A stretch of DNA of 64,000 nucleotides from Chthoniobacterales bacterium (GTDB taxonomy: Bacteria; Verrucomicrobiota; Verrucomicrobiia; Chthoniobacterales; JAATET01), in the NCBI GenBank assembly GCA_036569045.1, contig DATCRI010000058.1, positions 1-64,000 of the forward strand, given 5' to 3'. Below are positions 1-64,000 of this stretch, piece by piece (positions within the stretch are counted from its first letter, which is position 1; each line of letters begins with the position of its first letter). A program made the position numbers and the translations under genes. Below the pieces are notes generated by a model. It was given only the letters and a program-made list of their open reading frames with translations. It was not told where the DNA came from and did not search any database.

Positions 1-344
1 GCCCGGTTGGCATCATGCACGCCTACTACATCCTGTTCGAGCGCGAGCAGGGCTGGCTGCTGGCGTTGTGGTTCAGCGTCGTGCTGAACATCAACCTCGC
101 CCTGCTCAATCTCCTGCCTATCCCCGTGCTCGACGGCGGCCACATCACCCTCGCGATCATCGAAGGCATCCGCCGCCGTCCGATCAACGTCCGCATCCTC
201 GAGTTCATCCAGAACGGCTGCGCGCTGCTCATCGTCGGCTTCATGCTCTACGTCACGTTCTTCGACGTCCTCGATCTGAAGCCCGGCGGCAACGGCGGCA
301 GCCTGAAATTCCGCGCCGTCTCCGAGCAGACGACCGCGCCGTAG
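1..344 (+). CDS. rseP: Site-2 zinc metalloprotease (RseP/M50), C-terminal part
   Basis: This is the 3' end of a gene that starts before the window. The frame is open from base 3, and about 114 residues are visible. The sequence shows a hydrophobic stretch (LALWFSVVLNINLALLNLLP) followed by LPIPVLDGGH, the LDG motif that supplies the third zinc ligand in M50 intramembrane proteases, and then a last membrane helix (ALLIVGFMLYVTFFDV). In the family this enzyme cuts membrane-anchored anti-sigma factors or remnant signal peptides in the inner membrane. The HEXXH and PDZ parts lie outside the window. ispG follows 13 bases downstream, and rseP next to isoprenoid genes is a common arrangement. Confidence 0.88.
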   Translation, partial: PVGIMHAYYILFEREQGWLLALWFSVVLNINLALLNLLPIPVLDGGHITLAIIEGIRRRPINVRILEFIQNGCALLIVGFMLYVTFFDVLDLKPGGNGGSLKFRAVSEQTTAP

Positions 345-357
345 TCTCCGCACTCCC

Positions 358-2121
358 GTGGCCAGCTACGATTCTTACTGGTTCGCCAACGGTCGCCGCG
401 TCACCCGCGAGGTGCGCGTCGGTCGCGTGACCATCGGCGGAACGAACCCCGTTCGCGTGCAGTCGATGATCACCTGCGACACGATGGACACGGCCGCCTG
501 CGTGCAGCAGACGCTCGACCTCGTCGCCACCGGCTGCGAAATCGTCCGCATCACCGCGCCCACCGTGAAGGACGCGCGCAATTTGGAACATATCAAGGCC
601 GGCCTGCTCGCCGCCGGTTGCGACGTCCCAATCGTCGCCGACATCCATTTCAAGCCCGAGGCCGCGCTCGAGGCCGCGAACTGGGTCGAGAAAGTCCGCA
701 TCAATCCCGGCAACTACGCCGATTCGAAAAAATTCGCGACCCGCGAATACACCGACGCGGAATACGACGCCGAGCTCGGCCGCATCCGCGAGCGCTTTGC
801 CCCGCTCGTCGAGAAATGCCAGGCCCGCGGCATCGCCCTGCGCATTGGCACGAACCACGGCAGCCTCTCGGACCGCATCATGAACCGCTACGGCGATTCG
901 CCGCTCGGCATGGTCGAGAGCGCGCTGGAGTTCGCTCGCATCGCCCGCGACCTCGACTTCCACAACTTCGTCTTCTCGATGAAGTCGTCGAACCCGAAGG
1001 TGATGATCGCTGCGTATCGCCTGCTCGTCGCTCGACTCGACGAACTTGGCCCCGATTGGAATTACCCGATTCATCTCGGCGTCACCGAGGCCGGCGACGG
1101 CGAGGACGGCCGCATCAAGAGCGCGATCGGCATCGGCTCGCTCCTCCACGACGGCATCGGCGACACCATCCGCGTGTCATTGACGGAAGACAGCATCCAC
1201 GAGATCCCCGTGGCAAAGGCGCTCGTCGCCAGCGTTCAACATTCCGCAATCCCCAATCCGCAATCCGCAATTTTTTGGGATCCCTTTTCCTACAACCGCC
1301 GCCCCTGCCCGGCCATGCGGGCCGGCGATGTCGCCGTGGGCGGCGAGGAGACCATGCGCGTCGTCGTGCGCCAGCGCACCTTCGATCTGCTCGCCCACAA
1401 GCTCGACCGGCTCGGCGATTTCCAGCCCGAGATCGTCCTCGAGCAGGCGGGCATCCTGGAGATCGATCCCCGCGACGAAGCCGCCCTCCAGGCTGCCCGC
1501 GAGCTGCCCGAGTCGCGGCTCGTCGCCATTCCCGATGGCTGCGACCTCGACGTCATCAGCGCCTACCGCCTGCTCGCCCGCGCACTCGATCTCAGGCACG
1601 CCATCCTGCTCAAGGACACGTTCACGCCCTCCACCAACGCCACGAAGGATTTCCTGCCAACGCTCCTCACCGCCGCCACGAATCTCGGCGCGCTCCTTTG
1701 CGATGGCATTGGCGACGCCGTGCTCGTCCAGGGCGAATCCGCCCCCGGCCAGTCCCTCCGGCTCGCCTACAACACGCTCCAGGCCGCCGGCGCCCGCATT
1801 TTCAAGACGGACTACGTCGCCTGCCCGAGTTGCGGTCGCACGCTCTTCAACCTTCAGGAAACCACCGCCCGCATCAAGGCCGTCACCTCGCACCTCAAGG
1901 GCGTGCGCCTCGCCATCATGGGCTGCATCGTGAACGGGCCCGGCGAAATGGCCGACGCCGACTTCGGCTACGTCGGCGGCGCACCCGGCAAGGTGAATCT
2001 CTACGTCGGCAAGCAGGCCGTGAAGTTCAACATTCCCGAGGCCGAAGCCGTGGATCGCCTCATCGACCTCATCCGCGAGCACGGCAAATGGGTCGACGCC
2101 CCCGCCCAGCTCCCGGCCTGA
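358..2121 (+). CDS. ispG: 4-hydroxy-3-methylbut-2-enyl diphosphate synthase, long form
   Basis: IspG (GcpE) converts methylerythritol cyclodiphosphate to HMBPP in the MEP isoprenoid pathway, using a 4Fe-4S cluster. The 587-residue product is the long form known from chlamydiae, Bacteroidetes and plants, with an extra domain between the TIM barrel and the cluster domain. The N-terminus carries the substrate-barrel sequence VRVQSMITCDTMDT. The cluster ligands are visible as Cys489 and Cys492 (ACPSCGRTLF) and Cys523 (MGCIVNGPGE), with Glu530 as the usual fourth ligand. The start is GTG at 358, 13 bases after the protease stop. An odd heptamer tandem repeat (1241-1273) is read in frame within a linker near residues 295-306. 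Confidence 0.95.
   Translation: MASYDSYWFANGRRVTREVRVGRVTIGGTNPVRVQSMITCDTMDTAACVQQTLDLVATGCEIVRITAPTVKDARNLEHIKAGLLAAGCDVPIVADIHFKPEAALEAANWVEKVRINPGNYADSKKFATREYTDAEYDAELGRIRERFAPLVEKCQARGIALRIGTNHGSLSDRIMNRYGDSPLGMVESALEFARIARDLDFHNFVFSMKSSNPKVMIAAYRLLVARLDELGPDWNYPIHLGVTEAGDGEDGRIKSAIGIGSLLHDGIGDTIRVSLTEDSIHEIPVAKALVASVQHSAIPNPQSAIFWDPFSYNRRPCPAMRAGDVAVGGEETMRVVVRQRTFDLLAHKLDRLGDFQPEIVLEQAGILEIDPRDEAALQAARELPESRLVAIPDGCDLDVISAYRLLARALDLRHAILLKDTFTPSTNATKDFLPTLLTAATNLGALLCDGIGDAVLVQGESAPGQSLRLAYNTLQAAGARIFKTDYVACPSCGRTLFNLQETTARIKAVTSHLKGVRLAIMGCIVNGPGEMADADFGYVGGAPGKVNLYVGKQAVKFNIPEAEAVDRLIDLIREHGKWVDAPAQLPA
1241..1273 (+). repeat. CAATCCG heptamer tandem repeat inside ispG
   Basis: After ATTCCG the sequence reads CAATCCC, CAATCCG, CAATCCG, CAATTTT, so three near-identical seven-base units plus a decaying fourth. 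It is read in frame as SAIPNPQSAI in a linker of IspG. Its base pattern differs from the surrounding GC-rich codons, which suggests a simple repeat or a dispersed element that entered the gene and was tolerated. Confidence 0.75.
2005..2030 (+). repeat. 26-bp direct repeat, copy A (inside ispG)
   Basis: These 26 bases, coding VGKQAVKF in IspG, recur without mismatch at 3084-3109 in the intergenic space upstream of the PEP-CTERM gene. Flanks differ on both sides. Confidence 0.85.
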
Positions 2122-3039
2122 TCACTCGGGCGGGGCGATCTCGGGGCGGATCGAAACAGCCCTGTCCGACGGAAAATCCTTCGGCACGGAGGAATCGACC
2201 TCGCGGCCGGCCAGCCATTCGAGCACACGCGGGATGATTGTCTGCACACCGGCGCAGCGCAGACTCGCCGGCTGCGTGTCGCCGGCCCAGACATGGCCGA
2301 AGGTCGAAACATAAGCCCTCCCCTTGCCGTAGTGCGTCACCCACTCGGAGGGCCAGGCGTATTGCGGATTCCCAGGATCGCTCACGCAGGAGAGCACCTC
2401 GAGATTTTCCGCCGGCCCGCGGCAATAGCGATACACTTCCAGCATCGGCGATTTCCACGCCCGCGGCAGCCCCTTGTGGATCGGGTGCTCCCCGAGCCGC
2501 ACGATCACGCCGTCGATGCGCGCCGGATGTCCCGTATTCTCGCCTTCCCCGGCCGGGATGCGCACCACTTCTCCCTTTTCATCGATGCGAATCGAAGGCC
2601 CATAGTTCTTATCCCGCCAGAGGAGGCCGGTGATCTGCTCGTATTCCTTCCATCCGCGAAAGGAATTCTGGGCGCTGTGATAGATGTAGACGCCGCCTCC
2701 GTCCCGCACATAGCGGGCAAAATCCTCACGCACGGCCTCCGGCCACTCCAACCCATTGCCCAGGTTGTTGCACGTCTGGATCACGACGTCGTAATCGGAA
2801 AACTTCGGCCGCCACTGCGCCCAGGCCGGATCGTCGCGCGTCGACGGCGACGTGCTCACGTCCACATCGAAGCGACCATTCGCGGCAAGCACGCCGCGCA
2901 GCAACTTCGTGGTGAGCTTCCAGTCGTGATTGCTGAATCCGTCCACGATGAGCACCCGGATGCGATCCCCGCCCGTCGGAGAATCCGCGGCGTGCAAAAA
3001 CGAGCCCAGGAGAAACAACGGAAAGAGAAGCCAGCGCAT
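2122..3039 (-). CDS. Secreted ThuA-domain protein
   Basis: The product (305 residues) begins with a signal peptide (MRWLLFPLFLLGSFLHAA) and continues with a ThuA-like, glutamine-amidotransferase-fold domain. Recognisable pieces are RVLIVDGFSNHDWK at the N-terminus, YDVVIQTCNN, the GGGVYIYHSAQNSF turn, and VTHYGKGRAYVSTFGH near the C-terminus. ThuA-like proteins are frequent in Verrucomicrobia and Planctomycetes and are usually linked to carbohydrate use, but the reaction is unknown. I chose ATG at 3039 because the signal peptide follows directly. A GTG 12 codons upstream would put polar residues before it. The gene is transcribed towards ispG and stands alone. Confidence 0.8.
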   Translation of the reverse strand: MRWLLFPLFLLGSFLHAADSPTGGDRIRVLIVDGFSNHDWKLTTKLLRGVLAANGRFDVDVSTSPSTRDDPAWAQWRPKFSDYDVVIQTCNNLGNGLEWPEAVREDFARYVRDGGGVYIYHSAQNSFRGWKEYEQITGLLWRDKNYGPSIRIDEKGEVVRIPAGEGENTGHPARIDGVIVRLGEHPIHKGLPRAWKSPMLEVYRYCRGPAENLEVLSCVSDPGNPQYAWPSEWVTHYGKGRAYVSTFGHVWAGDTQPASLRCAGVQTIIPRVLEWLAGREVDSSVPKDFPSDRAVSIRPEIAPPE

Positions 3040-3083
3040 GGAGGGGAAAAGGGGAAGGCTCACCCCTATCCGCACGCATGGAG

Positions 3084-3109
3084 GTCGGCAAGCAGGCCGT
3101 GAAGTTCAA
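3084..3109 (+). repeat. 26-bp direct repeat, copy B (intergenic)
   Basis: Exact copy of bases 2005-2030 of ispG, lying between the divergent ThuA and PEP-CTERM genes. It has no obvious reading frame of its own and no neighbouring ispG sequence, so it looks like a short duplicated patch, not a gene remnant. Confidence 0.85.
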
Positions 3110-3205
3110 AAATGGCCGATGCCCGCGCCCCTGTCTCCAGAAACCCCGGCGCCGCGCGGAATATTGCATCGACGCCCCGCCCCGCGCGCGGCAAACCTTT
3201 CGACC

Positions 3206-4006
3206 ATGCCTTCCATCTGGCGAAGTTTCCTCGGGTGCCTGTTTGCGGCCGTCGCCGCAGCTTCCGCCCAAACCACCTGGACCGCCAACCCCGTCGCGGA
3301 CACCTTCGTGACGACGGGTCCCTCGAACGATCTCACGACGAAAAACTACGGCGCCCTCGGCGCCCTCGAAATCTCGGGCAGCGCCGCGAGTCGCGCCGGC
3401 TCCGGCTTCCGCGGCATCTTCGACACGGCCATCCGCTTCGATCTCGCGGCGGCGAAGGCCACCTTCGACGCCGCCTATGGCGCGGGCATGTGGCAGGTGC
3501 AAAGCATCTCGCTGCAACTCGCCACCACCACCGCCTCCGGCAACGCCATGTTCAACACAAACAGCACCGGGCAGTTCTCGATCATCTGGATGCAGAACGA
3601 CAGCTGGGCCGAGGGAACCGGGGCCACGCCGGCCGACGGCCTCACCTACGCCACCCTGCCCGGCTTCCTCAGCGGGGCCGACCAGAACGTGGGGACCTTT
3701 ACCTTCGACACCACCGTGGGCGGCGCCGACGGTGCACTGTCCGTTTACACGCTCTCGCCCGGCAGCGGGTTGACCAGTGACGTCCTATCCGGCGACCTCG
3801 CCAGCTTTGAACTCCTCGCCGCCACCTCCGGCGTGAGCTACCTCGTGAATTCCTCGACCTTCGGCACCGCCAGCCGCCGCCCGCTGCTCAGCATCACCGC
3901 CGTCGCCGTGCCGGAACCCGCGATGTGGAGCAGCCTCGCCATTGGCCTCCTTGCCCTCGGCGCTTATCAGCGATGGCATCGGCGACGCGGTTCTCTTGCT
4001 GGGTAA
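3206..4006 (+). CDS. PEP-CTERM-sorted secreted protein
   Basis: A 266-residue exported protein. It has a signal peptide ending ...AAASAQTT, a beta-rich body with many Thr, Ser and Gly, and a textbook PEP-CTERM tail: VPEPAMWSSLAIGLLALGAY followed by QRWHRRR. In the family the PEP motif and helix are recognised by exosortase and the protein is moved to the outer surface, often into biofilm matrix. The body contains the DNRP/TGFb-like pattern of surface domains such as ADTFVTTGPSNDLTTKNYG, which resembles the start of carbohydrate- or DNA-binding beta-sandwich modules. The start ATG at 3206 is immediately followed by the signal peptide. No exosortase is in this window. Confidence 0.85.
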   Translation: MPSIWRSFLGCLFAAVAAASAQTTWTANPVADTFVTTGPSNDLTTKNYGALGALEISGSAASRAGSGFRGIFDTAIRFDLAAAKATFDAAYGAGMWQVQSISLQLATTTASGNAMFNTNSTGQFSIIWMQNDSWAEGTGATPADGLTYATLPGFLSGADQNVGTFTFDTTVGGADGALSVYTLSPGSGLTSDVLSGDLASFELLAATSGVSYLVNSSTFGTASRRPLLSITAVAVPEPAMWSSLAIGLLALGAYQRWHRRRGSLAG

Positions 4007-4131
4007 GGAAGCCTCGGGACCGTCGGAGGCGCGGGTCATCAATTGTGTTGTGGTTTCTTTGCGCTCCGGCAACTTTCAGCGACGTGAAACCAGGGTCCCG
4101 AATTTCCGCAACCCAACTTCCCGGAAGGCGG

Positions 4132-4674
4132 ATGATCGCATTCACCGTTGCCCTCCTCACGATGATCCTCGCCCTGACAGTGCCTCCCGCGAGGGCCGAG
4201 CCCGAGCCAAAGGCGCCAAACTTCCAGCGCCTGGCAGGCCTATACATCGGCGTCTTCACCTATTCCGGTCCCAGGGGCCGCTTCGACGGCACGGCGGCAC
4301 TCCTGATTTTGTCGCGCACGAGCGATCATCTCGTGGCCAGACTGACCCTCAATCCCGCCCCACAATATCAACAGGGGGGCTGGAACTGCAGCATCGAGAT
4401 CCAGGACCTCTCGATCGACATCAACGACGCGATCCCCTTCGACAAGGGCAGGACCGGAGCGGATGGCAGCATCACATTTGTCGAAAAGGGAGATCTGATC
4501 TTCGTGTCCGATCCCCTGCCCTTCAAAAAGAAGGGCATCGAAGGCAATGCCCGGATCAACTGGGAAAAGGATGGTCCGGACTTCGGCATGTCGATGACCG
4601 TTCGCACGCACAGGGGAGACGATCCGCAGCCGACCATTCACCTCCTTTTCAGCGGCAGCAAAACCCAGAACTAA
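4132..4674 (+). CDS. Small secreted protein of unknown function
   Basis: The product is 180 residues with a clear signal peptide (MIAFTVALLTMILALTVPPARA) and a mature domain rich in beta-type sequence. I do not recognise a family. Visible features are LAGLYIGVFTYSG, a single cysteine (GGWNCSIEI), and a basic patch (LPFKKKGIEGNARI). The ATG at 4132 is preceded by CCGGAAGGCGG, a reasonable ribosome binding site, and is the only start that places the signal peptide at the N-terminus. It lies 125 bases after the PEP-CTERM gene and on the same strand, so it may be co-transcribed. Likely periplasmic or secreted. Confidence 0.65.
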   Translation: MIAFTVALLTMILALTVPPARAEPEPKAPNFQRLAGLYIGVFTYSGPRGRFDGTAALLILSRTSDHLVARLTLNPAPQYQQGGWNCSIEIQDLSIDINDAIPFDKGRTGADGSITFVEKGDLIFVSDPLPFKKKGIEGNARINWEKDGPDFGMSMTVRTHRGDDPQPTIHLLFSGSKTQN

Positions 4675-4750
4675 AGGCGCGTTGGCCCGCTCGTGGGCGA
4701 AGCACTGGATTCGGTTGAATCCGATGGCTCGTGCGATCACCTTCTTCGCC

Positions 4751-5503
4751 ATGCGAACCGCCATCTTCCTGCTCGGCACGCTCTGGGTCTTCGCGAATTC
4801 CGCACTTTCGGCCCCGCTACCCTCCGACTGCTCGCAGCTCATCGTCGGCCTTGCCGATTCGTGGGACGCAAACGTCGGCCGCATCCAATGTTTCGAGCGC
4901 GACGGCAAGACGTGGCGCGCCGTCTCCGCTCCGCAGCGCGTCCTCTTCGGCACGAACGGCCTCGCGTGGGGAATCGGAGTTGCCGGCCAGAACGAGCCCG
5001 GCAAACACAAGGTCGAGAGCGACAAGCGCGCGCCCGCCGGCCTCTTCGCCCTCGGCAAGGTCTACACCTACGAGAGGGCGCTTCCCGCCGGCTCGGACTA
5101 CCCGTTCTTCACGGTCACCCCCGCCGACTGCTGGATCGAGGACCCCACCTTGCCCGGCTACAACACCCACGTGCGCGTGGACCCCGCGAACCCGCCTCCG
5201 TGGTTCAAGAAGCAGCAGATGAAGCAGGACGACTTCGCCCATCACTGGAAGATTGAGATCCTCCACAACTCGAACCCGCCCCAGCCCGGCGCCGGCAGCG
5301 CGATCTTCTTCCACATCCAGCGCGGCCCAAACAAACACTCCAGCGGCTGCACCACGATGCCCCAGCCCGCGCTCCTCTCGATCATCCGTTGGCTCCGCGC
5401 CGACGAGCACCCGCACTACGTCCTCCTTCCCGTCGCCGAATACCGCGCCAAGTGGAAAGCCTGGGGCCTGCCCTCGCCCGCCCTGGTCAGTGCCGGAAGT
5501 TAG
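4751..5503 (+). CDS. Exported YkuD-like L,D-transpeptidase family protein
   Basis: The product (250 residues) has a signal peptide (MRTAIFLLGTLWVFANSALSAP) and a YkuD-type catalytic region. The sequence shows KRAPAGLFALGKVYTY, matching the TPxGxF part of the family, then SAIFFHIQRG, followed by KHSSGCTTMP with catalytic Cys200 about 14 residues after the histidine. L,D-transpeptidases form 3-3 crosslinks in peptidoglycan or attach proteins to it, in the periplasm. Start ATG at 4751 was chosen for the signal peptide. An upstream in-frame ATG at 4724 would add nine residues. The stop codon lies in the loop of a short perfect palindrome (5493-5510). Confidence 0.75.
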   Translation: MRTAIFLLGTLWVFANSALSAPLPSDCSQLIVGLADSWDANVGRIQCFERDGKTWRAVSAPQRVLFGTNGLAWGIGVAGQNEPGKHKVESDKRAPAGLFALGKVYTYERALPAGSDYPFFTVTPADCWIEDPTLPGYNTHVRVDPANPPPWFKKQQMKQDDFAHHWKIEILHNSNPPQPGAGSAIFFHIQRGPNKHSSGCTTMPQPALLSIIRWLRADEHPHYVLLPVAEYRAKWKAWGLPSPALVSAGS

Positions 5504-5510
5504 CTTCCGG
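5493..5510 (+). repeat. Perfect 7-bp palindrome over a stop codon
   Basis: CCGGAAG, loop TTAG, CTTCCGG. The TAG in the loop is the stop codon of the L,D-transpeptidase gene. No T-run follows, so it is not a classic terminator. It directly abuts the longer imperfect hairpin at 5512-5633 and may be part of the same dispersed element. Confidence 0.6.
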
Positions 5511-5511
5511 A

Positions 5512-5633
5512 ATCACGCAGAGATGCAGAAGCACAGAGAGATTAAACACAGGAATGATCACCACCCTCTCCTACCTTCCAGCTTTTCTTGGAGGCCCCAG
5601 AAACTCCTCCGTGTCTCCGCACCTCTGCGCGAG
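5512..5633 (+). repeat. Imperfect hairpin repeat of the CGCAGAG type
   Basis: The left arm (5512-5541, ATCACGCAGAGATGCAGAAG...) and the right arm (5604-5633, ...CACCTCTGCGCGAG) are inverted copies with roughly 22 of 30 matches, separated by about 60 bases. Arms of this CGCAGAGRYGCAGA type are a dispersed intergenic repeat that I have seen in several environmental bacterial genomes. No credible gene lies here. Confidence 0.65.
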
Positions 5634-5642
5634 TCCCGAATC

Positions 5643-6167
5643 TCAATCCTCCGGGGGCGTCAGCCCGCGCGCCTCGAACCACATCCGCAGGAACTGGATG
5701 TCCCCTCGATCCTTCTCGCGATTTGCGCGCCGCTTCATCCGCCAGAGCAACTCCGGGCTCGCAAACGGAACCGCCACCCCATCGATCTCGTGCACGGTAA
5801 CGCTGCGGGAGGCCTCCGCGAAATCAATGCCTGACGCCTTCGCCATGAGATCGACGAGAATTTCGTCAGCCACGCGCACGACCACATAGCGGCCCACCTC
5901 GCCCGCTTCGAGTTCCCGAACGCATCCATCGGGAAGCGTCGCCAGGGCAGCAAAGACCTTCGCTTCGTTCTCCAAGGTTGCGTCGATCACCAGATCGACA
6001 TCCTGGGTATTTCGCGAATATCCCGCCGCGCGAATCGCGAAGCCGCCCACGACAACGTAGGCTGCGTCCCGCGCGTTCAGTTCCCGGCAAAGCGCGACCA
6101 AATCCTCGAGCGAAGGCTCTCGCGGGATCAGCTCTCCCGTTTCCGGGTCATGTGGTCCATTAGCCAT
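5643..6167 (-). CDS. Nucleotidyltransferase, possible toxin of a two-gene unit
   Basis: The 174-residue product has a minimal nucleotidyltransferase fold. The sequence AYVVVGGFAIRAAGYSRNTQDVDLVI gives the GG helix and the DxD metal site (DVDLVID). A later acidic strand (EILVDLMAK) can supply the third carboxylate. The C-terminal LLWRMKRRANREKDRGDIQFL matches the helical end of small nucleotidyltransferases found in toxin-antitoxin pairs. It overlaps the preceding small gene by 40 bases, so the two are translated together. ATG at 6167 is used because the upstream part of the frame coincides with that partner. Related enzymes modify tRNA or a partner protein, but the target here is unknown. Confidence 0.72.
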   Translation of the reverse strand: MANGPHDPETGELIPREPSLEDLVALCRELNARDAAYVVVGGFAIRAAGYSRNTQDVDLVIDATLENEAKVFAALATLPDGCVRELEAGEVGRYVVVRVADEILVDLMAKASGIDFAEASRSVTVHEIDGVAVPFASPELLWRMKRRANREKDRGDIQFLRMWFEARGLTPPED

Positions 6168-6349
6168 GCGTCCGCTTCCGCGAAGGTGGAAAAACGATAA
6201 ACCCCGCGCCGCACACGCAAGCCAAACCCGGCGTCCCGCCATTGCTCCTTGCCTCGTTTTTCTTCAGGGATCAATCGGAGCGGTGCCGGAAGGCGACGCC
6301 GGCCAACCGTTTTCCCCACGGGATCGTCGAGATTGAAGATCGGCTCCAC
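6128..6349 (-). CDS. Small partner protein of the nucleotidyltransferase (antitoxin-like)
   Basis: A 73-residue, strongly basic protein starting at GTG 6349. It has a conserved-looking C-terminal module, RRGVYRFSTFAEADAWLMDH, which resembles short proteins I associate with the gene just upstream of small nucleotidyltransferases. Its 3' end overlaps the next gene by 40 bases in another frame, a typical toxin-antitoxin layout with the smaller gene first. No DNA-binding motif is obvious. The role as antitoxin is inferred from size, order and overlap only. Confidence 0.55.
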   Translation of the reverse strand: MEPIFNLDDPVGKTVGRRRLPAPLRLIPEEKRGKEQWRDAGFGLRVRRGVYRFSTFAEADAWLMDHMTRKRES

Positions 6350-6585
6350 GGCGGCAACCTAACGCCGCCCGCCAGAACTGCCAAGGCGGTATCGCGAGAA
6401 GCGCGGTGATCCATACAGGGACGCAAGAGAGCAGTGAAATTCCCGTTTCGCGAAAGAAGGCAGGCAGAGAAAACCCGGGAGGTGCGGCTGGCGGGTTCTC
6501 TTTCCGTGTCTTCGCGCTCCCAGACGATTCACCTCCAGCAAAACCATTTGCCACACGGGGAGATGGGGCGTAACGAATATTTATT

Positions 6586-6819
6586 ATGAATCCTTTGTTC
6601 GCCCTCGGCATGCCGGGCATGCAGGAACTGCTCCTCATTCTCGTGATCGTGCTCGTGCTCTTCGGCGCCAAGCGCCTTCCCGAGCTCGCTCGCGGTCTCG
6701 GCCAGAGCATGAACGAATTCCGCAAGGCCAAGGATGAGTTCCAGAGCGAGCTTCACCGCGTCACCGAGGAGCCCGCTCCGAAGACGGCCGACGCGAAGCC
6801 CGTCGACAAGTCCGCCTGA
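6586..6819 (+). CDS. tatA: Sec-independent translocase subunit TatA/TatE
   Basis: The 77-residue product has the TatA layout: a short N-terminal membrane helix (MQELLLILVIVLVLFGAKRLPEL), the hinge FGAKRLPELARGLG, an amphipathic helix (QSMNEFRKAKDEFQSEL), and a charged unstructured tail. TatA forms the pore-like assembly that moves folded proteins across the inner membrane. tatB and tatC are not in the window. The region just upstream is AT-rich (TATTTATT) and may hold the promoter. The gene is 27 bases before the phosphatase gene. Confidence 0.92.
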   Translation: MNPLFALGMPGMQELLLILVIVLVLFGAKRLPELARGLGQSMNEFRKAKDEFQSELHRVTEEPAPKTADAKPVDKSA

Positions 6820-6846
6820 GTCCGCCCGGCGCCCGCAGGTTCCCGG

Positions 6847-7752
6847 ATGAGGCATCCTCGGCCGCTCGACATTCTCCTCGTCCTCGCCGGCTTCGCCAGC
6901 CTGTGCCTCCCCGCCCGGGCGGCAGATCCCTTCACGATCGTCTCGTATAACGTCCGAAACTGGCTCGCGACCGATCGCTTTGTTACCGGGCAACCCCAAC
7001 CGGAGTCCGCGAAGACCGATGCCGAGAAAGACGCCGCGGTCGCCGTCATCGTCGCCCACCGCCCCGCCGTCGTCGGCATTCAGGAAATCGGGAGCCGCGA
7101 CGACCTCGCAGACCTGAGCCGCCGCCTGAAGGCCGCCGGCCTCGACCTCCCCCACACCGAATGGCACGAGGGCATCGATTCCGAGCGCCACGTCGCCGTG
7201 CTCAGCCGTTTTCCCATCGTCGAACGCGCCTCGCAGGATCGCATCGACATCGACATCGACGGCCGCCCGAACGGCATGCAGCGCGGCATTCTCGACGTCA
7301 CCATCGAGCCCGCCCCAGGCTACCGCCTCCGCCTCATCGGCCTGCATCTCAAATCCCGGCGCAAGGTGCCCAACGTCGACGAGGCCACGCTTCGCGCCAG
7401 GGAAGCATGGAGCGTCCGCCAGTATCTCGACGGTATCCTCGACAAGGCGCCGAACACCCGCCTCCTGCTCTTCGGCGACCTCAACGCCTCGAAGGATGCC
7501 TATCCCGTGCGCGAGATCCTCGGCCCGCCCGGACCCACCCGCCTCACCGACATCCCGGTCGCCGACAGCCGCGGCGAACGGTGGACCCATTACTTCACGA
7601 CCGCCGACGAATACAGCCGCATCGATTTCTTCATGGCCAGCACCGCGCTGCTGCCCCAGATTGATCGCCAAAAATCCGGCGTGGACGATTCCCCGCGCTG
7701 GCACGACGCCAGCGACCACCGCGCCCTCTTCCTCACGATCGACCCTCCCTGA
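6847..7752 (+). CDS. Secreted endonuclease/exonuclease/phosphatase family protein
   Basis: The 301-residue product starts with a signal peptide (ending LPARAAD) and is otherwise a single EEP (DNase I-like) domain. Family motifs are visible in order: FTIVSYNVRNW, VVGIQEIGSRDD with the metal-binding Glu, RLIGLHLKSRR, LLLFGDLNAS with the catalytic Asp and Asn, SRIDFFM, and ASDHRALFLTI with the C-terminal catalytic His. All catalytic positions are present. Substrates in this family range from nucleic acids to phospholipids and inositol phosphates, so the target cannot be named. It lies three bases before the TlpA-like gene and probably shares its transcript. Confidence 0.82.
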   Translation: MRHPRPLDILLVLAGFASLCLPARAADPFTIVSYNVRNWLATDRFVTGQPQPESAKTDAEKDAAVAVIVAHRPAVVGIQEIGSRDDLADLSRRLKAAGLDLPHTEWHEGIDSERHVAVLSRFPIVERASQDRIDIDIDGRPNGMQRGILDVTIEPAPGYRLRLIGLHLKSRRKVPNVDEATLRAREAWSVRQYLDGILDKAPNTRLLLFGDLNASKDAYPVREILGPPGPTRLTDIPVADSRGERWTHYFTTADEYSRIDFFMASTALLPQIDRQKSGVDDSPRWHDASDHRALFLTIDPP

Positions 7753-7755
7753 CTC

Positions 7756-8868
7756 ATGGTTCACCACCAAGACACCAAGGCATCAAGAACACCCCAAAGA
7801 GCTCTCCTCTCCTTTTCCCTCCCTTCGTGCCTTGGTGCCTTGGTGGTGATTTCTTTCCTGTTCGCTGCCGCGCCTGCCCTCCACGCCGGCGTCGACGAAG
7901 AATGGGCCGCCATCCTCGAATACGACAAGGGCCCGCCCAACGCCTTCGCCAGCCGCGACCAGGCCATCGCCCTTGCCCGCGCCCACTTCGAGCGCCAGCG
8001 CGCCGCCCTGAATGCCTTCATCGCCGCCCACCCCGCCGACCCCCGTATCCTCGACGCCCGGCTGCGCCTCACCAGCATCCGCGCAACCACCGGCGAGATG
8101 GACGGTAAGCCGGCCGAGGTCCAGGCCGCCCTCCGCGACCTCATGGCGCTCGAGAAATCGACGTCCGTCCCTCGCAACCGCCTGCCCGACGTCGCCTTCC
8201 GCCGCATCTCCCTGCAAATGCAGACCCTCCAGGGCAGCGAAGCCGAGATTCGCGAGGCTGTCGTCACCGCCGCGCGGAACTACGCCATCCGGTTTCCCGA
8301 GGACAAGCGCGCCCCCCGCCTCCTCGTCGAGGCCGCCACCCAATGCGACGACGACCCCCGCACCATGCGCGACCTCCTCACCACCGCGCAGTCCCTGTCG
8401 AAGGAGCCCGCCCTCAACGCCCGCATTGCCGACGACCTCCGTCGCCTGAACTTCCTCAACGCCCCCGTCAAGGCCCGCTTCTCCACCATCCAGGGCGGCA
8501 CCGTCGACCTCGCCGCCCTCCGCGGCAACATCGTCGTCCTCCTCTTCTGGGCCTCCGACTCCCCGCCCAGCCTCCTCTGGATGCAGCAATTCCGCAGCGT
8601 CGTGGCGAAAATTCCGCCCGAGAACCTCCGCATCATCCTCGTCAGCCTCGACGAGAGCCGCAAGAGCCTCGACGACGCCATGAAGGCCTTCAGCATCACC
8701 TGGCCCACGAACTTCGACGGCAAAGGCTGGGAAAACGCCGTCGCCCGCCCCCTCGGCATCAATGCGATTCCCACGGTCTGGATCCTCGACAAGAGAGGCA
8801 TCCTCCGCACCCTGAACGCCCGCGAGAGCTACGACATCTGGATCCGCCGCCTCCAGCGCGAGCGGTGA
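7756..8868 (+). CDS. Exported thioredoxin-fold (TlpA-like) protein lacking CXXC
   Basis: The product is up to 370 residues. The N-terminal part codes a hydrophobic signal segment (LGALVVISFLFAAAPALHA) followed by a helical domain of about 200 residues, then a TlpA/AhpC-type thioredoxin domain. The usual WCxxC is replaced by FWASDSPPSLLWM near residues 263-275, so both redox cysteines are gone, while the cis-proline loop (AIPTVWILDKRG) remains. It is therefore probably a binding or structural protein, not a disulfide reductase. The first 33 codons are made of a dispersed hairpin repeat (7761-7849), so the true start is uncertain. ATG 7756 is the one available next to the upstream gene. Confidence 0.75.
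   Translation: MVHHQDTKASRTPQRALLSFSLPSCLGALVVISFLFAAAPALHAGVDEEWAAILEYDKGPPNAFASRDQAIALARAHFERQRAALNAFIAAHPADPRILDARLRLTSIRATTGEMDGKPAEVQAALRDLMALEKSTSVPRNRLPDVAFRRISLQMQTLQGSEAEIREAVVTAARNYAIRFPEDKRAPRLLVEAATQCDDDPRTMRDLLTTAQSLSKEPALNARIADDLRRLNFLNAPVKARFSTIQGGTVDLAALRGNIVVLLFWASDSPPSLLWMQQFRSVVAKIPPENLRIILVSLDESRKSLDDAMKAFSITWPTNFDGKGWENAVARPLGINAIPTVWILDKRGILRTLNARESYDIWIRRLQRER
7761..7849 (+). repeat. Imperfect 27-bp inverted repeat forming a gene start
   Basis: The left arm 7761-7787 (TCACCACCAAGACACCAAGG...) and right arm 7823-7849 (...CCTTGGTGGTGA) are inverted copies with 24 of 27 matches and a 35-base loop. CACCAAGGCACCAAGG-type hairpins are dispersed repeats in planctomycete and verrucomicrobial genomes in my experience. 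Here the element lies inside the open frame of the TlpA-like gene, and its right arm codes LGALVV of the signal segment. Confidence 0.75.
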
Positions 8869-8876
8869 AGGCTTTG

Positions 8877-8995
8877 GACAGAATTGTGGGAATTGGGGAA
8901 ATTTTCGGCGGGTTCCGTGACTCGAAAAGTGAGACGCGAGCGGAATCGCGTCCCTCCCTTTGGTCACCAATTCCCGAAATTCCGTCAATTCTGTC
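8877..8995 (+). repeat. Imperfect 27-bp inverted repeat of the GACAGAATT type
   Basis: Arms 8877-8903 (GACAGAATTGTGGGAATTGG...) and 8969-8995 (...CCGTCAATTCTGTC) pair at 22 of 27 positions around a 65-base loop. The element fills the space between the convergent TlpA-like and glycosyltransferase genes, where it could end transcription from both sides. No gene is visible inside. Confidence 0.7.
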
Positions 8996-9001
8996 GAAAA
9001 C

Positions 9002-11404
9002 TTACTCCGGGGAGGCGGCCCAGAAGCGTTCGAAGGCTTCCTGCCAGTCTCTCGATTCCACTTTTTTGCGGGCGGCGATGCCCATTTTCTGGCGGAGGGC
9101 GGGGTCCTCGACCAGGCGGCGGATGCGGTCGGCGACTTCTTCAGCGTCGTTGGCGCGGGTGATGTAGCCGTCTTCGCCGTCGTCGATGAGGTCGCGGGGG
9201 CCGCCGACGTCGCTGACGATGACGGGCAGGGCGCTGGCGTGGGCCTCAAGGACGACGTTGCCGAAGGTGTCGGTGGTGCTGGGGAAAACGAAGAGGTCGG
9301 CGGAGGCGTAGGCGGTGGCGAGGTCGTCGCCGCGGAGGTAGCCGGTGAAGATGGCGTCGGGGAGCATCTCGCGCATTTCGGCGAAATACGGCCCGTCGCC
9401 GACGATGATGGGCCGAACGGGGAGCTGCCATTCCGCAATGCGGCGGGTGGCGGCGACGACGATGTCGAGGGCTTTTTCCTTGGAGACGCGGCCGACGTAG
9501 AGCATGGCGAGCTCGCCGGGGCGCAAGCCGCGGGAGGCCCAGAAATGCGGGTCGCGGCGGGAGGGGCGGAAGGTTTCGATGTCGAGCCCGCGAGGGAGGG
9601 TGCGGAGCTTCTCGGGCGGGATGCCGCGGTCGGCCCAGCTTTTGCGGTAGTCCTCGGAGTTCACCCAGACGACGTCGAGCTGGCTGTAGAACCAGTGCAT
9701 GTAGTTCCAGGTGAGCGTCTCCATGAAGGAGTCGTCGGTGAGGATGCGGACGTATTGGGGGAAGTCGGTGTGGTAGATGCCGGAGGTGCGCAGGCCGAGG
9801 ACCTTCGCGGCGGCGAGAGCGACGAGGCCGACGGGGCCGGGGGTGCTGATGATGATCTCGCCGAAGTTCCCGCGGGCGATCCAGTCGACGATGGCGAGGA
9901 TGGGCGGGAAGCTGAGGCGCTGGAGCTCGTATTCCGGGAGCTCGAATTCGCCGACGGGCGGAAAATTCTGGAGCGGGATGCCCATGTCCTCGATCTCGGA
10001 GCGGGAGACGACGACGGTGAGGTCGTGACCGGTGGCGATACCGGCAGCGGTCATGCGGCGGATGGTCGTGGCGACGCCGTTGACGTCCTCGAGGGTGTCG
10101 GTGAACCAGGCACGGCGGGTATTCGTGAGCGCGGCGGGCACTTCGCCGCAGGCGGCGCGGCTCATATCCGCGAGCCAGGCGCGGCGGGGCATGCGGAAGG
10201 CGTGAATGTAGGGGCTGAGGAGCGCGACGATGGGCACGAGCGGCGAGATCGTCTGGATGCTCTCGATGAATTTGCCGGCGGTGATCTGGGCGATGAACTG
10301 GGTGAAGAAGCGGAAGCCGAGCTGGTTCGCCATGAGGTTCGCCATGAGGAAGGCGCGGCGCTCGGGCTCGGGCACGCCACTGGTGATGGTGGCGAGCGCG
10401 GTCTTCACGCTGGGCTGCGAGAAGTAGCCGGAGAGTTCCTTCCACAGCGAGGCGTTGCCGGGCTTCACGATCTCGAAGATCTTGCCGCTGAGGATCCCCT
10501 GCGCGAGGAAGCCGAGCTTGTCGCCGAAGGAGAAGACGGTGGGGTCCTTCCCTTCCATGAAGCGGGAGAACATCTTTTCGACGAGTCCCACGCCGGGCTC
10601 GTCGCTGCGGAGGGCAAAGCGGTCCTTGGCGTATTGGAAGGCGACGTTGTAGGTGCCGTGGGCGCGCACAAGGGCGTCGCCGGGCTTGCCGGCGGCCTCG
10701 CAGCGGCCTTCGCGAAGGTGGGTGAGAAATTCCGCGACGGTGGCGGCCTTCGGCGTGGCGGTCCACGCGCGGCCGGGCTGGATGCCGCCGTGATCGTCGG
10801 AGCCGCCGAGGAAGGCCTTGCGCCAGGGCTCGTCGTGTGTGGGATTCATCCCCGTGGCGGCGATGAAGCGCTCGATGTCGCGGGGCTTCAGACGCTCGAG
10901 GGCGAACCGGGCGGACTCGCTGAGGATGGCGGGGTAACGGCCGTTGATGATCTCGAAGTGGCGGAAAAGCAGGATGAGCTTCTGAAAATGGAGCGGGGTG
11001 AGCTGCTCGTTGAGGGCGTGGAAGGGGTGCGCCACGGCGTGCGCGAGGCCCGCGCCGGCGAGGTAGGCCTGGAGCTGGTAGATGTTCCCCTTGAGGTCCT
11101 GAACCTCGCGGTGCTGCGCCTCGGTGAGGCCGTAGACGAGGATGTGGACCTTGCAGCCATCCTCGGGAAATGCGGCGGTGACCTCCTCGCTGAAGAACAC
11201 GCCCGGGAGCGCGCCGATCTCGAGGCAGCCGGCAAGGGTGTCCTGATCGGTGATCGTGACGAACTGCATGCCGCGGGCGCGGAGCTTGTCGTAGAGCGCC
11301 TTGGGGTCCGAATAGCTCGCGGGAAAATCCAGTCGGCGGAGGGCCCAGTCGGCGGCGCGGGTGCTGTATTTGGAATAGACGTGGAGGTCGGCGCGGGCGC
11401 TCAT
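9002..11404 (-). CDS. PHP domain-GT4 glycosyltransferase fusion
   Basis: The 800-residue protein joins two enzymes. Residues about 1-330 form a PHP-type domain (ADLHVYSKYSTR, VTITDQDTLAG, FFSEEVTAAFPEDGCKVHI, GGSDDHGG). Residues about 420-800 are a GT4 glycosyltransferase with an N-terminal Rossmann half (GEIIISTPGPVGL, VWVNSEDYRKSW) and the donor-binding half (MLYVGRVSKEKALD, VVLEAHASALPVIVSDVGGP, with the EX7E-type acidic pair). Compared with usual PHP motifs, HxH has become HVY and TDHD has become TDQD, so metal binding may be altered. The start ATG overlaps the stop of the deacetylase-like gene (ATGA at 11401-11404), so the two are coupled, which points to surface glycan or glycolipid synthesis. 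Confidence 0.85.
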   Translation of the reverse strand: MSARADLHVYSKYSTRAADWALRRLDFPASYSDPKALYDKLRARGMQFVTITDQDTLAGCLEIGALPGVFFSEEVTAAFPEDGCKVHILVYGLTEAQHREVQDLKGNIYQLQAYLAGAGLAHAVAHPFHALNEQLTPLHFQKLILLFRHFEIINGRYPAILSESARFALERLKPRDIERFIAATGMNPTHDEPWRKAFLGGSDDHGGIQPGRAWTATPKAATVAEFLTHLREGRCEAAGKPGDALVRAHGTYNVAFQYAKDRFALRSDEPGVGLVEKMFSRFMEGKDPTVFSFGDKLGFLAQGILSGKIFEIVKPGNASLWKELSGYFSQPSVKTALATITSGVPEPERRAFLMANLMANQLGFRFFTQFIAQITAGKFIESIQTISPLVPIVALLSPYIHAFRMPRRAWLADMSRAACGEVPAALTNTRRAWFTDTLEDVNGVATTIRRMTAAGIATGHDLTVVVSRSEIEDMGIPLQNFPPVGEFELPEYELQRLSFPPILAIVDWIARGNFGEIIISTPGPVGLVALAAAKVLGLRTSGIYHTDFPQYVRILTDDSFMETLTWNYMHWFYSQLDVVWVNSEDYRKSWADRGIPPEKLRTLPRGLDIETFRPSRRDPHFWASRGLRPGELAMLYVGRVSKEKALDIVVAATRRIAEWQLPVRPIIVGDGPYFAEMREMLPDAIFTGYLRGDDLATAYASADLFVFPSTTDTFGNVVLEAHASALPVIVSDVGGPRDLIDDGEDGYITRANDAEEVADRIRRLVEDPALRQKMGIAARKKVESRDWQEAFERFWAASPE

Positions 11405-12210
11405 GAATGGGTCACGACAGCAGGATCGGGTTGGTCCAGGGCGCGTTGCCGCCGGAGCCAGTCCTCATAGGTCATCGCCTCCCGGGTCGCAAGTGCGCGA
11501 ACGAGACATTTTCGCGCGTGTTCCCGAATGGCCGCGTGCTCCCAGTCCGGCGGATGCAGGCCCACCCGCACGAGCGGCCGGTCACCGAGCGCCCGCAGCA
11601 GCAGGCTGTTCCAGCCGAGGCTTACCACCCGCCGCCACGCCGCGCGCACGCTGTAGACGAGACTCTGCGAGCGATGGATCTCCCCGGAGACGAGATCCTC
11701 CACCTGGCCGATGCGCGTGGTGTATTGGAACCCGGCCCGCGCCACGGCCCGCGAGGCCTCGGCGCCAAGCAGCCAGGCCGGCGCGATGAAACCCGTCGGC
11801 GCAAGGCCGGCCTCGCGGAACTCGCCCAGCGCCCGCATGACCCGCGCGAAGGCCTCGGCTTCCTCGAGATCGAAGAACTCCCCCTCGCCCGCGGTGTAGG
11901 ATTCCGTGACCAGCCGGCTCCACGTTCCCTCGGTGCCCCGGGCTTCCCGCTGGTGGAAGTAACCGTGCACCACCGCCTCGTGTCCGGCCTCCGTTCGGGC
12001 CGCCAGCCATTGGCAAAATCCCTCGTCGCGGAGGAAATGGCCGCGGTGGTGGTGATCGGGAATCACGAGCAGCGACGTGCGAGCCACCCCCAGCGCGGCG
12101 AGATCCTCCAGCATGCGCTGCGTCGTCTCCCACGTGCGCGGGCTGACGTCGTGAATCGAGACCACCAGGCCTCGCGCCTGAGGAATTTGTCTAGTTTGGC
12201 TCATTTGCAT
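11401..12210 (-). CDS. DUF2334-type polysaccharide deacetylase-like protein
   Basis: The 269-residue product has the NodB-like fold of the DUF2334 group: [15 protein letters not shown] with the early Asp, [23 protein letters not shown] with a His pair that fits the metal site, [15 protein letters not shown], and [12 protein letters not shown] at the end. Such proteins remove acetyl groups from sugars or are close relatives of unknown activity. There is no signal peptide, so it likely acts in the cytoplasm, before export of the glycan. ATG 12210 is used, with a second Met two codons on. It is divergent from ftsH, 48 bases away, and upstream in one operon with the PHP-glycosyltransferase. Confidence 0.78.
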
Positions 12211-12258
12211 TCGACTTCGGATAGTGGTAACAAACAGGATTGCTGCAACAGAAGTCCC

Positions 12259-14319
12259 ATGTCCGATAACGATCCCCGCGCCCCGAAAAACAAACGTCCC
12301 GAAGGTGGCGACCCCCAGTTCAACTGGCGGGGTCTCGTCTTTTTCGCCGTCACCGTCGCCCTGCTTGGGGGCGCTTTCATCTTCCGCAACGGCTCCCTGC
12401 TCCAGAGCGAAACGCTCACCCTGCCCGTCTTCGAACAACTCGTCGCCAGCGGGAAGATTCTCGCAACCACTGAGAAACCAATCAAATACGTCGTCGAGCA
12501 AGGCAGCCCGACACAGTATCTCACTGGCTTTTACAAGAAGACGCCGGCCACCGCTCCCGGCAAGCCCGCCGCCAGCGGCGAGGAGGCCGCTCCGTTCCGC
12601 GTGGACGTCTTTGCCCAGCTCAATGGCGATGACGTGAAGACGCTTCTGGCAAACGCGAAGCTGCCCTACACGATCGTTCAGGAAACGAACCTCCTGGCCA
12701 CGACGCTCGTGAGCTTCCTGCCGATCGCCCTCTTCCTGCTCGTCCTCTATTTCTTCTTCCGGTCGCAGATCAAGATGGCGGGCAAGGGCGCGCTGAACTT
12801 CGGCAAGTCGAAGGCCCGGATGATGGCCCGCGACAAGAACAAGATCACGTTCAAGGACGTCGCCGGCGTCGAGGAGGCGAAGGACGAAGTCCTCGAACTC
12901 GTCGAATTCCTCAAGGATCCCAAGAAATTCCAGAAACTCGGCGGTCGCATTCCCAAGGGCGTGCTGATGGTCGGCTCCCCCGGCACGGGCAAGACGCTTC
13001 TCGCCCGGGCCATCGCCGGCGAGGCCGACGTGCCGTTCTTCTCGATCAGCGGTTCGGACTTCGTGGAAATGTTCGTCGGCGTCGGCGCGAGCCGCGTGCG
13101 CGACATGTTCGAGCAGGGCAAGAAATCCGCGCCGTGCCTCATTTTCATCGACGAGATCGACGCGGTCGGCCGGCATCGCGGCCACGGCCTCGGCGGCGGT
13201 CACGACGAGCGCGAACAGACGCTCAACCAGCTCCTCGTCGAGATGGACGGCTTCGACACGCAGGACGGCGTCATCATCATCGCCGCCACGAACCGCCCCG
13301 ACGTGCTCGATCCCGCGCTGCTGCGCCCGGGCCGTTTCGATCGCCAGGTCACGGTCAACCTTCCCGACGTGAAGGGCCGCGAGGAGATTCTCCGCGTTCA
13401 TGCCAAGAAGGTGAAGATGGCGGACGGCGTCGATCTCGGCGTCATCGCCCGCGGCACGCCCGGCTTCTCCGGCGCGGAGCTCGCGAACGTCATCAACGAG
13501 GCCGCCCTCTCCGCCGCCCGCGCCGGCCTGAAGGCCATCACCACGCGCGAGCTCGACGAAGCCCGTGACAAGGTCCGCTGGGGCCGCGAGCGCCGCAGCC
13601 TCGCGATGAGCGAGTCGGAAAAAATCGGCACCGCCTGGCACGAGGCCGGCCACGCCTTGCTCAACGTCGTGGTCGAGCACACGCACCCGCTGCACAAGGT
13701 CACGATCATCCCCCGCGGTCCCGCGCTCGGCGCCACGATGTATCTCCCCGAGGGCGATAAATACTCGACGCAGCGCAAGGAAGCGCTCGCGATGCTCATC
13801 GTCACGATGGGCGGCCGCATTGCCGAGGAAATGTTCACCAACGACATCTCGAACGGAGCGTCCGGCGACATCATGCAGGCCACGAAGCTCTCCCGCCGCA
13901 TGGTCTGCGAATGGGGCATGAGCAGCCTCGGCATGATCCGTTTCACCGACGAGAACGAGCATGTTTTCCTCGGTCGCGACATGGGCCGCTCCCGCGAATA
14001 CAGCGAGTCCACCGCCCAGCAGATCGACTCCGAGGTCAAGAAACTCATCGACGACGCCTACGCGCAGGCCACGCAAATCCTCGAGGCGCACCGCCCGCAG
14101 GTCGAGCTCATCGCCAAGGCCCTGCTCGAGTTCGAGACCCTCGAAGGCTCGCAGGTGAAGGATCTCATCGAACTCGGTTACATGCGCAATCCGCCGATGA
14201 ACCAGCCCAAGCCGCCGCCGCTCCCGCCCACGCCGCTCTCGAGCGACGTGCCCGAGCCGCTCAAGCCGCCGCGCCCCGAATTGCCCCCCGGCGGCCTGCC
14301 GGCACCGAGCCCGGCGTAG
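12259..14319 (+). CDS. ftsH: ATP-dependent zinc metalloprotease FtsH
   Basis: FtsH degrades misfolded membrane proteins and regulators at the inner membrane. The 686-residue product has two membrane segments (about residues 25-42 and 153-172) around a periplasmic part, an AAA+ domain with Walker A GSPGTGKT (239-246), Walker B LIFIDE (294-299) and the second region of homology [17 protein letters not shown], then the M41 protease with HEAGH (461-465) and the third zinc ligand region near SGD (535-537). The tail is proline-rich. ATG 12259 fits the family start. A TTGCAT-17-TAACAA pair at 12205-12233 may be the promoter, but it is weak. A strong terminator follows at 14346. Confidence 0.97.
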
Positions 14320-14345
14320 TCCCCGGCAAAAGCCCTCTCTCAAAG

Positions 14346-14372
14346 CGGCGGTCTCAGGACCGCCGTTTTTTT
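14346..14372 (+). terminator. Rho-independent terminator of ftsH
   Basis: CGGCGGTC, loop TCAG, GACCGCCG: a perfect 8-bp stem with a four-base loop, followed by seven T. It sits 26 bases after the ftsH stop. Confidence 0.93.
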
Positions 14373-14614
14373 GTGCCGCCATCCCCGCGGATCAACGACT
14401 TCGAGACGTCTCTTTTTCCTCGCGAGAGAAGAATGGCATCCCGGCCAGGCCTCTCAGGCCAGACTGCCGGGAGGCCGAGGCGATCCAAGCCATCCCACTC
14501 GGCCTCTACTCCCGAAAGGGCGCCACTTCCGTCGCCCGCGCTGCTCGCTCGCCCCGCGATCCATCGCACCACATCCCTCCGTCCAAAATTCGCAAGATTC
14601 CGCATACGATTTTG
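14373..14614. other. Intergenic stretch without a recognisable gene
   Basis: About 240 bases between the ftsH terminator and the iron-operon operator. Short open frames run on both strands but none has a plausible start or any family likeness. There are several small inverted repeats, for example GAGACGTCTC at 14402-14411, consistent with a dispersed repeat. Confidence 0.5.
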
Positions 14615-14633
14615 TTTGAGATTAAGTCTCAAA
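14615..14633 (+). promoter_or_regulatory. 19-bp palindrome, probable Fur-type operator
   Basis: TTTGAGATTAAGTCTCAAA: perfect 7-bp arms (TTTGAGA/TCTCAAA) around TTAAG, ending 18 bases before the start of the iron-uptake gene. Length and TGAGA/TCTCA core resemble Fur boxes of the TGAGAATCATTCTCA kind. The match is by eye and DtxR-like or other regulators are not excluded. Confidence 0.6.
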
Positions 14634-14651
14634 CTCACTGAATATGCCGCC

Positions 14652-15680
14652 ATGTCCAAGCTGTCTCTCCTTACCGCCGCGCTGACCTGCGCCGCTTTTT
14701 CGTCTGCTTTCGGTGCTGTGACCTCGGTCGACGGCGTGAAAACCTACCTCGTGGACACCGTGACGAAAATGGACTCCGCCGCCCATGATTTCGAGAAGAG
14801 CGCGAAGGCCTATGCTGCGATCATCGACGAGAACGGAGGCGACTACGCAAAGGCCTACGCCGCGAAAAAGACCGAGATCGACGCGCTCGTGAAAGCGATG
14901 CAGGACGACTACAAGGCGATGGACAGCTACGGCTACGAGACCGTCGAAGGCATCATTGGCGGCGTCGAATCCTTCACCCACTACGATCGCGATCTCGACG
15001 CCGGCGTGCCGAAAGCCGAAGGCGCTGAGAACATCGCGGAGATCACGCTCGAGCTGCGGAATGGCGACAAGATCGACCAGCAGGGCTCGCTCTTCACGTT
15101 CATCATCGAGCCCACGCTTTGGGGCGGCGACAAGCGCTGGGTCACGCCCATCGACCTCGATGGCGACGGCAAGATCGCTCCGCGTGAATCCCTGCCGAAG
15201 GCCGAGGTCGTGCTGGCTGCCTCGACCGACGTCGCCAAACGCATCGACGCCCTGCTCGCCGACGCGAAGGCCTGGAAGCCCAGCAACGGTGATTGCATCG
15301 CGGCGATGATCACGATGACGCCGACGCTTTCCGACTATTTCGAGGACTGGAAAGAATCCCGCTATTCCGCCACGCAGTCCGGCCGCTTCTACGCCGTCAG
15401 CCGTGTCTCCGACATGCGCGGCATCATGGGAAGCTGCGCGATCATGTATCAGGCCGTCGACCCCGTGGTCGCTCAGAAGGACGCCGCGCTGGCGAAGTCC
15501 ATCCGCAGCGGCTTCACCGGCATCACCGCCTTCCTCGACAAGATCGACGCCCGCGAGAAGGCCGGCGCGGACACCATCCAGCTCGCCGAGATCGACGAAA
15601 TGGCGTCCCAGGCCAAGGAACACACCGACAAGCTCGTCCCGCAGATCGAGCAGGCCCAGGCCCTCGTCGAAAAGAACTAG
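14652..15680 (+). CDS. Imelysin/EfeO-like periplasmic iron-uptake protein
   Basis: The 342-residue product begins with a signal peptide (ending SSAFGAV) and is mostly helical. It resembles the imelysin (M75) domain of EfeO, with two related helical halves, but I do not see the GxHxxE metal motif that defines many members. The matching place reads GYETVEGIIGGVESFTHYD. It lies 12 bases before an FTR1 permease, and EfeO-type proteins hand iron to FTR1 in the periplasm. The 19-bp palindrome just upstream supports metal control. The assignment rests on context and fold likeness, so substrate is inferred. ATG 14652 precedes the signal peptide directly. Confidence 0.65.
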   Translation: MSKLSLLTAALTCAAFSSAFGAVTSVDGVKTYLVDTVTKMDSAAHDFEKSAKAYAAIIDENGGDYAKAYAAKKTEIDALVKAMQDDYKAMDSYGYETVEGIIGGVESFTHYDRDLDAGVPKAEGAENIAEITLELRNGDKIDQQGSLFTFIIEPTLWGGDKRWVTPIDLDGDGKIAPRESLPKAEVVLAASTDVAKRIDALLADAKAWKPSNGDCIAAMITMTPTLSDYFEDWKESRYSATQSGRFYAVSRVSDMRGIMGSCAIMYQAVDPVVAQKDAALAKSIRSGFTGITAFLDKIDAREKAGADTIQLAEIDEMASQAKEHTDKLVPQIEQAQALVEKN

Positions 15681-15692
15681 CTCTCGCTCGGC

Positions 15693-17981
15693 ATGCGCTT
15701 TCCCATCCTCGCCTCTGTCGCTCTGCTGGCCGCCTCCTTCGGGGCCAGCGCCGACACTCTCGATCGCACCGACGTCGCGCAGACCGCGATCGATGATCTC
15801 GCGATCACGGCCGTGGCAAAGCGCGCAGGCGAAACTCCCGATGCCCAGGCCGCGCTCGCAGCCTTCACGAACGGTCTCCGCTCTCCGGAAGGCCGCGCGC
15901 TCTGGCAGAAATCCCTCGACGCCTTCACGCAGGCCCCGGATCCCGTCGCCGCCGCCCGCGCCCTGGGCGCCCTTCGGGGCTCTCTCCAGCAGGTCCTCGC
16001 CCTCGAGATGCTCGCGGCCTACAACGCCGGCGACATCGAGGCCGCCCGGCAGGCCCGCGCCGCAATCCGGCTTCCGAAGCACGCGAGCGCCGTGGAGGGC
16101 CTGCTCGCACTCCAGCGCATCAACGGTCCCGACGACCAGCGCGCCGAAGTCGCCCGCCTGCTCGCTCGCGAGACTCTCATCTGGCAGGGCAGCCGCGCCC
16201 GCGAGCGCGCCGACGAGCTTCTCCGCCTCGCGAAGGCCGACCGCGCCACTCCCGAGCTCGTCGCCCTCCGCTCGGCCGAGATCCAGGCCCTCACCGACTT
16301 CCCGCCCGCTCTCCTCGCCGCTGCGAAGGTCGCCCCGGCCAGCGCCGGGATGGTTCCCGCGCCCGCTCCCTCCGTCGATTCGATCGCCATGTGGAAATCC
16401 TCGATCGAGGCCCGCCTGCCCGACCTCCTCACACCCGACGAGGTCACTCGCCAGGAGCGCCTCGTTCTCAAGCTTCTCCGCCTCATTCCCATGGAATACC
16501 GCGCCGGCGTCCGCGACGGCCAGATCGCCGTCCCGCTGGAATACCGGGAGGCCGTCAGCTTCACCCAGCAGGCCCAGCAGCTCCTCGTCGAAGTCCGCCC
16601 GAACTGGATGAAGACGAAAGCCGAGGCCATGGCCGCCCATGGCGCGGAGCTGGAATCGCTGTTCGCCAAGCTCGAGGAAACCATCGCCGCCAAGGGCGAC
16701 ATCGCCACCGTCGAAGGCGCGTGCAAGGATCTCTCGACGCTCCTCCAGTCCAAATTCGATGTCACCCTGCGCAAGGCCGGCAAGGGCTCGGACGTCGTCC
16801 AGGAGACCGCGCTGGAAGTCCGCTCGATCCTCGGCCAGTCGCTTGCCGCCGCCCGCGAAGGCAAGTGGCGCGACGCGAACGCCCTCCGCCTCGAAGCCTA
16901 CACGACCTTCGATCTCGAGATCGAGAGCCGCATCCTGCCTCGCGATCCCGATCTCGCCACCCGCGCCGAGCGCAGTTTCCTCGACGGCGGCCACGACGGC
17001 CCCGGCATCAAGGCCGTGCTCGATCGCCGCGCTCAGAACGCCGAGCTCGAGGCCGCCTACAGCCGCACGTTGAAGGCGCTCGACGAATGCGTCGCGCTGC
17101 TCAAGGTCGGCCTCTCGCCCACGACGGTCGCCGTCACCGCCTTCACCATCGTGCTCCGCGAAGGCCTCGAGGCCGTCGTCATTCTCGCCGCATTGCTCGC
17201 CGGCCTCCGCGGCGCGGAGAACGCCGCCTCCCGCCGCCAGGTTTCCATCGGGGCCTGGGGGGCGATTGCCGCCTCCGCCGCCACGTTCATCCTCGCCCGC
17301 ACCGTCATTTCCTCGCTCAGCCGCTACGGCGAGACGCTCGAGGCCGTCATCTCGATCCTCGCCGTCATCATCCTGCTCATCGTCACGAACTGGGTGTTCC
17401 ACAAATACTACTGGACCGGCTGGAACGCCCGCCTGCGCGAGCTCAAGGACAAGGCCGCCACCCAGCGCGGGCAACGTTGGGAAGCCCTCGCCATGTGCGG
17501 CGTCGGTTTCCTCACGATCTATCGCGAAGGCTTCGAGACCACGCTCTTCATGCAGAGCCTCATTCTCGAAGGCGGCTTCTTCGCCTCCCTCACCGGCCTC
17601 TTCATCGGTCTCGCCGCGATCGGCGCCGCCGGCTGGGCGATCTTCAAATGGGGCAAGAAGCTCCCCTATCGCAAGCTGCTCGTCTGGACCGGCGTCCTCG
17701 TCGTCACGATCCTCGCCACCTTCCTCGGCTCCACCGTCCGCCTCTTCCAGACCGTCGGCTGGCTGCCCATTCATCCGATCCAGAGCCTCGATATCCCCCC
17801 TTGGATGGGCACATGGCTCGGCCTCTATCCCTCGTGGGAAGGTCTCATCATTCCCATGCTTGGCTTCGTCTACGTCGGCGGCGCCTGGCTGTTCGTCCGC
17901 TGGCAGGGCCTTCGCAAGCAGGCCACCTTCGACGCCCTGCTCGAGTCGCGCCGCGCGACCGCCGTCCACCCCGTTTCCTGA
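15693..17981 (+). CDS. FTR1-family iron permease with long periplasmic N-terminal domain
   Basis: The 762-residue product has a signal peptide, an exported helical region of about 450 residues, and a C-terminal FTR1 permease of seven membrane helices. The two iron-binding REGxE motifs are present: LREGLEAVVIL near residue 487 and YREGFETTLFM near residue 610. FTR1 proteins carry ferric iron across the inner membrane, usually after oxidation. The long N-terminal region, absent from simple EfeU, is found in some Gram-negative FTR1 proteins and may act as a built-in binding or oxidising partner. It forms an operon with the imelysin-like gene 12 bases upstream and perhaps the porin downstream. 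Confidence 0.85.
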   Translation: MRFPILASVALLAASFGASADTLDRTDVAQTAIDDLAITAVAKRAGETPDAQAALAAFTNGLRSPEGRALWQKSLDAFTQAPDPVAAARALGALRGSLQQVLALEMLAAYNAGDIEAARQARAAIRLPKHASAVEGLLALQRINGPDDQRAEVARLLARETLIWQGSRARERADELLRLAKADRATPELVALRSAEIQALTDFPPALLAAAKVAPASAGMVPAPAPSVDSIAMWKSSIEARLPDLLTPDEVTRQERLVLKLLRLIPMEYRAGVRDGQIAVPLEYREAVSFTQQAQQLLVEVRPNWMKTKAEAMAAHGAELESLFAKLEETIAAKGDIATVEGACKDLSTLLQSKFDVTLRKAGKGSDVVQETALEVRSILGQSLAAAREGKWRDANALRLEAYTTFDLEIESRILPRDPDLATRAERSFLDGGHDGPGIKAVLDRRAQNAELEAAYSRTLKALDECVALLKVGLSPTTVAVTAFTIVLREGLEAVVILAALLAGLRGAENAASRRQVSIGAWGAIAASAATFILARTVISSLSRYGETLEAVISILAVIILLIVTNWVFHKYYWTGWNARLRELKDKAATQRGQRWEALAMCGVGFLTIYREGFETTLFMQSLILEGGFFASLTGLFIGLAAIGAAGWAIFKWGKKLPYRKLLVWTGVLVVTILATFLGSTVRLFQTVGWLPIHPIQSLDIPPWMGTWLGLYPSWEGLIIPMLGFVYVGGAWLFVRWQGLRKQATFDALLESRRATAVHPVS

Positions 17982-18055
17982 CCGCACTCCCCGGCAAATT
18001 CCCCACCCGGCCCCACTCTATAAACAAAAGTCACTCTTACTTAACCAACCAACCC

Positions 18056-19471
18056 ATGATCCCAACCATCCGCACTCCCTTCGCCCTGCTCGCTGCCGGC
18101 GCGCTCTTCACGAGCCCGCTCTTCGCCCAGCAGGACATTCTCGAAGACCAGTCCTCCGATCCCGGTCCGCTTGTCAGCTGGCTCGAAGGCGACTGCCTCT
18201 TCGGTAACTGCGCCGGCTTCCGCCCCATGCTCGAAGACAAGGGCGTCGAGTTTTTCGGCGGCTACACCGCGGAAGTCTGGGGCGACGTCTCCGGCGGCTA
18301 TGAACGCGGCGCCGTCTACACCGGCCTGCTCGACTTCGGCGTGAACCTCGATTTCGAGAAGCTCGTCGGCTGGCAGGGCGCCAGCTTCAGCACCACGTGG
18401 CTCTGGCTCTCCGGCCGTGACGTCTCCGAAGACAAGGTCGGCAACTTCCTCACCGTCTCGAACATCGCCGGCTTCAACACCCTCCGCATGCTCGAGATGT
18501 GGTTCCAGCAGGACTTCTGGCAGCGCGACGGCGGCCCCTCCGGCCTCTCGATTCGTCTCGGCCAGCTCACCGCCGACAGCGAGTTCATCATCTCCGACTA
18601 CGGCGCCACCTTCATCAACGGCACCTTCGGCTGGCCCGCCTTCGCCTACACGAATGTCCCCGCCGGCGGCCCCGGCTACCCCATGGGCGCCCCCGGCGTG
18701 CGCGTCGCGGTGACCCCCGTCGAGTGGTTCACCTACCAGGCCGCCGCCTTCGAGGGCGACGTGTTCGACCAGAACGTCAACCGCCACGGCTTCCGCTACC
18801 GCCTCAACCGCAAGTTCGGCTACTTCTTCATCAACGAAGCCCAGTTCCGCTGGAACCAGAAGGACGACGAAATGGGCCTCGCCGGCCAGCTCAAACTCGG
18901 CGCCTGGTTCCACACCGCCGACTTTGCGAATGCCTATGGCGACGGCTCCACCTGGGGCGACAGCTCCTACTACGCCGTCCTCGACCAGCAGCTCTACCGC
19001 GAGCCCTCGAAGGAAGTCCCCGCCGAAGTCACGAGCAAGGACGGCAAGTCCGTCGTCGCCTCGGACGGCAAGAGCACCGCGAAATCCTTCAAGGAGCCCG
19101 TCAAGCTCGAGAAATCCAGCCAGGGCCTCGGCTGGTTCGGCCGCATCGCCTTCACCCCGCAGACGCAGAACTTCGTCGGCTTCTACTTCGACACCGGCCT
19201 CGTTTACACCGGTCTCATCCCCGGCCGCGACGACGACGCCCTCGGCGTCGCCCTCGGCTTCGCCGACCTTACCAGCGGCGCCGCACAGACGCTCTTCGAC
19301 GAAGGCTCCCGCAAAGCCGGCTACGAAGCCGTCATCGAGGTCACCTACGACGCGCAGATCACGAACTGGCTGCACGTCCAGCCCGACCTCCAATACATCA
19401 TCCGCCCCGGCGGCACCGGCGACTACGGCAACGCCCTCGTCCTCGGCGGCCGCGTCTCGGTCACGTTCTAA
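18056..19471 (+). CDS. OprB-family porin
   Basis: A 471-residue outer-membrane protein. It has a signal peptide (ending SPLFAQQD), a beta-strand-rich body with many aromatic residues, family-like segments such as GVNLDFEKLVGWQGASFSTTWLW and LVYTGLIPGRDDD, and a final strand ending in Phe (GGRVSVTF), as outer-membrane barrels do. The best match is the OprB carbohydrate-selective porin family. Its place between FTR1 and hupE suggests it may admit metal chelates or substrates linked to the metal operon, but that is inference. A paralogue lies at 43667-45058 with the same LIPGRD segment. ATG 18056 starts the signal peptide. A terminator follows. Confidence 0.82.
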   Translation: MIPTIRTPFALLAAGALFTSPLFAQQDILEDQSSDPGPLVSWLEGDCLFGNCAGFRPMLEDKGVEFFGGYTAEVWGDVSGGYERGAVYTGLLDFGVNLDFEKLVGWQGASFSTTWLWLSGRDVSEDKVGNFLTVSNIAGFNTLRMLEMWFQQDFWQRDGGPSGLSIRLGQLTADSEFIISDYGATFINGTFGWPAFAYTNVPAGGPGYPMGAPGVRVAVTPVEWFTYQAAAFEGDVFDQNVNRHGFRYRLNRKFGYFFINEAQFRWNQKDDEMGLAGQLKLGAWFHTADFANAYGDGSTWGDSSYYAVLDQQLYREPSKEVPAEVTSKDGKSVVASDGKSTAKSFKEPVKLEKSSQGLGWFGRIAFTPQTQNFVGFYFDTGLVYTGLIPGRDDDALGVALGFADLTSGAAQTLFDEGSRKAGYEAVIEVTYDAQITNWLHVQPDLQYIIRPGGTGDYGNALVLGGRVSVTF

Positions 19472-19499
19472 GTCGCTCGCTCCGAATCCTGTCCAACCG

Positions 19500-19527
19500 C
19501 GCCCCGCCCGCAAAGGCGGGGCGTTTT
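19500..19527 (+). terminator. Rho-independent terminator after the porin gene
   Basis: CGCCCCGCC, loop CGCAAA, GGCGGGGCG, then TTTT. A perfect 9-bp GC stem placed 28 bases after the porin stop. It separates the porin from hupE. Confidence 0.92.
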
Positions 19528-19641
19528 CATTTCGATTCCGTCAATCGGGTGCGCATTCATCCGTCGAAACGCCAAGTTCACGGATTTCAGATTGCAGAAA
19601 CCACCCGCATGTCGCATCACACTTGTAAACCAATCGCGCCG

Positions 19642-20226
19642 ATGAAAAAGACTGCCCTTCCGCTCGCCACGTTCGCCGCCTTGCTCGCTCTGCCCACGGT
19701 CGCCCACGCACATCCCGGTCACGGTCTGGCCCAGGGCTTCGCTCCCGGCTTTTCGCATCCGCTCATCGGCTTGGATCACCAGCTCGCGATGGTCGCCATC
19801 GGCCTCTGGGCCGCGCAGGCGGGCGGCCGCGCCATGTGGGCCGTGCCGGCGACGTTCGTGGGCGTGATGGCCCTCGGCGGCGCGCTCGGCATGATGCAGG
19901 TGCCCGTCCCCTTCATCGAGCCCGGCATCGCCGCCTCGGTGCTCATCCTCGGCTTGCTCATCGCCTTTGCGGTGCGGATGCCCCTCGCCGCCGCCGTTCC
20001 GCTCGTCGGCCTCTTCGCAATCTTCCACGGGCACGCTCACGGCGCCGAGATGCCGGAGAACGCCTCTGGCGCGGCCTACGCGGTGGGCTTCATGCTCGCG
20101 ACCGCCGCCCTGCACGGCGTGGGCATCGGCCTCGGCATGGCCATCCAGCGGTTCACCGCGGCGCCGGTCATTCGTTTCGCCGGTGCGGCCATCGCGGTGG
20201 CGGGCGTTTACGTCGCCCTCAGCTAA
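19642..20226 (+). CDS. hupE: HupE/UreJ-family metal (nickel/cobalt) transporter
   Basis: The 194-residue product has an N-terminal signal (ending VAHA) and the HupE/UreJ signature: HPGHGLAQGFAPGFSHPLIGLDHQLA, where the HP and GxDH histidine/aspartate residues are thought to bind Ni2+ or Co2+. About six hydrophobic helices follow, with a further HGHAHG histidine cluster. The family imports nickel or cobalt for hydrogenase, urease or cobalamin enzymes. None of these is in the window. ATG 19642 gives the best signal peptide. An upstream in-frame ATG at 19609 would add 11 residues. Confidence 0.85.
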   Translation: MKKTALPLATFAALLALPTVAHAHPGHGLAQGFAPGFSHPLIGLDHQLAMVAIGLWAAQAGGRAMWAVPATFVGVMALGGALGMMQVPVPFIEPGIAASVLILGLLIAFAVRMPLAAAVPLVGLFAIFHGHAHGAEMPENASGAAYAVGFMLATAALHGVGIGLGMAIQRFTAAPVIRFAGAAIAVAGVYVALS

Positions 20227-20295
20227 AAAAGCGGGCCCGGCGGGGAGGCCCTGATGATCCCCGCTTGTCGCACAGCCGGTCGCCTGCGATAACCC

Positions 20296-21315
20296 GTGCC
20301 CGTGCCAGGGAGTGCGCCGCCGCAAAATTTCCGAAGGATCGCCGTGCAGGTCCTCATCGGCATCGGGATCTTTTCCGCCGTTGTCGCCGTTGCGACGCTG
20401 GTTTACTGCCTCGAGGGCTGGTCGTTCAGCAACGCGCTCTACATGGTCATCATCACGATCTTCGGCGTGGGCTACGGGGAGATCGAGCCGGTGGACACCA
20501 CGCTGGAGCGCATCACGACGATGCTTACGATCATCGCCGGGCCGATCGCGACCGTCTTCGTGATCAGTGCGATCGTGAAGATCGTCACGGAAAAGGAATT
20601 TCAGAAGGCAATGGCCGATCGCCGCAAATTCAAATCCATGGACGAACTCAAACGCCACACCATCATCTGCGGCTTTGGCCGCATCGGGCAAACTCTGGCC
20701 CGCGAACTCGTGAAGGCCGGGCATCCCTTCCTCATCCTCGACCGCGACCCCGACCGCATCGCGCAATCCGAGGCGCTCGGCTACATCACGCTCGAGGGCG
20801 ACGCCGGCGACGAGGAGGTGCTCGGCCGCGCGCACATCGACTCCGCCCGCAACCTCGCCGCCGTGCTGCCGAACGACATGGTGAACGTCTTTATCACACT
20901 CACCGCGCGGAACCTGAACCCCGACCTGCGCATCGTCGCTCGCGCGGAGAATCCCGCGACCGAGAAGAAGCTTCGCCAGGCCGGCGCGAACGACATCATT
21001 CTGCCCGCCTTTGCCGGCGGCATGCAGATCGCCCACCGCATCCTCCGCCCCTCGCTCCTCGGCGTGCTCGACGACAACACGTCTTTCCTCAAAAACGACC
21101 TCGAGGAGCTCGGCGTGGAGATCGGCGACGTCTTCCTCGAGGCAGGAAGCCCCTTCGCCGGGAAGCCGCTCTCCGCCTTCATCGACAGCGTGAAGGGCCG
21201 CTGCCTCGTCCTGGCAATCCGCCACGCGGATGGCAGCAGCAGCCAGCACCCTGCCCCACACGCCATGCTCGCCGCCGGCGATCACATCATCAGCATCGTG
21301 CGCAAGAGCGCGTAG
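20296..21315 (+). CDS. Potassium channel with cytoplasmic RCK (TrkA-N/C) domains
   Basis: The 339-residue product has two membrane helices around a pore loop, then an NAD-binding RCK domain (TIICGFGRIGQTLARELVKAG, LILDRDPDR) and a TrkA-C part. It has the layout of MthK/GsuK-type ligand-gated K+ channels. The selectivity filter reads FGVGYGE at residues 56-62, where most channels have TVGYGD. Gly-Tyr-Gly is kept. The GTG at 20296 is used as start because no ATG precedes the first helix. It is convergent with recQ with only 5 bases between the stops. kup, another potassium importer, is next to recQ. Confidence 0.85.
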   Translation: MPVPGSAPPQNFRRIAVQVLIGIGIFSAVVAVATLVYCLEGWSFSNALYMVIITIFGVGYGEIEPVDTTLERITTMLTIIAGPIATVFVISAIVKIVTEKEFQKAMADRRKFKSMDELKRHTIICGFGRIGQTLARELVKAGHPFLILDRDPDRIAQSEALGYITLEGDAGDEEVLGRAHIDSARNLAAVLPNDMVNVFITLTARNLNPDLRIVARAENPATEKKLRQAGANDIILPAFAGGMQIAHRILRPSLLGVLDDNTSFLKNDLEELGVEIGDVFLEAGSPFAGKPLSAFIDSVKGRCLVLAIRHADGSSSQHPAPHAMLAAGDHIISIVRKSA

Positions 21316-21320
21316 CGGGG

Positions 21321-23300
21321 CTAGAACCCGCCTCGATAGAAGTTCGTGGGAGGAAATTCGTCGCCCGATGTCTTGCGACCTCTTCGAGGCGCCCTCTTCT
21401 TCTTGGAAACTCGCTCCGAACGAACGACCTGATAAGACGAAGCCTCTTCCCGGACGACTCCGGTTTCCGCGTCGTCCTTGAAAACCTGCTGACCGCTCTC
21501 CTTCACGTAGTCGCGGATCACCTTCAGGAAGCGCGTGGAGAACTCCACCGCCTTCTTTCGGCCGACGCCGGGAGTCGCCTCGAAAGCCAGGTCCGAGTCC
21601 GGGTAAAATCGCGCCATGTGGCGCAGCGTCACATCGGAGAAAATCACGTAGGCCGGCACGTCGCGCGCGTCGGCCAGCTCGCGCCGCAGCTTCCGCAGCC
21701 GGTCGAACAGCGCCTCGTCGAAGGCAAACTCGCCCGCGACCTTCTTCCGCGCACGCACCGGCGCCCGCACCGCCCGGCGCACCCGGATGGGCTGGCGCGA
21801 TTTCAGCGCAGCGAGGCCCTCGTCGGTGAGCTCGACGAGCATGAATTTGTCGTCGGTGCGCCGTGCGTAACCCATCCGCAGCAGGTCGCCGGCAAGCTGG
21901 CGCCATTCGTCGGCCGTCAGCTCGCGACCGATGCCCCACGTCGGCAGGCTGTCGTGCCTGCGCTCGAGCACGGCCTTCGCTTTCGAGCCCAGTAGGACGT
22001 CGATGGCGTAGTTGAGCCCGAAGTTCCATCCGCTCGCCTGCCGCAGGCGATAGAGGCACGAGAGAAATTTCTGCGCGGGAATCGTGACGTCGATTTCCTC
22101 GGGCGGCGTGATGCAATTGTCGCAGCCACCGCAGTTCGCCTCGTCGGAATGTTCGCCGAAATACGCGAGCAACGCCCGGCGCCGGCACTCCCCGCTCTCC
22201 GCGAAGGCGGCCATCCCGTTGAGCTGCGCCAGCGCGGTGCGGCGCTCAGCCTCATCGGGCTTCTCGTCGATCATCCGCTTCTGCTTGAGAATGTCGCCGC
22301 GGCTGTAGAGCAGCAGGCAATCGGAAGGCAACCCGTCACGCCCGGCGCGGCCCGTCTCCTGATAGTAGCTCTCGAGATTCCGCGGCAGATCGTGGTGCAC
22401 GACGAAGCGGACGTTCGGCTTGTTGATGCCCATGCCGAAGGCGACCGTTGCGCAGATCACGCGCACCTCGTCGCGCAGGAAGGCCTCCTGGTTCGCGGCG
22501 CGATCTTCGGGCCCGAGCCCGGCGTGATAGGCCCGCGCGGGGATCCCTTCGGCGACCAGTTTCTCCGCAACGGACTCCGCCGACTTCCGCGACAGGCAAT
22601 ACACGATGCCGGCGTCGCCGGGCCGCTGCCCCAGGAAATCCATGAGCTGGTCGAACGCCCCCGCCTTGGGCACCACGCGGTAGAAAATATTCGGCCGATT
22701 GAAGCTCGCCACGTATTCCCGCGGCTCGCGCAACCCGAGCCGCTCGACGATGTCCGACCGCACGCGGCCCGTCGCCGTGGCGGTGAGCGCCATCACCGGC
22801 ACGTCCGGCAGCGCCTCGCGCAGCTCGCTCAGGCGCCGGTATTCCGGGCGAAAGTCGTGCCCCCATTCGCTGATGCAGTGCGCTTCGTCCACCGCGACGA
22901 GGGTGACGTTCCACGTCTTGAGATCCTCGAGAAATCCTGACAGCAGCAACCGCTCCGGCGCCACGTAGAGCAGCCGGTATTCGCCCTGGTGCAGGCCGCG
23001 GAGTCGCGCGCGCCCCTCGCCCGGCTCGAGCGAGGAATTCAGATACGTCGCAGCCACGCCATTGGCGGTGAGCGCGTCGACCTGATCCTTCATCAGCGCG
23101 ATAAGCGGCGAGACCACCAGCGTAAGCCCCGGCCTCAGCAGCGCCGGCAACTGGTAGCACAGGGATTTCCCGCCGCCGGTCGGCAGCAGCGCGAAGACAT
23201 CGCGACCCGCCACCGCATCGGCAACGATCTCCGCCTGCAACGGCCGAAAGGCGCCGTAGCCGAAAACTTCCTTCAACTTCGTGAGTGCGGGATCGCCCAT
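21321..23300 (-). CDS. recQ: ATP-dependent DNA helicase RecQ
   Basis: The 659-residue product has the full RecQ layout. The helicase core shows FGYGAFRPLQ (Q motif), LLPTGGGKSLCYQ (Walker A, near residue 40), VDEAHCISEWGHDFRPEY and QETGRAGRDGLPS. The zinc-binding RQC part holds Cys at ECRRRALLAYFGE and CGGCDNC. A HRDC domain (RLRKLRRELADARDVPAYVIFSD) and a basic tail follow. RecQ unwinds 3' tailed DNA during recombination and fork repair in the cytoplasm. ATG 23300 fits the family start. kup lies 14 bases upstream on the same strand and may share the transcript. Confidence 0.96.
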   Translation of the reverse strand: MGDPALTKLKEVFGYGAFRPLQAEIVADAVAGRDVFALLPTGGGKSLCYQLPALLRPGLTLVVSPLIALMKDQVDALTANGVAATYLNSSLEPGEGRARLRGLHQGEYRLLYVAPERLLLSGFLEDLKTWNVTLVAVDEAHCISEWGHDFRPEYRRLSELREALPDVPVMALTATATGRVRSDIVERLGLREPREYVASFNRPNIFYRVVPKAGAFDQLMDFLGQRPGDAGIVYCLSRKSAESVAEKLVAEGIPARAYHAGLGPEDRAANQEAFLRDEVRVICATVAFGMGINKPNVRFVVHHDLPRNLESYYQETGRAGRDGLPSDCLLLYSRGDILKQKRMIDEKPDEAERRTALAQLNGMAAFAESGECRRRALLAYFGEHSDEANCGGCDNCITPPEEIDVTIPAQKFLSCLYRLRQASGWNFGLNYAIDVLLGSKAKAVLERRHDSLPTWGIGRELTADEWRQLAGDLLRMGYARRTDDKFMLVELTDEGLAALKSRQPIRVRRAVRAPVRARKKVAGEFAFDEALFDRLRKLRRELADARDVPAYVIFSDVTLRHMARFYPDSDLAFEATPGVGRKKAVEFSTRFLKVIRDYVKESGQQVFKDDAETGVVREEASSYQVVRSERVSKKKRAPRRGRKTSGDEFPPTNFYRGGF

Positions 23301-23314
23301 GGGCCGGCGATTCT

Positions 23315-25261
23315 CTACGCCTTCATCATCCAGGTGAACTCCAGAATCTGCGCGTGCGGGATGAAGAAATAATCCGGGGCGTAGCTCTGGTTGCGCGCGA
23401 GCACGCCGTAGAGCACCCGCCGCCAGCGCGCGAAGCCACTGCCCGTGTATTCGACGATCAACTCCCGCGGCAGCACGAAGAAGGTCTCGTCGCTCGTCGC
23501 GCCGATCCCGCCATCGGTGATCTTCGCAGCGCGGTCGAGGATCTCCACGGCGCGCGGCTCCTGCATGTAGCCGTGCTCGGCGATCACGTGCCACACGCGC
23601 CGGTCGTGAGGATGCACCTCGACGCTGCGCGCCATGTCCACGTCGCTTTGCATGACGTTGAGCAGACTCAGGAAAATGATCTGCTCCCGCGGGGCGACGC
23701 CCTGCCGTAGCATCTCCTGCAACCGGGCCACCGCGTGAGCCGGACTGCGGTTGAGCGTAATCATCACGAGCTGCCCGGGCAGCGTGCGCTCGCGGGGAAT
23801 GCGGCCCAGCAATTTGTCCACCGAGCACGAGCCGGCGTGCACGCGCTCGCTCACGATGGACCTTCCGCGATACCATGTGAGCATGATCGTCAGCAGACCG
23901 ACGCCGATCATCACGGGGAAGTAGCCACCATCGGCAAATTTCACGAGGCACGAGGCGAGGAACAGTCCTTCGCAGGCCACGAGCACGCCGACAAACGCCC
24001 ACACCGCCACCCACGGCCAGCGCCAGCAACGGTGCGCGACGAGTCCCATCGCGAGCGTCGTGATCACCATCGTGCAAACCACCGCGAGGCCGTAGGCCGC
24101 CGCGAGATTCTCGCTCTCCCGGAAGATCACCACGAGCAGGATGCATGCGATGGCCAGCATCCAGTTCGCCAACGGCACGTAGACCTGTCCGCGCTCGTCC
24201 CGGCTCGTATGGATCGTGTGAACGCGCGGAAGAAACCGCAGATCCTGCGCCTGCGCCGTGAGCGAGAAGACGCCGGAAATCAACGCCTGCGACGCGATTA
24301 CCGTCGCGAGCGTGGCCAGCACGACGAGCGCGACGGCGCCACCCCCGGCCGGCACCATTTCGAAGAACGGCACCTCCCGGGCGAAGGCCGCCGGATCCCG
24401 CACCGCCAGGGCGGCCTGCCCCAGGTAGTTCAAAAGCAACGCCGGCAGCGCCACGACATGCCAGGCCAGCGAAATCGTGCGCCGGCTGAAATGTCCCATG
24501 TCCGCATAGAGCGCCTCCACGCCCGTCACGGCCAGCACCACGCCGCCCATCAGGAAGACCGCCCGGCCGCCGCTCATTTGCAGCGCCTCCCACGCATGCC
24601 GGGGATCGAACGCGGCCAGCACCTCCGGGCACCGAACCACCCACACGAGCCCGATGATGCCGATCGCGGCGAACCATACGAGCATCACCCAGCCAAACGC
24701 CATGCCCAGCCGTCCCGTCCCGAATCGCTGCACTCCGAATAGAATCGCGAGGAGCGCCACGGTCGCCGGCAGCACGATCGGCTTCAATCCGGGATCCACG
24801 GCCTCGAGCCCCTCCAGCGCACTCAGCACCGAGATGGCCGGCGTGATCGTGCCATCGCCGTAGAGCAATGCCGCGCCGAAGAGCAGCATCATTGCATAGA
24901 ACGGCAGACGTCGGCTTTTCCGCCCGACGTGCGAGGAATGCCCGCGCAGCAGCGCCAGCAGCGCAAACACGCCGCCCTCCCCGCGATAATCCGCCCGCAT
25001 CACCACGCCGACGTATTTGAGGGTGACGATCAGCAGCAGGCTCCAGACGATCAGCGACGCGACCCCAATGGCCGCGGCAGAATCCGCATGCCCCAGGGCA
25101 TCCAGAGCCGTCTCGTAGGTGTAGAGCGGGCTCGTGCCGATGTCGCCGAAGACCACGCCCAGCGCTGCCAGCGCCAGGGCCGGCGTCTTCTTCGCATCCT
25201 TTTTGCCGCCTGCTCCCACGCCCCATCCCGCTACCGGGAGCGCGGACCGGTGGCGATTCAA
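23315..25261 (-). CDS. kup: KUP-family potassium uptake protein
   Basis: The 648-residue product is a KUP/HAK/KT transporter: about 12 membrane helices and a soluble C-terminal domain. The N-terminal signature is clear (LAALGVVFGDIGTSPLYTYE), as are the GEGGVFALLAL and YGDGTITPAISVLSALEG segments. These H+/K+ symporters import potassium into the cytoplasm. The C-terminal soluble part has the expected EIVEYTGSGFARW-like end. Together with the RCK channel at 20296 it makes a small potassium group around recQ. The start is 45 bases from the divergent methyltransferase gene. Confidence 0.95.
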   Translation of the reverse strand: MNRHRSALPVAGWGVGAGGKKDAKKTPALALAALGVVFGDIGTSPLYTYETALDALGHADSAAAIGVASLIVWSLLLIVTLKYVGVVMRADYRGEGGVFALLALLRGHSSHVGRKSRRLPFYAMMLLFGAALLYGDGTITPAISVLSALEGLEAVDPGLKPIVLPATVALLAILFGVQRFGTGRLGMAFGWVMLVWFAAIGIIGLVWVVRCPEVLAAFDPRHAWEALQMSGGRAVFLMGGVVLAVTGVEALYADMGHFSRRTISLAWHVVALPALLLNYLGQAALAVRDPAAFAREVPFFEMVPAGGGAVALVVLATLATVIASQALISGVFSLTAQAQDLRFLPRVHTIHTSRDERGQVYVPLANWMLAIACILLVVIFRESENLAAAYGLAVVCTMVITTLAMGLVAHRCWRWPWVAVWAFVGVLVACEGLFLASCLVKFADGGYFPVMIGVGLLTIMLTWYRGRSIVSERVHAGSCSVDKLLGRIPRERTLPGQLVMITLNRSPAHAVARLQEMLRQGVAPREQIIFLSLLNVMQSDVDMARSVEVHPHDRRVWHVIAEHGYMQEPRAVEILDRAAKITDGGIGATSDETFFVLPRELIVEYTGSGFARWRRVLYGVLARNQSYAPDYFFIPHAQILEFTWMMKA

Positions 25262-25306
25262 AAATTCCCTTTGCCGACGGTGTCATTCCCCCCGCACTCT
25301 GCTTCC

Positions 25307-26152
25307 ATGCGATTCGCCGAACCGATGTTCAAAGGCTGGGCCAAGCCCGGCCCCGTTCCGCCCGGCGCTCTCGGGAACGGCCCCGATCTCGAGCCCGGCG
25401 AGACTCTCGACGCCATCAGCGGCTACTTTCGCCTCTTCCAACTCGCCGACGGCCATCGCTTTTCCACCGACGACGTCCTCACCGCCTGGTATGGCACCCT
25501 CGCCTGCCCCACCGCCCGCACCGCGCTCGACCTCGGCAGCGGCATCGGCACCGTCGGGATGATCGCCGCCTGGCGACTGCCGGGCACGCGTTTTGTCACC
25601 GTCGAAGCCCAGTCGGAAAGCGTGCGCCTCGCCCGGAAATCCGCGCAATGGAACGGCCTCACCGATCGCTACGAGATCCGCGAGGGCGACATCCGCGACC
25701 CGGAGATTCTCCATCCCGACGAAGCCTTCGACCTCGTGCTCGGCAGCCCCCCGTATTTCCCCGCCGGCAGCGGCGCGCAAAGCGAGCACCCGCAGAAGCT
25801 CGCCTGCCGCTTCGAAATGCGCGGCACCGTGGCCGATTACTGCGCGACCGCGGCCGCGCACCTCGCCCCCGGCGGCGTCTTTGCGTGCGTCTTCCCGGTC
25901 AATCCCGACGCCCAGCACGAACGCGTGCGCGCCGCCACGGCGGAATCCGGTCTCGTCATCGTTCGCTGGCGACCGATCGCCCTCCGCGAAGGCGCCCGCC
26001 CCCTTCTCGGCCTTTTCGCGATGATGCGCGCCGGCGATCTCCCCTCGCCGTTCCCGACGTGGACCGAGCCCGCGCTCACCATCCGCACCGCTGCCGGCGC
26101 CGTGCATCCCGAGTATGTCGCGGTGAAACTGACCTTCGGCTTCCCCCCGTAA
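25307..26152 (+). CDS. SAM-dependent methyltransferase, TrmN6-like
   Basis: The 281-residue product is a class I methyltransferase. It has motif [15 protein letters not shown], an acidic end to strand 2 ([23 protein letters not shown]), the EGDIRD segment, and the catalytic LGSPPYF in place of N/DPPY. This set and the N-terminal phrase [22 protein letters not shown] resemble TrmN6, which methylates adenine-37 N6 in tRNA1(Val). The SPPY motif is used by N6-adenine and N5-glutamine methyltransferases, so the substrate is not certain. It is divergent from kup and 43 bases before the LLM oxidoreductase. Confidence 0.8.
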
Positions 26153-26195
26153 TTCGATCGCAGGCGAACAACGAAATCTGTGCGAGATTGCCCGC

Positions 26196-27194
26196 ATGGT
26201 TCGTTACTCCGTTCTCGATCTTGCGCCCATCGTGCAGGGCGGCGACGCGGCCGAGGCATTCGCCCGCTCCCTCGATCTGGCCCGCCATGCGGAGGCCTGG
26301 GGCTACCACCGCTACTGGGTGGCCGAGCATCACAACCTTCCCGGCATCGCCAGCGCCGCGACTTCGGTGCTCATCGCCCACCTCGCCGCGGGAACCAGCC
26401 GCATCCGCGTCGGCTCCGGCGGCATCATGCTTCCGAATCACGCCCCGCTCGCGATCGCCGAGCAATTCGGCACGCTGGAATCCCTGCATCCCGGCCGCAT
26501 CGATCTCGGCCTGGGCCGCGCCCCCGGGGGCGACCCGATCACCGCGAAGGCGCTGCGTCGCGGGCTGGGATCGAACGCGGACACGTTTGCGAGCGACCTC
26601 GCCGAGCTGCGTGGATACTTTGCGCCAGCCTCACCCGGCCAGCCCCTGCGCGCCATTCCCGGCGCCGGTCTGGACATCCCCATCTACCTCCTCGGCTCGA
26701 GCGATTTCGGCGCCCATCTCGCCGCTCAGCTCGGCCTGCCCTACGCCTTCGCGTCCCACTTCGCCCCCGACTACCTCCTGCCCGCGCTCGACCTCTACCG
26801 GCGCAATTTCCGCCCGTCCGCCTCGCTCGAGCAGCCCTACGCCATGGTTGCCGTCAACGTCATCGCTGCGGATTCCGACGCCGAGGCAACTCGCCTGTTC
26901 ACGTCGCTCCAGCAGGCGTTTCTCGGGATCATTCGCGGCCAGCGCACGGAGCTGCTCCCTCCGGTGAACGACCTCGAGGACCGCTGGTCACCGGCCGAAC
27001 GCGCCCAGGTCACGCGGATGACCCGATGCTCCGCGGTGGGTTCGGCGGAAACGGTTCGTCGGGAACTCGAGACGCTACTCGCACAAACCGGCGCCGACGA
27101 GATCATCGCCACCGCGCAGATTCACGACCACGCCGCGCGGCTGCGCTCGTTCGAGATCGCGGCGGAGGTCTTCGCCACCATCGCCGGCCGCTAG
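26196..27194 (+). CDS. LLM-class flavin-dependent oxidoreductase
   Basis: The 332-residue product is a luciferase-like (bacterial LLM) TIM-barrel protein of the alkanal monooxygenase-like group. Visible motifs are [45 protein letters not shown] and [14 protein letters not shown], which together are typical of the MsnO8-like subfamily. It uses FMN or F420 with a small organic substrate that cannot be named from sequence. It is convergent with argB, with six bases between the two stops and no visible terminator. Confidence 0.9.
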
Positions 27195-27200
27195 GCGCGG

Positions 27201-28082
27201 TTACGGGATAATCTCGGTGCCGATGCCCGAGTTCGTAAAAATCTCGAGCAGCAGGCAATGCGGAGTCTGGCCGCCGACGAGATGAATCTTGCCGACGCCC
27301 TGCTGGAGCGCACGCACGGCACTCTCGACCTTCGGGATCATCCCGCCATCGATGATCTTCTGTTTGATGAGGAGCTGGGTCTGTTTGACCGTGACCGAGG
27401 GAATCAGCGAATCGGCCTGCGCGGGATTCCGCATGATGCCGGGCACGTCGCTCACGAAGATGAGCTTGTGGGCCTTCAACCCCGTGGCGAGCGCCGCGGC
27501 CGCGACGTCGGCATTGATGTTGAGCACCTGCCCCTCGGCCGTCGCACCGATCGGCGAGATCACGGGCACGATTTCCTGCTGCACGGCCGCCGTCACCTCC
27601 GCGATGTTCACATCGATCGCTTCGCCGACGAATCCGATATCGGCCTCCGTGCCGTCCTCGAGTCGCTGGAGCGGCAGGCGCCGCGAGACGAACACCGCCT
27701 TGCCCGACAGGCCGCTGGCCTTGCCGCCATGCTGATGAATCGTCGCCACGATCCCGGGATTGATCTCCCGATCGAGCGTCTCCTCGACGATCTGCACGGA
27801 CGCGGCATCCGTCACGCGAAGGCCGTTCACGAAATGGGGGACGAGCCCCGCCTCCCGCATCTTCGAGGAGATGGCCTTGCCGCCACCGTGCACGATCACG
27901 GGATTGATGCCGACCGCCTCGAGAAAGACAACGTCGCGGAGCAGACGCTCCACCTGCTGGTCGTCCTCCATCGCGCTGCCGCCGTATTTGATGACAAACG
28001 TCTGCCCGCGGAACTTCTGAATGTAGGGAAGCGCCTCGATGAGGCTTTCCGTGCGGGCGGCGGGACTGAGAGAGCGGGCCAT
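27201..28082 (-). CDS. argB: N-acetylglutamate kinase
   Basis: ArgB phosphorylates N-acetylglutamate, the second step of arginine synthesis. The 293-residue product has the amino-acid-kinase fold: FVIKYGGSAMEDDQQ, INPVIVHGGGKAISS, and the C-terminal VGGQTPHCLLLEIFT. The N-terminal helix (LIEALPYIQKFRGQ) is the extension seen in arginine-sensitive hexameric enzymes, so feedback inhibition is likely. It is the last gene of argC-argJ-argB, six bases after argJ. Confidence 0.96.
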   Translation of the reverse strand: MARSLSPAARTESLIEALPYIQKFRGQTFVIKYGGSAMEDDQQVERLLRDVVFLEAVGINPVIVHGGGKAISSKMREAGLVPHFVNGLRVTDAASVQIVEETLDREINPGIVATIHQHGGKASGLSGKAVFVSRRLPLQRLEDGTEADIGFVGEAIDVNIAEVTAAVQQEIVPVISPIGATAEGQVLNINADVAAAALATGLKAHKLIFVSDVPGIMRNPAQADSLIPSVTVKQTQLLIKQKIIDGGMIPKVESAVRALQQGVGKIHLVGGQTPHCLLLEIFTNSGIGTEIIP

Positions 28083-28088
28083 GGAAAA

Positions 28089-29279
28089 TTATTCGCCGAG
28101 ATTAAACCGGACGTATTCTTCGGTGAGATCGGTGGTGAAGACCGTATGGGTCGCCTTGCCGGCGTGCAATTCCACCGTCACCTTGAAGGATTTCTTCGCC
28201 GCGACCGCCTGCAGCCGCGCAAACGGCGTCTTCGCCGGCATGCCCCCGCGCACCGCCGCGACCTTGTCGTAATCGATGTCCGCGAGATCGGGATCGAACT
28301 CCGCTCCGGAGTAGCCGACCGCGTCGAGAATGCGGCCCCAGTTCGGGTCGCCGCCCGCCCAGGCGCATTTCGTGAGCGTGGAATTCGCAATCGCCTCGGC
28401 CGCAAGTCTGGCGTCCTTCGCCGTCTTCGCCCCGCGCACCTCGACTTCGATGAAGCGCGTGACGCCCTCGCCGTCGAGCACGATCTTCTTTGCGAGATCG
28501 AGCGCGACCTCCTCGAGGGCGACCTGGAAATCCGCGAGCTCGGGCCGGCCCTGCGTGCCGCTCGCCAGCAGGATGACGGTGTCGTTGGTGCTCATGTCAC
28601 CATCGATCGTGATGCGATTGAACGACCGCTCGACCGCCAGCTTGAGCGCCGCGCGCAGCTCGGCGCGGGAAAGCGCGGCGTCCGTCGTGATAACGCTCAG
28701 CATCGTGGCCATGTTCGGATCGATCATGCCCGCGCCTTTCGCCACACCGCCCACGCGGAACTTCTGGCCGCCGGACTCGAATTCGCAGGCAAACTCCTTC
28801 GGCACGGTGTCACTTGTCATGATCGCGCGCGCGACCGCCTCGCTCGATTTCGTGTCGAGCCGGGCCACGAGCTCCGGCACCTTGGCGACCATCCGCTCGA
28901 TCGGCAGAGGCACGCCAATGCGTCCGGTCGAGCACACGAGAATTTCCTCGGGCTTCGTGCCCAGAGCGAGGGCCGTGGATGCCGCCATCGCCTTCGCGTC
29001 CGAGATGCCGGGCTGGCCCGTGCAGGCATTTGCATTGCCGCTGTTGAGGATGACCGCGCGGCACATCTTCCCGCGCAGATGCTCGGTCGAGACCAGCACC
29101 GGCGCAGCCTTCACCCGGTTCGTCGTGAAAGTCGCCGCGGCCAGCACGGGCGTCGCTCCGGCGACCAGCGCGAGATCGTCCCGCGAGCCTTCCGGATACT
29201 TGATGCCCACGGACACCGCCGCCGCGAGAAACCCCTTCGGCGCATTCACGCCCCCTTTGATTTTGCGAATTTTCGTCAT
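28089..29279 (-). CDS. argJ: Glutamate N-acetyltransferase / amino-acid acetyltransferase
   Basis: ArgJ transfers the acetyl group from N-acetylornithine to glutamate and, in bifunctional forms, from acetyl-CoA. The 396-residue product includes the self-cleavage site (KGAGMIDPNMATML), where the Thr of ATML becomes the catalytic nucleophile. Other expected parts are ILNSGNANACTG, VLDGEGVTRF and GGDPNWGRI. With argC and argB alongside, a cyclic arginine pathway is likely. The argC stop directly precedes the argJ ATG. Confidence 0.96.
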   Translation of the reverse strand: MTKIRKIKGGVNAPKGFLAAAVSVGIKYPEGSRDDLALVAGATPVLAAATFTTNRVKAAPVLVSTEHLRGKMCRAVILNSGNANACTGQPGISDAKAMAASTALALGTKPEEILVCSTGRIGVPLPIERMVAKVPELVARLDTKSSEAVARAIMTSDTVPKEFACEFESGGQKFRVGGVAKGAGMIDPNMATMLSVITTDAALSRAELRAALKLAVERSFNRITIDGDMSTNDTVILLASGTQGRPELADFQVALEEVALDLAKKIVLDGEGVTRFIEVEVRGAKTAKDARLAAEAIANSTLTKCAWAGGDPNWGRILDAVGYSGAEFDPDLADIDYDKVAAVRGGMPAKTPFARLQAVAAKKSFKVTVELHAGKATHTVFTTDLTEEYVRFNLGE

Positions 29280-30314
29280 TTAGAGCAGCGCCGTGGCTTC
29301 GTCGAACCCGGCCATGAGATTGAAATTCTGCACGGCCTGACCGGCCGCACCTTTTACGAGATTGTCCTCCGCGCTGAGCAGGATCAGCCGCTTCGCCCGG
29401 TCGTCGAACCGCACCGCGATGTCGCAGAAGTTCGTTCCGGTCACGTTCTTCGTATCGGGCAGCGACTCGCGCACCCGCACGAACGGCTCGTTCGCGTAGG
29501 CCTCGCTCAACGCCTCGGCGATCTGGTCCGGCTTCACGCCCGGAGCGAGCCTGACGAACGTCGTCGTGTGGATTCCCCGCGTCATCGGCGCAAGATGCGG
29601 CACGAAGGTGATCACGATCGGCGCGCCCGCCGCGAGACTGAGTTCCTGCTCGATCTCGGAGAGATGCCGGTGCTTGGGCAGGCCGTAGGCTCGCAGGCTT
29701 TCGTTGCACTCCGCGTAAAGCAGCGTCACGTCGGCCTTCCGCCCGGCGCCGCTCACGCCGCTGGCGCTCGAGACCACGATGTCCTCGCGTGCGATCAGCC
29801 CGGCGCGCAGCAAAGGAACCAGCGGCAGCAAAATGCTCGTCGGATAACACCCCGCCGAGGCCACGAGCTTCGCCGTCCGAATTTCCTGCCGGTGCAGCTC
29901 CGGCAGGCCATAGACCGCACCAGCCAGGCTTCCGGGAGCCGGATGCGCATCGCCGTAGAACTCCTCGTAAACTCCGGCATCCCGCAGCCGGAAATCCGCG
30001 CTGAGATCGATCACCCGCTTCCCGGCTTCCACGAGAGGCAGCGCAAATTCGGTCGCGAGGCCGTGCGGCAGGGCGAGAAAGAAATACTCGGCGCCGCTGG
30101 CGAGCAGGGCGTCGATCTTCGAGTCGCAGAAACTCAACCCCGCAAATGCCGGCGAGCCCGCCAGTCGCGGCAGGACGTCCGTCACCGGCCGGCCGGCATG
30201 CGTGCGGGAGCTCACCGCGACGATCCGGATCCCCGGATGGCGGCTGAGCAGGGTGCACAGCTCCTCTCCCGAGTAGCCATTGGCACCGACGATGGCGACG
30301 TTCACAGCGGACAT
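29280..30314 (-). CDS. argC: N-acetyl-gamma-glutamyl-phosphate reductase
   Basis: ArgC reduces N-acetylglutamyl phosphate with NADPH. The 344-residue product starts with the NADP-binding VAIVGANGYSGEELCTLLSRHPGI and contains the active-site cysteine in ASAGCYPTSIL, close to residue 150. ATG 30314 begins MSAVNVAIVG, which is the family start. A further 12-codon extension from a GTG is unlikely. It is the first gene of argCJB, divergent from tRNA-Pro. Confidence 0.96.
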   Translation of the reverse strand: MSAVNVAIVGANGYSGEELCTLLSRHPGIRIVAVSSRTHAGRPVTDVLPRLAGSPAFAGLSFCDSKIDALLASGAEYFFLALPHGLATEFALPLVEAGKRVIDLSADFRLRDAGVYEEFYGDAHPAPGSLAGAVYGLPELHRQEIRTAKLVASAGCYPTSILLPLVPLLRAGLIAREDIVVSSASGVSGAGRKADVTLLYAECNESLRAYGLPKHRHLSEIEQELSLAAGAPIVITFVPHLAPMTRGIHTTTFVRLAPGVKPDQIAEALSEAYANEPFVRVRESLPDTKNVTGTNFCDIAVRFDDRAKRLILLSAEDNLVKGAAGQAVQNFNLMAGFDEATALL

Positions 30315-30383
30315 GGCGGAAACGCTATCGACGCCCCCCTTCCCGCGCAAGACGCGCCGTAACCGTAAATTTCCGCGGCAGAC

Positions 30384-30412
30384 TTGACCGCGGCGCCGGT
30401 CTGCCGTTTACT
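30384..30412 (+). promoter_or_regulatory. Probable promoter of tRNA-Pro
   Basis: TTGACC, 17-base spacer, TTTACT, with the tRNA 34 bases further on. The -35 lies in the loop of an inverted repeat CGGCAGAC/GTCTGCCG (30376-30383 and 30399-30406), which may be chance or an operator. The -10 box is imperfect. Confidence 0.5.
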
Positions 30413-30445
30413 CTCCCCTCGCGCGAGATTTCGCGACGAGGAAAA

Positions 30446-30519
30446 CGGGCTGTGGCTCAGCTTGGTAGAGCGCTTGAATGGGGTTCAAGAGGTCGTGGGT
30501 TCGAATCCCGCCAGCCCGA
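30446..30519 (+). tRNA. tRNA-Pro (anticodon GGG)
   Basis: The 74-nt sequence folds as a standard tRNA: acceptor stem CGGGCTG/CAGCCCG with discriminator A, D arm GCTC AGCTTGGTA GAGC, anticodon stem CTTGA/TCAAG with loop ATGGGGT giving anticodon GGG (proline, codon CCC/CCU), and T arm GTGGG TTCGAAT CCCGC. The 3' CCA is not encoded. A terminator follows two bases later. The strip downstream has foreign character. Confidence 0.95.
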
Positions 30520-30520
30520 T

Positions 30521-30567
30521 TCCCCCGAGACCCTGATAAACTCAAGGTCCGGGGGATTTTTCTTTTC
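30521..30567 (+). terminator. Terminator after tRNA-Pro
   Basis: TCCCCCGAGACC pairs with GGTCCGGGGGA (one bulged A) around a 13-base loop, then a T-rich run (TTTTTCTTTT). It begins one base after the tRNA discriminator. Confidence 0.85.
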
Positions 30568-30691
30568 TGGGCACGCCTCCCACCCGGAAGGACAGTGCCC
30601 GAATAGTGCCCAAAAATTGCGGAATGCGACTGCGCCGCCCGGTTCCTAGCGGCGGCTTGAATTCAAAAATCAGAGCTTCCATGATGCTCCG

Positions 30692-30877
30692 ATGAGCAAT
30701 CCAAGTCGGCTCATTCCCATCGGCGACGGTCTCAAGCCTTGCCCAGATTGTGGGAATCGTGTCTCGGCGAAGGCGGAGACGTGCCCTAAATGCGGACGAG
30801 TGATCCGAACAAGGCAGTCCACCACGGGCTTACTCGCGGCGTCATCATCGCAAATTTGGCCGTCGAATAAACGTTGA
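30692..30877 (+). CDS. Small zinc-ribbon protein, perhaps truncated
   Basis: The 61-residue product contains a four-cysteine zinc ribbon, CPDCGNRVSAKAETCPKCGRVI, with the CxxC...CxxC spacing typical of small bacterial zinc ribbons. Similar proteins usually carry a membrane helix after the ribbon. Here the tail (SSSQIWPSNKR) is polar and short, so the C-terminus may have been lost by mutation. It lies in the AT-richer strip downstream of tRNA-Pro. Function unknown. Confidence 0.55.
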   Translation: MSNPSRLIPIGDGLKPCPDCGNRVSAKAETCPKCGRVIRTRQSTTGLLAASSSQIWPSNKR

Positions 30878-30926
30878 TTGACTTTACGCGTTCCATCAAC
30901 TGTGTTCGCCAAAAACCTCCCCATTT

Positions 30927-31840
30927 ATGACTACAACCGTCAGCTTGGCAGCTAGGGATTTTATTGTGGTTGGTTGCGACAGCCTTGCAACTTCGAGCGA
31001 AGCAATGATTTCACCCGAGGTGCTTGAAGGCACTTTTTTCGATTCTAGCGGCAATCTCAAACTTGGCGCCGACGGGGCTCCTGTTTTGAAGTCAGTCGCA
31101 TTCGGGAACTCACCGTAAAAAACTTGGTCGGACAATTCGTTGAATCTGACGAATTTAAAGGCCCAAACCGCAACAGTATCGCGGGAATCGCAGATGAACT
31201 GAAAAAGTTTTTGATGAACGCTTTCGTCACTCAATATCCAAATGAGTGGGATAGGCCATCGATGGAAATTTTGTTATCCGGATATTCTGATCAATGCCGG
31301 CAACCCGAGATAATTCGACTGACCTTTTCGTTCAACTGGCAGACCGGATCTTTCTCCGCCGATGTCACGGAGGAGGTGAAAGTTGGCGCATACAACGTGG
31401 TTTTCGGAGGGCAATATGACGTGATTCAACGTGTTGTCGTTGGCGTGGACATCAACGCGTATGCATCCCTCAAGAATGAGTGCTGGGATATTCTCGAGTC
31501 TTACAGACGAGAAATTCAATCCGGGCTTGATGCTGCAAGTGTCAACTACACCGTCCCCAACATCAATCAGGCGGAACGAAAATACGATCTTTTTGGCCGA
31601 GGCTTTCAACAAGTGGGAATTACCGGAATTTCCTCAGACGTAGGGAGTTTGTCCGAACAGGCGGGAATCGATCTCGTGTCCTTTCTGATCAATACAATGA
31701 TCAAATCTCAGGAGTTTTCATCATCCATTCCAACGGTCGGCGGCGATATCCATATTGGAATAATTGATGCTTCTGCTGGATTTCGTTGGATTTCTCGGGA
31801 AGAGTATCGATTCGAAAACCACTGCACTCCAAAATTCTAA
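30927..31840 (+). pseudogene. Broken proteasome-like Ntn-hydrolase family gene
   Basis: Two fragments of one protein lie in different frames. Fragment one (30927-31118) starts MTTTVSLAARDFIVVGCDSLATSS, like the beta-hairpin and nucleophile Thr of proteasome-type Ntn hydrolases. Fragment two (open from about 31094, in another frame, to 31840) starts SRIRELTVKNLVGQF and includes FGGQYDVIQRVV, DVGSLSEQAGIDLVSFLI and SIPTVGGDIH. From memory of intact relatives, about 40 to 50 residues between these parts are missing. The junction is near base 31090. A deletion with frame change is the simplest reading, but a sequencing error alone would not restore the missing segment. Confidence 0.65.
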
Positions 31841-32129
31841 CCATGCTTGAAATCGCAAAATTGAATGCGCGCACCGGCTCACAAACTGCTGGCCAGGTGC
31901 TGTCTTCGTATCGGCGTGACTCAATCGCATCGTCTGAACAGCGCGACGTCCGCCCGACACGGTCCGGCCCCGCAGTGACCAAAGAGATCACCGATCGAAA
32001 GGCGTTTGGTAGAGCGAGTCTGACTCCAGCTCGATAGGTTGGCGCACTCAAAAGTGTGAGCGCAAACCAGAAGGAAGGATCACAGCGTCGAATCGCTTCA
32101 AAAAGCCGGCCTGCAATGGGTCTGGAAAG

Positions 32130-32441
32130 GCGAATCGCCTTCTGCGCGGCGTGGACTGTGATCGTGCCGGAGGCGACTTGCTCGGCAAGTTCGGGAGCTT
32201 TCTCGATGACTTGCTTGGCCCTCTGAACGGACGAACGTGAAACCGAAAGAGCGTCGGCTGCCTGCTGCTGGGAGGGTGCGTCAATTGACGCATGCTGATT
32301 TCGGCCCTCTTCGGACAGTTCGGCCAGCTTTGCGGCGATCATCGCTCGCTGACTCTCCGAAAGATGCCGGCGATGCAGGTTAAGCGAGAGCGTGTCTTTT
32401 ACCGGATCGGTGCCGGTGTATTCGGCCCAAAAATATTTCAC
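32130..32441 (-). pseudogene. Remnant of a ParB/Srx-like plasmid or phage protein
   Basis: The first about 100 residues of a frame starting at GTG 32441 match the middle of ParB-N-domain proteins found on plasmids and phages: EYTGTDPVKDTLSLNLHRRH, LSESQRAMIAAKLAELSEEG, ADALSVSRSSVQRAKQVIEK, TITVHAAQKAI. The N-terminal Srx domain expected before the EYTG segment is missing. After residue 103 the sequence no longer looks like the family. It is thus a truncated copy, probably inactive, and marks a past mobile element. A 16-bp palindrome (32277-32292) lies inside it. Confidence 0.65.
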
Positions 32442-32532
32442 AGAGACGCTTGTTACAGTGCCTCTGAATCACGGTAGTGCTCACAGGTCGGAGTGTTGAC
32501 CTCGCCCGGAATTCCGTATCAATGGGCAGGCG

Positions 32533-32916
32533 ATGAACACCATCGTCTCCATCCAACCCGTCGGCCTGCGCGCCGAGGATTTGCCAGCCTATTTTGGCAG
32601 CTCAACCGTCGCCGCTGAAATCGTCAAAGTCGGAATCCTCACACCGGTTCGGAAAGTAAAAGGTCTCACCATCTACGACACCGGCGATTGCGCCCGCGCG
32701 TGGATCGAGACCGGCAGCTCCGGCAACAACCCTAAGGCGGAACTGAATTTCACGCCACGACTCGGTCGCGAATTCCTCCTCTCCGGTTATCGCCAGTCGA
32801 TGCAATCGCTCCATGAACCCAGGAATTACTACGCCCGCGTTCGCACGTTTCTGCACAGTTATCGGCCGTGCCGCCCTTTCCTCGCCTTTCCAGGAGTGAG
32901 GTCATCGCGTTGTTGA
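32533..32916 (+). CDS. Small putative DNA-binding protein in the island
   Basis: The 127-residue product has an N-terminal part (PVGLRAEDLPAYFGSSTVAAEIVKVGILTPVRKVKGLTIYDTGDCARAWIE) laid out like an excisionase or MerR-type winged helix: a helix-turn-helix that picks a cell for each row, followed by a wing and a helix. The remainder after residue about 70 is of mixed composition and looks unrelated. I do not recognise a family. Xis-like function is a guess from the N-terminal shape and the setting in a mobile-element relic. A TTGACC box lies 32 bases upstream, but its -10 is poor. Confidence 0.45.
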   Translation: MNTIVSIQPVGLRAEDLPAYFGSSTVAAEIVKVGILTPVRKVKGLTIYDTGDCARAWIETGSSGNNPKAELNFTPRLGREFLLSGYRQSMQSLHEPRNYYARVRTFLHSYRPCRPFLAFPGVRSSRC

Positions 32917-33193
32917 AATGCCTCTGGCTGGTCGGAATCTGTGCGCCGGGTCGCAGGGCATTCTGGCGGCTTTTCTGCGGCACGCTGATTACGCGCCCGC
33001 AATGCTTCTCCCGGACGATGGAACTCTCGGTAAGGGGTCACCATTTTCGCAAAGTCGCGAGGAGTTTCTGAGCTCGATTGGCATTGAAGCCGCGTCATGC
33101 TTTGACCGTCGGCAAGCAAGAGTTCGAGAAAGCCAACCGACGGCGAGAGCGGGAATCGCTACCTGCTTAACTTGAGTTCAAAGGCAAGACCCC
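32917..33193. other. Intergenic tail of the island, no supported gene
   Basis: This stretch of 277 bases has short open frames on both strands that lack family likeness or ribosome sites. One frame ends with EFEKANRRRERES, which looks like the charged C-terminus of a lost gene. The right edge, just before the first universal stress gene, probably marks the end of the inserted DNA. Confidence 0.45.
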
Positions 33194-33769
33194 ATGAACT
33201 CCCCAGCCAGATTCTCCCTCCCAGTTTCCGCCGGCCCCGTTGCGGACATCGCCACGATCCTCGTCCCGATCGACTGCGGTCCCCGCTCCCGCGCGCTGCT
33301 TCAAAGTGCGTCCGCGCTGTCCCGGGCCGTAGGCGGGCATCTCGTCATTCTCCACGTCTACGAGCCGCTCACCTATGCGCCTGCGCATTGTTCCGCCGAG
33401 CAGTTGCGTCTTTATCGGGAAAACCGGCACCGCATGGCGGAAGGAAAGCTCGAACTCCTCCAAGACGAGTTTCTGGACGACGCGGAGGTGCAAGCCGCCA
33501 CGCTCCTCGCGATCGAAGGATTGCCGCAGGATAAGATCTGCGAGACGGCACTGCGGACGCACGCCGACCTGATCGTCGCCTCCACGCATGGTTACCGAGG
33601 CTTGAACCACCTCTTCGTTGGCAGCACCGCCGAGCACCTCATTCGTCGGGTCCCCTGCCCGATCCTCATTCTTCCGACAGCCGTCGAGGGCTCGGAGAAT
33701 GTCGGCGACGTGATCGGGCTCCACTCCAAACCCTCGAACTTCCCGCCCCACGAAAGGAACACGCCATGA
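33194..33769 (+). CDS. Universal stress protein (UspA family)
   Basis: The 191-residue product is a single Usp domain: TILVPIDCGPRSRALLQSA at the N-terminus, LVILHVYEP, and the nucleotide-binding end ADLIVASTHGYRGLNHLFVGSTAEHL, followed by PCPILIL. The Gx9GS phosphate-binding pattern is present, but the first Gly of the full G2xG9xG motif is Ser. Members bind ATP and help survival under starvation, oxygen limitation or stress. It is the first of a coupled pair, since its last four bases overlap the start of the next gene (ATGA). The N-terminus is about 20 residues longer than minimal UspA. Confidence 0.9.
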   Translation: MNSPARFSLPVSAGPVADIATILVPIDCGPRSRALLQSASALSRAVGGHLVILHVYEPLTYAPAHCSAEQLRLYRENRHRMAEGKLELLQDEFLDDAEVQAATLLAIEGLPQDKICETALRTHADLIVASTHGYRGLNHLFVGSTAEHLIRRVPCPILILPTAVEGSENVGDVIGLHSKPSNFPPHERNTP

Positions 33770-34395
33770 GTTCGAAATTCTCCGAAACCGTCGAGCGGCC
33801 TCTGCGCATGCTTCTGAACCAGGAGTTCGTCGAATCCGGCCGGGCCGTTCCAGCTTCGCGCGCTTTTGCCACGTTCCCTTCCACGCCCTCGATTCCTCCG
33901 GCGCCTGCCTTCGGCTTTGATCGCATCCTCGTGCCGACCGATTTTTCCTGCCTCTCGACGGTCGCACTCGCCTACGCGCGACGGCTGGCCACCCGTCTCG
34001 GGGGCGAGGTGATTCTTCTCCACGTCTGCCCACACCAACTGCATGCAAGCTCGGGGGCCTCGGACGCACCGAACGAAAAGCGTCGGGATGATCACCGGAA
34101 ATTTGCGGAGGCCCAGATCGAATGCCAGCTTGCGAATACCGGCGCCCTGGCGTCCACCGATACCGCGACCGTGCGCGTGTTGATCGAAGAGGGGAGTCCG
34201 CACAAAGCAATCGTCCTCGAAGCGCTCGCGCAGAAGGCGGACCTCATTGTCACCGCGAAGCACGGCCGCACGGCGGAGAACAAACTCCTGCTTGGCAAGA
34301 CCGCGGAGTTTCTGGTGCGCAATGCACACTGCCCGGTGCTGCTCATCGGCGACGAGGGCGCGGTTTTTCCTGCGCGCATCCCCATCGAGGAATAG
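33766..34395 (+). CDS. Universal stress protein (UspA family), second copy
   Basis: The 209-residue product is a second Usp domain with a 50-residue N-terminal extension that looks disordered (PSTPSIPPAPAF). The core runs from RILVPTDFSCLSTVALAYARR through VILLHVCPH to ADLIVTAKHGRTAENKLLLGKTAEFL. Here the Ser/Thr of Gx9G(S/T) is Lys, so ATP binding may differ. The start overlaps the previous usp gene by four bases and the stop is one base before the convergent sufU stop. Tandem usp genes near low-oxygen functions fit the FNR-type theme of the region. Confidence 0.9.
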   Translation: MSSKFSETVERPLRMLLNQEFVESGRAVPASRAFATFPSTPSIPPAPAFGFDRILVPTDFSCLSTVALAYARRLATRLGGEVILLHVCPHQLHASSGASDAPNEKRRDDHRKFAEAQIECQLANTGALASTDTATVRVLIEEGSPHKAIVLEALAQKADLIVTAKHGRTAENKLLLGKTAEFLVRNAHCPVLLIGDEGAVFPARIPIEE

Positions 34396-34824
34396 TCAGC
34401 CCACCGGCGTCTGCAGGGCCGCCAGAGCTGTTTCCCACGGCAGCGTGGCGCATTTCACACGCTGCGGAAACTCGTGCACCGAGCGCATCACGGTGAGTCG
34501 CGGATGAGCGTCGAGTTCCTCCGTCGCCTCGCCGCTCACGGCCAGCTTGCGGAAGTCCTCCGCGAGTCCGCGCGCCGCGGCGACACCGCAGCCGGCAAAC
34601 TCCATCGTGAGCAGCGATGCCGAGGCCGTGCAGATCGCGCACGCGCTGCCGGTGAATTTCGCCTCGCGCACCGCCCCATCCGCCAGCGCCAGTTCGATCG
34701 TGATCTCGTCGCCGCACAACGCGTTGACGCCTTCGGCGCGATGGGTCGCTCCCTCGAGCGGACCGAAGTTCCGTGGCCGCCGCGAATGCTGTAGCAGCAC
34801 CTCCTGATAAAGTTCCATGCTCAT
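34396..34824 (-). CDS. sufU: Iron-sulfur cluster scaffold SufU/IscU
   Basis: SufU receives sulfur from SufS and helps build Fe-S clusters in the cytoplasm. The 142-residue product shows the three conserved cysteines: NALCGDEI, SACAICTAS and RVKCATLPW, with the Asp of GDE. The YQEVLLQHSRRPRNFG start is typical. Its ATG overlaps the sufS stop by four bases (ATGA), so translation is coupled. The pair lacks sufBCD in this window. Separation of IscU from SufU is by sequence impression and the SufS-type partner. Confidence 0.92.
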   Translation of the reverse strand: MSMELYQEVLLQHSRRPRNFGPLEGATHRAEGVNALCGDEITIELALADGAVREAKFTGSACAICTASASLLTMEFAGCGVAAARGLAEDFRKLAVSGEATEELDAHPRLTVMRSVHEFPQRVKCATLPWETALAALQTPVG

Positions 34825-36059
34825 GATCTCGTAAAAAACTCCACCGCTTCGCGCACTGCGGCGACTCCCCGCTCCAGCTCGTCGTCCGTGTTGTAGAGAT
34901 AAAAACTCATGCGGCACGACGACGGAGCGCCAAGCTTGCGCATGAGCGGCTGAGCGCAATGGTGGCCGGCGCGCAGCGCGACGCCGCGCTCGTTCGCAAA
35001 AAAGGCAAGGTCGTGCGCATGCACCCCGGTAACATGAAACGTCACGAGCCCGGCGCGATGACCCATCGGCCCGAACACACGCACGCCATCGATTTCCCGC
35101 AGCGCCGACGCCGCCCGCTCGCCAAGTGACTCGCAATGCTCCGCCGCGGCCGCCAGCCCGGTGTCATCGAGATAATCCATCGCGGCGTGCAGTCCCGCCG
35201 CCTCGATGATGGCCGGCGTTCCCGCCTCGAAACGAGCGGGAGGTTTGCGGAAGGTCGCGCCCTCGTAGGTCACGCGCGCGACCATCTCGCCGCCAAACTG
35301 CCACGGCGCCATCGCCTGCAACATTTCCTCCCTTCCATAGAGCAGCCCGATGCCCGTCGGACCGCACATCTTGTGGCCCGAGCACGTGTAAAAATCGCAT
35401 CCGATTCCGCTCACATCCACAGGCAGATGCCCCGCGCCCTGGGCGCCGTCGATCAACGTGACGACGCCGCGCCCGCGCGCCTCGGCGCACAACTCGGCCA
35501 CGGGCGCCACGATGCCAAGAGTGTTCGAGACATGGGCGAACGCAAAGATTCGCGGACGCTCCGCAAGCAGCCTGCGCGCGGCATCGAGATCGAGCGCCGC
35601 GCCATTTTCCGTCACCGGCACATAGGCCAGCCGCGCGCCCTTGCGTCGCGCCAGCTCGAGCCACGGCACGAGGTTGCTGTGATGCTCCATCTCGGTCAGC
35701 AGGATCGTGTCGCCGGCCTGCACGTTCTCCTCACCCCACGAATTCACGACGAGATTCACCGCCTCAGTCGTGCCGCGTGTGAAGACGATGCTTTCCGGCG
35801 TCGGCGCACCGAGAAATGCCGCCGCTCGTGTCCGCGCCGCCTCATAGGCGGCGGTTGCCCGCTCGCTCAATTCATGGATGCCACGATGCACGTTCGCGTA
35901 TTCGTGCGCGGCGAACTCCGCCATGCGCTCGATCACGGCACGCGGCTTTTGCGTGCTCGCGCCATTGTCCAGATAAGCGACGGGCAGGCCATTCACCTCG
36001 ACGTCGAGGAAGGGAAATTCCTCGCGGATCGTTGCGAGATCGAAGGTCGCTTTTGTCAT
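34821..36059 (-). CDS. sufS: Cysteine desulfurase SufS
   Basis: SufS removes sulfur from cysteine using PLP and passes it to SufU. The 412-residue product has the class V aminotransferase fold: YLDNGASTQKPRAVIERM, VNLVVNSWGEENV, AHVSNTLG, the PLP lysine in CSGHKMCGPTGIGLLYG, and the catalytic cysteine in RAGHHCAQPLMR, a SufS-type loop. ATG 36059 was chosen because the family starts with a short helix (TFDLATIREEFPFL). An in-frame ATG six codons upstream exists. It is divergent from pdxH, with an FNR-type box between them. Confidence 0.95.
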   Translation of the reverse strand: MTKATFDLATIREEFPFLDVEVNGLPVAYLDNGASTQKPRAVIERMAEFAAHEYANVHRGIHELSERATAAYEAARTRAAAFLGAPTPESIVFTRGTTEAVNLVVNSWGEENVQAGDTILLTEMEHHSNLVPWLELARRKGARLAYVPVTENGAALDLDAARRLLAERPRIFAFAHVSNTLGIVAPVAELCAEARGRGVVTLIDGAQGAGHLPVDVSGIGCDFYTCSGHKMCGPTGIGLLYGREEMLQAMAPWQFGGEMVARVTYEGATFRKPPARFEAGTPAIIEAAGLHAAMDYLDDTGLAAAAEHCESLGERAASALREIDGVRVFGPMGHRAGLVTFHVTGVHAHDLAFFANERGVALRAGHHCAQPLMRKLGAPSSCRMSFYLYNTDDELERGVAAVREAVEFFTRS

Positions 36060-36140
36060 CACAGCATCATTCCACATCCTGCTCCCGGCCACCATGCTGC
36101 ATGAGGCGGAACCTGTCGTATCCCGCAATCATTCCGGGGC

Positions 36141-36154
36141 TTGATCCTCGTCAA
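36141..36154 (+). promoter_or_regulatory. FNR-type box between sufS and pdxH (9/10 match)
   Basis: TTGATCCTCGTCAA, compared with TTGAT-N4-ATCAA: one mismatch (G for A). It ends 36 bases before the pdxH ATG and lies 82 bases upstream of the sufS ATG on the other strand. It is one of three such sites here. Confidence 0.6.
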
Positions 36155-36189
36155 ATTCCACCGCGCCAACTGGCGTTAAATCACCCACT

Positions 36190-36846
36190 ATGGAAATTGT
36201 CGAAAACCCTCCCTCGCTCCGCATCTGCGAGGATCCTTCACGCGTCCCGCTCGACGGTTCGCACATGGATGCCAATCCCTTCGTCGTCTTCGGCGAGTGG
36301 TTCGACGAGGCTTGTGCAGCCGGCGTCCCCGAGGTGAATGCGATGAGCCTGGCCACCGCGGGCGCGGATGGGCGTGTCACGTGCCGCACGGTGCTCCTCA
36401 AAGCCTGGGACGAGCAGGGGTTTGTCTTTTTCACGAACTACGAAAGCGAAAAGGCGGCCCAGCTCACGGAGAATCCGCAGGCGGCGCTGCTCTTTCCATG
36501 GCTCAGCCTCGGCCGTCAGATCGAGATCACCGGCAAGGCGGAAAAAATCACCCCCGCGGAATCGGCGCGCTATTTTCTGCGCCGCCCCTTCAAGAGCCGC
36601 GTCGGGGCGTGGGTTTCGGCGCAAAGCCGCACGATCACCTCGCGCCAGCTGCTGGAGGCGAAGTTCGAGCAGATGCTGCGCAAGTTCCGGAATGGCGAAG
36701 TGCCACTCCCGGATACATGGGGCGGCTACCGCGTCGCGCCGCAGACGATGGAATTCTGGCAGGCCGCGCCGCACCGCCTGCACGACCGCATCTTCTACAA
36801 GCGCGCCCACAACGGCAGCTGGCGGCAATTGCGGCTCCAGCCCTAG
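36190..36846 (+). CDS. pdxH: Pyridoxamine 5'-phosphate oxidase
   Basis: PdxH uses FMN and oxygen to make pyridoxal phosphate, the cofactor of SufS and many transaminases. The 218-residue product shows the FMN-binding region PDGRVTCRTVLLKAWDEQGFVFFTNYES, a strand pair with SLGRQIEITGKAEKI, and the C-terminal GGYRVAPQTMEFWQ and RLHDRIFYKR. ATG 36190 is the only good start. It precedes the anaerobic ribonucleotide reductase. The oxygen-using enzyme beside an anaerobic operon is odd, but it makes the PLP used by sufS next door. Confidence 0.94.
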   Translation: MEIVENPPSLRICEDPSRVPLDGSHMDANPFVVFGEWFDEACAAGVPEVNAMSLATAGADGRVTCRTVLLKAWDEQGFVFFTNYESEKAAQLTENPQAALLFPWLSLGRQIEITGKAEKITPAESARYFLRRPFKSRVGAWVSAQSRTITSRQLLEAKFEQMLRKFRNGEVPLPDTWGGYRVAPQTMEFWQAAPHRLHDRIFYKRAHNGSWRQLRLQP

Positions 36847-36861
36847 GGGACGCTCGAAATC

Positions 36862-36875
36862 TTGATGGCGATCAA
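36862..36875 (+). promoter_or_regulatory. Perfect FNR-type box upstream of nrdD
   Basis: TTGATGGCGATCAA matches TTGAT-N4-ATCAA at all ten positions. It begins 16 bases after the pdxH stop. A class II site (centre at -41.5) would put the transcript start near 36910, ahead of the GTG at 36936, in support of that start. Confidence 0.75.
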
Positions 36876-36935
36876 TGCGCCCTCGGCTGGACCTACCGGA
36901 TAGTGCGGCCTCGGAAAACCGAACCGCAACATCTG

Positions 36936-38645
36936 GTGACCACCGCGACCCAAATCGATCCGACTTCGTCGCTGAACGAATACCTCGACCGCGAGGATTG
37001 GCGGGTCAACGCGAATGCCAACCAGGGCTATTCCCTTGGCGGCATGATTCTCAATCTCGGCGGCAAGCTGACCGCCAACTACTGGCTCGACCACATCTAT
37101 CCCGAGCCTATCGGCCGCGCGCATCGCCAGGCCGATTTTCATCTGCACGACCTCGACATGCTTGCCGGTTACTGCGCCGGCTGGTCGCTGCGCGCGCTGC
37201 TCGCGGAGGGATTCAACGGCGTGCCGAACAAGGTCGAGTCGCGCCCGCCGCGGCATCTGCGCACATCGCTCGGGCAGATGGTGAATTTTCTCGGCACGCT
37301 GCAGAATGAATGGGCCGGCGCGCAGGCTTTCAGTTCCGTCGACACGTATCTCGCGCCCTTCGTCCGCGCCGATCGACTCGACGAAGACACCGTCCGGCAG
37401 AATCTGCAGGAATTCGTTTTCAACCTGAACGTCCCATCGCGCTGGGGCACGCAGACGCCCTTCACGAATCTCACCTTCGACTGGGTCTGCCCGGAGGATC
37501 TGCGCGGGCAGCATCCGCTCATCGGCGGGGAGCCCGCCGCATTCACCTACGGCGATCTCGGCGAGGAAATGCGGATCATCAATCGCGCGTTCCTGCAGGT
37601 GATGATCGCTGGCGACGCCCGGCAGCGCATCTTCACGTTCCCGATCCCGACCTACAACATCACCGAGGATTTTCCGTGGGAAAGCGACGACGTCGATCTG
37701 CTCTTCGAGGTCACCGCGAAATACGGGCTGCCGTATTTCCAGAATTTCCTGCGCTCCGATCTCCAGCCTGGCATGGTGCGCTCGATGTGCTGCCGCCTGC
37801 AGCTCGACCTGCGCGAGTTGCTCAAGCGCGGGAACGGGCTCTTCGGCTCGGCCGAACAGACCGGCTCGCTCGGCGTCGTCACGATCAATGCCGCGCGGCT
37901 GGGCTACCTGCGCGCCGGCGACGAGTCCGCGCTCATGGAACGGCTCGAGGAATTGATGGACCTCGCGCGCGACAGTCTCGAGATCAAGCGCGACGTCATC
38001 CAGCAGCAGATGGATCGCGGCCTCTATCCCTACACGCGCCGGTATCTCGGCACGCTGCGCAATCATTTCTCCACGATCGGCATCAACGGCGTGAACGAGT
38101 GCATCCGGAATTTCACCGGCGACGCGGAGGACATTTCCACCCTATGGGGCCAGGCTTTTGCACTGCGACTCCTCGACCGCATGCGCGAGCGCATCACCGC
38201 CTTCCAGCAGCAGACCGGGCACCTCTACAATCTCGAGGCCACACCCGCGGAAGGCACGACCTATCGCTTCGCCCGATCCGATCGCGCCTGTTTTCCAGAA
38301 ATGCTGCAGGCCGGAACGCCGAACGCCCCCTACTACACGAACTCGACGCAGCTGCCCGTGGGTTTCACCGACGATCCCTTCTCCGCCCTCGATCACCAGG
38401 AGGAACTCCAACGCCGCTACACCGGCGGCACCGTCTTCCATCTTTATCTTCCGGAGCGTGTGTCCACCGGCCGCGCATGCCGCGACCTCGTCCGCCGCGT
38501 GCTCACGCGCTTCCGCATCCCGTATCTCACGATCACGCCCACGTTCTCGATCTGCCCCGCGCACGGCTACCTCGCTGGCGAGCACGAGTTTTGTCCGCGC
38601 TGCGATGCCGAGCGCCTGGCTCGCAAGCAGCAAGAAAGCTTATGA
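36936..38645 (+). CDS. nrdD: Anaerobic (class III) ribonucleotide reductase, large part without the glycyl-radical domain
   Basis: NrdD reduces ribonucleotides without oxygen. The 569-residue product has the NrdD core: NANANQGYSLGGMILN, FNLNVPSRWGTQTPFTNLTF, RSMCCRLQLDLREL and INGVNECIRNFTGDAEDIS. It ends at a zinc-knuckle-like CPAHGYLAGEHEFCPRCD and then stops. The glycyl-radical segment expected next (RVxGY) is missing from this protein and is coded by the next gene, whose ATG overlaps this stop (ATGA). There is no ATP-cone. The start is GTG 36936 or GTG 36903. The first is favoured by the FNR box and by the family pattern. Function requires the small partner. Confidence 0.88.
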   Translation: MTTATQIDPTSSLNEYLDREDWRVNANANQGYSLGGMILNLGGKLTANYWLDHIYPEPIGRAHRQADFHLHDLDMLAGYCAGWSLRALLAEGFNGVPNKVESRPPRHLRTSLGQMVNFLGTLQNEWAGAQAFSSVDTYLAPFVRADRLDEDTVRQNLQEFVFNLNVPSRWGTQTPFTNLTFDWVCPEDLRGQHPLIGGEPAAFTYGDLGEEMRIINRAFLQVMIAGDARQRIFTFPIPTYNITEDFPWESDDVDLLFEVTAKYGLPYFQNFLRSDLQPGMVRSMCCRLQLDLRELLKRGNGLFGSAEQTGSLGVVTINAARLGYLRAGDESALMERLEELMDLARDSLEIKRDVIQQQMDRGLYPYTRRYLGTLRNHFSTIGINGVNECIRNFTGDAEDISTLWGQAFALRLLDRMRERITAFQQQTGHLYNLEATPAEGTTYRFARSDRACFPEMLQAGTPNAPYYTNSTQLPVGFTDDPFSALDHQEELQRRYTGGTVFHLYLPERVSTGRACRDLVRRVLTRFRIPYLTITPTFSICPAHGYLAGEHEFCPRCDAERLARKQQESL

Positions 38646-38815
38646 AAAAAATCGAACTCGAAGACCACGAGCGCCAGCGGTGCGAAGTGTGGACGCGCGT
38701 GATGGGCTACCATCGGCCCGTCTCGCAATTCAACATCGGCAAGCAGAGCGAACACCACGAGCGCCTTCCGTTCCGCAAATTGAAAACCGAGGAGCCCGTT
38801 GTCGCTGCGAGCTGA
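38642..38815 (+). CDS. Separate glycyl-radical domain of the class III ribonucleotide reductase
   Basis: The 57-residue product is CEVWTRVMGYHRPVSQFNIG plus short ends. The RVMGY motif holds the glycine that NrdG would turn into the catalytic radical, and the following PVSQFNIGKQSEHHER matches the last residues of normal NrdD. In full-length enzymes this segment follows the zinc knuckle. Here it starts at ATG 38642, overlapping the nrdD stop. It probably binds the large part to complete the active site. The gene is also overlapped by the start of nrdG. Too short for most gene callers to keep without context. Confidence 0.85.
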   Translation: MKKIELEDHERQRCEVWTRVMGYHRPVSQFNIGKQSEHHERLPFRKLKTEEPVVAAS

Positions 38816-39446
38816 ACCTGGCCTGCGGGTCGGCGGATTCGTCCCATTTTCGACCGTCGATTTTCCCGGCCGTCTCGCCGCGGTTGTCTTCTGCCAGGGC
38901 TGTCCGTGGCGCTGCCGCTACTGCCACAACCCGCATCTGCAGTCGTTCGACGGAGGCACCGCCGACTGGCCGCGCATCGAGGCTTTCCTCGAGACAAGGC
39001 GCGGATTGCTCGATGCCGTGGTCTTCAGCGGCGGAGAGCCCACCGCCCAGCTTGGGCTGCCTGCGGCCATGCGAACTGCGCGGCGCATGGGCTTTGCCGT
39101 GGGGCTGCACACGGCCGGAATTTTCCCATTCCCCCTCCGCCGGGCGCTGGATTACGTGGATTGGGTCGGCCTTGATATCAAGGCGCCGTTCGAGCGTTAC
39201 GCCGAGACCACCGGCTGCCGCGCAAGCGGACGAAATGCCGAAGACTCGCTGCGCATTTTGCTGGGATCGGGCGTGGACTACGAGCTGCGCACAACGGTCC
39301 ATCCCTCTCTCCTCGACGACGCCGGGAAAAATCAAATTCGCCGGACGCTGGACCGCTTCGGCGCCCGTCCCACCCGCTGGCAGGAATTCCGCCCCGCCGG
39401 CTGCGCCGACATGGAACTCAACGCCGCTTTCCAGGCCAATTTTTGA
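38799..39446 (+). CDS. nrdG: Anaerobic ribonucleotide reductase activating protein
   Basis: NrdG is a radical SAM enzyme that makes the glycyl radical on the reductase. The 215-residue product has CPWRCRYC near its N-terminus (the CxxxCxxC cluster motif) followed by HNPHLQ, the AVVFSGGEPTAQLGL motif, and the family core. TTG 38799 is the start. It is preceded by GAGGAG and overlaps the end of the small glycyl-radical gene by 17 bases. Its stop lies inside an FNR-type box (39443-39456). Confidence 0.92.
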   Translation: MSLRAEPGLRVGGFVPFSTVDFPGRLAAVVFCQGCPWRCRYCHNPHLQSFDGGTADWPRIEAFLETRRGLLDAVVFSGGEPTAQLGLPAAMRTARRMGFAVGLHTAGIFPFPLRRALDYVDWVGLDIKAPFERYAETTGCRASGRNAEDSLRILLGSGVDYELRTTVHPSLLDDAGKNQIRRTLDRFGARPTRWQEFRPAGCADMELNAAFQANF

Positions 39447-39456
39447 CTTGGATCAA
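39443..39456 (+). promoter_or_regulatory. FNR-type box upstream of the feo operon (9/10 match)
   Basis: TTGACTTGGATCAA, one mismatch (C for T) against TTGAT-N4-ATCAA. It overlaps the nrdG stop and ends 36 bases before the next gene, exactly as the pdxH site does. Confidence 0.65.
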
Positions 39457-39491
39457 CGACGGCGCGCATCATTCCTGCGATTTTTCCTCTC

Positions 39492-40505
39492 ATGCAATCC
39501 ATCGGCTCCCTCGTGGACCGTCCTGCGACCATCACGTGGGAGGTGACGCGCGGCGCGATGGAAGGCCATCGGAGTCCGCGGTTCTGCACCGACCTGACCG
39601 CCCGCGAATGTCGCAACGTCGTCGACCAGATCGCCGAAGCCGCCCCGCAGATTCTCCTCATCTCGGGCGATGTGGTGGCGCGACGCGACCTCGTGGAAAT
39701 CATCGCGCGCGCAGATGCGCATGGCATCTGGGTCGCCCTTCGACCCGCGATCCGGCGCGGGCTGCTCGACGTCGATTTCGGCGCACTGCGCCATGCCGGC
39801 TTGCGCAGCCTGTCCGTGAATCTTGGCAGCACTCGCACCGCTGGAATGGATCGCCGCATTTCCACCGCGCTGGATGTCCTCACCGCCGCACGCCGCGCGC
39901 GTCTCGCCATCCAAATCAAGACGACTCTCCCCGACTTCGACGATCTCCCGCGCGTCATCCGCATTATGAGATCGCTCCAGCCCGCGGAATGGAGAACTTC
40001 CTTGCCCGTGCCTCGCCGCGGCGAGGAGCCCCTCAATCCGAATCTCACGGAGAAGATGCTCAGTGCGTTGAGTCTTTTTCCATCGGCCACGGGCGTTCCA
40101 CTGGGCATCAGCAACGCCCCGCACATCCGTCGGATCTCCATACAGGCCCACGCCGTCCCCCATCCGCGCCGGCGTCGCATCGTTCCGCTCAACGACGGAC
40201 GCGGCCGCCTTTTCGTCTCCCATCGTGGGGAAATCATGCCCGGCTCCGCGCTACCGATCGCCTGCGGCAATGTTCGCCTTCATCATCTTCTCGACATCTA
40301 TCGGGAGGCTCCAGTTTTTCAGCGGCTGAGAAACCCGAATCTGCTCAGGGGAAAATGTGGCCGATGCGGATTCCGCCTCGTCTGCGGAGGCTCTCGCGCC
40401 CGGGCCTACGCCGCCACCGGCGATTACCTTGCCTCGGACCCCGCCTGTGCGTTCGCGTCCGCGGCTCCACGCCCGGCATCGGACGAGGCGCTCCTCGCTT
40501 CCTGA
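39492..40505 (+). CDS. Radical SAM/SPASM-family protein that has lost the cluster motif
   Basis: The 337-residue product is related to radical SAM proteins with a SPASM end. The N-terminus reads ATITWEVTRGAMEGHRSPRF, where relatives have ITWEVTRACDLxCxHCRA, so the CxxxCxxC cluster site is gone. The GGEP strand reads LLISGDVVARRDL. The C-terminal part keeps CGRCGFRLVCGGSRARAYAATGDYLASDPAC, the SPASM cysteines. It probably cannot cleave SAM. It may bind an auxiliary Fe-S cluster or serve as a partner protein. It leads the feoA-feoB operon, eight bases before feoA, and follows an FNR box. Confidence 0.75.
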   Translation: MQSIGSLVDRPATITWEVTRGAMEGHRSPRFCTDLTARECRNVVDQIAEAAPQILLISGDVVARRDLVEIIARADAHGIWVALRPAIRRGLLDVDFGALRHAGLRSLSVNLGSTRTAGMDRRISTALDVLTAARRARLAIQIKTTLPDFDDLPRVIRIMRSLQPAEWRTSLPVPRRGEEPLNPNLTEKMLSALSLFPSATGVPLGISNAPHIRRISIQAHAVPHPRRRRIVPLNDGRGRLFVSHRGEIMPGSALPIACGNVRLHHLLDIYREAPVFQRLRNPNLLRGKCGRCGFRLVCGGSRARAYAATGDYLASDPACAFASAAPRPASDEALLAS

Positions 40506-40512
40506 CCCTTTC

Positions 40513-40818
40513 ATGAAAATCCCTGCCCTGCTCCGCGCACTTTTGTTGAGACTGAATCCCGACCTCGCTCATTCGCGCTCTGCCGACAATCCGCAGCGTT
40601 TGCACGAGCTTCCGAACGGCTCATCCGCGTCCATCACCGGCCTTGCCCTTCCTGACGACGCACGCCGGCGGCTGCTCGAGCTCGGCTTCCTCCCCGGCAC
40701 GCCGCTGCACGCCATAAGGCGCGCGCCACTCGGCGATCCGCTCCAGGTCGAAGTGTGCGGCTATCATCTCTCCCTCCGCCGCCGCGAGGCGTCCGGCATC
40801 CTCATCGAACCCCGATGA
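40513..40818 (+). CDS. feoA: Ferrous iron transport protein FeoA
   Basis: FeoA is a small SH3-like protein that supports FeoB at the inner membrane. The 101-residue product shows the family pattern GLALPDDARRRLLELGFLPGTPLHAI, then PLGDPLQVEVCGYHLSLRRREA, the typical end. An N-terminal extension of about 25 residues precedes the SH3 fold. ATG 40513 is used. Its last four bases overlap the start of feoB (ATGA), showing coupled translation. Confidence 0.93.
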   Translation: MKIPALLRALLLRLNPDLAHSRSADNPQRLHELPNGSSASITGLALPDDARRRLLELGFLPGTPLHAIRRAPLGDPLQVEVCGYHLSLRRREASGILIEPR

Positions 40819-42722
40819 GCGCCGGCATTCTCCTCGATCAGCCTCCCAAAAAGAATCGCACCCGCCTGGTCGCGCTTGCGGGAAATCCGAACAGCGGCAA
40901 GAGCACCATCTTCAACGCCCTCACCGGCCTGCGGCAAAAAGTCGCGAACTATCCCGGCGTGACCGTTGAAAAGAAAACGGGGCGCTTTGCCGGGATGCAT
41001 GGCGAGTTCATGGACGCGCTCGATCTCCCCGGCACCTATAGCCTCGACGCGCAAAGCCCCGACGAGGCCATTGCACGCGACGTGCTGCTCGGCCACCGGC
41101 AGGACACCCGCCGCCCGGACGTTGTCGTGAGTGTCGTGGACGCGTCGAACGTCGAGCGCAATCTCTACCTCACCACCCAGCTCGGCGACCTCGGCATTCC
41201 GGTCGTGGTCGCGCTGAACATGGTCGATGTCGCGGAGCAAAAAGGCATCCGCATCGATCCCGACTCCCTCGAGCGAAGGCTTGGAATGCCGGTCGTTCCG
41301 ATGGTCGCGTCGAAGGGCAAAGGTCTCGTGGAGCTCAAATCCCGGCTCGCGCAGGCCCGCACGACGCGACCTGGCGGCGCCACCCTCTCCTCCAGCGTGG
41401 AGGATCGCTACGCGCGGATTCGCGAGATTTGCTCCGGCGCCGTGCGGCGTCCCGACTCTCCGCGCCGCTCGCTCACCGATCGCGTGGACGCCGTTCTCAC
41501 TCATCGCGTCTGGGGCTGGGTGTTCTTCCTCTCGCTCATGGCGCTGCTCTTTTTCTCGATCTTCCAGATCGCGGCATGGCCGATGGAGGGAATCGAGTCC
41601 GCCACCGCATTCGCCGGGGAATGGCTCGGCGGCCGCATGCCCGCCGGCGACCTTCGCAGCCTGCTCACGGACGGCGTCGTGGCGGGCGTCGGAGGCGTCG
41701 TCGTCTTCCTGCCGCAGATTTTGATCCTCTTTTTCTTTCTCGGATTGCTCGAGGACAGCGGCTACATGGCGCGCGGCGCGTTCATCATGGACCGCCTCAT
41801 GGCCATGGTCGGACTGCATGGCAAGTCCTTCATCCCGCTGCTCAGCTCGTTCGCCTGCGCGATCCCCGGCGTCATGGCGGCCCGCACCATCGAGAATCGC
41901 GGCGACCGCCTGGCGACCATCCTGATCTGCCCGCTCATGAGCTGCTCGGCGCGGTTGCCCGTCTATGCGCTGATGATCGCGGTGCTCCTGCCGGCCGGGA
42001 CCGGCGCCGCCTGGACGAAGGCCGGCATCATGCTCGCGATGTATGTGCTGGGAGTGGCCGCGGCCTTCGTGACGGCGTGGCTGCTCAAGCGCACGGTCTT
42101 TCGCGGCGAGCCGTCGATGCTGCTGCTCGAGATGCCGCCCTACCGGCTCCCCTCGCTGCGCAACACCTTTCTCCGCATGTGGGAGCGTGGCCGCATCTTC
42201 CTCACGCACGCGGGCACCACGATCCTCGCGCTATCCATCGTGCTGTGGGCCATGATGACCTATCCCAAGCCCGCGCAATCCGACACACCGCCCTCGCAGG
42301 CGCTTTCCGGCAGCCTCGCGGGCCGCATGGGCCACGCGCTGGAGCCAGTGATTCGCCCGCTCGGCTACGATTGGAAGATCGGCATCGGGCTCATTGCATC
42401 CTTCGCGGCGCGCGAGGCTTTCGTCGGCACGATGGCGATCGTTCACAACGTAGGCGACGACGGCGACGGCAGCGTCACCCTGCGCGACGCGTTGCGCGCG
42501 GAACGGCGAGCCGACGGTTCACCGGTTTACACACCCCTGGTCTGCATCGGGCTGATGGCCTTCTACGTGCTCTCGATGCAATGCATGAGCACGCTGGCCG
42601 TGGTGCGCCGCGAGACGAATAGCTGGCGCTGGCCGATCTTCCAGTTCGCTTACATGACCGCGCTCGCCTACGGAGCAAGCCTCCTCATTTACCAGGGCGG
42701 CCGCCTGCTGGGATTCCAATGA
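40815..42722 (+). CDS. feoB: Ferrous iron transporter FeoB
   Basis: FeoB imports Fe2+ across the inner membrane, driven by its N-terminal G domain. The 635-residue product carries G1 GNPNSGKST (23-31), the G2 region YPGVTVEKKTG, G3 DLPGTYS, and G4 LNMVD, followed by a membrane part with the family motifs SFIPLLSSFACAIPGVMAARTI and MSCSARLPVYALMI. The length is a little short because the loop between G domain and membrane part is brief. FeoB needs ferrous iron, so it fits the low-oxygen control suggested by the upstream FNR box. Confidence 0.96.
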   Translation: MSAGILLDQPPKKNRTRLVALAGNPNSGKSTIFNALTGLRQKVANYPGVTVEKKTGRFAGMHGEFMDALDLPGTYSLDAQSPDEAIARDVLLGHRQDTRRPDVVVSVVDASNVERNLYLTTQLGDLGIPVVVALNMVDVAEQKGIRIDPDSLERRLGMPVVPMVASKGKGLVELKSRLAQARTTRPGGATLSSSVEDRYARIREICSGAVRRPDSPRRSLTDRVDAVLTHRVWGWVFFLSLMALLFFSIFQIAAWPMEGIESATAFAGEWLGGRMPAGDLRSLLTDGVVAGVGGVVVFLPQILILFFFLGLLEDSGYMARGAFIMDRLMAMVGLHGKSFIPLLSSFACAIPGVMAARTIENRGDRLATILICPLMSCSARLPVYALMIAVLLPAGTGAAWTKAGIMLAMYVLGVAAAFVTAWLLKRTVFRGEPSMLLLEMPPYRLPSLRNTFLRMWERGRIFLTHAGTTILALSIVLWAMMTYPKPAQSDTPPSQALSGSLAGRMGHALEPVIRPLGYDWKIGIGLIASFAAREAFVGTMAIVHNVGDDGDGSVTLRDALRAERRADGSPVYTPLVCIGLMAFYVLSMQCMSTLAVVRRETNSWRWPIFQFAYMTALAYGASLLIYQGGRLLGFQ

Positions 42723-42940
42723 ACTGGCAATCGCTAACCGTCATGGCGCTGGTTCCCGGGGCTGCATTCTATCTGGCCTGGAAAAGCTTTCGCGCAAGCC
42801 GCTGCCGGTGCGGCGGATGCCGCTGTCCCGTCTCCCCGGGCGTCCCGGCAGCGGGCGGCGTGCCTGGAGTCAGGCCGCCGCAGCGCAGGACTCCCGTTCC
42901 GACCAGTCGGATCGCAGAGCCCGTGGATCCTGCACGATGA
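42719..42940 (+). CDS. FeoB-associated Cys-rich membrane protein
   Basis: The 73-residue product has an N-terminal membrane helix (SLTVMALVPGAAFYLAWKSF) and a CRCGGCRCP cysteine cluster, followed by a proline-rich tail. This arrangement defines small Feo-associated proteins that sit after feoB in many genomes. The ATG overlaps the feoB stop (ATGA). Its 3' end overlaps that of the convergent Crp/FNR gene by 71 bases, so the tail may be partly or wholly dispensable. Confidence 0.75.
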   Translation: MNWQSLTVMALVPGAAFYLAWKSFRASRCRCGGCRCPVSPGVPAAGGVPGVRPPQRRTPVPTSRIAEPVDPAR

Positions 42941-43607
42941 TTCGCCTCCCCCGGACGACGAGATAACCCGAGTCGCTCAACTGGCGCAGCGTTCGAGAGA
43001 GAGTTTCCTGCCGCACGCCCAGCTCGCTGGCGAGGTTGCGCTTGGTGGTGCCGAGGTCGATTTCGACCGCGGCCGATGCGTCCGCGCAGCGACGCAACAA
43101 CCAATGCACGAAACGCGTCACGCTGTCCCCGGTGACGAAATCCTCGAACGAGGTCGCCAGGTCGTGGACGCTCCGCTCCATCAAGGACAGCAGGCGCAAC
43201 GCAAGCTCGGGACAGTGCCGGCATTTTTCCGCGAAGTCGCGCCAGGGAATCATCACGATCTCCGAAGAAACAATCGCCCGAGCATCGGCAGGACATCCCT
43301 CGCCAGCCTCATCCGGAGTCTCCGCAAGCATCTCTCCCTCGCGATAAAAATGAATGACGACTTCACGACCGTCCAAAGCGACGCGATGTAGATTCACGAT
43401 CCCGCGGCGCACGAAATAGAGACCAGTTGCAGGCTCTGCCCGGTGGAAGAGGTAGTCGTCTTTCCGGAGCGACCTGACGATTGCGCTAACAGCAAGATCG
43501 CGGAGGTCCGCCTCCGGCAGATCACGGAACAACGCACGCTGGCGCAGAAAGTAACGCAGCGCTTCGGTGCGAAACTCCACGGCCGCGCGGCTTGCAGGCG
43601 GCGTCAT
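42870..43607 (-). CDS. Crp/FNR-family transcriptional regulator
   Basis: The 245-residue product has the cyclic-nucleotide-binding-like domain (LFHRAEPATGLYFVRRGIVNLHRV, GREVVIHFYREGEML), a dimer helix and a C-terminal winged helix (TTKRNLASELGVRQETLSRTLRQLSDSGYLV). The recognition helix (RQETLSRTLRQL) resembles that of FNR/DNR, which read TTGAT-N4-ATCAA. The N-terminal cysteine set of oxygen-sensing FNR is absent. Three cysteines lie later (EGCPADAR, KCRHCPEL), so it may sense by haem or be a DNR-type regulator. It sits convergent with feo and is the likely regulator of the three boxes nearby. Start ATG 43607. Confidence 0.88.
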   Translation of the reverse strand: MTPPASRAAVEFRTEALRYFLRQRALFRDLPEADLRDLAVSAIVRSLRKDDYLFHRAEPATGLYFVRRGIVNLHRVALDGREVVIHFYREGEMLAETPDEAGEGCPADARAIVSSEIVMIPWRDFAEKCRHCPELALRLLSLMERSVHDLATSFEDFVTGDSVTRFVHWLLRRCADASAAVEIDLGTTKRNLASELGVRQETLSRTLRQLSDSGYLVVRGRRIIVQDPRALRSDWSERESCAAAA

Positions 43608-43666
43608 TTTGGATCGCAGTCGGGGATGGGACGAAACCGGGAGCGAATGGGTTCTCACAAGGGGTG

Positions 43667-45058
43667 CTAGAAGGTCACGCCCATGTGCAGGCCAAAGACG
43701 TTGGCGTTATGCGCGATCCCGGTGCCATCGGGGCGGACGATGTATTGCCAGAACGGCTGGAGATAGATGAACTTCGTGAGTTGCACGCGATAGTCGGCCT
43801 CGACAACCGCCTCGTAAGTTTGATGCACGGATTGGCCGGCATCCGCCTCCGCGACGATCTTGTCGTAGCTGTAGTTTCCGTAGCCGAAGGCAATGCCCAG
43901 CTGGTCGCGATCGCGTCCGGGGATGAGGCCCTTGTAGACAAGCCCGGTGTGGAAATAGAACGGCATGGCGTTGTCGTAAGCCGGCGCAAAATTGACGAAC
44001 GAAAACGCATAGAGCCCCTCTTCGCTGAGCTTGGGCTCCGTCACGGGCTCCTTGAAATTCTTTCCGGCCAGCGCGGGCGCCGGGGCCGGTGATGGCTCCC
44101 GAAACAGCATCTGGTCGGCCTGCCAGTAGAACGTGTATTTTTGATCGCAAACTTCGCCATCGAACGCCTTGTTCTCCAAGCCCCAATAGATCGAACCGAA
44201 GGCGTATTTACCGGGAAGTTTCGCGGCGCCGAGCTTCGGCGTGACGCCGGTCTCGGCGAGGAAGTAGAGACCGTTGTCGCTGGGGTTCGGAGCATAGCCG
44301 GCAAGGTCGAGCCCGTGATTCGGCATCTTCGTGGCCTGGGGTATGGCAAGGTAGAGTCCCGCCATCGCGTAATACCAATCCACCGGCTTCACCTTCAGAA
44401 ATCCGCCCCACGCCGCATAGCTGCTACTCCATGGGAAGCCGTTCACGCCACCAATGCCTTTCGTGACGGCGATGGCATTGCTCATGAAGAGCTTGGAATC
44501 AGGCTGGTCGGCGAAGAAATCGTAGGGGTTCTGCCAGCCTCCGGAGATCGTGAGCAGCTTCTTCACACCGAAGAGCTCGGGCGTCACGTAGGTGAGATAG
44601 AACGGCATGAGCCGCCACTGCTGGCCGCTCTGGTATTTGGAAGGATTGAAGTTGCTGGAGGCGCCGACGTATTCGTTCGGATTGCGGCCGTCGCGCCAGC
44701 GCACGGAGCCATCCGCGGTGAGTCCCTCGATGCCGGCGAGCTTGCCGAAGTCGAGCGTGATGCCGAGGCGGATCTCCTCGTCGAAGGCGCCGCGCGGCGA
44801 GTCGAGCCCGCCACCGGTGAGTCCGTAAAACGTGCCTTTCCAATAGCCATGCACGTCGATGCCGTGATTCTCGAGCGTGTCGCGCACACCGAACCAACCA
44901 CCGCTCGCGTATTTCCCTTTCACCCAATCCGCGAAGGCGGAACCCGAGGGTTCGGCTGGCCCGGCGTGGAGCGCGGCGAAAATGGCGAAGAACAATCCTG
45001 CCAGGATGAAAAGAAGGAGGTGGGTCCGGCGACGTTGAGAGAGCTGTTCGATGTTCAT
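43667..45058 (-). CDS. OprB-family porin, second copy
   Basis: The 463-residue product is an outer-membrane barrel with an N-terminal signal (LLLFILAGLFFAIFAALHAG) and an OprB-type body: GGWFGVRDTLENHGIDVHGYWKG, LGITLDFGKLAG, TGLVYKGLIPGRDRDQLGIAFG, ending in Phe (GLHMGVTF). OprB porins let sugars or other small solutes through the outer membrane. It resembles the porin at 18056-19471 across most of its length, so the two are likely paralogues. It lies downstream of the nifJ operon on the same strand, 103 bases from the orphan Pta fragment. Confidence 0.85.
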   Translation of the reverse strand: MNIEQLSQRRRTHLLLFILAGLFFAIFAALHAGPAEPSGSAFADWVKGKYASGGWFGVRDTLENHGIDVHGYWKGTFYGLTGGGLDSPRGAFDEEIRLGITLDFGKLAGIEGLTADGSVRWRDGRNPNEYVGASSNFNPSKYQSGQQWRLMPFYLTYVTPELFGVKKLLTISGGWQNPYDFFADQPDSKLFMSNAIAVTKGIGGVNGFPWSSSYAAWGGFLKVKPVDWYYAMAGLYLAIPQATKMPNHGLDLAGYAPNPSDNGLYFLAETGVTPKLGAAKLPGKYAFGSIYWGLENKAFDGEVCDQKYTFYWQADQMLFREPSPAPAPALAGKNFKEPVTEPKLSEEGLYAFSFVNFAPAYDNAMPFYFHTGLVYKGLIPGRDRDQLGIAFGYGNYSYDKIVAEADAGQSVHQTYEAVVEADYRVQLTKFIYLQPFWQYIVRPDGTGIAHNANVFGLHMGVTF

Positions 45059-45161
45059 TGATCGGGTCGCTGTCGACCCGTGCGCCCAACCTCCCGATTT
45101 CGCCTCCGTCCGGCTCTCCGTCCGTTGGGAGAAAGCCGCTCAAAATTGTCTTTTCCGCCAA

Positions 45162-46954
<1,793 letters not shown>

Positions 46955-46958
46955 GATT

Positions 46959-47951
46959 TCAGACGCGCCATCCCTGGAGGATGCGCATGTAGTTCGCGCG
47001 TTCGTATGCCGAAGGATCCGGGCAATGGCGCAGGCTCATCGATCCGCGCAACTGGTCGAGCGAGTCGTAGTCGTGCTCCTCGAGCCATTGCCGCATTTCC
47101 CGGAGGACGACGCCGAGGTGCTCCGGGCCATGCTTCAGCAATGCGGAAACCATTTGCACCGCATCCGCGCCGGCCATGATCGCCTTGATCGCATCCGTGG
47201 CCGTATGCACACCCCCGCTCACCGCGAGCGAGCCCTCGACGCGACTGAAAAGAATCGCCAGCCAGCGCAGGCGCAGGCGCAGCTCGGACGAGTCGGATAG
47301 CTTCAGCGTCGGAAGCGCCTCGAGATTCTCGATGTCGATGTCGGGTTGGTAAAAGCGGTTCAAAAGGACGAGTCCGCTCGATCCGGCCGCCGCGAGCTTG
47401 CGCGCAAAATTCGGCAGCGAGGAGACAAACGGCGAAAGCTTGATCGACACCGGGATCGCCACGCTTCGCCGCACCGAGCGCAAGACCTCCACCGCCTCAT
47501 TCTCCACGGACGTCGCGGTCTGCACGGGATCGGTGGGCAGATGGTAATAGTTCAGCTCGATGGCATCCGCGCCGGCGCGCTCCATCTCGCTCGCCATGCG
47601 GATCCATCCGCCGATCGTCGTGCCGTTGAGCGATGCGATGACCGGCACATCCACGGCGTCCTTGATGCGCCGCAATTGCTCCAGATACTGGCCGGGACTC
47701 AGGGCGAAATCATCGGCCTCCGGCAGAAAGCTTCCCGCCTCGTTAAAGGAGTCGAGGTAGCTCTCGACCGCATTCGCGTAGCCCCGCTGCTCGAGTGCGA
47801 TCTGCTCCTCGAAGAGCGAATGCATCACGATGGCGGAGGCGCCCGCATCCTCGAGGCGGCGCACCATGTCGAGGTCGTCGACGAGCGGCGACGCGCCCGG
47901 CATGAGCGGATGCTTGAGGGTGAGACCAAGATAATTCGTAGTGAGGTTCAT
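46959..47951 (-). CDS. Dihydroorotate dehydrogenase-like protein
   Basis: The 330-residue product is a class 1 DHOD-fold TIM barrel: [21 protein letters not shown] at the N-terminus, [46 protein letters not shown] and [30 protein letters not shown] near the FMN phosphate site. The pyrimidine DHOD active-site Cys loop is not obvious. Genes of this type next to nifJ are common, so a role linked to PFOR or another flavin reduction is more likely than pyrimidine synthesis. The ATG overlaps the nifJ stop (ATGA). Confidence 0.85.
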
Positions 47952-50900
47952 GATGCGGTTGGGGCGAGCGGCGTCGCCAATCGAGTGTGAAGTTGCCAGC
48001 GGAGGTCGGCCCCGAGCTGCGCGGAGGCCTGCAAGTCGAGGAACCGGCGCGTGTCGGATTTTTCGATCATGCGAAAGCGGAGTTCGTTCTCCAGATAGCG
48101 CGCGACGGGAATCCTCGGCGGGCCGCTGTCGAGCTGCAGCGCGGGCATTCCCGCCTCGCCGCGACGGGGATCGAACCGATAAAGCGGCCAGATGCCGGAC
48201 TCGACCGCCTTCTTCTGCTGCGAGAGACCGTTCCGCAGCGCATAGCCGTGGGCGATGCAATGGCTGTAGGCGATGATGAGCGAGGTGCCGGGGAAATTTT
48301 CGGCCTCGTCGAAGACCTTCACGGTCTGTGAATCCTTCGCGCCCATCGCGACGCGTGCCACGTAGGCCGAGCCGTAGGTCATGGCGATCAATCCGAGATC
48401 CTTCTTCGGTCGCGACTTGCCCGAGACGGCGAATTTCGCGCTCGCGGCGAGCGGGGTGGATTTCGACTGCTGCCCGCCGGTGTTCGAATAAACCTCGGTG
48501 TCGAGGACAAGGATGTTCACATCGCGTCCGAGCGAAATCACATGGTCGAGGCCGCCGAACCCGATGTCGTAGGCCCAGCCATCGCCGCCGACGATCCACA
48601 CGCTCTTGCGGACAAGGGCATCCGCGACCGCGTCAAGACGGCGTGCGGCGGGATCGGAACCCAGTTTCAGGCGCAACGCGGCGACCCGCTCGCGCTGCCT
48701 GGCGATCGCAGCCTCGCCGCGCTGGTCGGCATTCAGGATCTCCGAGACGAAGGCGTCGCCGAGTTTCGGCGCGAGCAGTTGCAGCAGTTCGCGAGCAATC
48801 TCGTTCTGCTTGTCCAGCGCGAGGCGCATGCCGAGCCCGTATTCCGCGTTGTCCTCGAAGAGCGAATTCGACCAGGCGGGGCCGAGGCCGGCGGCGTTCG
48901 TCGTGTAGGGCGTCGTGGGCAGATTGCCGCCGAAGATCGAGGAACATCCGGTGGCGTTCGCAATCAACGCGCGGTCGCCGAAAAGCTGGGTGAGCAGCTT
49001 GAGGTAGGGGGTCTCGCCGCAGCCCGCGCAGGCGCCGGAATATTCGAAAAGAGGTTCGCCGAACTGGCTGCTTTTGACCTCGGGTTTCAGGCCCGCGCGA
49101 TCTGGCGAGGGAAGTCCGAGAAAGAAGGCGTAGTTCTCGCGCTCGGCGAGGCGCAACGGAGCCTGCGGTTGCATGTTGATCGCCTTGCGGCGCTGATCGG
49201 CCTTGTCCTTCGCCGGACAGGCTTCGACGCAAAGGCCGCAGCCCGTGCAGTCCTCGGGCGCGATCTGGAGTGTGTATTTCCGCCCCGGAAACTCCGCCGA
49301 GCGGAAATCTGCCGATTTGAACGAAGCCGGCGCCGTGACGAGCAGATCGGGCTCATAGAATTTCGGCCGGATGCAGGCGTGCGGGCAGACGAGAGCGCAC
49401 TTGTTGCACTGGATGCACAGGTCCGCCTCCCAGGCGGGAATTTCGTCGGCGAGGTTTCTTTTCTCCCATTTCGATGTTCCGGTTGGCCACGTCCCATCGA
49501 CAGAAAATGCACTCACCGGCAGGAGATCGCCCTTGCCCTCCAGCATGACGCCGGTCGTCCGCTGCACGAAATCCGGCGCTTCCGGCGGAACGGGCGCCGC
49601 GCGGCGCGCACTAAAAACGACGGTATCGCGCAGCACCTCGATCTCACGCAACGCCGCCAATGCGTTGTCCACGGCGGCACAGTTTCGTTCCACGATCTCC
49701 TCCCCTTTGCGACCGTAGGTCTTGTCGATCGCCTTTTTGATATGGGCGATCGCCTCGTCCCGCGGCAGCACGCCCGAAAGCGCGAAGAAGCAGGTCTGCA
49801 TGATGGTATTGGTCCTGTCGCTCAAGGCGGACTCGCGGGCGACGCGCGCGGCATCGATTACGAAGCAACGAAGCCCTCGCCGCAGGATTTGCTCCTGCGC
49901 TTCCTGCGGCAGGTGCTCCCAGACATTTTCCGGGGCGTAGACGGAATTCAGCAGGATCGTCGCCCCATCGGCGGCACAGCCAAGCACGTCCTGACGCGTC
50001 AGAAAGTCGAAGTGGTGACACGCGACGAAGTTTGCGCGCTTGATGAGATAATGCGCGGCGATGGGTCGCGGTCCGAAGCGCAGGTGCGAGATCGTCATCG
50101 CACCCGATTTCTTCGAGTCGTAGACGAAGTATCCCTGCGCGTAGTTCGGCGTCTTCTCGCCGATGATCTTGATGGAATTCTTGTTCGCGCCGACGGTCCC
50201 ATCGGACCCGAGGCCATAGAAAACGGCGCGCACGACGCCGGTATCCTCGATGTCGAACGTGGAATCGACGCGCAACGAGCGACCGGTCACGTCATCGGTG
50301 ATTCCGACGGTGAAATGATTCTGCGGACACTCCTTTTTCAACTCGTCGAAAACAGCGCGCGCCATCGCGGGATCGAATTCCTTGGAGGAAAGCCCGTAGC
50401 GGCCGCCGATCACCAGCGGCTCGACCTCGAAGGCCGAAAGTCCCGCGGCGCGGGCCTCCGCAAGCGCGGCGACCACATCGAGATAAAGCGGCTCGCCGAC
50501 GGAGCCGGGCTCCTTGGTGCGATCCAGCACGGCGATACTGCGCACCGATCTCGGCAGCGCGTTGACGAAGTCAGGAGTCGAGAACGGGCGGTAGAGTCGC
50601 ACTTTCAAGACGCCCACGCGCTCGGCATCCGCGTTCAATGCGGCGGCGGTTTCCTCGGCCGTCTCGGCGCCGGACCCGATCGCCACGATCACGCGCTCGG
50701 CCTCGGGATGCCCCACGTATTGGAAAAGCTCGTAGCTTCGGCCGGTCAGCGCTGCGAAGTGCTCCATGAGCCGCTGCACGACGGTGGGCACGCGCTCGTG
50801 AAAGGCGTTCGACGCTTCGCGCGCCTGGAAAAAGACATCGGGATTTTGCGCGGTGCCCCGAATGGCCGGGTGATCGGGCGAGAGCGCGCGGCGGCGAAAC

Positions 50901-51499
50901 TGCGCGATCCACTTCTCGTTGAGCATGCGGCGCAGGGTCTCGTCCTCCAGCAGCTCAATCTTCGCCACCTCGTGCGAGGTGCGAAATCCGTCGAAGAAGT
51001 GGAGGCACGGCACCGAGGTCGCGAGCGTGGCGCAGTGCGCGATGCAGGCCATATCCTGCGCCTCCTGCACGGAGTTCGACGCCAGCATGGCAACACCGGT
51101 CTGGCGACAGGCCATGACATCGGAGTGATCGCCGAAGATCGAGAGAGCGTGCGTGGCCACGGCGCGCGCCGTGACATGAAAGCAGAAGGGAAGCAGCTCG
51201 CCCGCGATCTTGTAGAGATTGGGGATCATCAGCAGGAGCCCCTGAGATGCAGTGAAAGTGGTGGTGAGCGAGCCCGTCTGCAACATGCCATGCACCGCGC
51301 CGGCAACGCCGCCTTCGGACTGCATCTCGACGAGGTGCGGCACAGTCTTCCACAGATTCGGCCGCCGTTTCGCAGACCACTCGTCGCACCACTCCGCCAT
51401 CGGGGATGAAGGCGTGATCGGATAGATGGCGACGGTCTCGCTCAGCCGATAGGCGACGGACGCGACCGCTTCGTTCGCGTCGAGAGTTGCGCACTTCAT
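47948..51499 (-). CDS. nifJ: Pyruvate:ferredoxin (flavodoxin) oxidoreductase
   Basis: The 1183-residue single-chain PFOR decarboxylates pyruvate to acetyl-CoA and reduces ferredoxin. The domain order is normal: the pyrimidine-binding TPP domain at the N-terminus (TLDANEAVASVAYRLSE), the CoA-binding middle, a two-cluster ferredoxin domain (CIQCNKCALVCPHACIRP and CTGCGLCVEACP), and the TPP-phosphate domain (ACAGCGETPYLKLL, IVGGDGWAYDIGFGGLDHV, EVYSNTGGQQSKSTP). The ATG at 51499 is the family start. nifJ leads DHOD-like, fumarase and the Pta fragment in one operon. SulP ends 67 bases upstream. Confidence 0.96.
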   Translation of the reverse strand: MKCATLDANEAVASVAYRLSETVAIYPITPSSPMAEWCDEWSAKRRPNLWKTVPHLVEMQSEGGVAGAVHGMLQTGSLTTTFTASQGLLLMIPNLYKIAGELLPFCFHVTARAVATHALSIFGDHSDVMACRQTGVAMLASNSVQEAQDMACIAHCATLATSVPCLHFFDGFRTSHEVAKIELLEDETLRRMLNEKWIAQFRRRALSPDHPAIRGTAQNPDVFFQAREASNAFHERVPTVVQRLMEHFAALTGRSYELFQYVGHPEAERVIVAIGSGAETAEETAAALNADAERVGVLKVRLYRPFSTPDFVNALPRSVRSIAVLDRTKEPGSVGEPLYLDVVAALAEARAAGLSAFEVEPLVIGGRYGLSSKEFDPAMARAVFDELKKECPQNHFTVGITDDVTGRSLRVDSTFDIEDTGVVRAVFYGLGSDGTVGANKNSIKIIGEKTPNYAQGYFVYDSKKSGAMTISHLRFGPRPIAAHYLIKRANFVACHHFDFLTRQDVLGCAADGATILLNSVYAPENVWEHLPQEAQEQILRRGLRCFVIDAARVARESALSDRTNTIMQTCFFALSGVLPRDEAIAHIKKAIDKTYGRKGEEIVERNCAAVDNALAALREIEVLRDTVVFSARRAAPVPPEAPDFVQRTTGVMLEGKGDLLPVSAFSVDGTWPTGTSKWEKRNLADEIPAWEADLCIQCNKCALVCPHACIRPKFYEPDLLVTAPASFKSADFRSAEFPGRKYTLQIAPEDCTGCGLCVEACPAKDKADQRRKAINMQPQAPLRLAERENYAFFLGLPSPDRAGLKPEVKSSQFGEPLFEYSGACAGCGETPYLKLLTQLFGDRALIANATGCSSIFGGNLPTTPYTTNAAGLGPAWSNSLFEDNAEYGLGMRLALDKQNEIARELLQLLAPKLGDAFVSEILNADQRGEAAIARQRERVAALRLKLGSDPAARRLDAVADALVRKSVWIVGGDGWAYDIGFGGLDHVISLGRDVNILVLDTEVYSNTGGQQSKSTPLAASAKFAVSGKSRPKKDLGLIAMTYGSAYVARVAMGAKDSQTVKVFDEAENFPGTSLIIAYSHCIAHGYALRNGLSQQKKAVESGIWPLYRFDPRRGEAGMPALQLDSGPPRIPVARYLENELRFRMIEKSDTRRFLDLQASAQLGADLRWQLHTRLATPLAPTAS

Positions 51500-51566
51500 G
51501 CAGGCAGTTAAAGGCCGGCAAGCCATTGCGACTTTGTATGCGTTGGCGGAGGCTCGCCGTTTCTTG

Positions 51567-53234
51567 TCAATTATTCCGCGGCGAGAGCAGATGCTCCGCT
51601 CGCTCGAGCGCCTGGTCGATGCTTGCGCAGAAGTTGTCCAGGCCGATGCGATCGGCCAGGCCGGACTCGTGCATGACCTTCATCGGCTGTGGCTGAACGG
51701 CCGTGAGCAGCACATGCACGCCGTCGCGCTGCATTTTCTCGACCGCCACTTCGAGCGCATGCAGGCCGCTCGCGTCCATCAGCGGAACGAGTCGCATGCG
51801 AAAGATGACGACCTGCGGCCTGCCGCCGGAGCCGCGCAGCGCGACCTCGAGCTTGTCCGCGGCGGCAAAGAAGAGCGGACCGTTGATTCGGAAAAGGACG
51901 ACGCCGGCCGGCACGGCCTTGCCGCGCAGCGACAGGCCGCCTTCCATTTCCGTGTCGGAGTCCGGAGTGAGCAGCCGAACGTGCGTCATTTCCTCCATGC
52001 GGCGCACGAACAGGATAACGGCCATGACCATTCCGCAACCCACGCCGGCGGTGAGATCGAGCGCCACCGTGAGCGCGAACGTCGCGATCATGACGGCGAA
52101 GTCCGTGCGCGGGCCGTGCCAGAGTTCGACGAACGTGTGCCATTCCGCCATCCGCACCGCGACAACGAGAAGGATCGCACTAAGCGCGGCGAGCGGGATG
52201 TATTTTGCCAGCGGTGCGGCGAGGAGGACGATGGCCAGCAGCACGACCGAATGGACGATTCCCGCCACCGGCCCCCGGGCTCCGTGGCGGATGCTGGCGG
52301 CCGTGCGGGCGATGGCACCCGTTGCCGCAATCCCGCCAAAGAGCGGAGTCACGAGATTTGCGACGCCCTGGCCGATGAGTTCCTGGTTCGAGTCGTGGCG
52401 GGTGTCGTTCATCCCATCGGCGACAGTGGCGGAGAGCAGGCTTTCGATCGCTCCCAGCGCGGCGATGGTCGCGGCCACGCCGATCAACTCCCGCAGGCGA
52501 TCCAGCGAGATGGCGGGAAAATGCCAGCCCGGCAATCCCGCGGGAATGCCGCCGAACTTCGTGCCGATCGTTTCGACGTCCCATCCCGACCAGTAAACCA
52601 GGCACGAGCTTGCGACGACGGCGACGATGGCGGCGGGAATCTTGCGCGTGAGTCGGGGCCAGCCGACGACGATGGCAAGCGTCAGCAGCGAAACCGCGAC
52701 CGCCGGCCAGCTCACGCCGCGAAGATGCGTCGCAAGCATGAGGATCTGCTGCGGGATGTGCTGCGGCATTGCGAGGCCGAGTCCAAGAGCCGCGTTGAGC
52801 TGCGCGGTGAAAATGATGACCGCGATGCCGCTGGTGAAACCCGCCACCACGGGATACGGGACGAACCGCAGCAGCGTGCCCATGCGCAGCGCGCCCATCA
52901 GGATCAGCAGCGCCCCGGCCATCATCGTGGCCAGCGCGAGACCGGAGTAGCCATGGACCGCGACCACGCCCGCCAGCACGGGGACGAACGCTCCGGTCGG
53001 ACCGCCGATCTGGAAGCGCGAGCCGCCGAGAGCGGAGATCAGGAAGCCGGCGATGATCGCCGTCCACAGCCCTTGCGCCGGCGAAACACCCGATGCGATG
53101 CCGAAGCCGATGGCCAAGGGCAGCGCGAGGAGCCCGACCGTCGCGCCCGCGCCGAGATCGTTGAAAAAGTCGTCGCGGCCGTAGCCGCGCCAGCCTTTCC
53201 CAATCGCAGGCACGAAAGCGGAGCCGGGCGTCAT
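51567..53234 (-). CDS. SulP-family anion transporter with STAS domain
   Basis: The 555-residue product has the SulP membrane domain of about 11-14 helices (LGAGATVGLLALPLAIGFGIASG, GSRFQIGGPTGAFVPVLAGV) and a C-terminal STAS domain (VVLFRINGPLFFAAADKLE, VPLMDASGLHALE). SulP carriers move sulfate, bicarbonate or C4-dicarboxylates into the cell. The setting among C4 and pyruvate enzymes suggests dicarboxylate or bicarbonate, which is inference. It shares strand with nifJ. Confidence 0.9.
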   Translation of the reverse strand: MTPGSAFVPAIGKGWRGYGRDDFFNDLGAGATVGLLALPLAIGFGIASGVSPAQGLWTAIIAGFLISALGGSRFQIGGPTGAFVPVLAGVVAVHGYSGLALATMMAGALLILMGALRMGTLLRFVPYPVVAGFTSGIAVIIFTAQLNAALGLGLAMPQHIPQQILMLATHLRGVSWPAVAVSLLTLAIVVGWPRLTRKIPAAIVAVVASSCLVYWSGWDVETIGTKFGGIPAGLPGWHFPAISLDRLRELIGVAATIAALGAIESLLSATVADGMNDTRHDSNQELIGQGVANLVTPLFGGIAATGAIARTAASIRHGARGPVAGIVHSVVLLAIVLLAAPLAKYIPLAALSAILLVVAVRMAEWHTFVELWHGPRTDFAVMIATFALTVALDLTAGVGCGMVMAVILFVRRMEEMTHVRLLTPDSDTEMEGGLSLRGKAVPAGVVLFRINGPLFFAAADKLEVALRGSGGRPQVVIFRMRLVPLMDASGLHALEVAVEKMQRDGVHVLLTAVQPQPMKVMHESGLADRIGLDNFCASIDQALERAEHLLSPRNN

Positions 53235-53270
53235 TGCTTCATCGAGAGAACGCGACGGCCGCCTCGAGCG

Positions 53271-54944
53271 CTACAAGAAAATCAGCACGAGCACCTGCGC
53301 GCAGACCACGCGCAGCAGCATCGTGAGCGGATAGACCGTGGCGTAGGAAATCGAGGGTGCATCGGAGCCGCTCACGGTGTTTGCAAAGGCGAGCGCGGGC
53401 GGGTCGGTCATGCTGCCGGCGAGGAGTCCGCAGATGGAAACGTAATTCGTCTTGAGGACGATTCGCGCGACCAGACCGACGGTGAACAGCGGGACGAGCG
53501 TGATGAGCATCGCCATGAGCATCCACTTCAACCCGTCGCCGTGGACGAGCGTGTCGACGAACTTCTCGCCCGAATGGAGACCGACGCACGAGAGGAAAAG
53601 CACGATGCCAATCTCGCGGATGGCGAAGTTTGCGTTGTTGGGCATATACCACAGCAGCGGGCCAATGCGGCCGACACGGCTGAGGATGATCGCCACGATC
53701 AGCGGGCCGCCGGCGAGGCCGAGCTTTACCGGCGCCGGGATGCCGGGAAACGCGATCGGGATGCTGCCGAGCAGCACGCCCAGGCCGATGCCAACGAAGA
53801 CGGGAATGAGCTCGGTGTGGTTGAGTTTTTTCACCGAGTTTCCGAGGAAGGTCGAGACGCTTGCGATGTCGCTCTCGTTGCCGACAAGCACGACCATGTC
53901 GCCGAATTGCAACCGCTGCTCCGGCGTGGCGCTCAGCTCCACCTCCGCTCGCGTGACTCGCGTGACCGTGACCTCGTGCTCCTCGAGAAAATCGAGCTCG
54001 CCGAGGGCCTTTCCGAGGATCGCCTTCTTGGTGACGATCACGCGCCGCATCACGAGATTGCTCTTCACCGAGCGAAGGTCGACGCGGCTGATCTGGCCGA
54101 TCATCAGGCGCAGTTCCTCGAGCCCCTTCGCCGGGCCGACAGCGTGAAGAATGTCGCCCGTGTGAATGATCTCGTCGGCCCTGGCCAGCTGCACCTGGTC
54201 GGCGCCGCGGTGCTTGATGCGGGAAATCACCACGCCGAGCCCGACGAGGCCGGGAATCTCGGTGAGCCGATGTCCGTCGAAATTCTCGTTGGTGACGATA
54301 AGCGTGACGTTGGCGAGTTTCTCCGAGGCCTTGCGCGTCTTGCTGAGCAGGTCGGCGGTTTCCTTTTTGAGATCCACGCGGAACAAGGCGCGCAGCAGCA
54401 GCATCGTGAGAATGATGCCGATGATTCCGAAGGGATATGCGACGGCGTAGCCAAGGCCAGGCAGCACGCTCGAGCCGGGCGGTAGATTGGGCAGGCTCCG
54501 GATCGCCTCCTGCGCGGCGCCGAGTGACGGAGTGTTCGTCGTGGCGCCGGAGAACAATCCAACCGCAGCCGCCATGTTAACCCCGCCGATCTTGCAGATC
54601 GCGACCGTGATCGCGGCGCCGAGGAGCACGATGGACGCCGCCATGAGATTCAGCGGCAGGCCCTCGCGCCGCAGCGACGCAAAGAAGCCGGGGCCGACCT
54701 GCATGCCGATCGTATAGACGAAGAGGATGAGTCCGAACTCCCGGGCAAATTCGAGCACGGGCGCGGAGATCGTGAATCCGAGGTGGCCCAGGGCGAGCCC
54801 GGAAAACAACACCCCGGCGATGCCAAGGCCGATGCCTTTGATCTTGAGACTGCCGAGCGCGAGACCCAGCGCAGCCACGATGGAAATAATGATGACGGAG
54901 TGCGCGACGCTTTCTCCGTGAATAAGTTGGTCCAGCCAGTTCAT
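53271..54944 (-). CDS. AspT/YidE-family transporter with RCK_C domains
   Basis: The 557-residue product has the duplicated AspT (aspartate:alanine exchanger) layout: five or so membrane helices on each side (FAREFGLILFVYTIGMQVGPGFF, GLFSGATTNTPSLGAAQEA; then LFLSCVGLHSGEKF, LLAGSMTDPPALAFA) around two TrkA-C/RCK_C domains (TEIPGLVGLGVVISRIKH, RLQFGDMVVLVGNESD). The family exchanges amino acids or C4-dicarboxylates. ATG 54944 starts just before the first helix. It lies between SulP and pckG on the same strand. Confidence 0.9.
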   Translation of the reverse strand: MNWLDQLIHGESVAHSVIIISIVAALGLALGSLKIKGIGLGIAGVLFSGLALGHLGFTISAPVLEFAREFGLILFVYTIGMQVGPGFFASLRREGLPLNLMAASIVLLGAAITVAICKIGGVNMAAAVGLFSGATTNTPSLGAAQEAIRSLPNLPPGSSVLPGLGYAVAYPFGIIGIILTMLLLRALFRVDLKKETADLLSKTRKASEKLANVTLIVTNENFDGHRLTEIPGLVGLGVVISRIKHRGADQVQLARADEIIHTGDILHAVGPAKGLEELRLMIGQISRVDLRSVKSNLVMRRVIVTKKAILGKALGELDFLEEHEVTVTRVTRAEVELSATPEQRLQFGDMVVLVGNESDIASVSTFLGNSVKKLNHTELIPVFVGIGLGVLLGSIPIAFPGIPAPVKLGLAGGPLIVAIILSRVGRIGPLLWYMPNNANFAIREIGIVLFLSCVGLHSGEKFVDTLVHGDGLKWMLMAMLITLVPLFTVGLVARIVLKTNYVSICGLLAGSMTDPPALAFANTVSGSDAPSISYATVYPLTMLLRVVCAQVLVLIFL

Positions 54945-55006
54945 GTTTTCACTTGCCTGCGGGCGCCTGCAGAGACAAAGCAGGGCAGGCGCCGCGGGCA
55001 ATTCAA

Positions 55007-56827
55007 TTACAGACGCGAGATGAGGAGTTCACGCTGGAAGAGCAGCTCTTTGGGCAGGTCGGCGTTGAGGTCGATGAACAGCTCGTCCTGCAGCATCAAC
55101 TCGCGCTTCCATCCCTGCACGTCGATCGCCAGCGCCTTTTCCAGCATCGCCGCGTCGTAATTTTCCAGGCCGCGAATGTCGATGTCCTCCGCGGCGGGCA
55201 TCCAGCCGAGCGGCGTTTCCTCGGCATAGACCGAGCCGCGGCAGCGGGCGATGATCCAGGCCAGCACGCGCATGTTTTCGCCGAAGCCGGGCCACAGGAA
55301 CTTGCCATTCTCGTCCTTGCGGAACCAGTTCACGTGAAAGATTTTTGGCGTGTGCTTGAGCTCCTTCCGCATCTCGAGCCAATGGGCAAAGTAATCGCCC
55401 ATGTTGTAGCCGGCGAAGGGAAGCATGGCCATGGGATCGCGGCGCACGGCGCCGAGTGTGCCGGCGGCGGCAGCGGTCATTTCCGAGCCCATCGTCGCGC
55501 CGAGGTAGGTGCCGTGGATCCAGTTGAAAGCCTGGAAAACGAGCGGCATCGTCGTCGCGCGGCGGCCGCCGAAGATGAAAGCGCTGATCGGCACGCCGGC
55601 GGGATCGTCGGCCTTGTCGTCGAGCACGGGGTTGTTCGCCATCGGGGCCGTGAAACGCGAATTCGCGTGCGCGGCCGGGCGGCCGCAACCGGGCGTCCAC
55701 TCGCGACCGGTCCAATCCGTCAGCAGCGGCGGCGGGGTTTCGGTGAGACCTTCCCACCACACATCACCGTCGGGAGTGAGCGCGACGTTGGTGAAGATCG
55801 TGTCCTTGCGGCAGCATTCGAGGGCGTTCGCGTTTGATCTTTCGGACGTGCCCGGAGCGACTCCGAAATACCCGGCCTCCGGATTGATCGCGTAGAGGCG
55901 GCCGTCCGCGCCGGGTTTGATCCAGGCGATGTCGTCGCCCACGGTCGTGATCTTCCAACCAGCAAGCTCCCGCGGCGGGATGAGCATGGCGAAGTTCGTC
56001 TTGCCGCAGGCGCTTGGGAAGGCGGCGGCAACGTAGGTCTTCTCCCCGGCCGGCGACGTCGCGCCGACGATGAGCATGTGCTCCGCCATCCAGCCCTCGT
56101 CGCGCGCCATGCACGAGGCGATGCGCAGCGCAAAGCACTTCTTCCCGAGCAGCGCATTGCCGCCGTAGCCGCTGCCGTAGGACCAGATTTCACGATCCTC
56201 CGGAAAGTGGACGATGTATTTGGTCTCCTTGTTGCAGGGCCAGGAAACATCGGGTTGTCCCGGCTCGAGCGGCGCGCCGACGGAATGGACGCAGGGCACG
56301 AATTTCCCGTCCGCGCCGAGCACATCGAGGACAGCCCGGCCCATGCGGGTCATGATGCGCATGTTCACCGCAACGTAGGCGGAATCGGAGACCTCGACGC
56401 CGATGTGCGAGATGGGCGAACCGAGCGGGCCCATGCTGAAGGGCACGACATACATCGTGCGACCGCGCATGCAGCCGGAGAACACGCCCTTGAGCGTGGC
56501 ACGCATCTTGTCCGGTGCGACCCAGTTGTTCGTCGGGCCGGCGTCGCCCTTGCGGCGGCTGCAGATGAACGTGCGATTCTCGACGCGGGCGACGTCGCTC
56601 GGATCGGAAAGCGCGAGATAGCTGTTGGGGCGCTTCTCGGGATCGAGGCGCGTGAAGGTGCCAGCCTGCACGAGTTCCTCGCAGAGCTGGTCGTATTCCT
56701 TCTGCGAGCCATCGCACCAATGGATGCGATCGGGCTGGCACAAGTCGGCGATCTGCTCGACCCAGGCAAGGAGTTCGAGATTCCGGGTGAGAGGTTTGGC
56801 GGCGGGCGGTTCGAGTGTGGTGGTCAT
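55007..56827 (-). CDS. pckG: Phosphoenolpyruvate carboxykinase (GTP)
   Basis: PckG interconverts oxaloacetate and PEP with GTP. The 606-residue product has the GTP-type signatures: [13 protein letters not shown], the kinase-1 loop [12 protein letters not shown] (with the catalytic Cys), [39 protein letters not shown] and [23 protein letters not shown]. It is the only gluconeogenic enzyme in the window and lies divergent from mdh, 191 bases apart. A joint role in C4-C3 conversion is likely. Confidence 0.96.
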
Positions 56828-57018
56828 GCTCGGATCGTGGCACGACCGCGATTTGCAGCGATACGCCACGATTGGCGAAACCCGCTCCATTCTTGCCAAA
56901 CAAAAGCGCTCCGCGGGCCGCCTTGCCCCTATTTTGCTGACATCGCGCCGGAACTTGGCATTTGGCCATTTGCGCTTTTCGGGGAAGCAAAGGCGCGCAT
57001 TTATTCGAAATCGAAAAT

Positions 57019-58005
57019 ATGAAAACACCCATTAAAGTCGCCGTCACGGGCGCAGCCGGCCAGATCGGTTACTCGCTTCTTTTCCGCATTGCCTCGGGTG
57101 CGATGTTCGGCCCCGACCAGCCCGTGGAGCTCCGCCTCATCGAACTCGAACCTGCCCTCGGCGCCCTGGCCGGAGTGGCGATGGAACTCGACGACTGCGC
57201 GTTTCCGCTGCTCGCCGGAATCGTGCAGACCAGCGACCTCAACGAAGGATTTCGCGGAGCGAACTGGGCGCTCCTCGTCGGGTCGGTGCCGCGCAAGGCG
57301 GGCATGGAGCGAAAAGACCTCCTCAACATCAACGGCAACATCTTCATCGGCCAGGGCAAGGCCATCGAGGCGAATGCGGCCGCGGATGTGCGCGTCGTCG
57401 TGGTCGGAAATCCCTGCAACACGAACGCCCTCATCGCGCAGCGAAACGCCCGCAGCATTCCGGCAAACCGGTGGTATGCCATGACGCGCCTGGACGAGAA
57501 TCGCGCGAAGAGCCAGCTCGCGGCGCGCGCCGGAATCCACGCGCACGACGTGACGAATGTCGCGATCTGGGGCAACCACTCCGCCACGCAGTATCCCGAT
57601 TTCTACAACGCCCGCCTTGGTGGAATTCCCGCCGTCGACGTGATCCGCGACGAAGCATGGCTGAAGGAAACGTTCGTGCCGAACGTGCAGCAGCGCGGTG
57701 CGTCAATCATCAAGGCGCGAGGCTCGTCATCGGCAGCCTCGGCCGCGAACGCCGTAGTGGACACCGTGCGCGCGCTCACCATGCCGACACAAGCCGGCGA
57801 CTGGACCAGCATCGCGGTGACATCCGACGGCTCCTACGGCATCCAGCCCGGACTCATCTGCTCGTTTCCGGTTCGCAGCGACGGCACGAATTACGAGATC
57901 GTGCAGGGCGTGCCGGTGAATGATTTCGCGCGCGCCCGCATCGATGCTTCGGTGAACGAGCTCCTCGAGGAGAAATCCCTCGTCGGCGATCTGCTGCCTG
58001 CCTGA
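57019..58005 (+). CDS. mdh: Malate dehydrogenase
   Basis: Mdh interconverts malate and oxaloacetate with NAD(H). The 328-residue product is of the cytosolic/actinobacterial type: [21 protein letters not shown] (NAD loop), [26 protein letters not shown] with substrate Arg, [23 protein letters not shown], and the catalytic His in [15 protein letters not shown] 57019 begins the Rossmann fold. Divergent from pckG. Confidence 0.96.
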
Positions 58006-58036
58006 TCCCCCAGCCAACCCGGCAATCGCGTCCGCG

Positions 58037-58909
58037 CTAGGCGGGCGCGAGCTGTCCGCGATATTCCGTCGGCGAGCGTCCGACGATTTTTTTGAACGCG
58101 CGATTGAAATGCGTGAGCGACTGGAAACCGACTTCGTAGGCGATCTCGCTGATGCGCAGGTTCGGATTCAGCAGCAGATTCTTCGCTTTTTCCACGCGCA
58201 CCCGGGAAAGATATTCCGTGAAGTTCAGGCCGGTCGCCTTCTTGAACATCTTGCAAAAATAAAACGTGCTCGCGTTCACCGCTTTTGCGACCTGGCCGAG
58301 CGAGAGATCCTCGGTCTGGTTCTCTTTGATGAAGTTCTTGGCCCGGCTGATCATCGGTGGCTCGGCGTTCCCGGTCTGCACCAGCACCTGGTTCCCGACG
58401 ATGGAAAGATGCTGTGCGAAGATCGTGAGCAGCTCGACCATCGACTCGTATTGAGCGGGCGTCATGACCCTGGTCTGGAAGTACGCGGCCTCGATCTGCG
58501 CATCCACCGGCACGCCCCACTCCCGTAGCTTTTTCGTCACACGGGCAAACTGCGCGGCGGTGGGTTTTTTGCAAAACACCTGGCCGGTCTGCAAAAAGCC
58601 GATCAATTGATCGCCGAGGCGCACCGGCACGGCGCTGTCCGTCATTCCGGCGTCGCATTTCACGGTGCGCACCTCCGCGCCGGCCCCCTGCGTGAGCTGC
58701 TCCTGCGTGGTGAGACAGGCGGCGCATGAACGGCTCACGCGCGCCATGATCTCGCAGAACTCGTTCTCGGATTTCTTTCCAGTGTGCGGCAATTGCCATG
58801 CGCCGACGGCGGTCAGGGATACGGGCAGCCCGGTCGCCTCGCTGAAGGCCCGCTCGTAGTCGCGATAAATCTTCGACGACGTGAGAGCCTTGAGAACGTC
58901 CCCATTCAT
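58037..58909 (-). CDS. PocR-domain AraC-family regulator
   Basis: The 290-residue product joins an N-terminal PocR ligand-sensing domain (FSEATGLPVSLTAVGAW, RSCAACLTTQEQL, GLQTGQVF-like FLQTGQVFCKKP) and a C-terminal AraC helix-turn-helix pair (LSLGQVAKAVNASTFYFCKM, ISEIAYEVGFQSLTHFNRAF). PocR controls propanediol and cobalamin genes in enterics, where the sensor domain binds a small ligand. The cysteine pair CAAC is in the sensor. Targets here are unknown. It is convergent with mdh and next to a radical SAM gene. Confidence 0.88.
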   Translation of the reverse strand: MNGDVLKALTSSKIYRDYERAFSEATGLPVSLTAVGAWQLPHTGKKSENEFCEIMARVSRSCAACLTTQEQLTQGAGAEVRTVKCDAGMTDSAVPVRLGDQLIGFLQTGQVFCKKPTAAQFARVTKKLREWGVPVDAQIEAAYFQTRVMTPAQYESMVELLTIFAQHLSIVGNQVLVQTGNAEPPMISRAKNFIKENQTEDLSLGQVAKAVNASTFYFCKMFKKATGLNFTEYLSRVRVEKAKNLLLNPNLRISEIAYEVGFQSLTHFNRAFKKIVGRSPTEYRGQLAPA

Positions 58910-58939
58910 GGAGCCGATGCTAGCACGTGCCTGCTTAGG

Positions 58940-59809
58940 TTAAAAGACTTCCGCGTTCAATCCCGTCATCTCCCGCACGGTGTGCGCGATCCTGGAAAGC
59001 GTGCGCAGGGGCAGATGTCCGCATTGAGCGTCCACGGCCGGCCGATGGGCGGAGTAGATCTGCACGAGCGAGATGCGGACGCCGTCCTCCTTGAGTTCGA
59101 GCAGGTTTCGGGCATAGGCATCGATCTCGGCGTCGGATGGCTCGCAACCATCGACCGAGGGGAAGAGGCTTTGAATGACGATCGGGCGAAACCTCCCGAG
59201 GTCGCGGATTCCCCTCAGAGCAACTTCGATGGAGATTCCCGGTCGATTGACGATGTCCATGTAACCCTGCGTGCCGGCGTCGAGCTTCGCCCAGACCTCA
59301 TCCGCATCCGCAAGCTGCGCGATGGCCTCGCGCACTTTCGGAATGTTCAGGCCGATCGAATTGGTGATCACCACGATCTTGAACGCCGGGTTCGGATGGC
59401 GTTCCCGAAGCTCGAGGATGGCCTCGAGCGCCTCCCGGAAATTGGGGCAGAGCGTCGGTTCCCCGTCGCCGCTGAGTGCGATCTCCTTCAAGGCCAGCAG
59501 CTCGGCGGGCATGCCTTCGTAACCGAGGTCGGAGAGGCGTCCATCCCGCACGAGCGCCAGCATCTGCTCGAGTTCGCGAATCATCTCCGGCACGTGAACG
59601 CCGCGCGCACCTCCGCGTCCGTCGCGGTCGATCTCGCAGTAGATGCAGTCGAAGTTGCAGCGCTGATCGGGGTTGAGATTGATGCCGATCGAGAGCCCGC
59701 CCGCGCGCTGCGAGAGAACGGTATAAACGTAGCGATTGCCGTGGAATTTTCGCGCCGGCAAAGGCTCCACGCGATCGGAATTCGCGGGATGGGAAGGCTG
59801 CGCCAACAT
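58940..59809 (-). CDS. Radical SAM protein of unknown function
   Basis: The 289-residue product is a radical SAM enzyme: CNFDCIYCEI holds the CxxxCxxC cluster motif, ALSGDGEPTLCPNF is the SAM-binding GGEP-like strand, and VIQSLFPSVDG and LVQIYSAHRPAVD follow. This type resembles elongated TIM-barrel relatives of the MoaA and TYW1-like group, but no substrate can be named. ATG 59809 is the start. It is 30 bases from the AraC regulator. Confidence 0.8.
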   Translation of the reverse strand: MLAQPSHPANSDRVEPLPARKFHGNRYVYTVLSQRAGGLSIGINLNPDQRCNFDCIYCEIDRDGRGGARGVHVPEMIRELEQMLALVRDGRLSDLGYEGMPAELLALKEIALSGDGEPTLCPNFREALEAILELRERHPNPAFKIVVITNSIGLNIPKVREAIAQLADADEVWAKLDAGTQGYMDIVNRPGISIEVALRGIRDLGRFRPIVIQSLFPSVDGCEPSDAEIDAYARNLLELKEDGVRISLVQIYSAHRPAVDAQCGHLPLRTLSRIAHTVREMTGLNAEVF

Positions 59810-60055
59810 GGGAATCGGTTTACATCCAGAACACGGACGGAGCGCGCCGTGTGTTGGCCATTGCTGCGCCAAAATTGTTCGGCCTCCGCCGCAGCCAACA
59901 ACGCAGAATCGGGAGAGAAATCGCCAATCCTCGTGGAGTCGGCGCGCACGGGTGCCGCTATTCATGGGGACGAAGAGGACGCGCTGCACCGATGAGGGGC
60001 CCGCACTCCAGCACCAGGCGCGGCGCACCTCTTCACAAATTTCAAAAACCAACTC
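59810..60055. other. Intergenic region between the radical SAM and sdh genes
   Basis: About 246 bases with no supported gene. It must contain the divergent promoters of both units, but I see no convincing -35/-10 pair and no FNR box. Confidence 0.4.
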
Positions 60056-60862
60056 ATGTCCGCCGCTCATCCCGCCACCCGCCCCGCCTTCGCTCAAACT
60101 CTTCGCCGCGACGCATGGTGGATGCAGCCTCTCGTTGTCTTCCTCGGCTTCACCGCATTCATCGTCTACTCCACCTGGGCCGCCTTTCAGAATGCGCACT
60201 ATTGGTTCGAAGGCGGCGGCGCGGATTACCTGTCGCCGTTCGCCTCGCCGGAAATTTTCGGCAGCTCGCCACATTCGATCTTCGGCCCCAGGCCCGGCTG
60301 GTGGCCGGGGTGGCTGCCGTTTTCGGCGTCGTTCTTCGTCCTCTGGATTCCCGCCGGCTTCCGCTTCACCTGCTATTACTACCGCGGCGCCTACTACAAG
60401 GCGTTCTCCGCTGATCCCCTCGCCTGCGCCGTCGGCGAAGGCCGCAAGACCTATCTCGGCGAGCAGTTTTTCCCGTTCATCCTGCAAAACTTCCATCGCT
60501 ATTTCTTCTACCTCGCGTTCGTCGTGCTCTTCCTTCTCGGCTACGACGCGTGGAAGGCGATGTGGTTCCGCGACGCGCAGGGCGCCGTCCATTTCGGCAT
60601 CGGCGTCGGCACCATCGTGCTCACCATCAACGTCATCCTGCTCAGCGGCTACACCCTGGGCTGTCACTCGCTGCGGCATCTCATCGGCGGCTGGCGCGAC
60701 AAAATCTCCAAATCGAAATGCGGTGGCTGCTACCGCGCCGTGAGCTGCCTGAATCGCAAACACATGGCCTGGGCGTGGGTGAGCCTCGTCTGGGTCGGAT
60801 TCACCGACGTCTACGTGCGCCTCTGCTCGATGGGCATCTGGCACGACTACCGACTTTTCTAG
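60056..60862 (+). CDS. sdhC: Succinate dehydrogenase membrane-anchor subunit (Sdh1 type)
   Basis: The 268-residue product has five or so membrane helices. The segment GFRFTCYYYRGAYYKAFSADPLACAV resembles the anchor of actinobacterial Sdh1 (as in the Rv0249c group), and HRYFFYLAFVVLFL and GYTLGCHSLRHLIGG contain candidate haem or quinone histidines. It links the catalytic subunits to the quinone pool. It is the first gene of sdhCAB, seven bases before sdhA. Confidence 0.85.
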   Translation: MSAAHPATRPAFAQTLRRDAWWMQPLVVFLGFTAFIVYSTWAAFQNAHYWFEGGGADYLSPFASPEIFGSSPHSIFGPRPGWWPGWLPFSASFFVLWIPAGFRFTCYYYRGAYYKAFSADPLACAVGEGRKTYLGEQFFPFILQNFHRYFFYLAFVVLFLLGYDAWKAMWFRDAQGAVHFGIGVGTIVLTINVILLSGYTLGCHSLRHLIGGWRDKISKSKCGGCYRAVSCLNRKHMAWAWVSLVWVGFTDVYVRLCSMGIWHDYRLF

Positions 60863-60869
60863 AATATTT

Positions 60870-62696
60870 ATGAGCAACTACGAAACCCACGAATACGACG
60901 TGCTCGTCATCGGAGCCGGCGGAGCCGGACTGCGCGCAGCCATCGAAGCCTCCGCAGCCGGAGCGAAAGTCGGCCTGATCTGCAAATCCCTGCTCGGCAA
61001 GGCGCACACCGTGATGGCCGAGGGCGGCATGGCGGCCGCGATGGGCAACGTCGACGACCGCGACAACTGGCGGGTGCATTTCGCGGATACGATGCGCGGC
61101 GGCCAATACACGAACAACTGGCGCATGGCCGAACTGCACGCGAAGGAAGCCCCCGACCGCGTGCACGAACTCGAGGCCTGGGGCGCCGTCTTCGACCGCA
61201 CGAAGGATGGAAAAATTCTCCAGCGCAATTTCGGCGGCCACCGCTACCCGCGGCTTGCACACGTCGGCGACCGCACCGGACTCGAGCTCATCCGCACGCT
61301 GCAGGATCACGGCATCCACCAGGGCATCGAGGTCCACATGGAGCAAACCGTCGTCTCATTTCTCAAGGACGGAGACCGCGTCGCCGCGGCCCTCGCCTAC
61401 GACCGGGAGCGCGGGCGATTTCGCGTCTTCAAGACCCGGGCGATTGTAGTCGCCACCGGCGGACTCGGTCGCGCCTACAAGATCACCAGCAATTCGTGGG
61501 AGGGCACGGGCGACGGAGTTTCGCTCGCCTACCACGCGGGCGCGGAACTGCTCGACATGGAGTTCATTCAATTCCACCCGACCGGCATGGTCTGGCCGCC
61601 GAGCGTGATGGGCATTCTCGTCACGGAAGGCGTGCGCGGCGAGGGCGGCGTCTTGCGCAACAGCGAGGGCAAACGCTTCATGTTCGACGACATTCCGGAC
61701 AACTACAAAAGCCAGACTTCCGACAACGAGGAGGAAGGCTGGCGCTATGTCACCGGCGATAAGAACGCGCGCCGGCCGCCGGAGCTTCTCACCCGCGACC
61801 ACGTCGCCCGCTGCATCATGCGCGAGGTGAAGGCCGGTCGCGGCAGCCCGCACGGCGGCGTGTTTTTGGACATTGCGTGGATCAAGGAGAAGATCGCGAA
61901 CGCGCCGGAGCACATCAAAAAGAAGCTGCCGAGCATGTATCACCAGTTCATGCAGCTCGCGAACCTCGACATCACGAAAGAGCCGATGGAAGTCGGCCCG
62001 ACGACGCACTACGCGATGGGCGGCATTCGCGTCGACGGCGACACCCAGATGTCGAATGTGCCAGGGCTTTTCGCAGCCGGCGAATGCGCGGCGGGATTGA
62101 ACGGCGCAAACCGGCTCGGCGGAAACTCGCTCTCCGACCTGCTCGTCTTCGGCAAGCGCGCCGGCGAATACGCAGCAAAATACGCGAAGGAAAATCCCGA
62201 GGCCGCCGTTTCCGATTCCGACATCGAATCGGCCGTGCAGGAAGCGCTGGCGCCCTTCGAGCGCGGAGCGAAGCACGGCGGCAGCGCCGGCGGCCCCTAC
62301 CAGGTCCAGCAGGTTCTCCAGGGCCTCATGCAAAATTTCGTCGGCATCGTGCGCCGCGAGGACGAAATGGCCCAGGCTCTGAATATGATCGGCGAACTTT
62401 GGACGCAGGCCGGCGAGGTCGCTGTTTATGGCCACCGCGAATACAATCCCGGCTGGCACACCGCGCTCGACCTGAAGCACCTGCTCACGGTTTCCGAGGC
62501 CATTACCCGCTCCGCGCTCGAGCGCAAGGAAAGCCGCGGCGGCCACTTCCGCGAAGACTACGAGGCGAAGGACCCGGTGTTCGGCGCGGTGAACATGGTC
62601 ACCTGGAAAGGCGCCGACGGCACGATGAATCTCCGGCGCGAGCCGATCCCCGCTATGCCCGAACACCTCAAGCAAATCATCGAGGAGATGAAATGA
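60870..62696 (+). CDS. sdhA: Succinate dehydrogenase/fumarate reductase flavoprotein
   Basis: SdhA carries FAD and the dicarboxylate site. The 608-residue product shows the Rossmann FAD motif VLVIGAGGAGLRAAIEASAAG, the flavin-link histidine region KSLLGKAHTVMAEGGM, and active-site segments IQFHPTGM and RLGGNSLSDLLVFGKRAGE. It is of the same type as Sdh1 from Mycobacterium. Whether the enzyme runs as oxidase or reductase cannot be seen. Stop overlaps the sdhB start by four bases. Confidence 0.96.
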   Translation: MSNYETHEYDVLVIGAGGAGLRAAIEASAAGAKVGLICKSLLGKAHTVMAEGGMAAAMGNVDDRDNWRVHFADTMRGGQYTNNWRMAELHAKEAPDRVHELEAWGAVFDRTKDGKILQRNFGGHRYPRLAHVGDRTGLELIRTLQDHGIHQGIEVHMEQTVVSFLKDGDRVAAALAYDRERGRFRVFKTRAIVVATGGLGRAYKITSNSWEGTGDGVSLAYHAGAELLDMEFIQFHPTGMVWPPSVMGILVTEGVRGEGGVLRNSEGKRFMFDDIPDNYKSQTSDNEEEGWRYVTGDKNARRPPELLTRDHVARCIMREVKAGRGSPHGGVFLDIAWIKEKIANAPEHIKKKLPSMYHQFMQLANLDITKEPMEVGPTTHYAMGGIRVDGDTQMSNVPGLFAAGECAAGLNGANRLGGNSLSDLLVFGKRAGEYAAKYAKENPEAAVSDSDIESAVQEALAPFERGAKHGGSAGGPYQVQQVLQGLMQNFVGIVRREDEMAQALNMIGELWTQAGEVAVYGHREYNPGWHTALDLKHLLTVSEAITRSALERKESRGGHFREDYEAKDPVFGAVNMVTWKGADGTMNLRREPIPAMPEHLKQIIEEMK

Positions 62697-63439
62697 AGAC
62701 CGTCACCTTTCGAATCTGGCGAGGCGATGCCAACAGCGGAAAACTCGTCGATTACACCGCCGAAATCACCCCGGGCATGGTCGTCCTCGACGTCGTCCAC
62801 GACATCCAGGCGAAGCAGGCCAACGACCTCGCCTGCCGGTGGAATTGCAAGGCCGGCAAGTGCGGCTCGTGCTCCGCGGAGATCAACGGCGTGCCCCGGC
62901 TGATGTGCATGACGCGACTCGATCAAATTCCGATCGAGCAGCCCGTCACGATCACGCCGCTGAAGGCGTTTCCCGTCATCCGGGACCTCACGACCGACGT
63001 CTCGTGGAACTTCCGCGTGAAGAAGAAAATCAAGCCATTCAAACCCTGCAAACCTCAGGCCGCCGACGGCACCTGGCGCATGCAGCAGGAGGATGTCGAT
63101 CGCGTGCAGGAGTTCCGCAAATGCATCGAGTGCTTTCTCTGCCAGAACGTCTGCCACGTGCTGCGCGACCATCACAAGCACGAGGAGTTCATCGGCCCGC
63201 GCTACCTCGTTTACACCGCCGCGCTCGAAATGCATCCGCTCGATACGGAAGACCGCCTCGAGGAACTCAAGCGGGCCCACGGCATGGGCTACTGCAACAT
63301 CACAAAGTGCTGCACGAAGGTCTGCCCCGAGCACATCACGATCACCGACAACGCCATCATCCCGCTCAAGGAGCGTGTCGTGGACGAGTTCCATGACCCC
63401 CTCGGGTGGCTCTGGAAACTGTTGAGGAAAAAAACATGA
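62693..63439 (+). CDS. sdhB: Succinate dehydrogenase/fumarate reductase iron-sulfur protein
   Basis: SdhB carries the electron-transfer clusters. The 248-residue product has a plant-type 2Fe-2S domain (CRWNCKAGKCGSCSAEING...RLMC) and a two-cluster C-terminal domain (KCIECFLCQNVCHVLRDH and CNITKCCTKVCPEHI). The length equals that of actinobacterial Sdh1 proteins. The ATG overlaps the sdhA stop (ATGA) and its own stop overlaps the next gene. Confidence 0.95.
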   Translation: MKTVTFRIWRGDANSGKLVDYTAEITPGMVVLDVVHDIQAKQANDLACRWNCKAGKCGSCSAEINGVPRLMCMTRLDQIPIEQPVTITPLKAFPVIRDLTTDVSWNFRVKKKIKPFKPCKPQAADGTWRMQQEDVDRVQEFRKCIECFLCQNVCHVLRDHHKHEEFIGPRYLVYTAALEMHPLDTEDRLEELKRAHGMGYCNITKCCTKVCPEHITITDNAIIPLKERVVDEFHDPLGWLWKLLRKKT

Positions 63440-63945
63440 ACACACCCTTGGAACTCAAACAGATCCCTGCCAACGAGATTCCCGAAGCCCTCGACCGCGC
63501 GGCGCACTACCGCGAACTCGACGAGTCGGCTCAGGCCGAGAGCATCTGCCACGACGTCATTCTGGCCGATCCACACAATCAACGCGCGCATGTCCTGCTG
63601 CTGCAGGCCCTCTGCGACCGCTTCGGGAAGGGCTACGCCGTCGATTTCATCCAGGCGCTCGAGATCCTTCCCGAGCTCGAGGATCCCTACGACCGCGCGT
63701 TTTACGCCGGCTTCATCTCCGACCACAAGGCAAACGCCCTGCTCCGCGACTCCGAAAATGGCTGCCGCTTCGATGCCTACGAATACCTTCGCGAGGCCAT
63801 GAGCTGCTACGAAAGAGCCGAGAGCCTGCGGCCGCACCAATGTGGCGAAGCACGACAGCGCTGGAACGCCTGCGCACGCATCATCTCCGCGAATCGACTG
63901 GAGCCCTGGCCCATCGAACCCGAACCGGAGCCATTTGGCGAATGA
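63436..63945 (+). CDS. Small TPR-like protein downstream of sdhB
   Basis: The 169-residue product, starting at ATG 63436 in overlap with the sdhB stop, is mostly helical. A tandem of helix pairs (ALDRAAHYRELDESAQAESI, DPHNQRAHVLLLQALC, AYEYLREAMSCYERAESLRP) looks like TPR or a related repeat. There is no signal peptide or membrane helix. Tight coupling to sdhB suggests an assembly or regulatory role for the complex, but no function is known. Confidence 0.65.
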   Translation: MNTPLELKQIPANEIPEALDRAAHYRELDESAQAESICHDVILADPHNQRAHVLLLQALCDRFGKGYAVDFIQALEILPELEDPYDRAFYAGFISDHKANALLRDSENGCRFDAYEYLREAMSCYERAESLRPHQCGEARQRWNACARIISANRLEPWPIEPEPEPFGE

Positions 63946-63968
63946 CACGGGATCAAGATTTGTTGACC

Positions 63969-63996
63969 TGGCGCAATATCGGGTGGGCTTGCGCCA
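63969..63996 (+). repeat. 8-bp inverted repeat at the right edge
   Basis: TGGCGCAA and TTGCGCCA are perfect inverted copies with a 12-base spacer. No T-run follows. The window ends four bases later, so its context is unknown. TTGACC lies just upstream, so it might be an operator in a promoter. Confidence 0.4.
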
Positions 63997-64000
63997 ACAG

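Follow-up and report, generated by a model that had tools for sequence, protein, structure and literature searches.

What does a radical-SAM/SPASM protein do once it has lost the cysteines of its catalytic cluster and stands directly before the genes for ferrous-iron uptake? The question is raised by a 337-residue protein (P0001) encoded in a 64,000-nucleotide stretch of a Chthoniobacterales contig, here called the window (genome G000; Table 1). The initial annotation, made from the letters alone, described a radical-SAM/SPASM relative of no named family and suggested a new role, such as an iron or oxygen sensor. The pseudoenzyme part of that description stood, while the protein proved not to be anonymous: comparison of sequences identifies it as the descendant of an AhbD-type heme synthase that has become a pseudoenzyme and has lost its AhbC partner.

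Table 1 Features of the locus, in window coordinates.
Feature	Coordinates	Strand	Basis or remark
FNR/Dnr-type box in the divergent sufS-like / pdxH gap	36141..36154	.	pattern search
FNR/Dnr-type box TTGAT-N4-ATCAA, upstream of nrdD	36862..36875	.	pattern search
nrdD, anaerobic ribonucleotide reductase	36951..38645, start approximate	+	92% identical in G001
nrdG, radical-SAM activase of nrdD	38799..39446	+	TIGR02495 above cut-off; own cysteine motif CQGCPWRCRYC present
FNR/Dnr-type box TTGAC-TTGG-ATCAA, between nrdG and pseudo-AhbD gene	39443..39456	+	pattern search
pseudo-AhbD, radical-SAM/SPASM protein without SAM cluster motif	39492..40505	+	337 aa; translation, family profiles, alignment, omega, model
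remains of the CxxxCxxC loop, residues 22-32	39555..39587	+	alignment; relaxed by omega; predicted disordered
codons 289-319, four AuxII cysteines C289, C292, C298, C319	40356..40448	+	invariant in 23 aligned proteins
feoA, 101 aa	40513..40818	+	PF04023, E 2.6e-19
feoB, 635 aa	40815..42722	+	TIGR00437, E 4.7e-157
small hydrophobic ORF 3' of feoB, 73 residues, CRCGGCRC	42719..42940	+	conserved in G001
Crp/Fnr-family regulator without N-terminal cysteine cluster	42870..43658	-	PF00027 and PF13545

Motifs, family and descent

The frame is open over all 337 codons and retains the phrase ITWEVTR, as first described, with GAMEGHRSPRFC standing where CxxxCxxC would be and SGDV at the place of the GGEP strand. 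Identical losses were found in the nearest relative (P0002), a protein 67% identical from a Chthoniobacterales MAG that represents another species of the same genus (G001) and shares the neighbours and the box, its gene standing between nrdG and feoA-feoB. The cysteine loss beside feoAB is therefore common to the sole other close homologue found, a pattern that differs from the single degenerating copy among motif-bearing relatives considered at the outset. In the two pseudo-forms (window / G001), GGDP at the GG[DE]P motif has become SGDV / AGDM, SLDG has become NLGS / SLGN and NTT has become KTT / KSS, and alignment with intact relatives revealed that the former cysteine loop is 7 residues shorter.

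The intact set used for comparison comprised 21 aligned proteins, of which 11 come from the order and 10 from six other phyla, together with 48 loci in 384 Verrucomicrobiae genomes sampled evenly out of a larger group. P0001 and P0002 have lost the CX3CX2C motif. All 21 other members of the alignment and the loci of the class survey carry it, so that about 70 other homologues examined across Verrucomicrobiae and six other phyla have kept it. Carriers of the family made up 14 of the 213 genomes of the order. No further pseudo-forms were detected in these 213 genomes, in the 384 genomes of the class or among 84,980 species genomes, which were scanned in a way able to detect close relatives only. 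Two loci that looked odd at first (L169 and L171) had intact motifs on reading, and a second working AhbD copy was sought in G000 and rejected, the other match there being PqqE-like.

Among columns conserved in at least 19 of the 21 intact proteins, both pseudo-forms have lost 21 of 47 in the barrel part, for the most part at the cluster loop and at GGDP, SLDG, NTT and KTT. In the SPASM part 4 of 31 are gone, PSGF accounting for three, and all four AuxII cysteines are kept. The remaining cysteines, C289-x2-C292-x5-C298-x20-C319, are complete for one auxiliary cluster and match the AuxII motif of AhbD, CX2CX5CX20-38C (PMC10452713). What had been read as a complete SPASM cysteine set is thus complete for AuxII, at one auxiliary site, and the full set of 7-8 cysteines for two auxiliary clusters is absent from the window protein. 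The AuxI set is missing from the aligned intact relatives too and is absent from many natural AhbDs (PMC10452713).

Family profiles placed the protein near AhbD and below every threshold: TIGR04053 gave E 4.4e-58 and 197.3 bits against a 395-bit cut-off (the intact sister in G003, a further genome of the genus, scored 421), and the AhbD family TIGR04545 gave E 4.6e-39 and 134.8 bits against 500, a cut-off that the intact G003 protein also missed (294). The Pfam SPASM domain was sub-threshold (16.9 versus 21.5 bits) and Pfam yielded nothing else; TIGR04347, a pseudo-SAM family, scored 54.7 bits, below its cut-off of 525. In the tree, the pair of pseudo-forms was nested inside the order and within TIGR04053, as sister to the intact G003 protein (support 96/90); the stem leading to the pair measures 1.27 changes per column, and the sequences show vertical inheritance. 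The window protein accordingly resembles AhbD (TIGR04545; TIGR04053 clade) in fold, in its AuxII site (CX2CX5CX20C), in descent by sequence and tree and in its siroheme-route context; it differs from AhbD in having no CX3CX2C, lost SAM motifs, no AhbC partner and a place in a feo operon. Judged from these sequences, conversion of iron-coproporphyrin III to heme by a protein without the SAM cluster is unlikely.

Gene neighbourhood and the heme route

AhbD is the heme b synthase that completes the siroheme route, and ChdC is the oxygen-dependent alternative for this final step, acting on the same iron-coproporphyrin substrate. Genes for AhbAB-type siroheme decarboxylase were found in all 16 genomes tested. 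HemH ferrochelatase was absent from 14 of 15, the exception (G005) being a genome without the AhbD/AhbC-like pair; HemE exceeded its cut-off in 2 of 18 (G005 and G009) and never in carriers; and 14 of 15 genomes had no match to cytochrome cd1, with one match that was weak and partial. Given this pattern, the AhbD/AhbC pair most likely serves an oxygen-free conversion of siroheme to heme, and the near-absence of cytochrome cd1 ruled out heme d1 biosynthesis as the task of the radical-SAM pair. ChdC was present in all four members of the genus (G000 to G003) and missing from the pair carriers G032, G082 and G072. In H. volcanii, ChdC serves aerobic growth and AhbD anaerobic growth (PMC5746218).

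Two side observations concern the reach of this pathway. G000, G001 and G002 have AhbAB and ChdC, with AhbC, HemE (above cut-off) and HemH not detected, so that no known enzyme accounts for the conversion of didecarboxysiroheme to iron-coproporphyrin in these three genomes. The findings suggest that Chthoniobacterales make heme by a siroheme route, with one step unexplained where AhbAB and ChdC occur with no AhbC. Intact AhbD-AhbC-like pairs were also very common in one Verrucomicrobiae genus with genomes of 2.2-3.5 Mb (f15/g47; many of L127-L168), which suggests that this genus uses the siroheme route to heme as well.

Within the order, and at most loci of the class survey, a radical-SAM gene of the AhbC/NirJ1-like kind comes after the intact gene. 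We took the order seen in G003 (nrdG, AhbD-like, AhbC-like, crp) as the older arrangement. In the window, feoAB occupies the place of the AhbC-like gene, before the same crp gene that follows AhbD-AhbC in G003, and no AhbC-like gene was found in the whole genomes of G000 or G001. The window FeoB shares 85% identity with its G001 counterpart, only 44-49% with the G002 and G003 proteins and at most 63% with a G082 FeoB (fragments), so the window feoAB belongs to another lineage. In another family of the order (L034, L035 and L037, in G041, G072 and G047), feoB comes directly after intact AhbD-AhbC pairs, and because these enzymes are intact, proximity to feo requires no loss of catalysis. Heme synthesis and ferrous-iron uptake have, from these gene orders, become linked more than once. 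As only two genomes carry the pseudo-form, its own association with feoAB counts as a single evolutionary event, and its placement there may be due to chance.

The pseudo-AhbD gene begins 45 bases after nrdG, and feoA starts 7 bases past its stop codon. In G001, the pseudo-AhbD frame runs on into feoA with no stop at all, which may reflect a sequence error in the MAG. The initial view that the gene leads the feo operon behind an FNR box was borne out for feoA, feoB and the box, while its first place in the operon is likely, since read-through from nrdG could also occur. The gene nrdD was named by its resemblance to the family, with NrdG2 encoded beside it. Downstream, the 73-residue ORF had no Pfam match and a single hydrophobic stretch, and resembles the small cysteine-rich membrane proteins associated with FeoB.

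The pattern of the box before the pseudo-AhbD gene, TTGAC-N4-ATCAA, was found twice in the window against 0.09 expected. A degenerate FNR pattern occurred at 6 places in the genome (3 for a control pattern), three of them within a 3.3-kb stretch of the locus, and feoAB now shares this locus with the boxes. FNR-type boxes lie 40-52 bases before the start in the window, G001, G003 and G066, and none was found at that place in the other carriers tested. A further box near AhbAB (C7:146801) was rejected as a link, lying about 2.4 kb off with other ORFs between. The Crp/Fnr-family regulator has an FNR-like recognition helix (ETLSR) and is possibly of the Dnr type, making it a candidate reader of the three boxes of the locus.

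Constraint on the frame and the predicted fold

We estimated omega for the window gene against G001, which gave 0.075 overall, 0.060 for the barrel and 0.044 for the SPASM part, values that are rough because dS (2.8) is near saturation. Far from the dN/dS near one that had been named as a sign of decay, omega = 1 was rejected for the whole gene with a likelihood-ratio statistic of 197, and neighbouring genes ranged from 0.03 to 0.15. Residues 1-33, which include the cysteine loop, had an omega of 0.38, indistinguishable from 1. Neutral simulation at the divergence of the neighbours (d = 1.4) left 15% identity and about six stops, versus the real 67% and none, and only 0.5% of frames stayed open; omega and simulation together ruled out survival of the frame by chance. 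An antisense gene was likewise rejected as the source of constraint, with substitutions at the first, second and third codon positions (0.25, 0.15 and 0.49) fitting the plus-strand frame. Pseudo-AhbD is under purifying selection, and only the former cysteine loop is relaxed.

The predicted structure (pLDDT 84.8, pTM 0.84) matched radical-SAM/SPASM enzymes over residues 6-323, and the best 50 matches listed were all radical-SAM enzymes (Z 21.7 to 12.6), so that the partial (beta/alpha) barrel is, in the model, kept. The closest solved structure was PqqE (6c8v; Z 21.7, rmsd 3.8 over 277 residues), which differs from the window protein as an active radical-SAM enzyme of about 20% identity in another pathway. 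The former cysteine loop fell below pLDDT 50 at residues 24-31 and was ordered in the model of intact G003. Blocks of the AuxII region reached 73-77 in the window protein versus 90-94 in intact G003, a mild point, at the level of the model, against a cluster there.

A possible role beside FeoAB

Ancestry, motif and partner losses, selection, synteny and the box are established at the level of sequence, and suggest how an AhbD-type heme synthase could have become a pseudoenzyme in one Chthoniobacterales lineage. The starting point would be an intact AhbD beside an AhbC-like enzyme and behind an FNR-type box, as in G003 and G066, an arrangement that fits oxygen-free heme synthesis. With ChdC available, the disappearance of AhbC would have released the protein from its former function; the SAM-cluster loop and SAM-binding motifs would then have gone in a burst of change, in an order of events that we infer, after which the barrel and the AuxII cysteine site would have come back under purifying selection. 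Pseudo-AhbD may now be a non-catalytic accessory of an anaerobically induced Feo system, with a putative [4Fe-4S] cluster at the AuxII site, and could tune the activity or stability of FeoA/FeoB in response to iron or redox state, in the way proposed for FeoC. We tentatively favour this explanation, an Fe-S accessory of FeoAB responding to iron or redox through its AuxII cluster, which on the sequence comparisons falls a little short of probable; a point against it is the loss of the PSGF motif neighbouring the AuxII region. Somewhat doubtful is a broader version, in which a heme-synthesis radical-SAM enzyme that lost its SAM cluster became a sensor subunit of Feo, non-catalytic and working through Fe-S or iron-porphyrin, apparently in frame with FeoA in one species. 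If true, the protein would found a new class of Feo accessories and would be a regulatory pseudoenzyme of radical-SAM origin.

E. coli FeoC forms a [4Fe-4S] cluster without oxygen (PMC8749426). The likeness of pseudo-AhbD to FeoC lies only in the proposed principle, a cytoplasmic Feo accessory able to carry an oxygen-labile [4Fe-4S] cluster; FeoC is an unrelated small protein, unlike the 337-residue barrel, and there is no sign of common descent. To our knowledge, it is the nearest precedent for such a principle. Radical-SAM/SPASM relatives without a SAM cluster are already on record: the haloarchaeal family TIGR04347, a 'pseudo-SAM/SPASM' family judged by its NCBIfam name, has no working SAM site, is kin to heme and heme d1 enzymes and belongs to a lineage with the siroheme route and ChdC, but it is closer to AhbC than to AhbD and spans 390 positions, and we know of no link between it and feo. 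The literature searched contained no paper on TIGR04053, no study of a radical-SAM pseudoenzyme, with feo or otherwise, and no AhbD-derived pseudoenzyme heading a feo operon. The tie of Feo activity to iron and oxygen is understood in few model bacteria only. The present case offers a series of events that can be reconstructed (partner lost, feoAB in place, active site lost, protein kept), and the single metal site predicted to remain in pseudo-AhbD is open to direct study.

The working part might instead be the tetrapyrrole site, with the protein binding iron-coproporphyrin III or heme as a carrier for ChdC or as a heme sensor gating FeoAB. Substrate binding by M. barkeri AhbD is independent of the auxiliary clusters (PMC10452713), the window genome encodes ChdC, which uses that substrate, and the barrel is kept by both omega and model. 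Conserved residues around the barrel mouth are nevertheless changed in both forms (KTT 205-207, PSGF 251-253 and SLDG 110-113), and this alternative is rather unlikely.

The iron connection itself could be incidental, the gene holding its place by inheritance and its product working with NrdD/NrdG or elsewhere in anaerobic metabolism. With nrdG directly upstream in G000, G001 and G003, the nrdG neighbourhood is older than the feo one, and the lineage of feoAB differs from that of the other feoB of the genus; the tight spacing to feoA and the G001 frame that enters it speak against such independence, and we consider it improbable. Continued work in heme formation by non-radical chemistry, for example in the missing AhbC step, is very unlikely. 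The unexplained step in G000 and G001 would give it an opening, and the haloarchaeal pseudo-SAM family related to AhbC occurs where ChdC also acts, but the gap also exists in G002, a genome lacking any AhbD-like protein, where the step must be filled by something else.

That the gene is a functionless relic whose frame is still open by chance is extremely improbable, as the long stem branch, the relaxed cysteine loop and a broken copy of AhbD in G012 are outweighed by the low omega, the firm rejection of omega = 1, the outcome of neutral simulation and the keeping of the frame by two species. The G012 copy (L021; L043:2526-2783, C244) is a SPASM-only C-terminal piece of a second AhbD-like gene with its front broken and, in contrast to the window gene, is apparently a true pseudogene.
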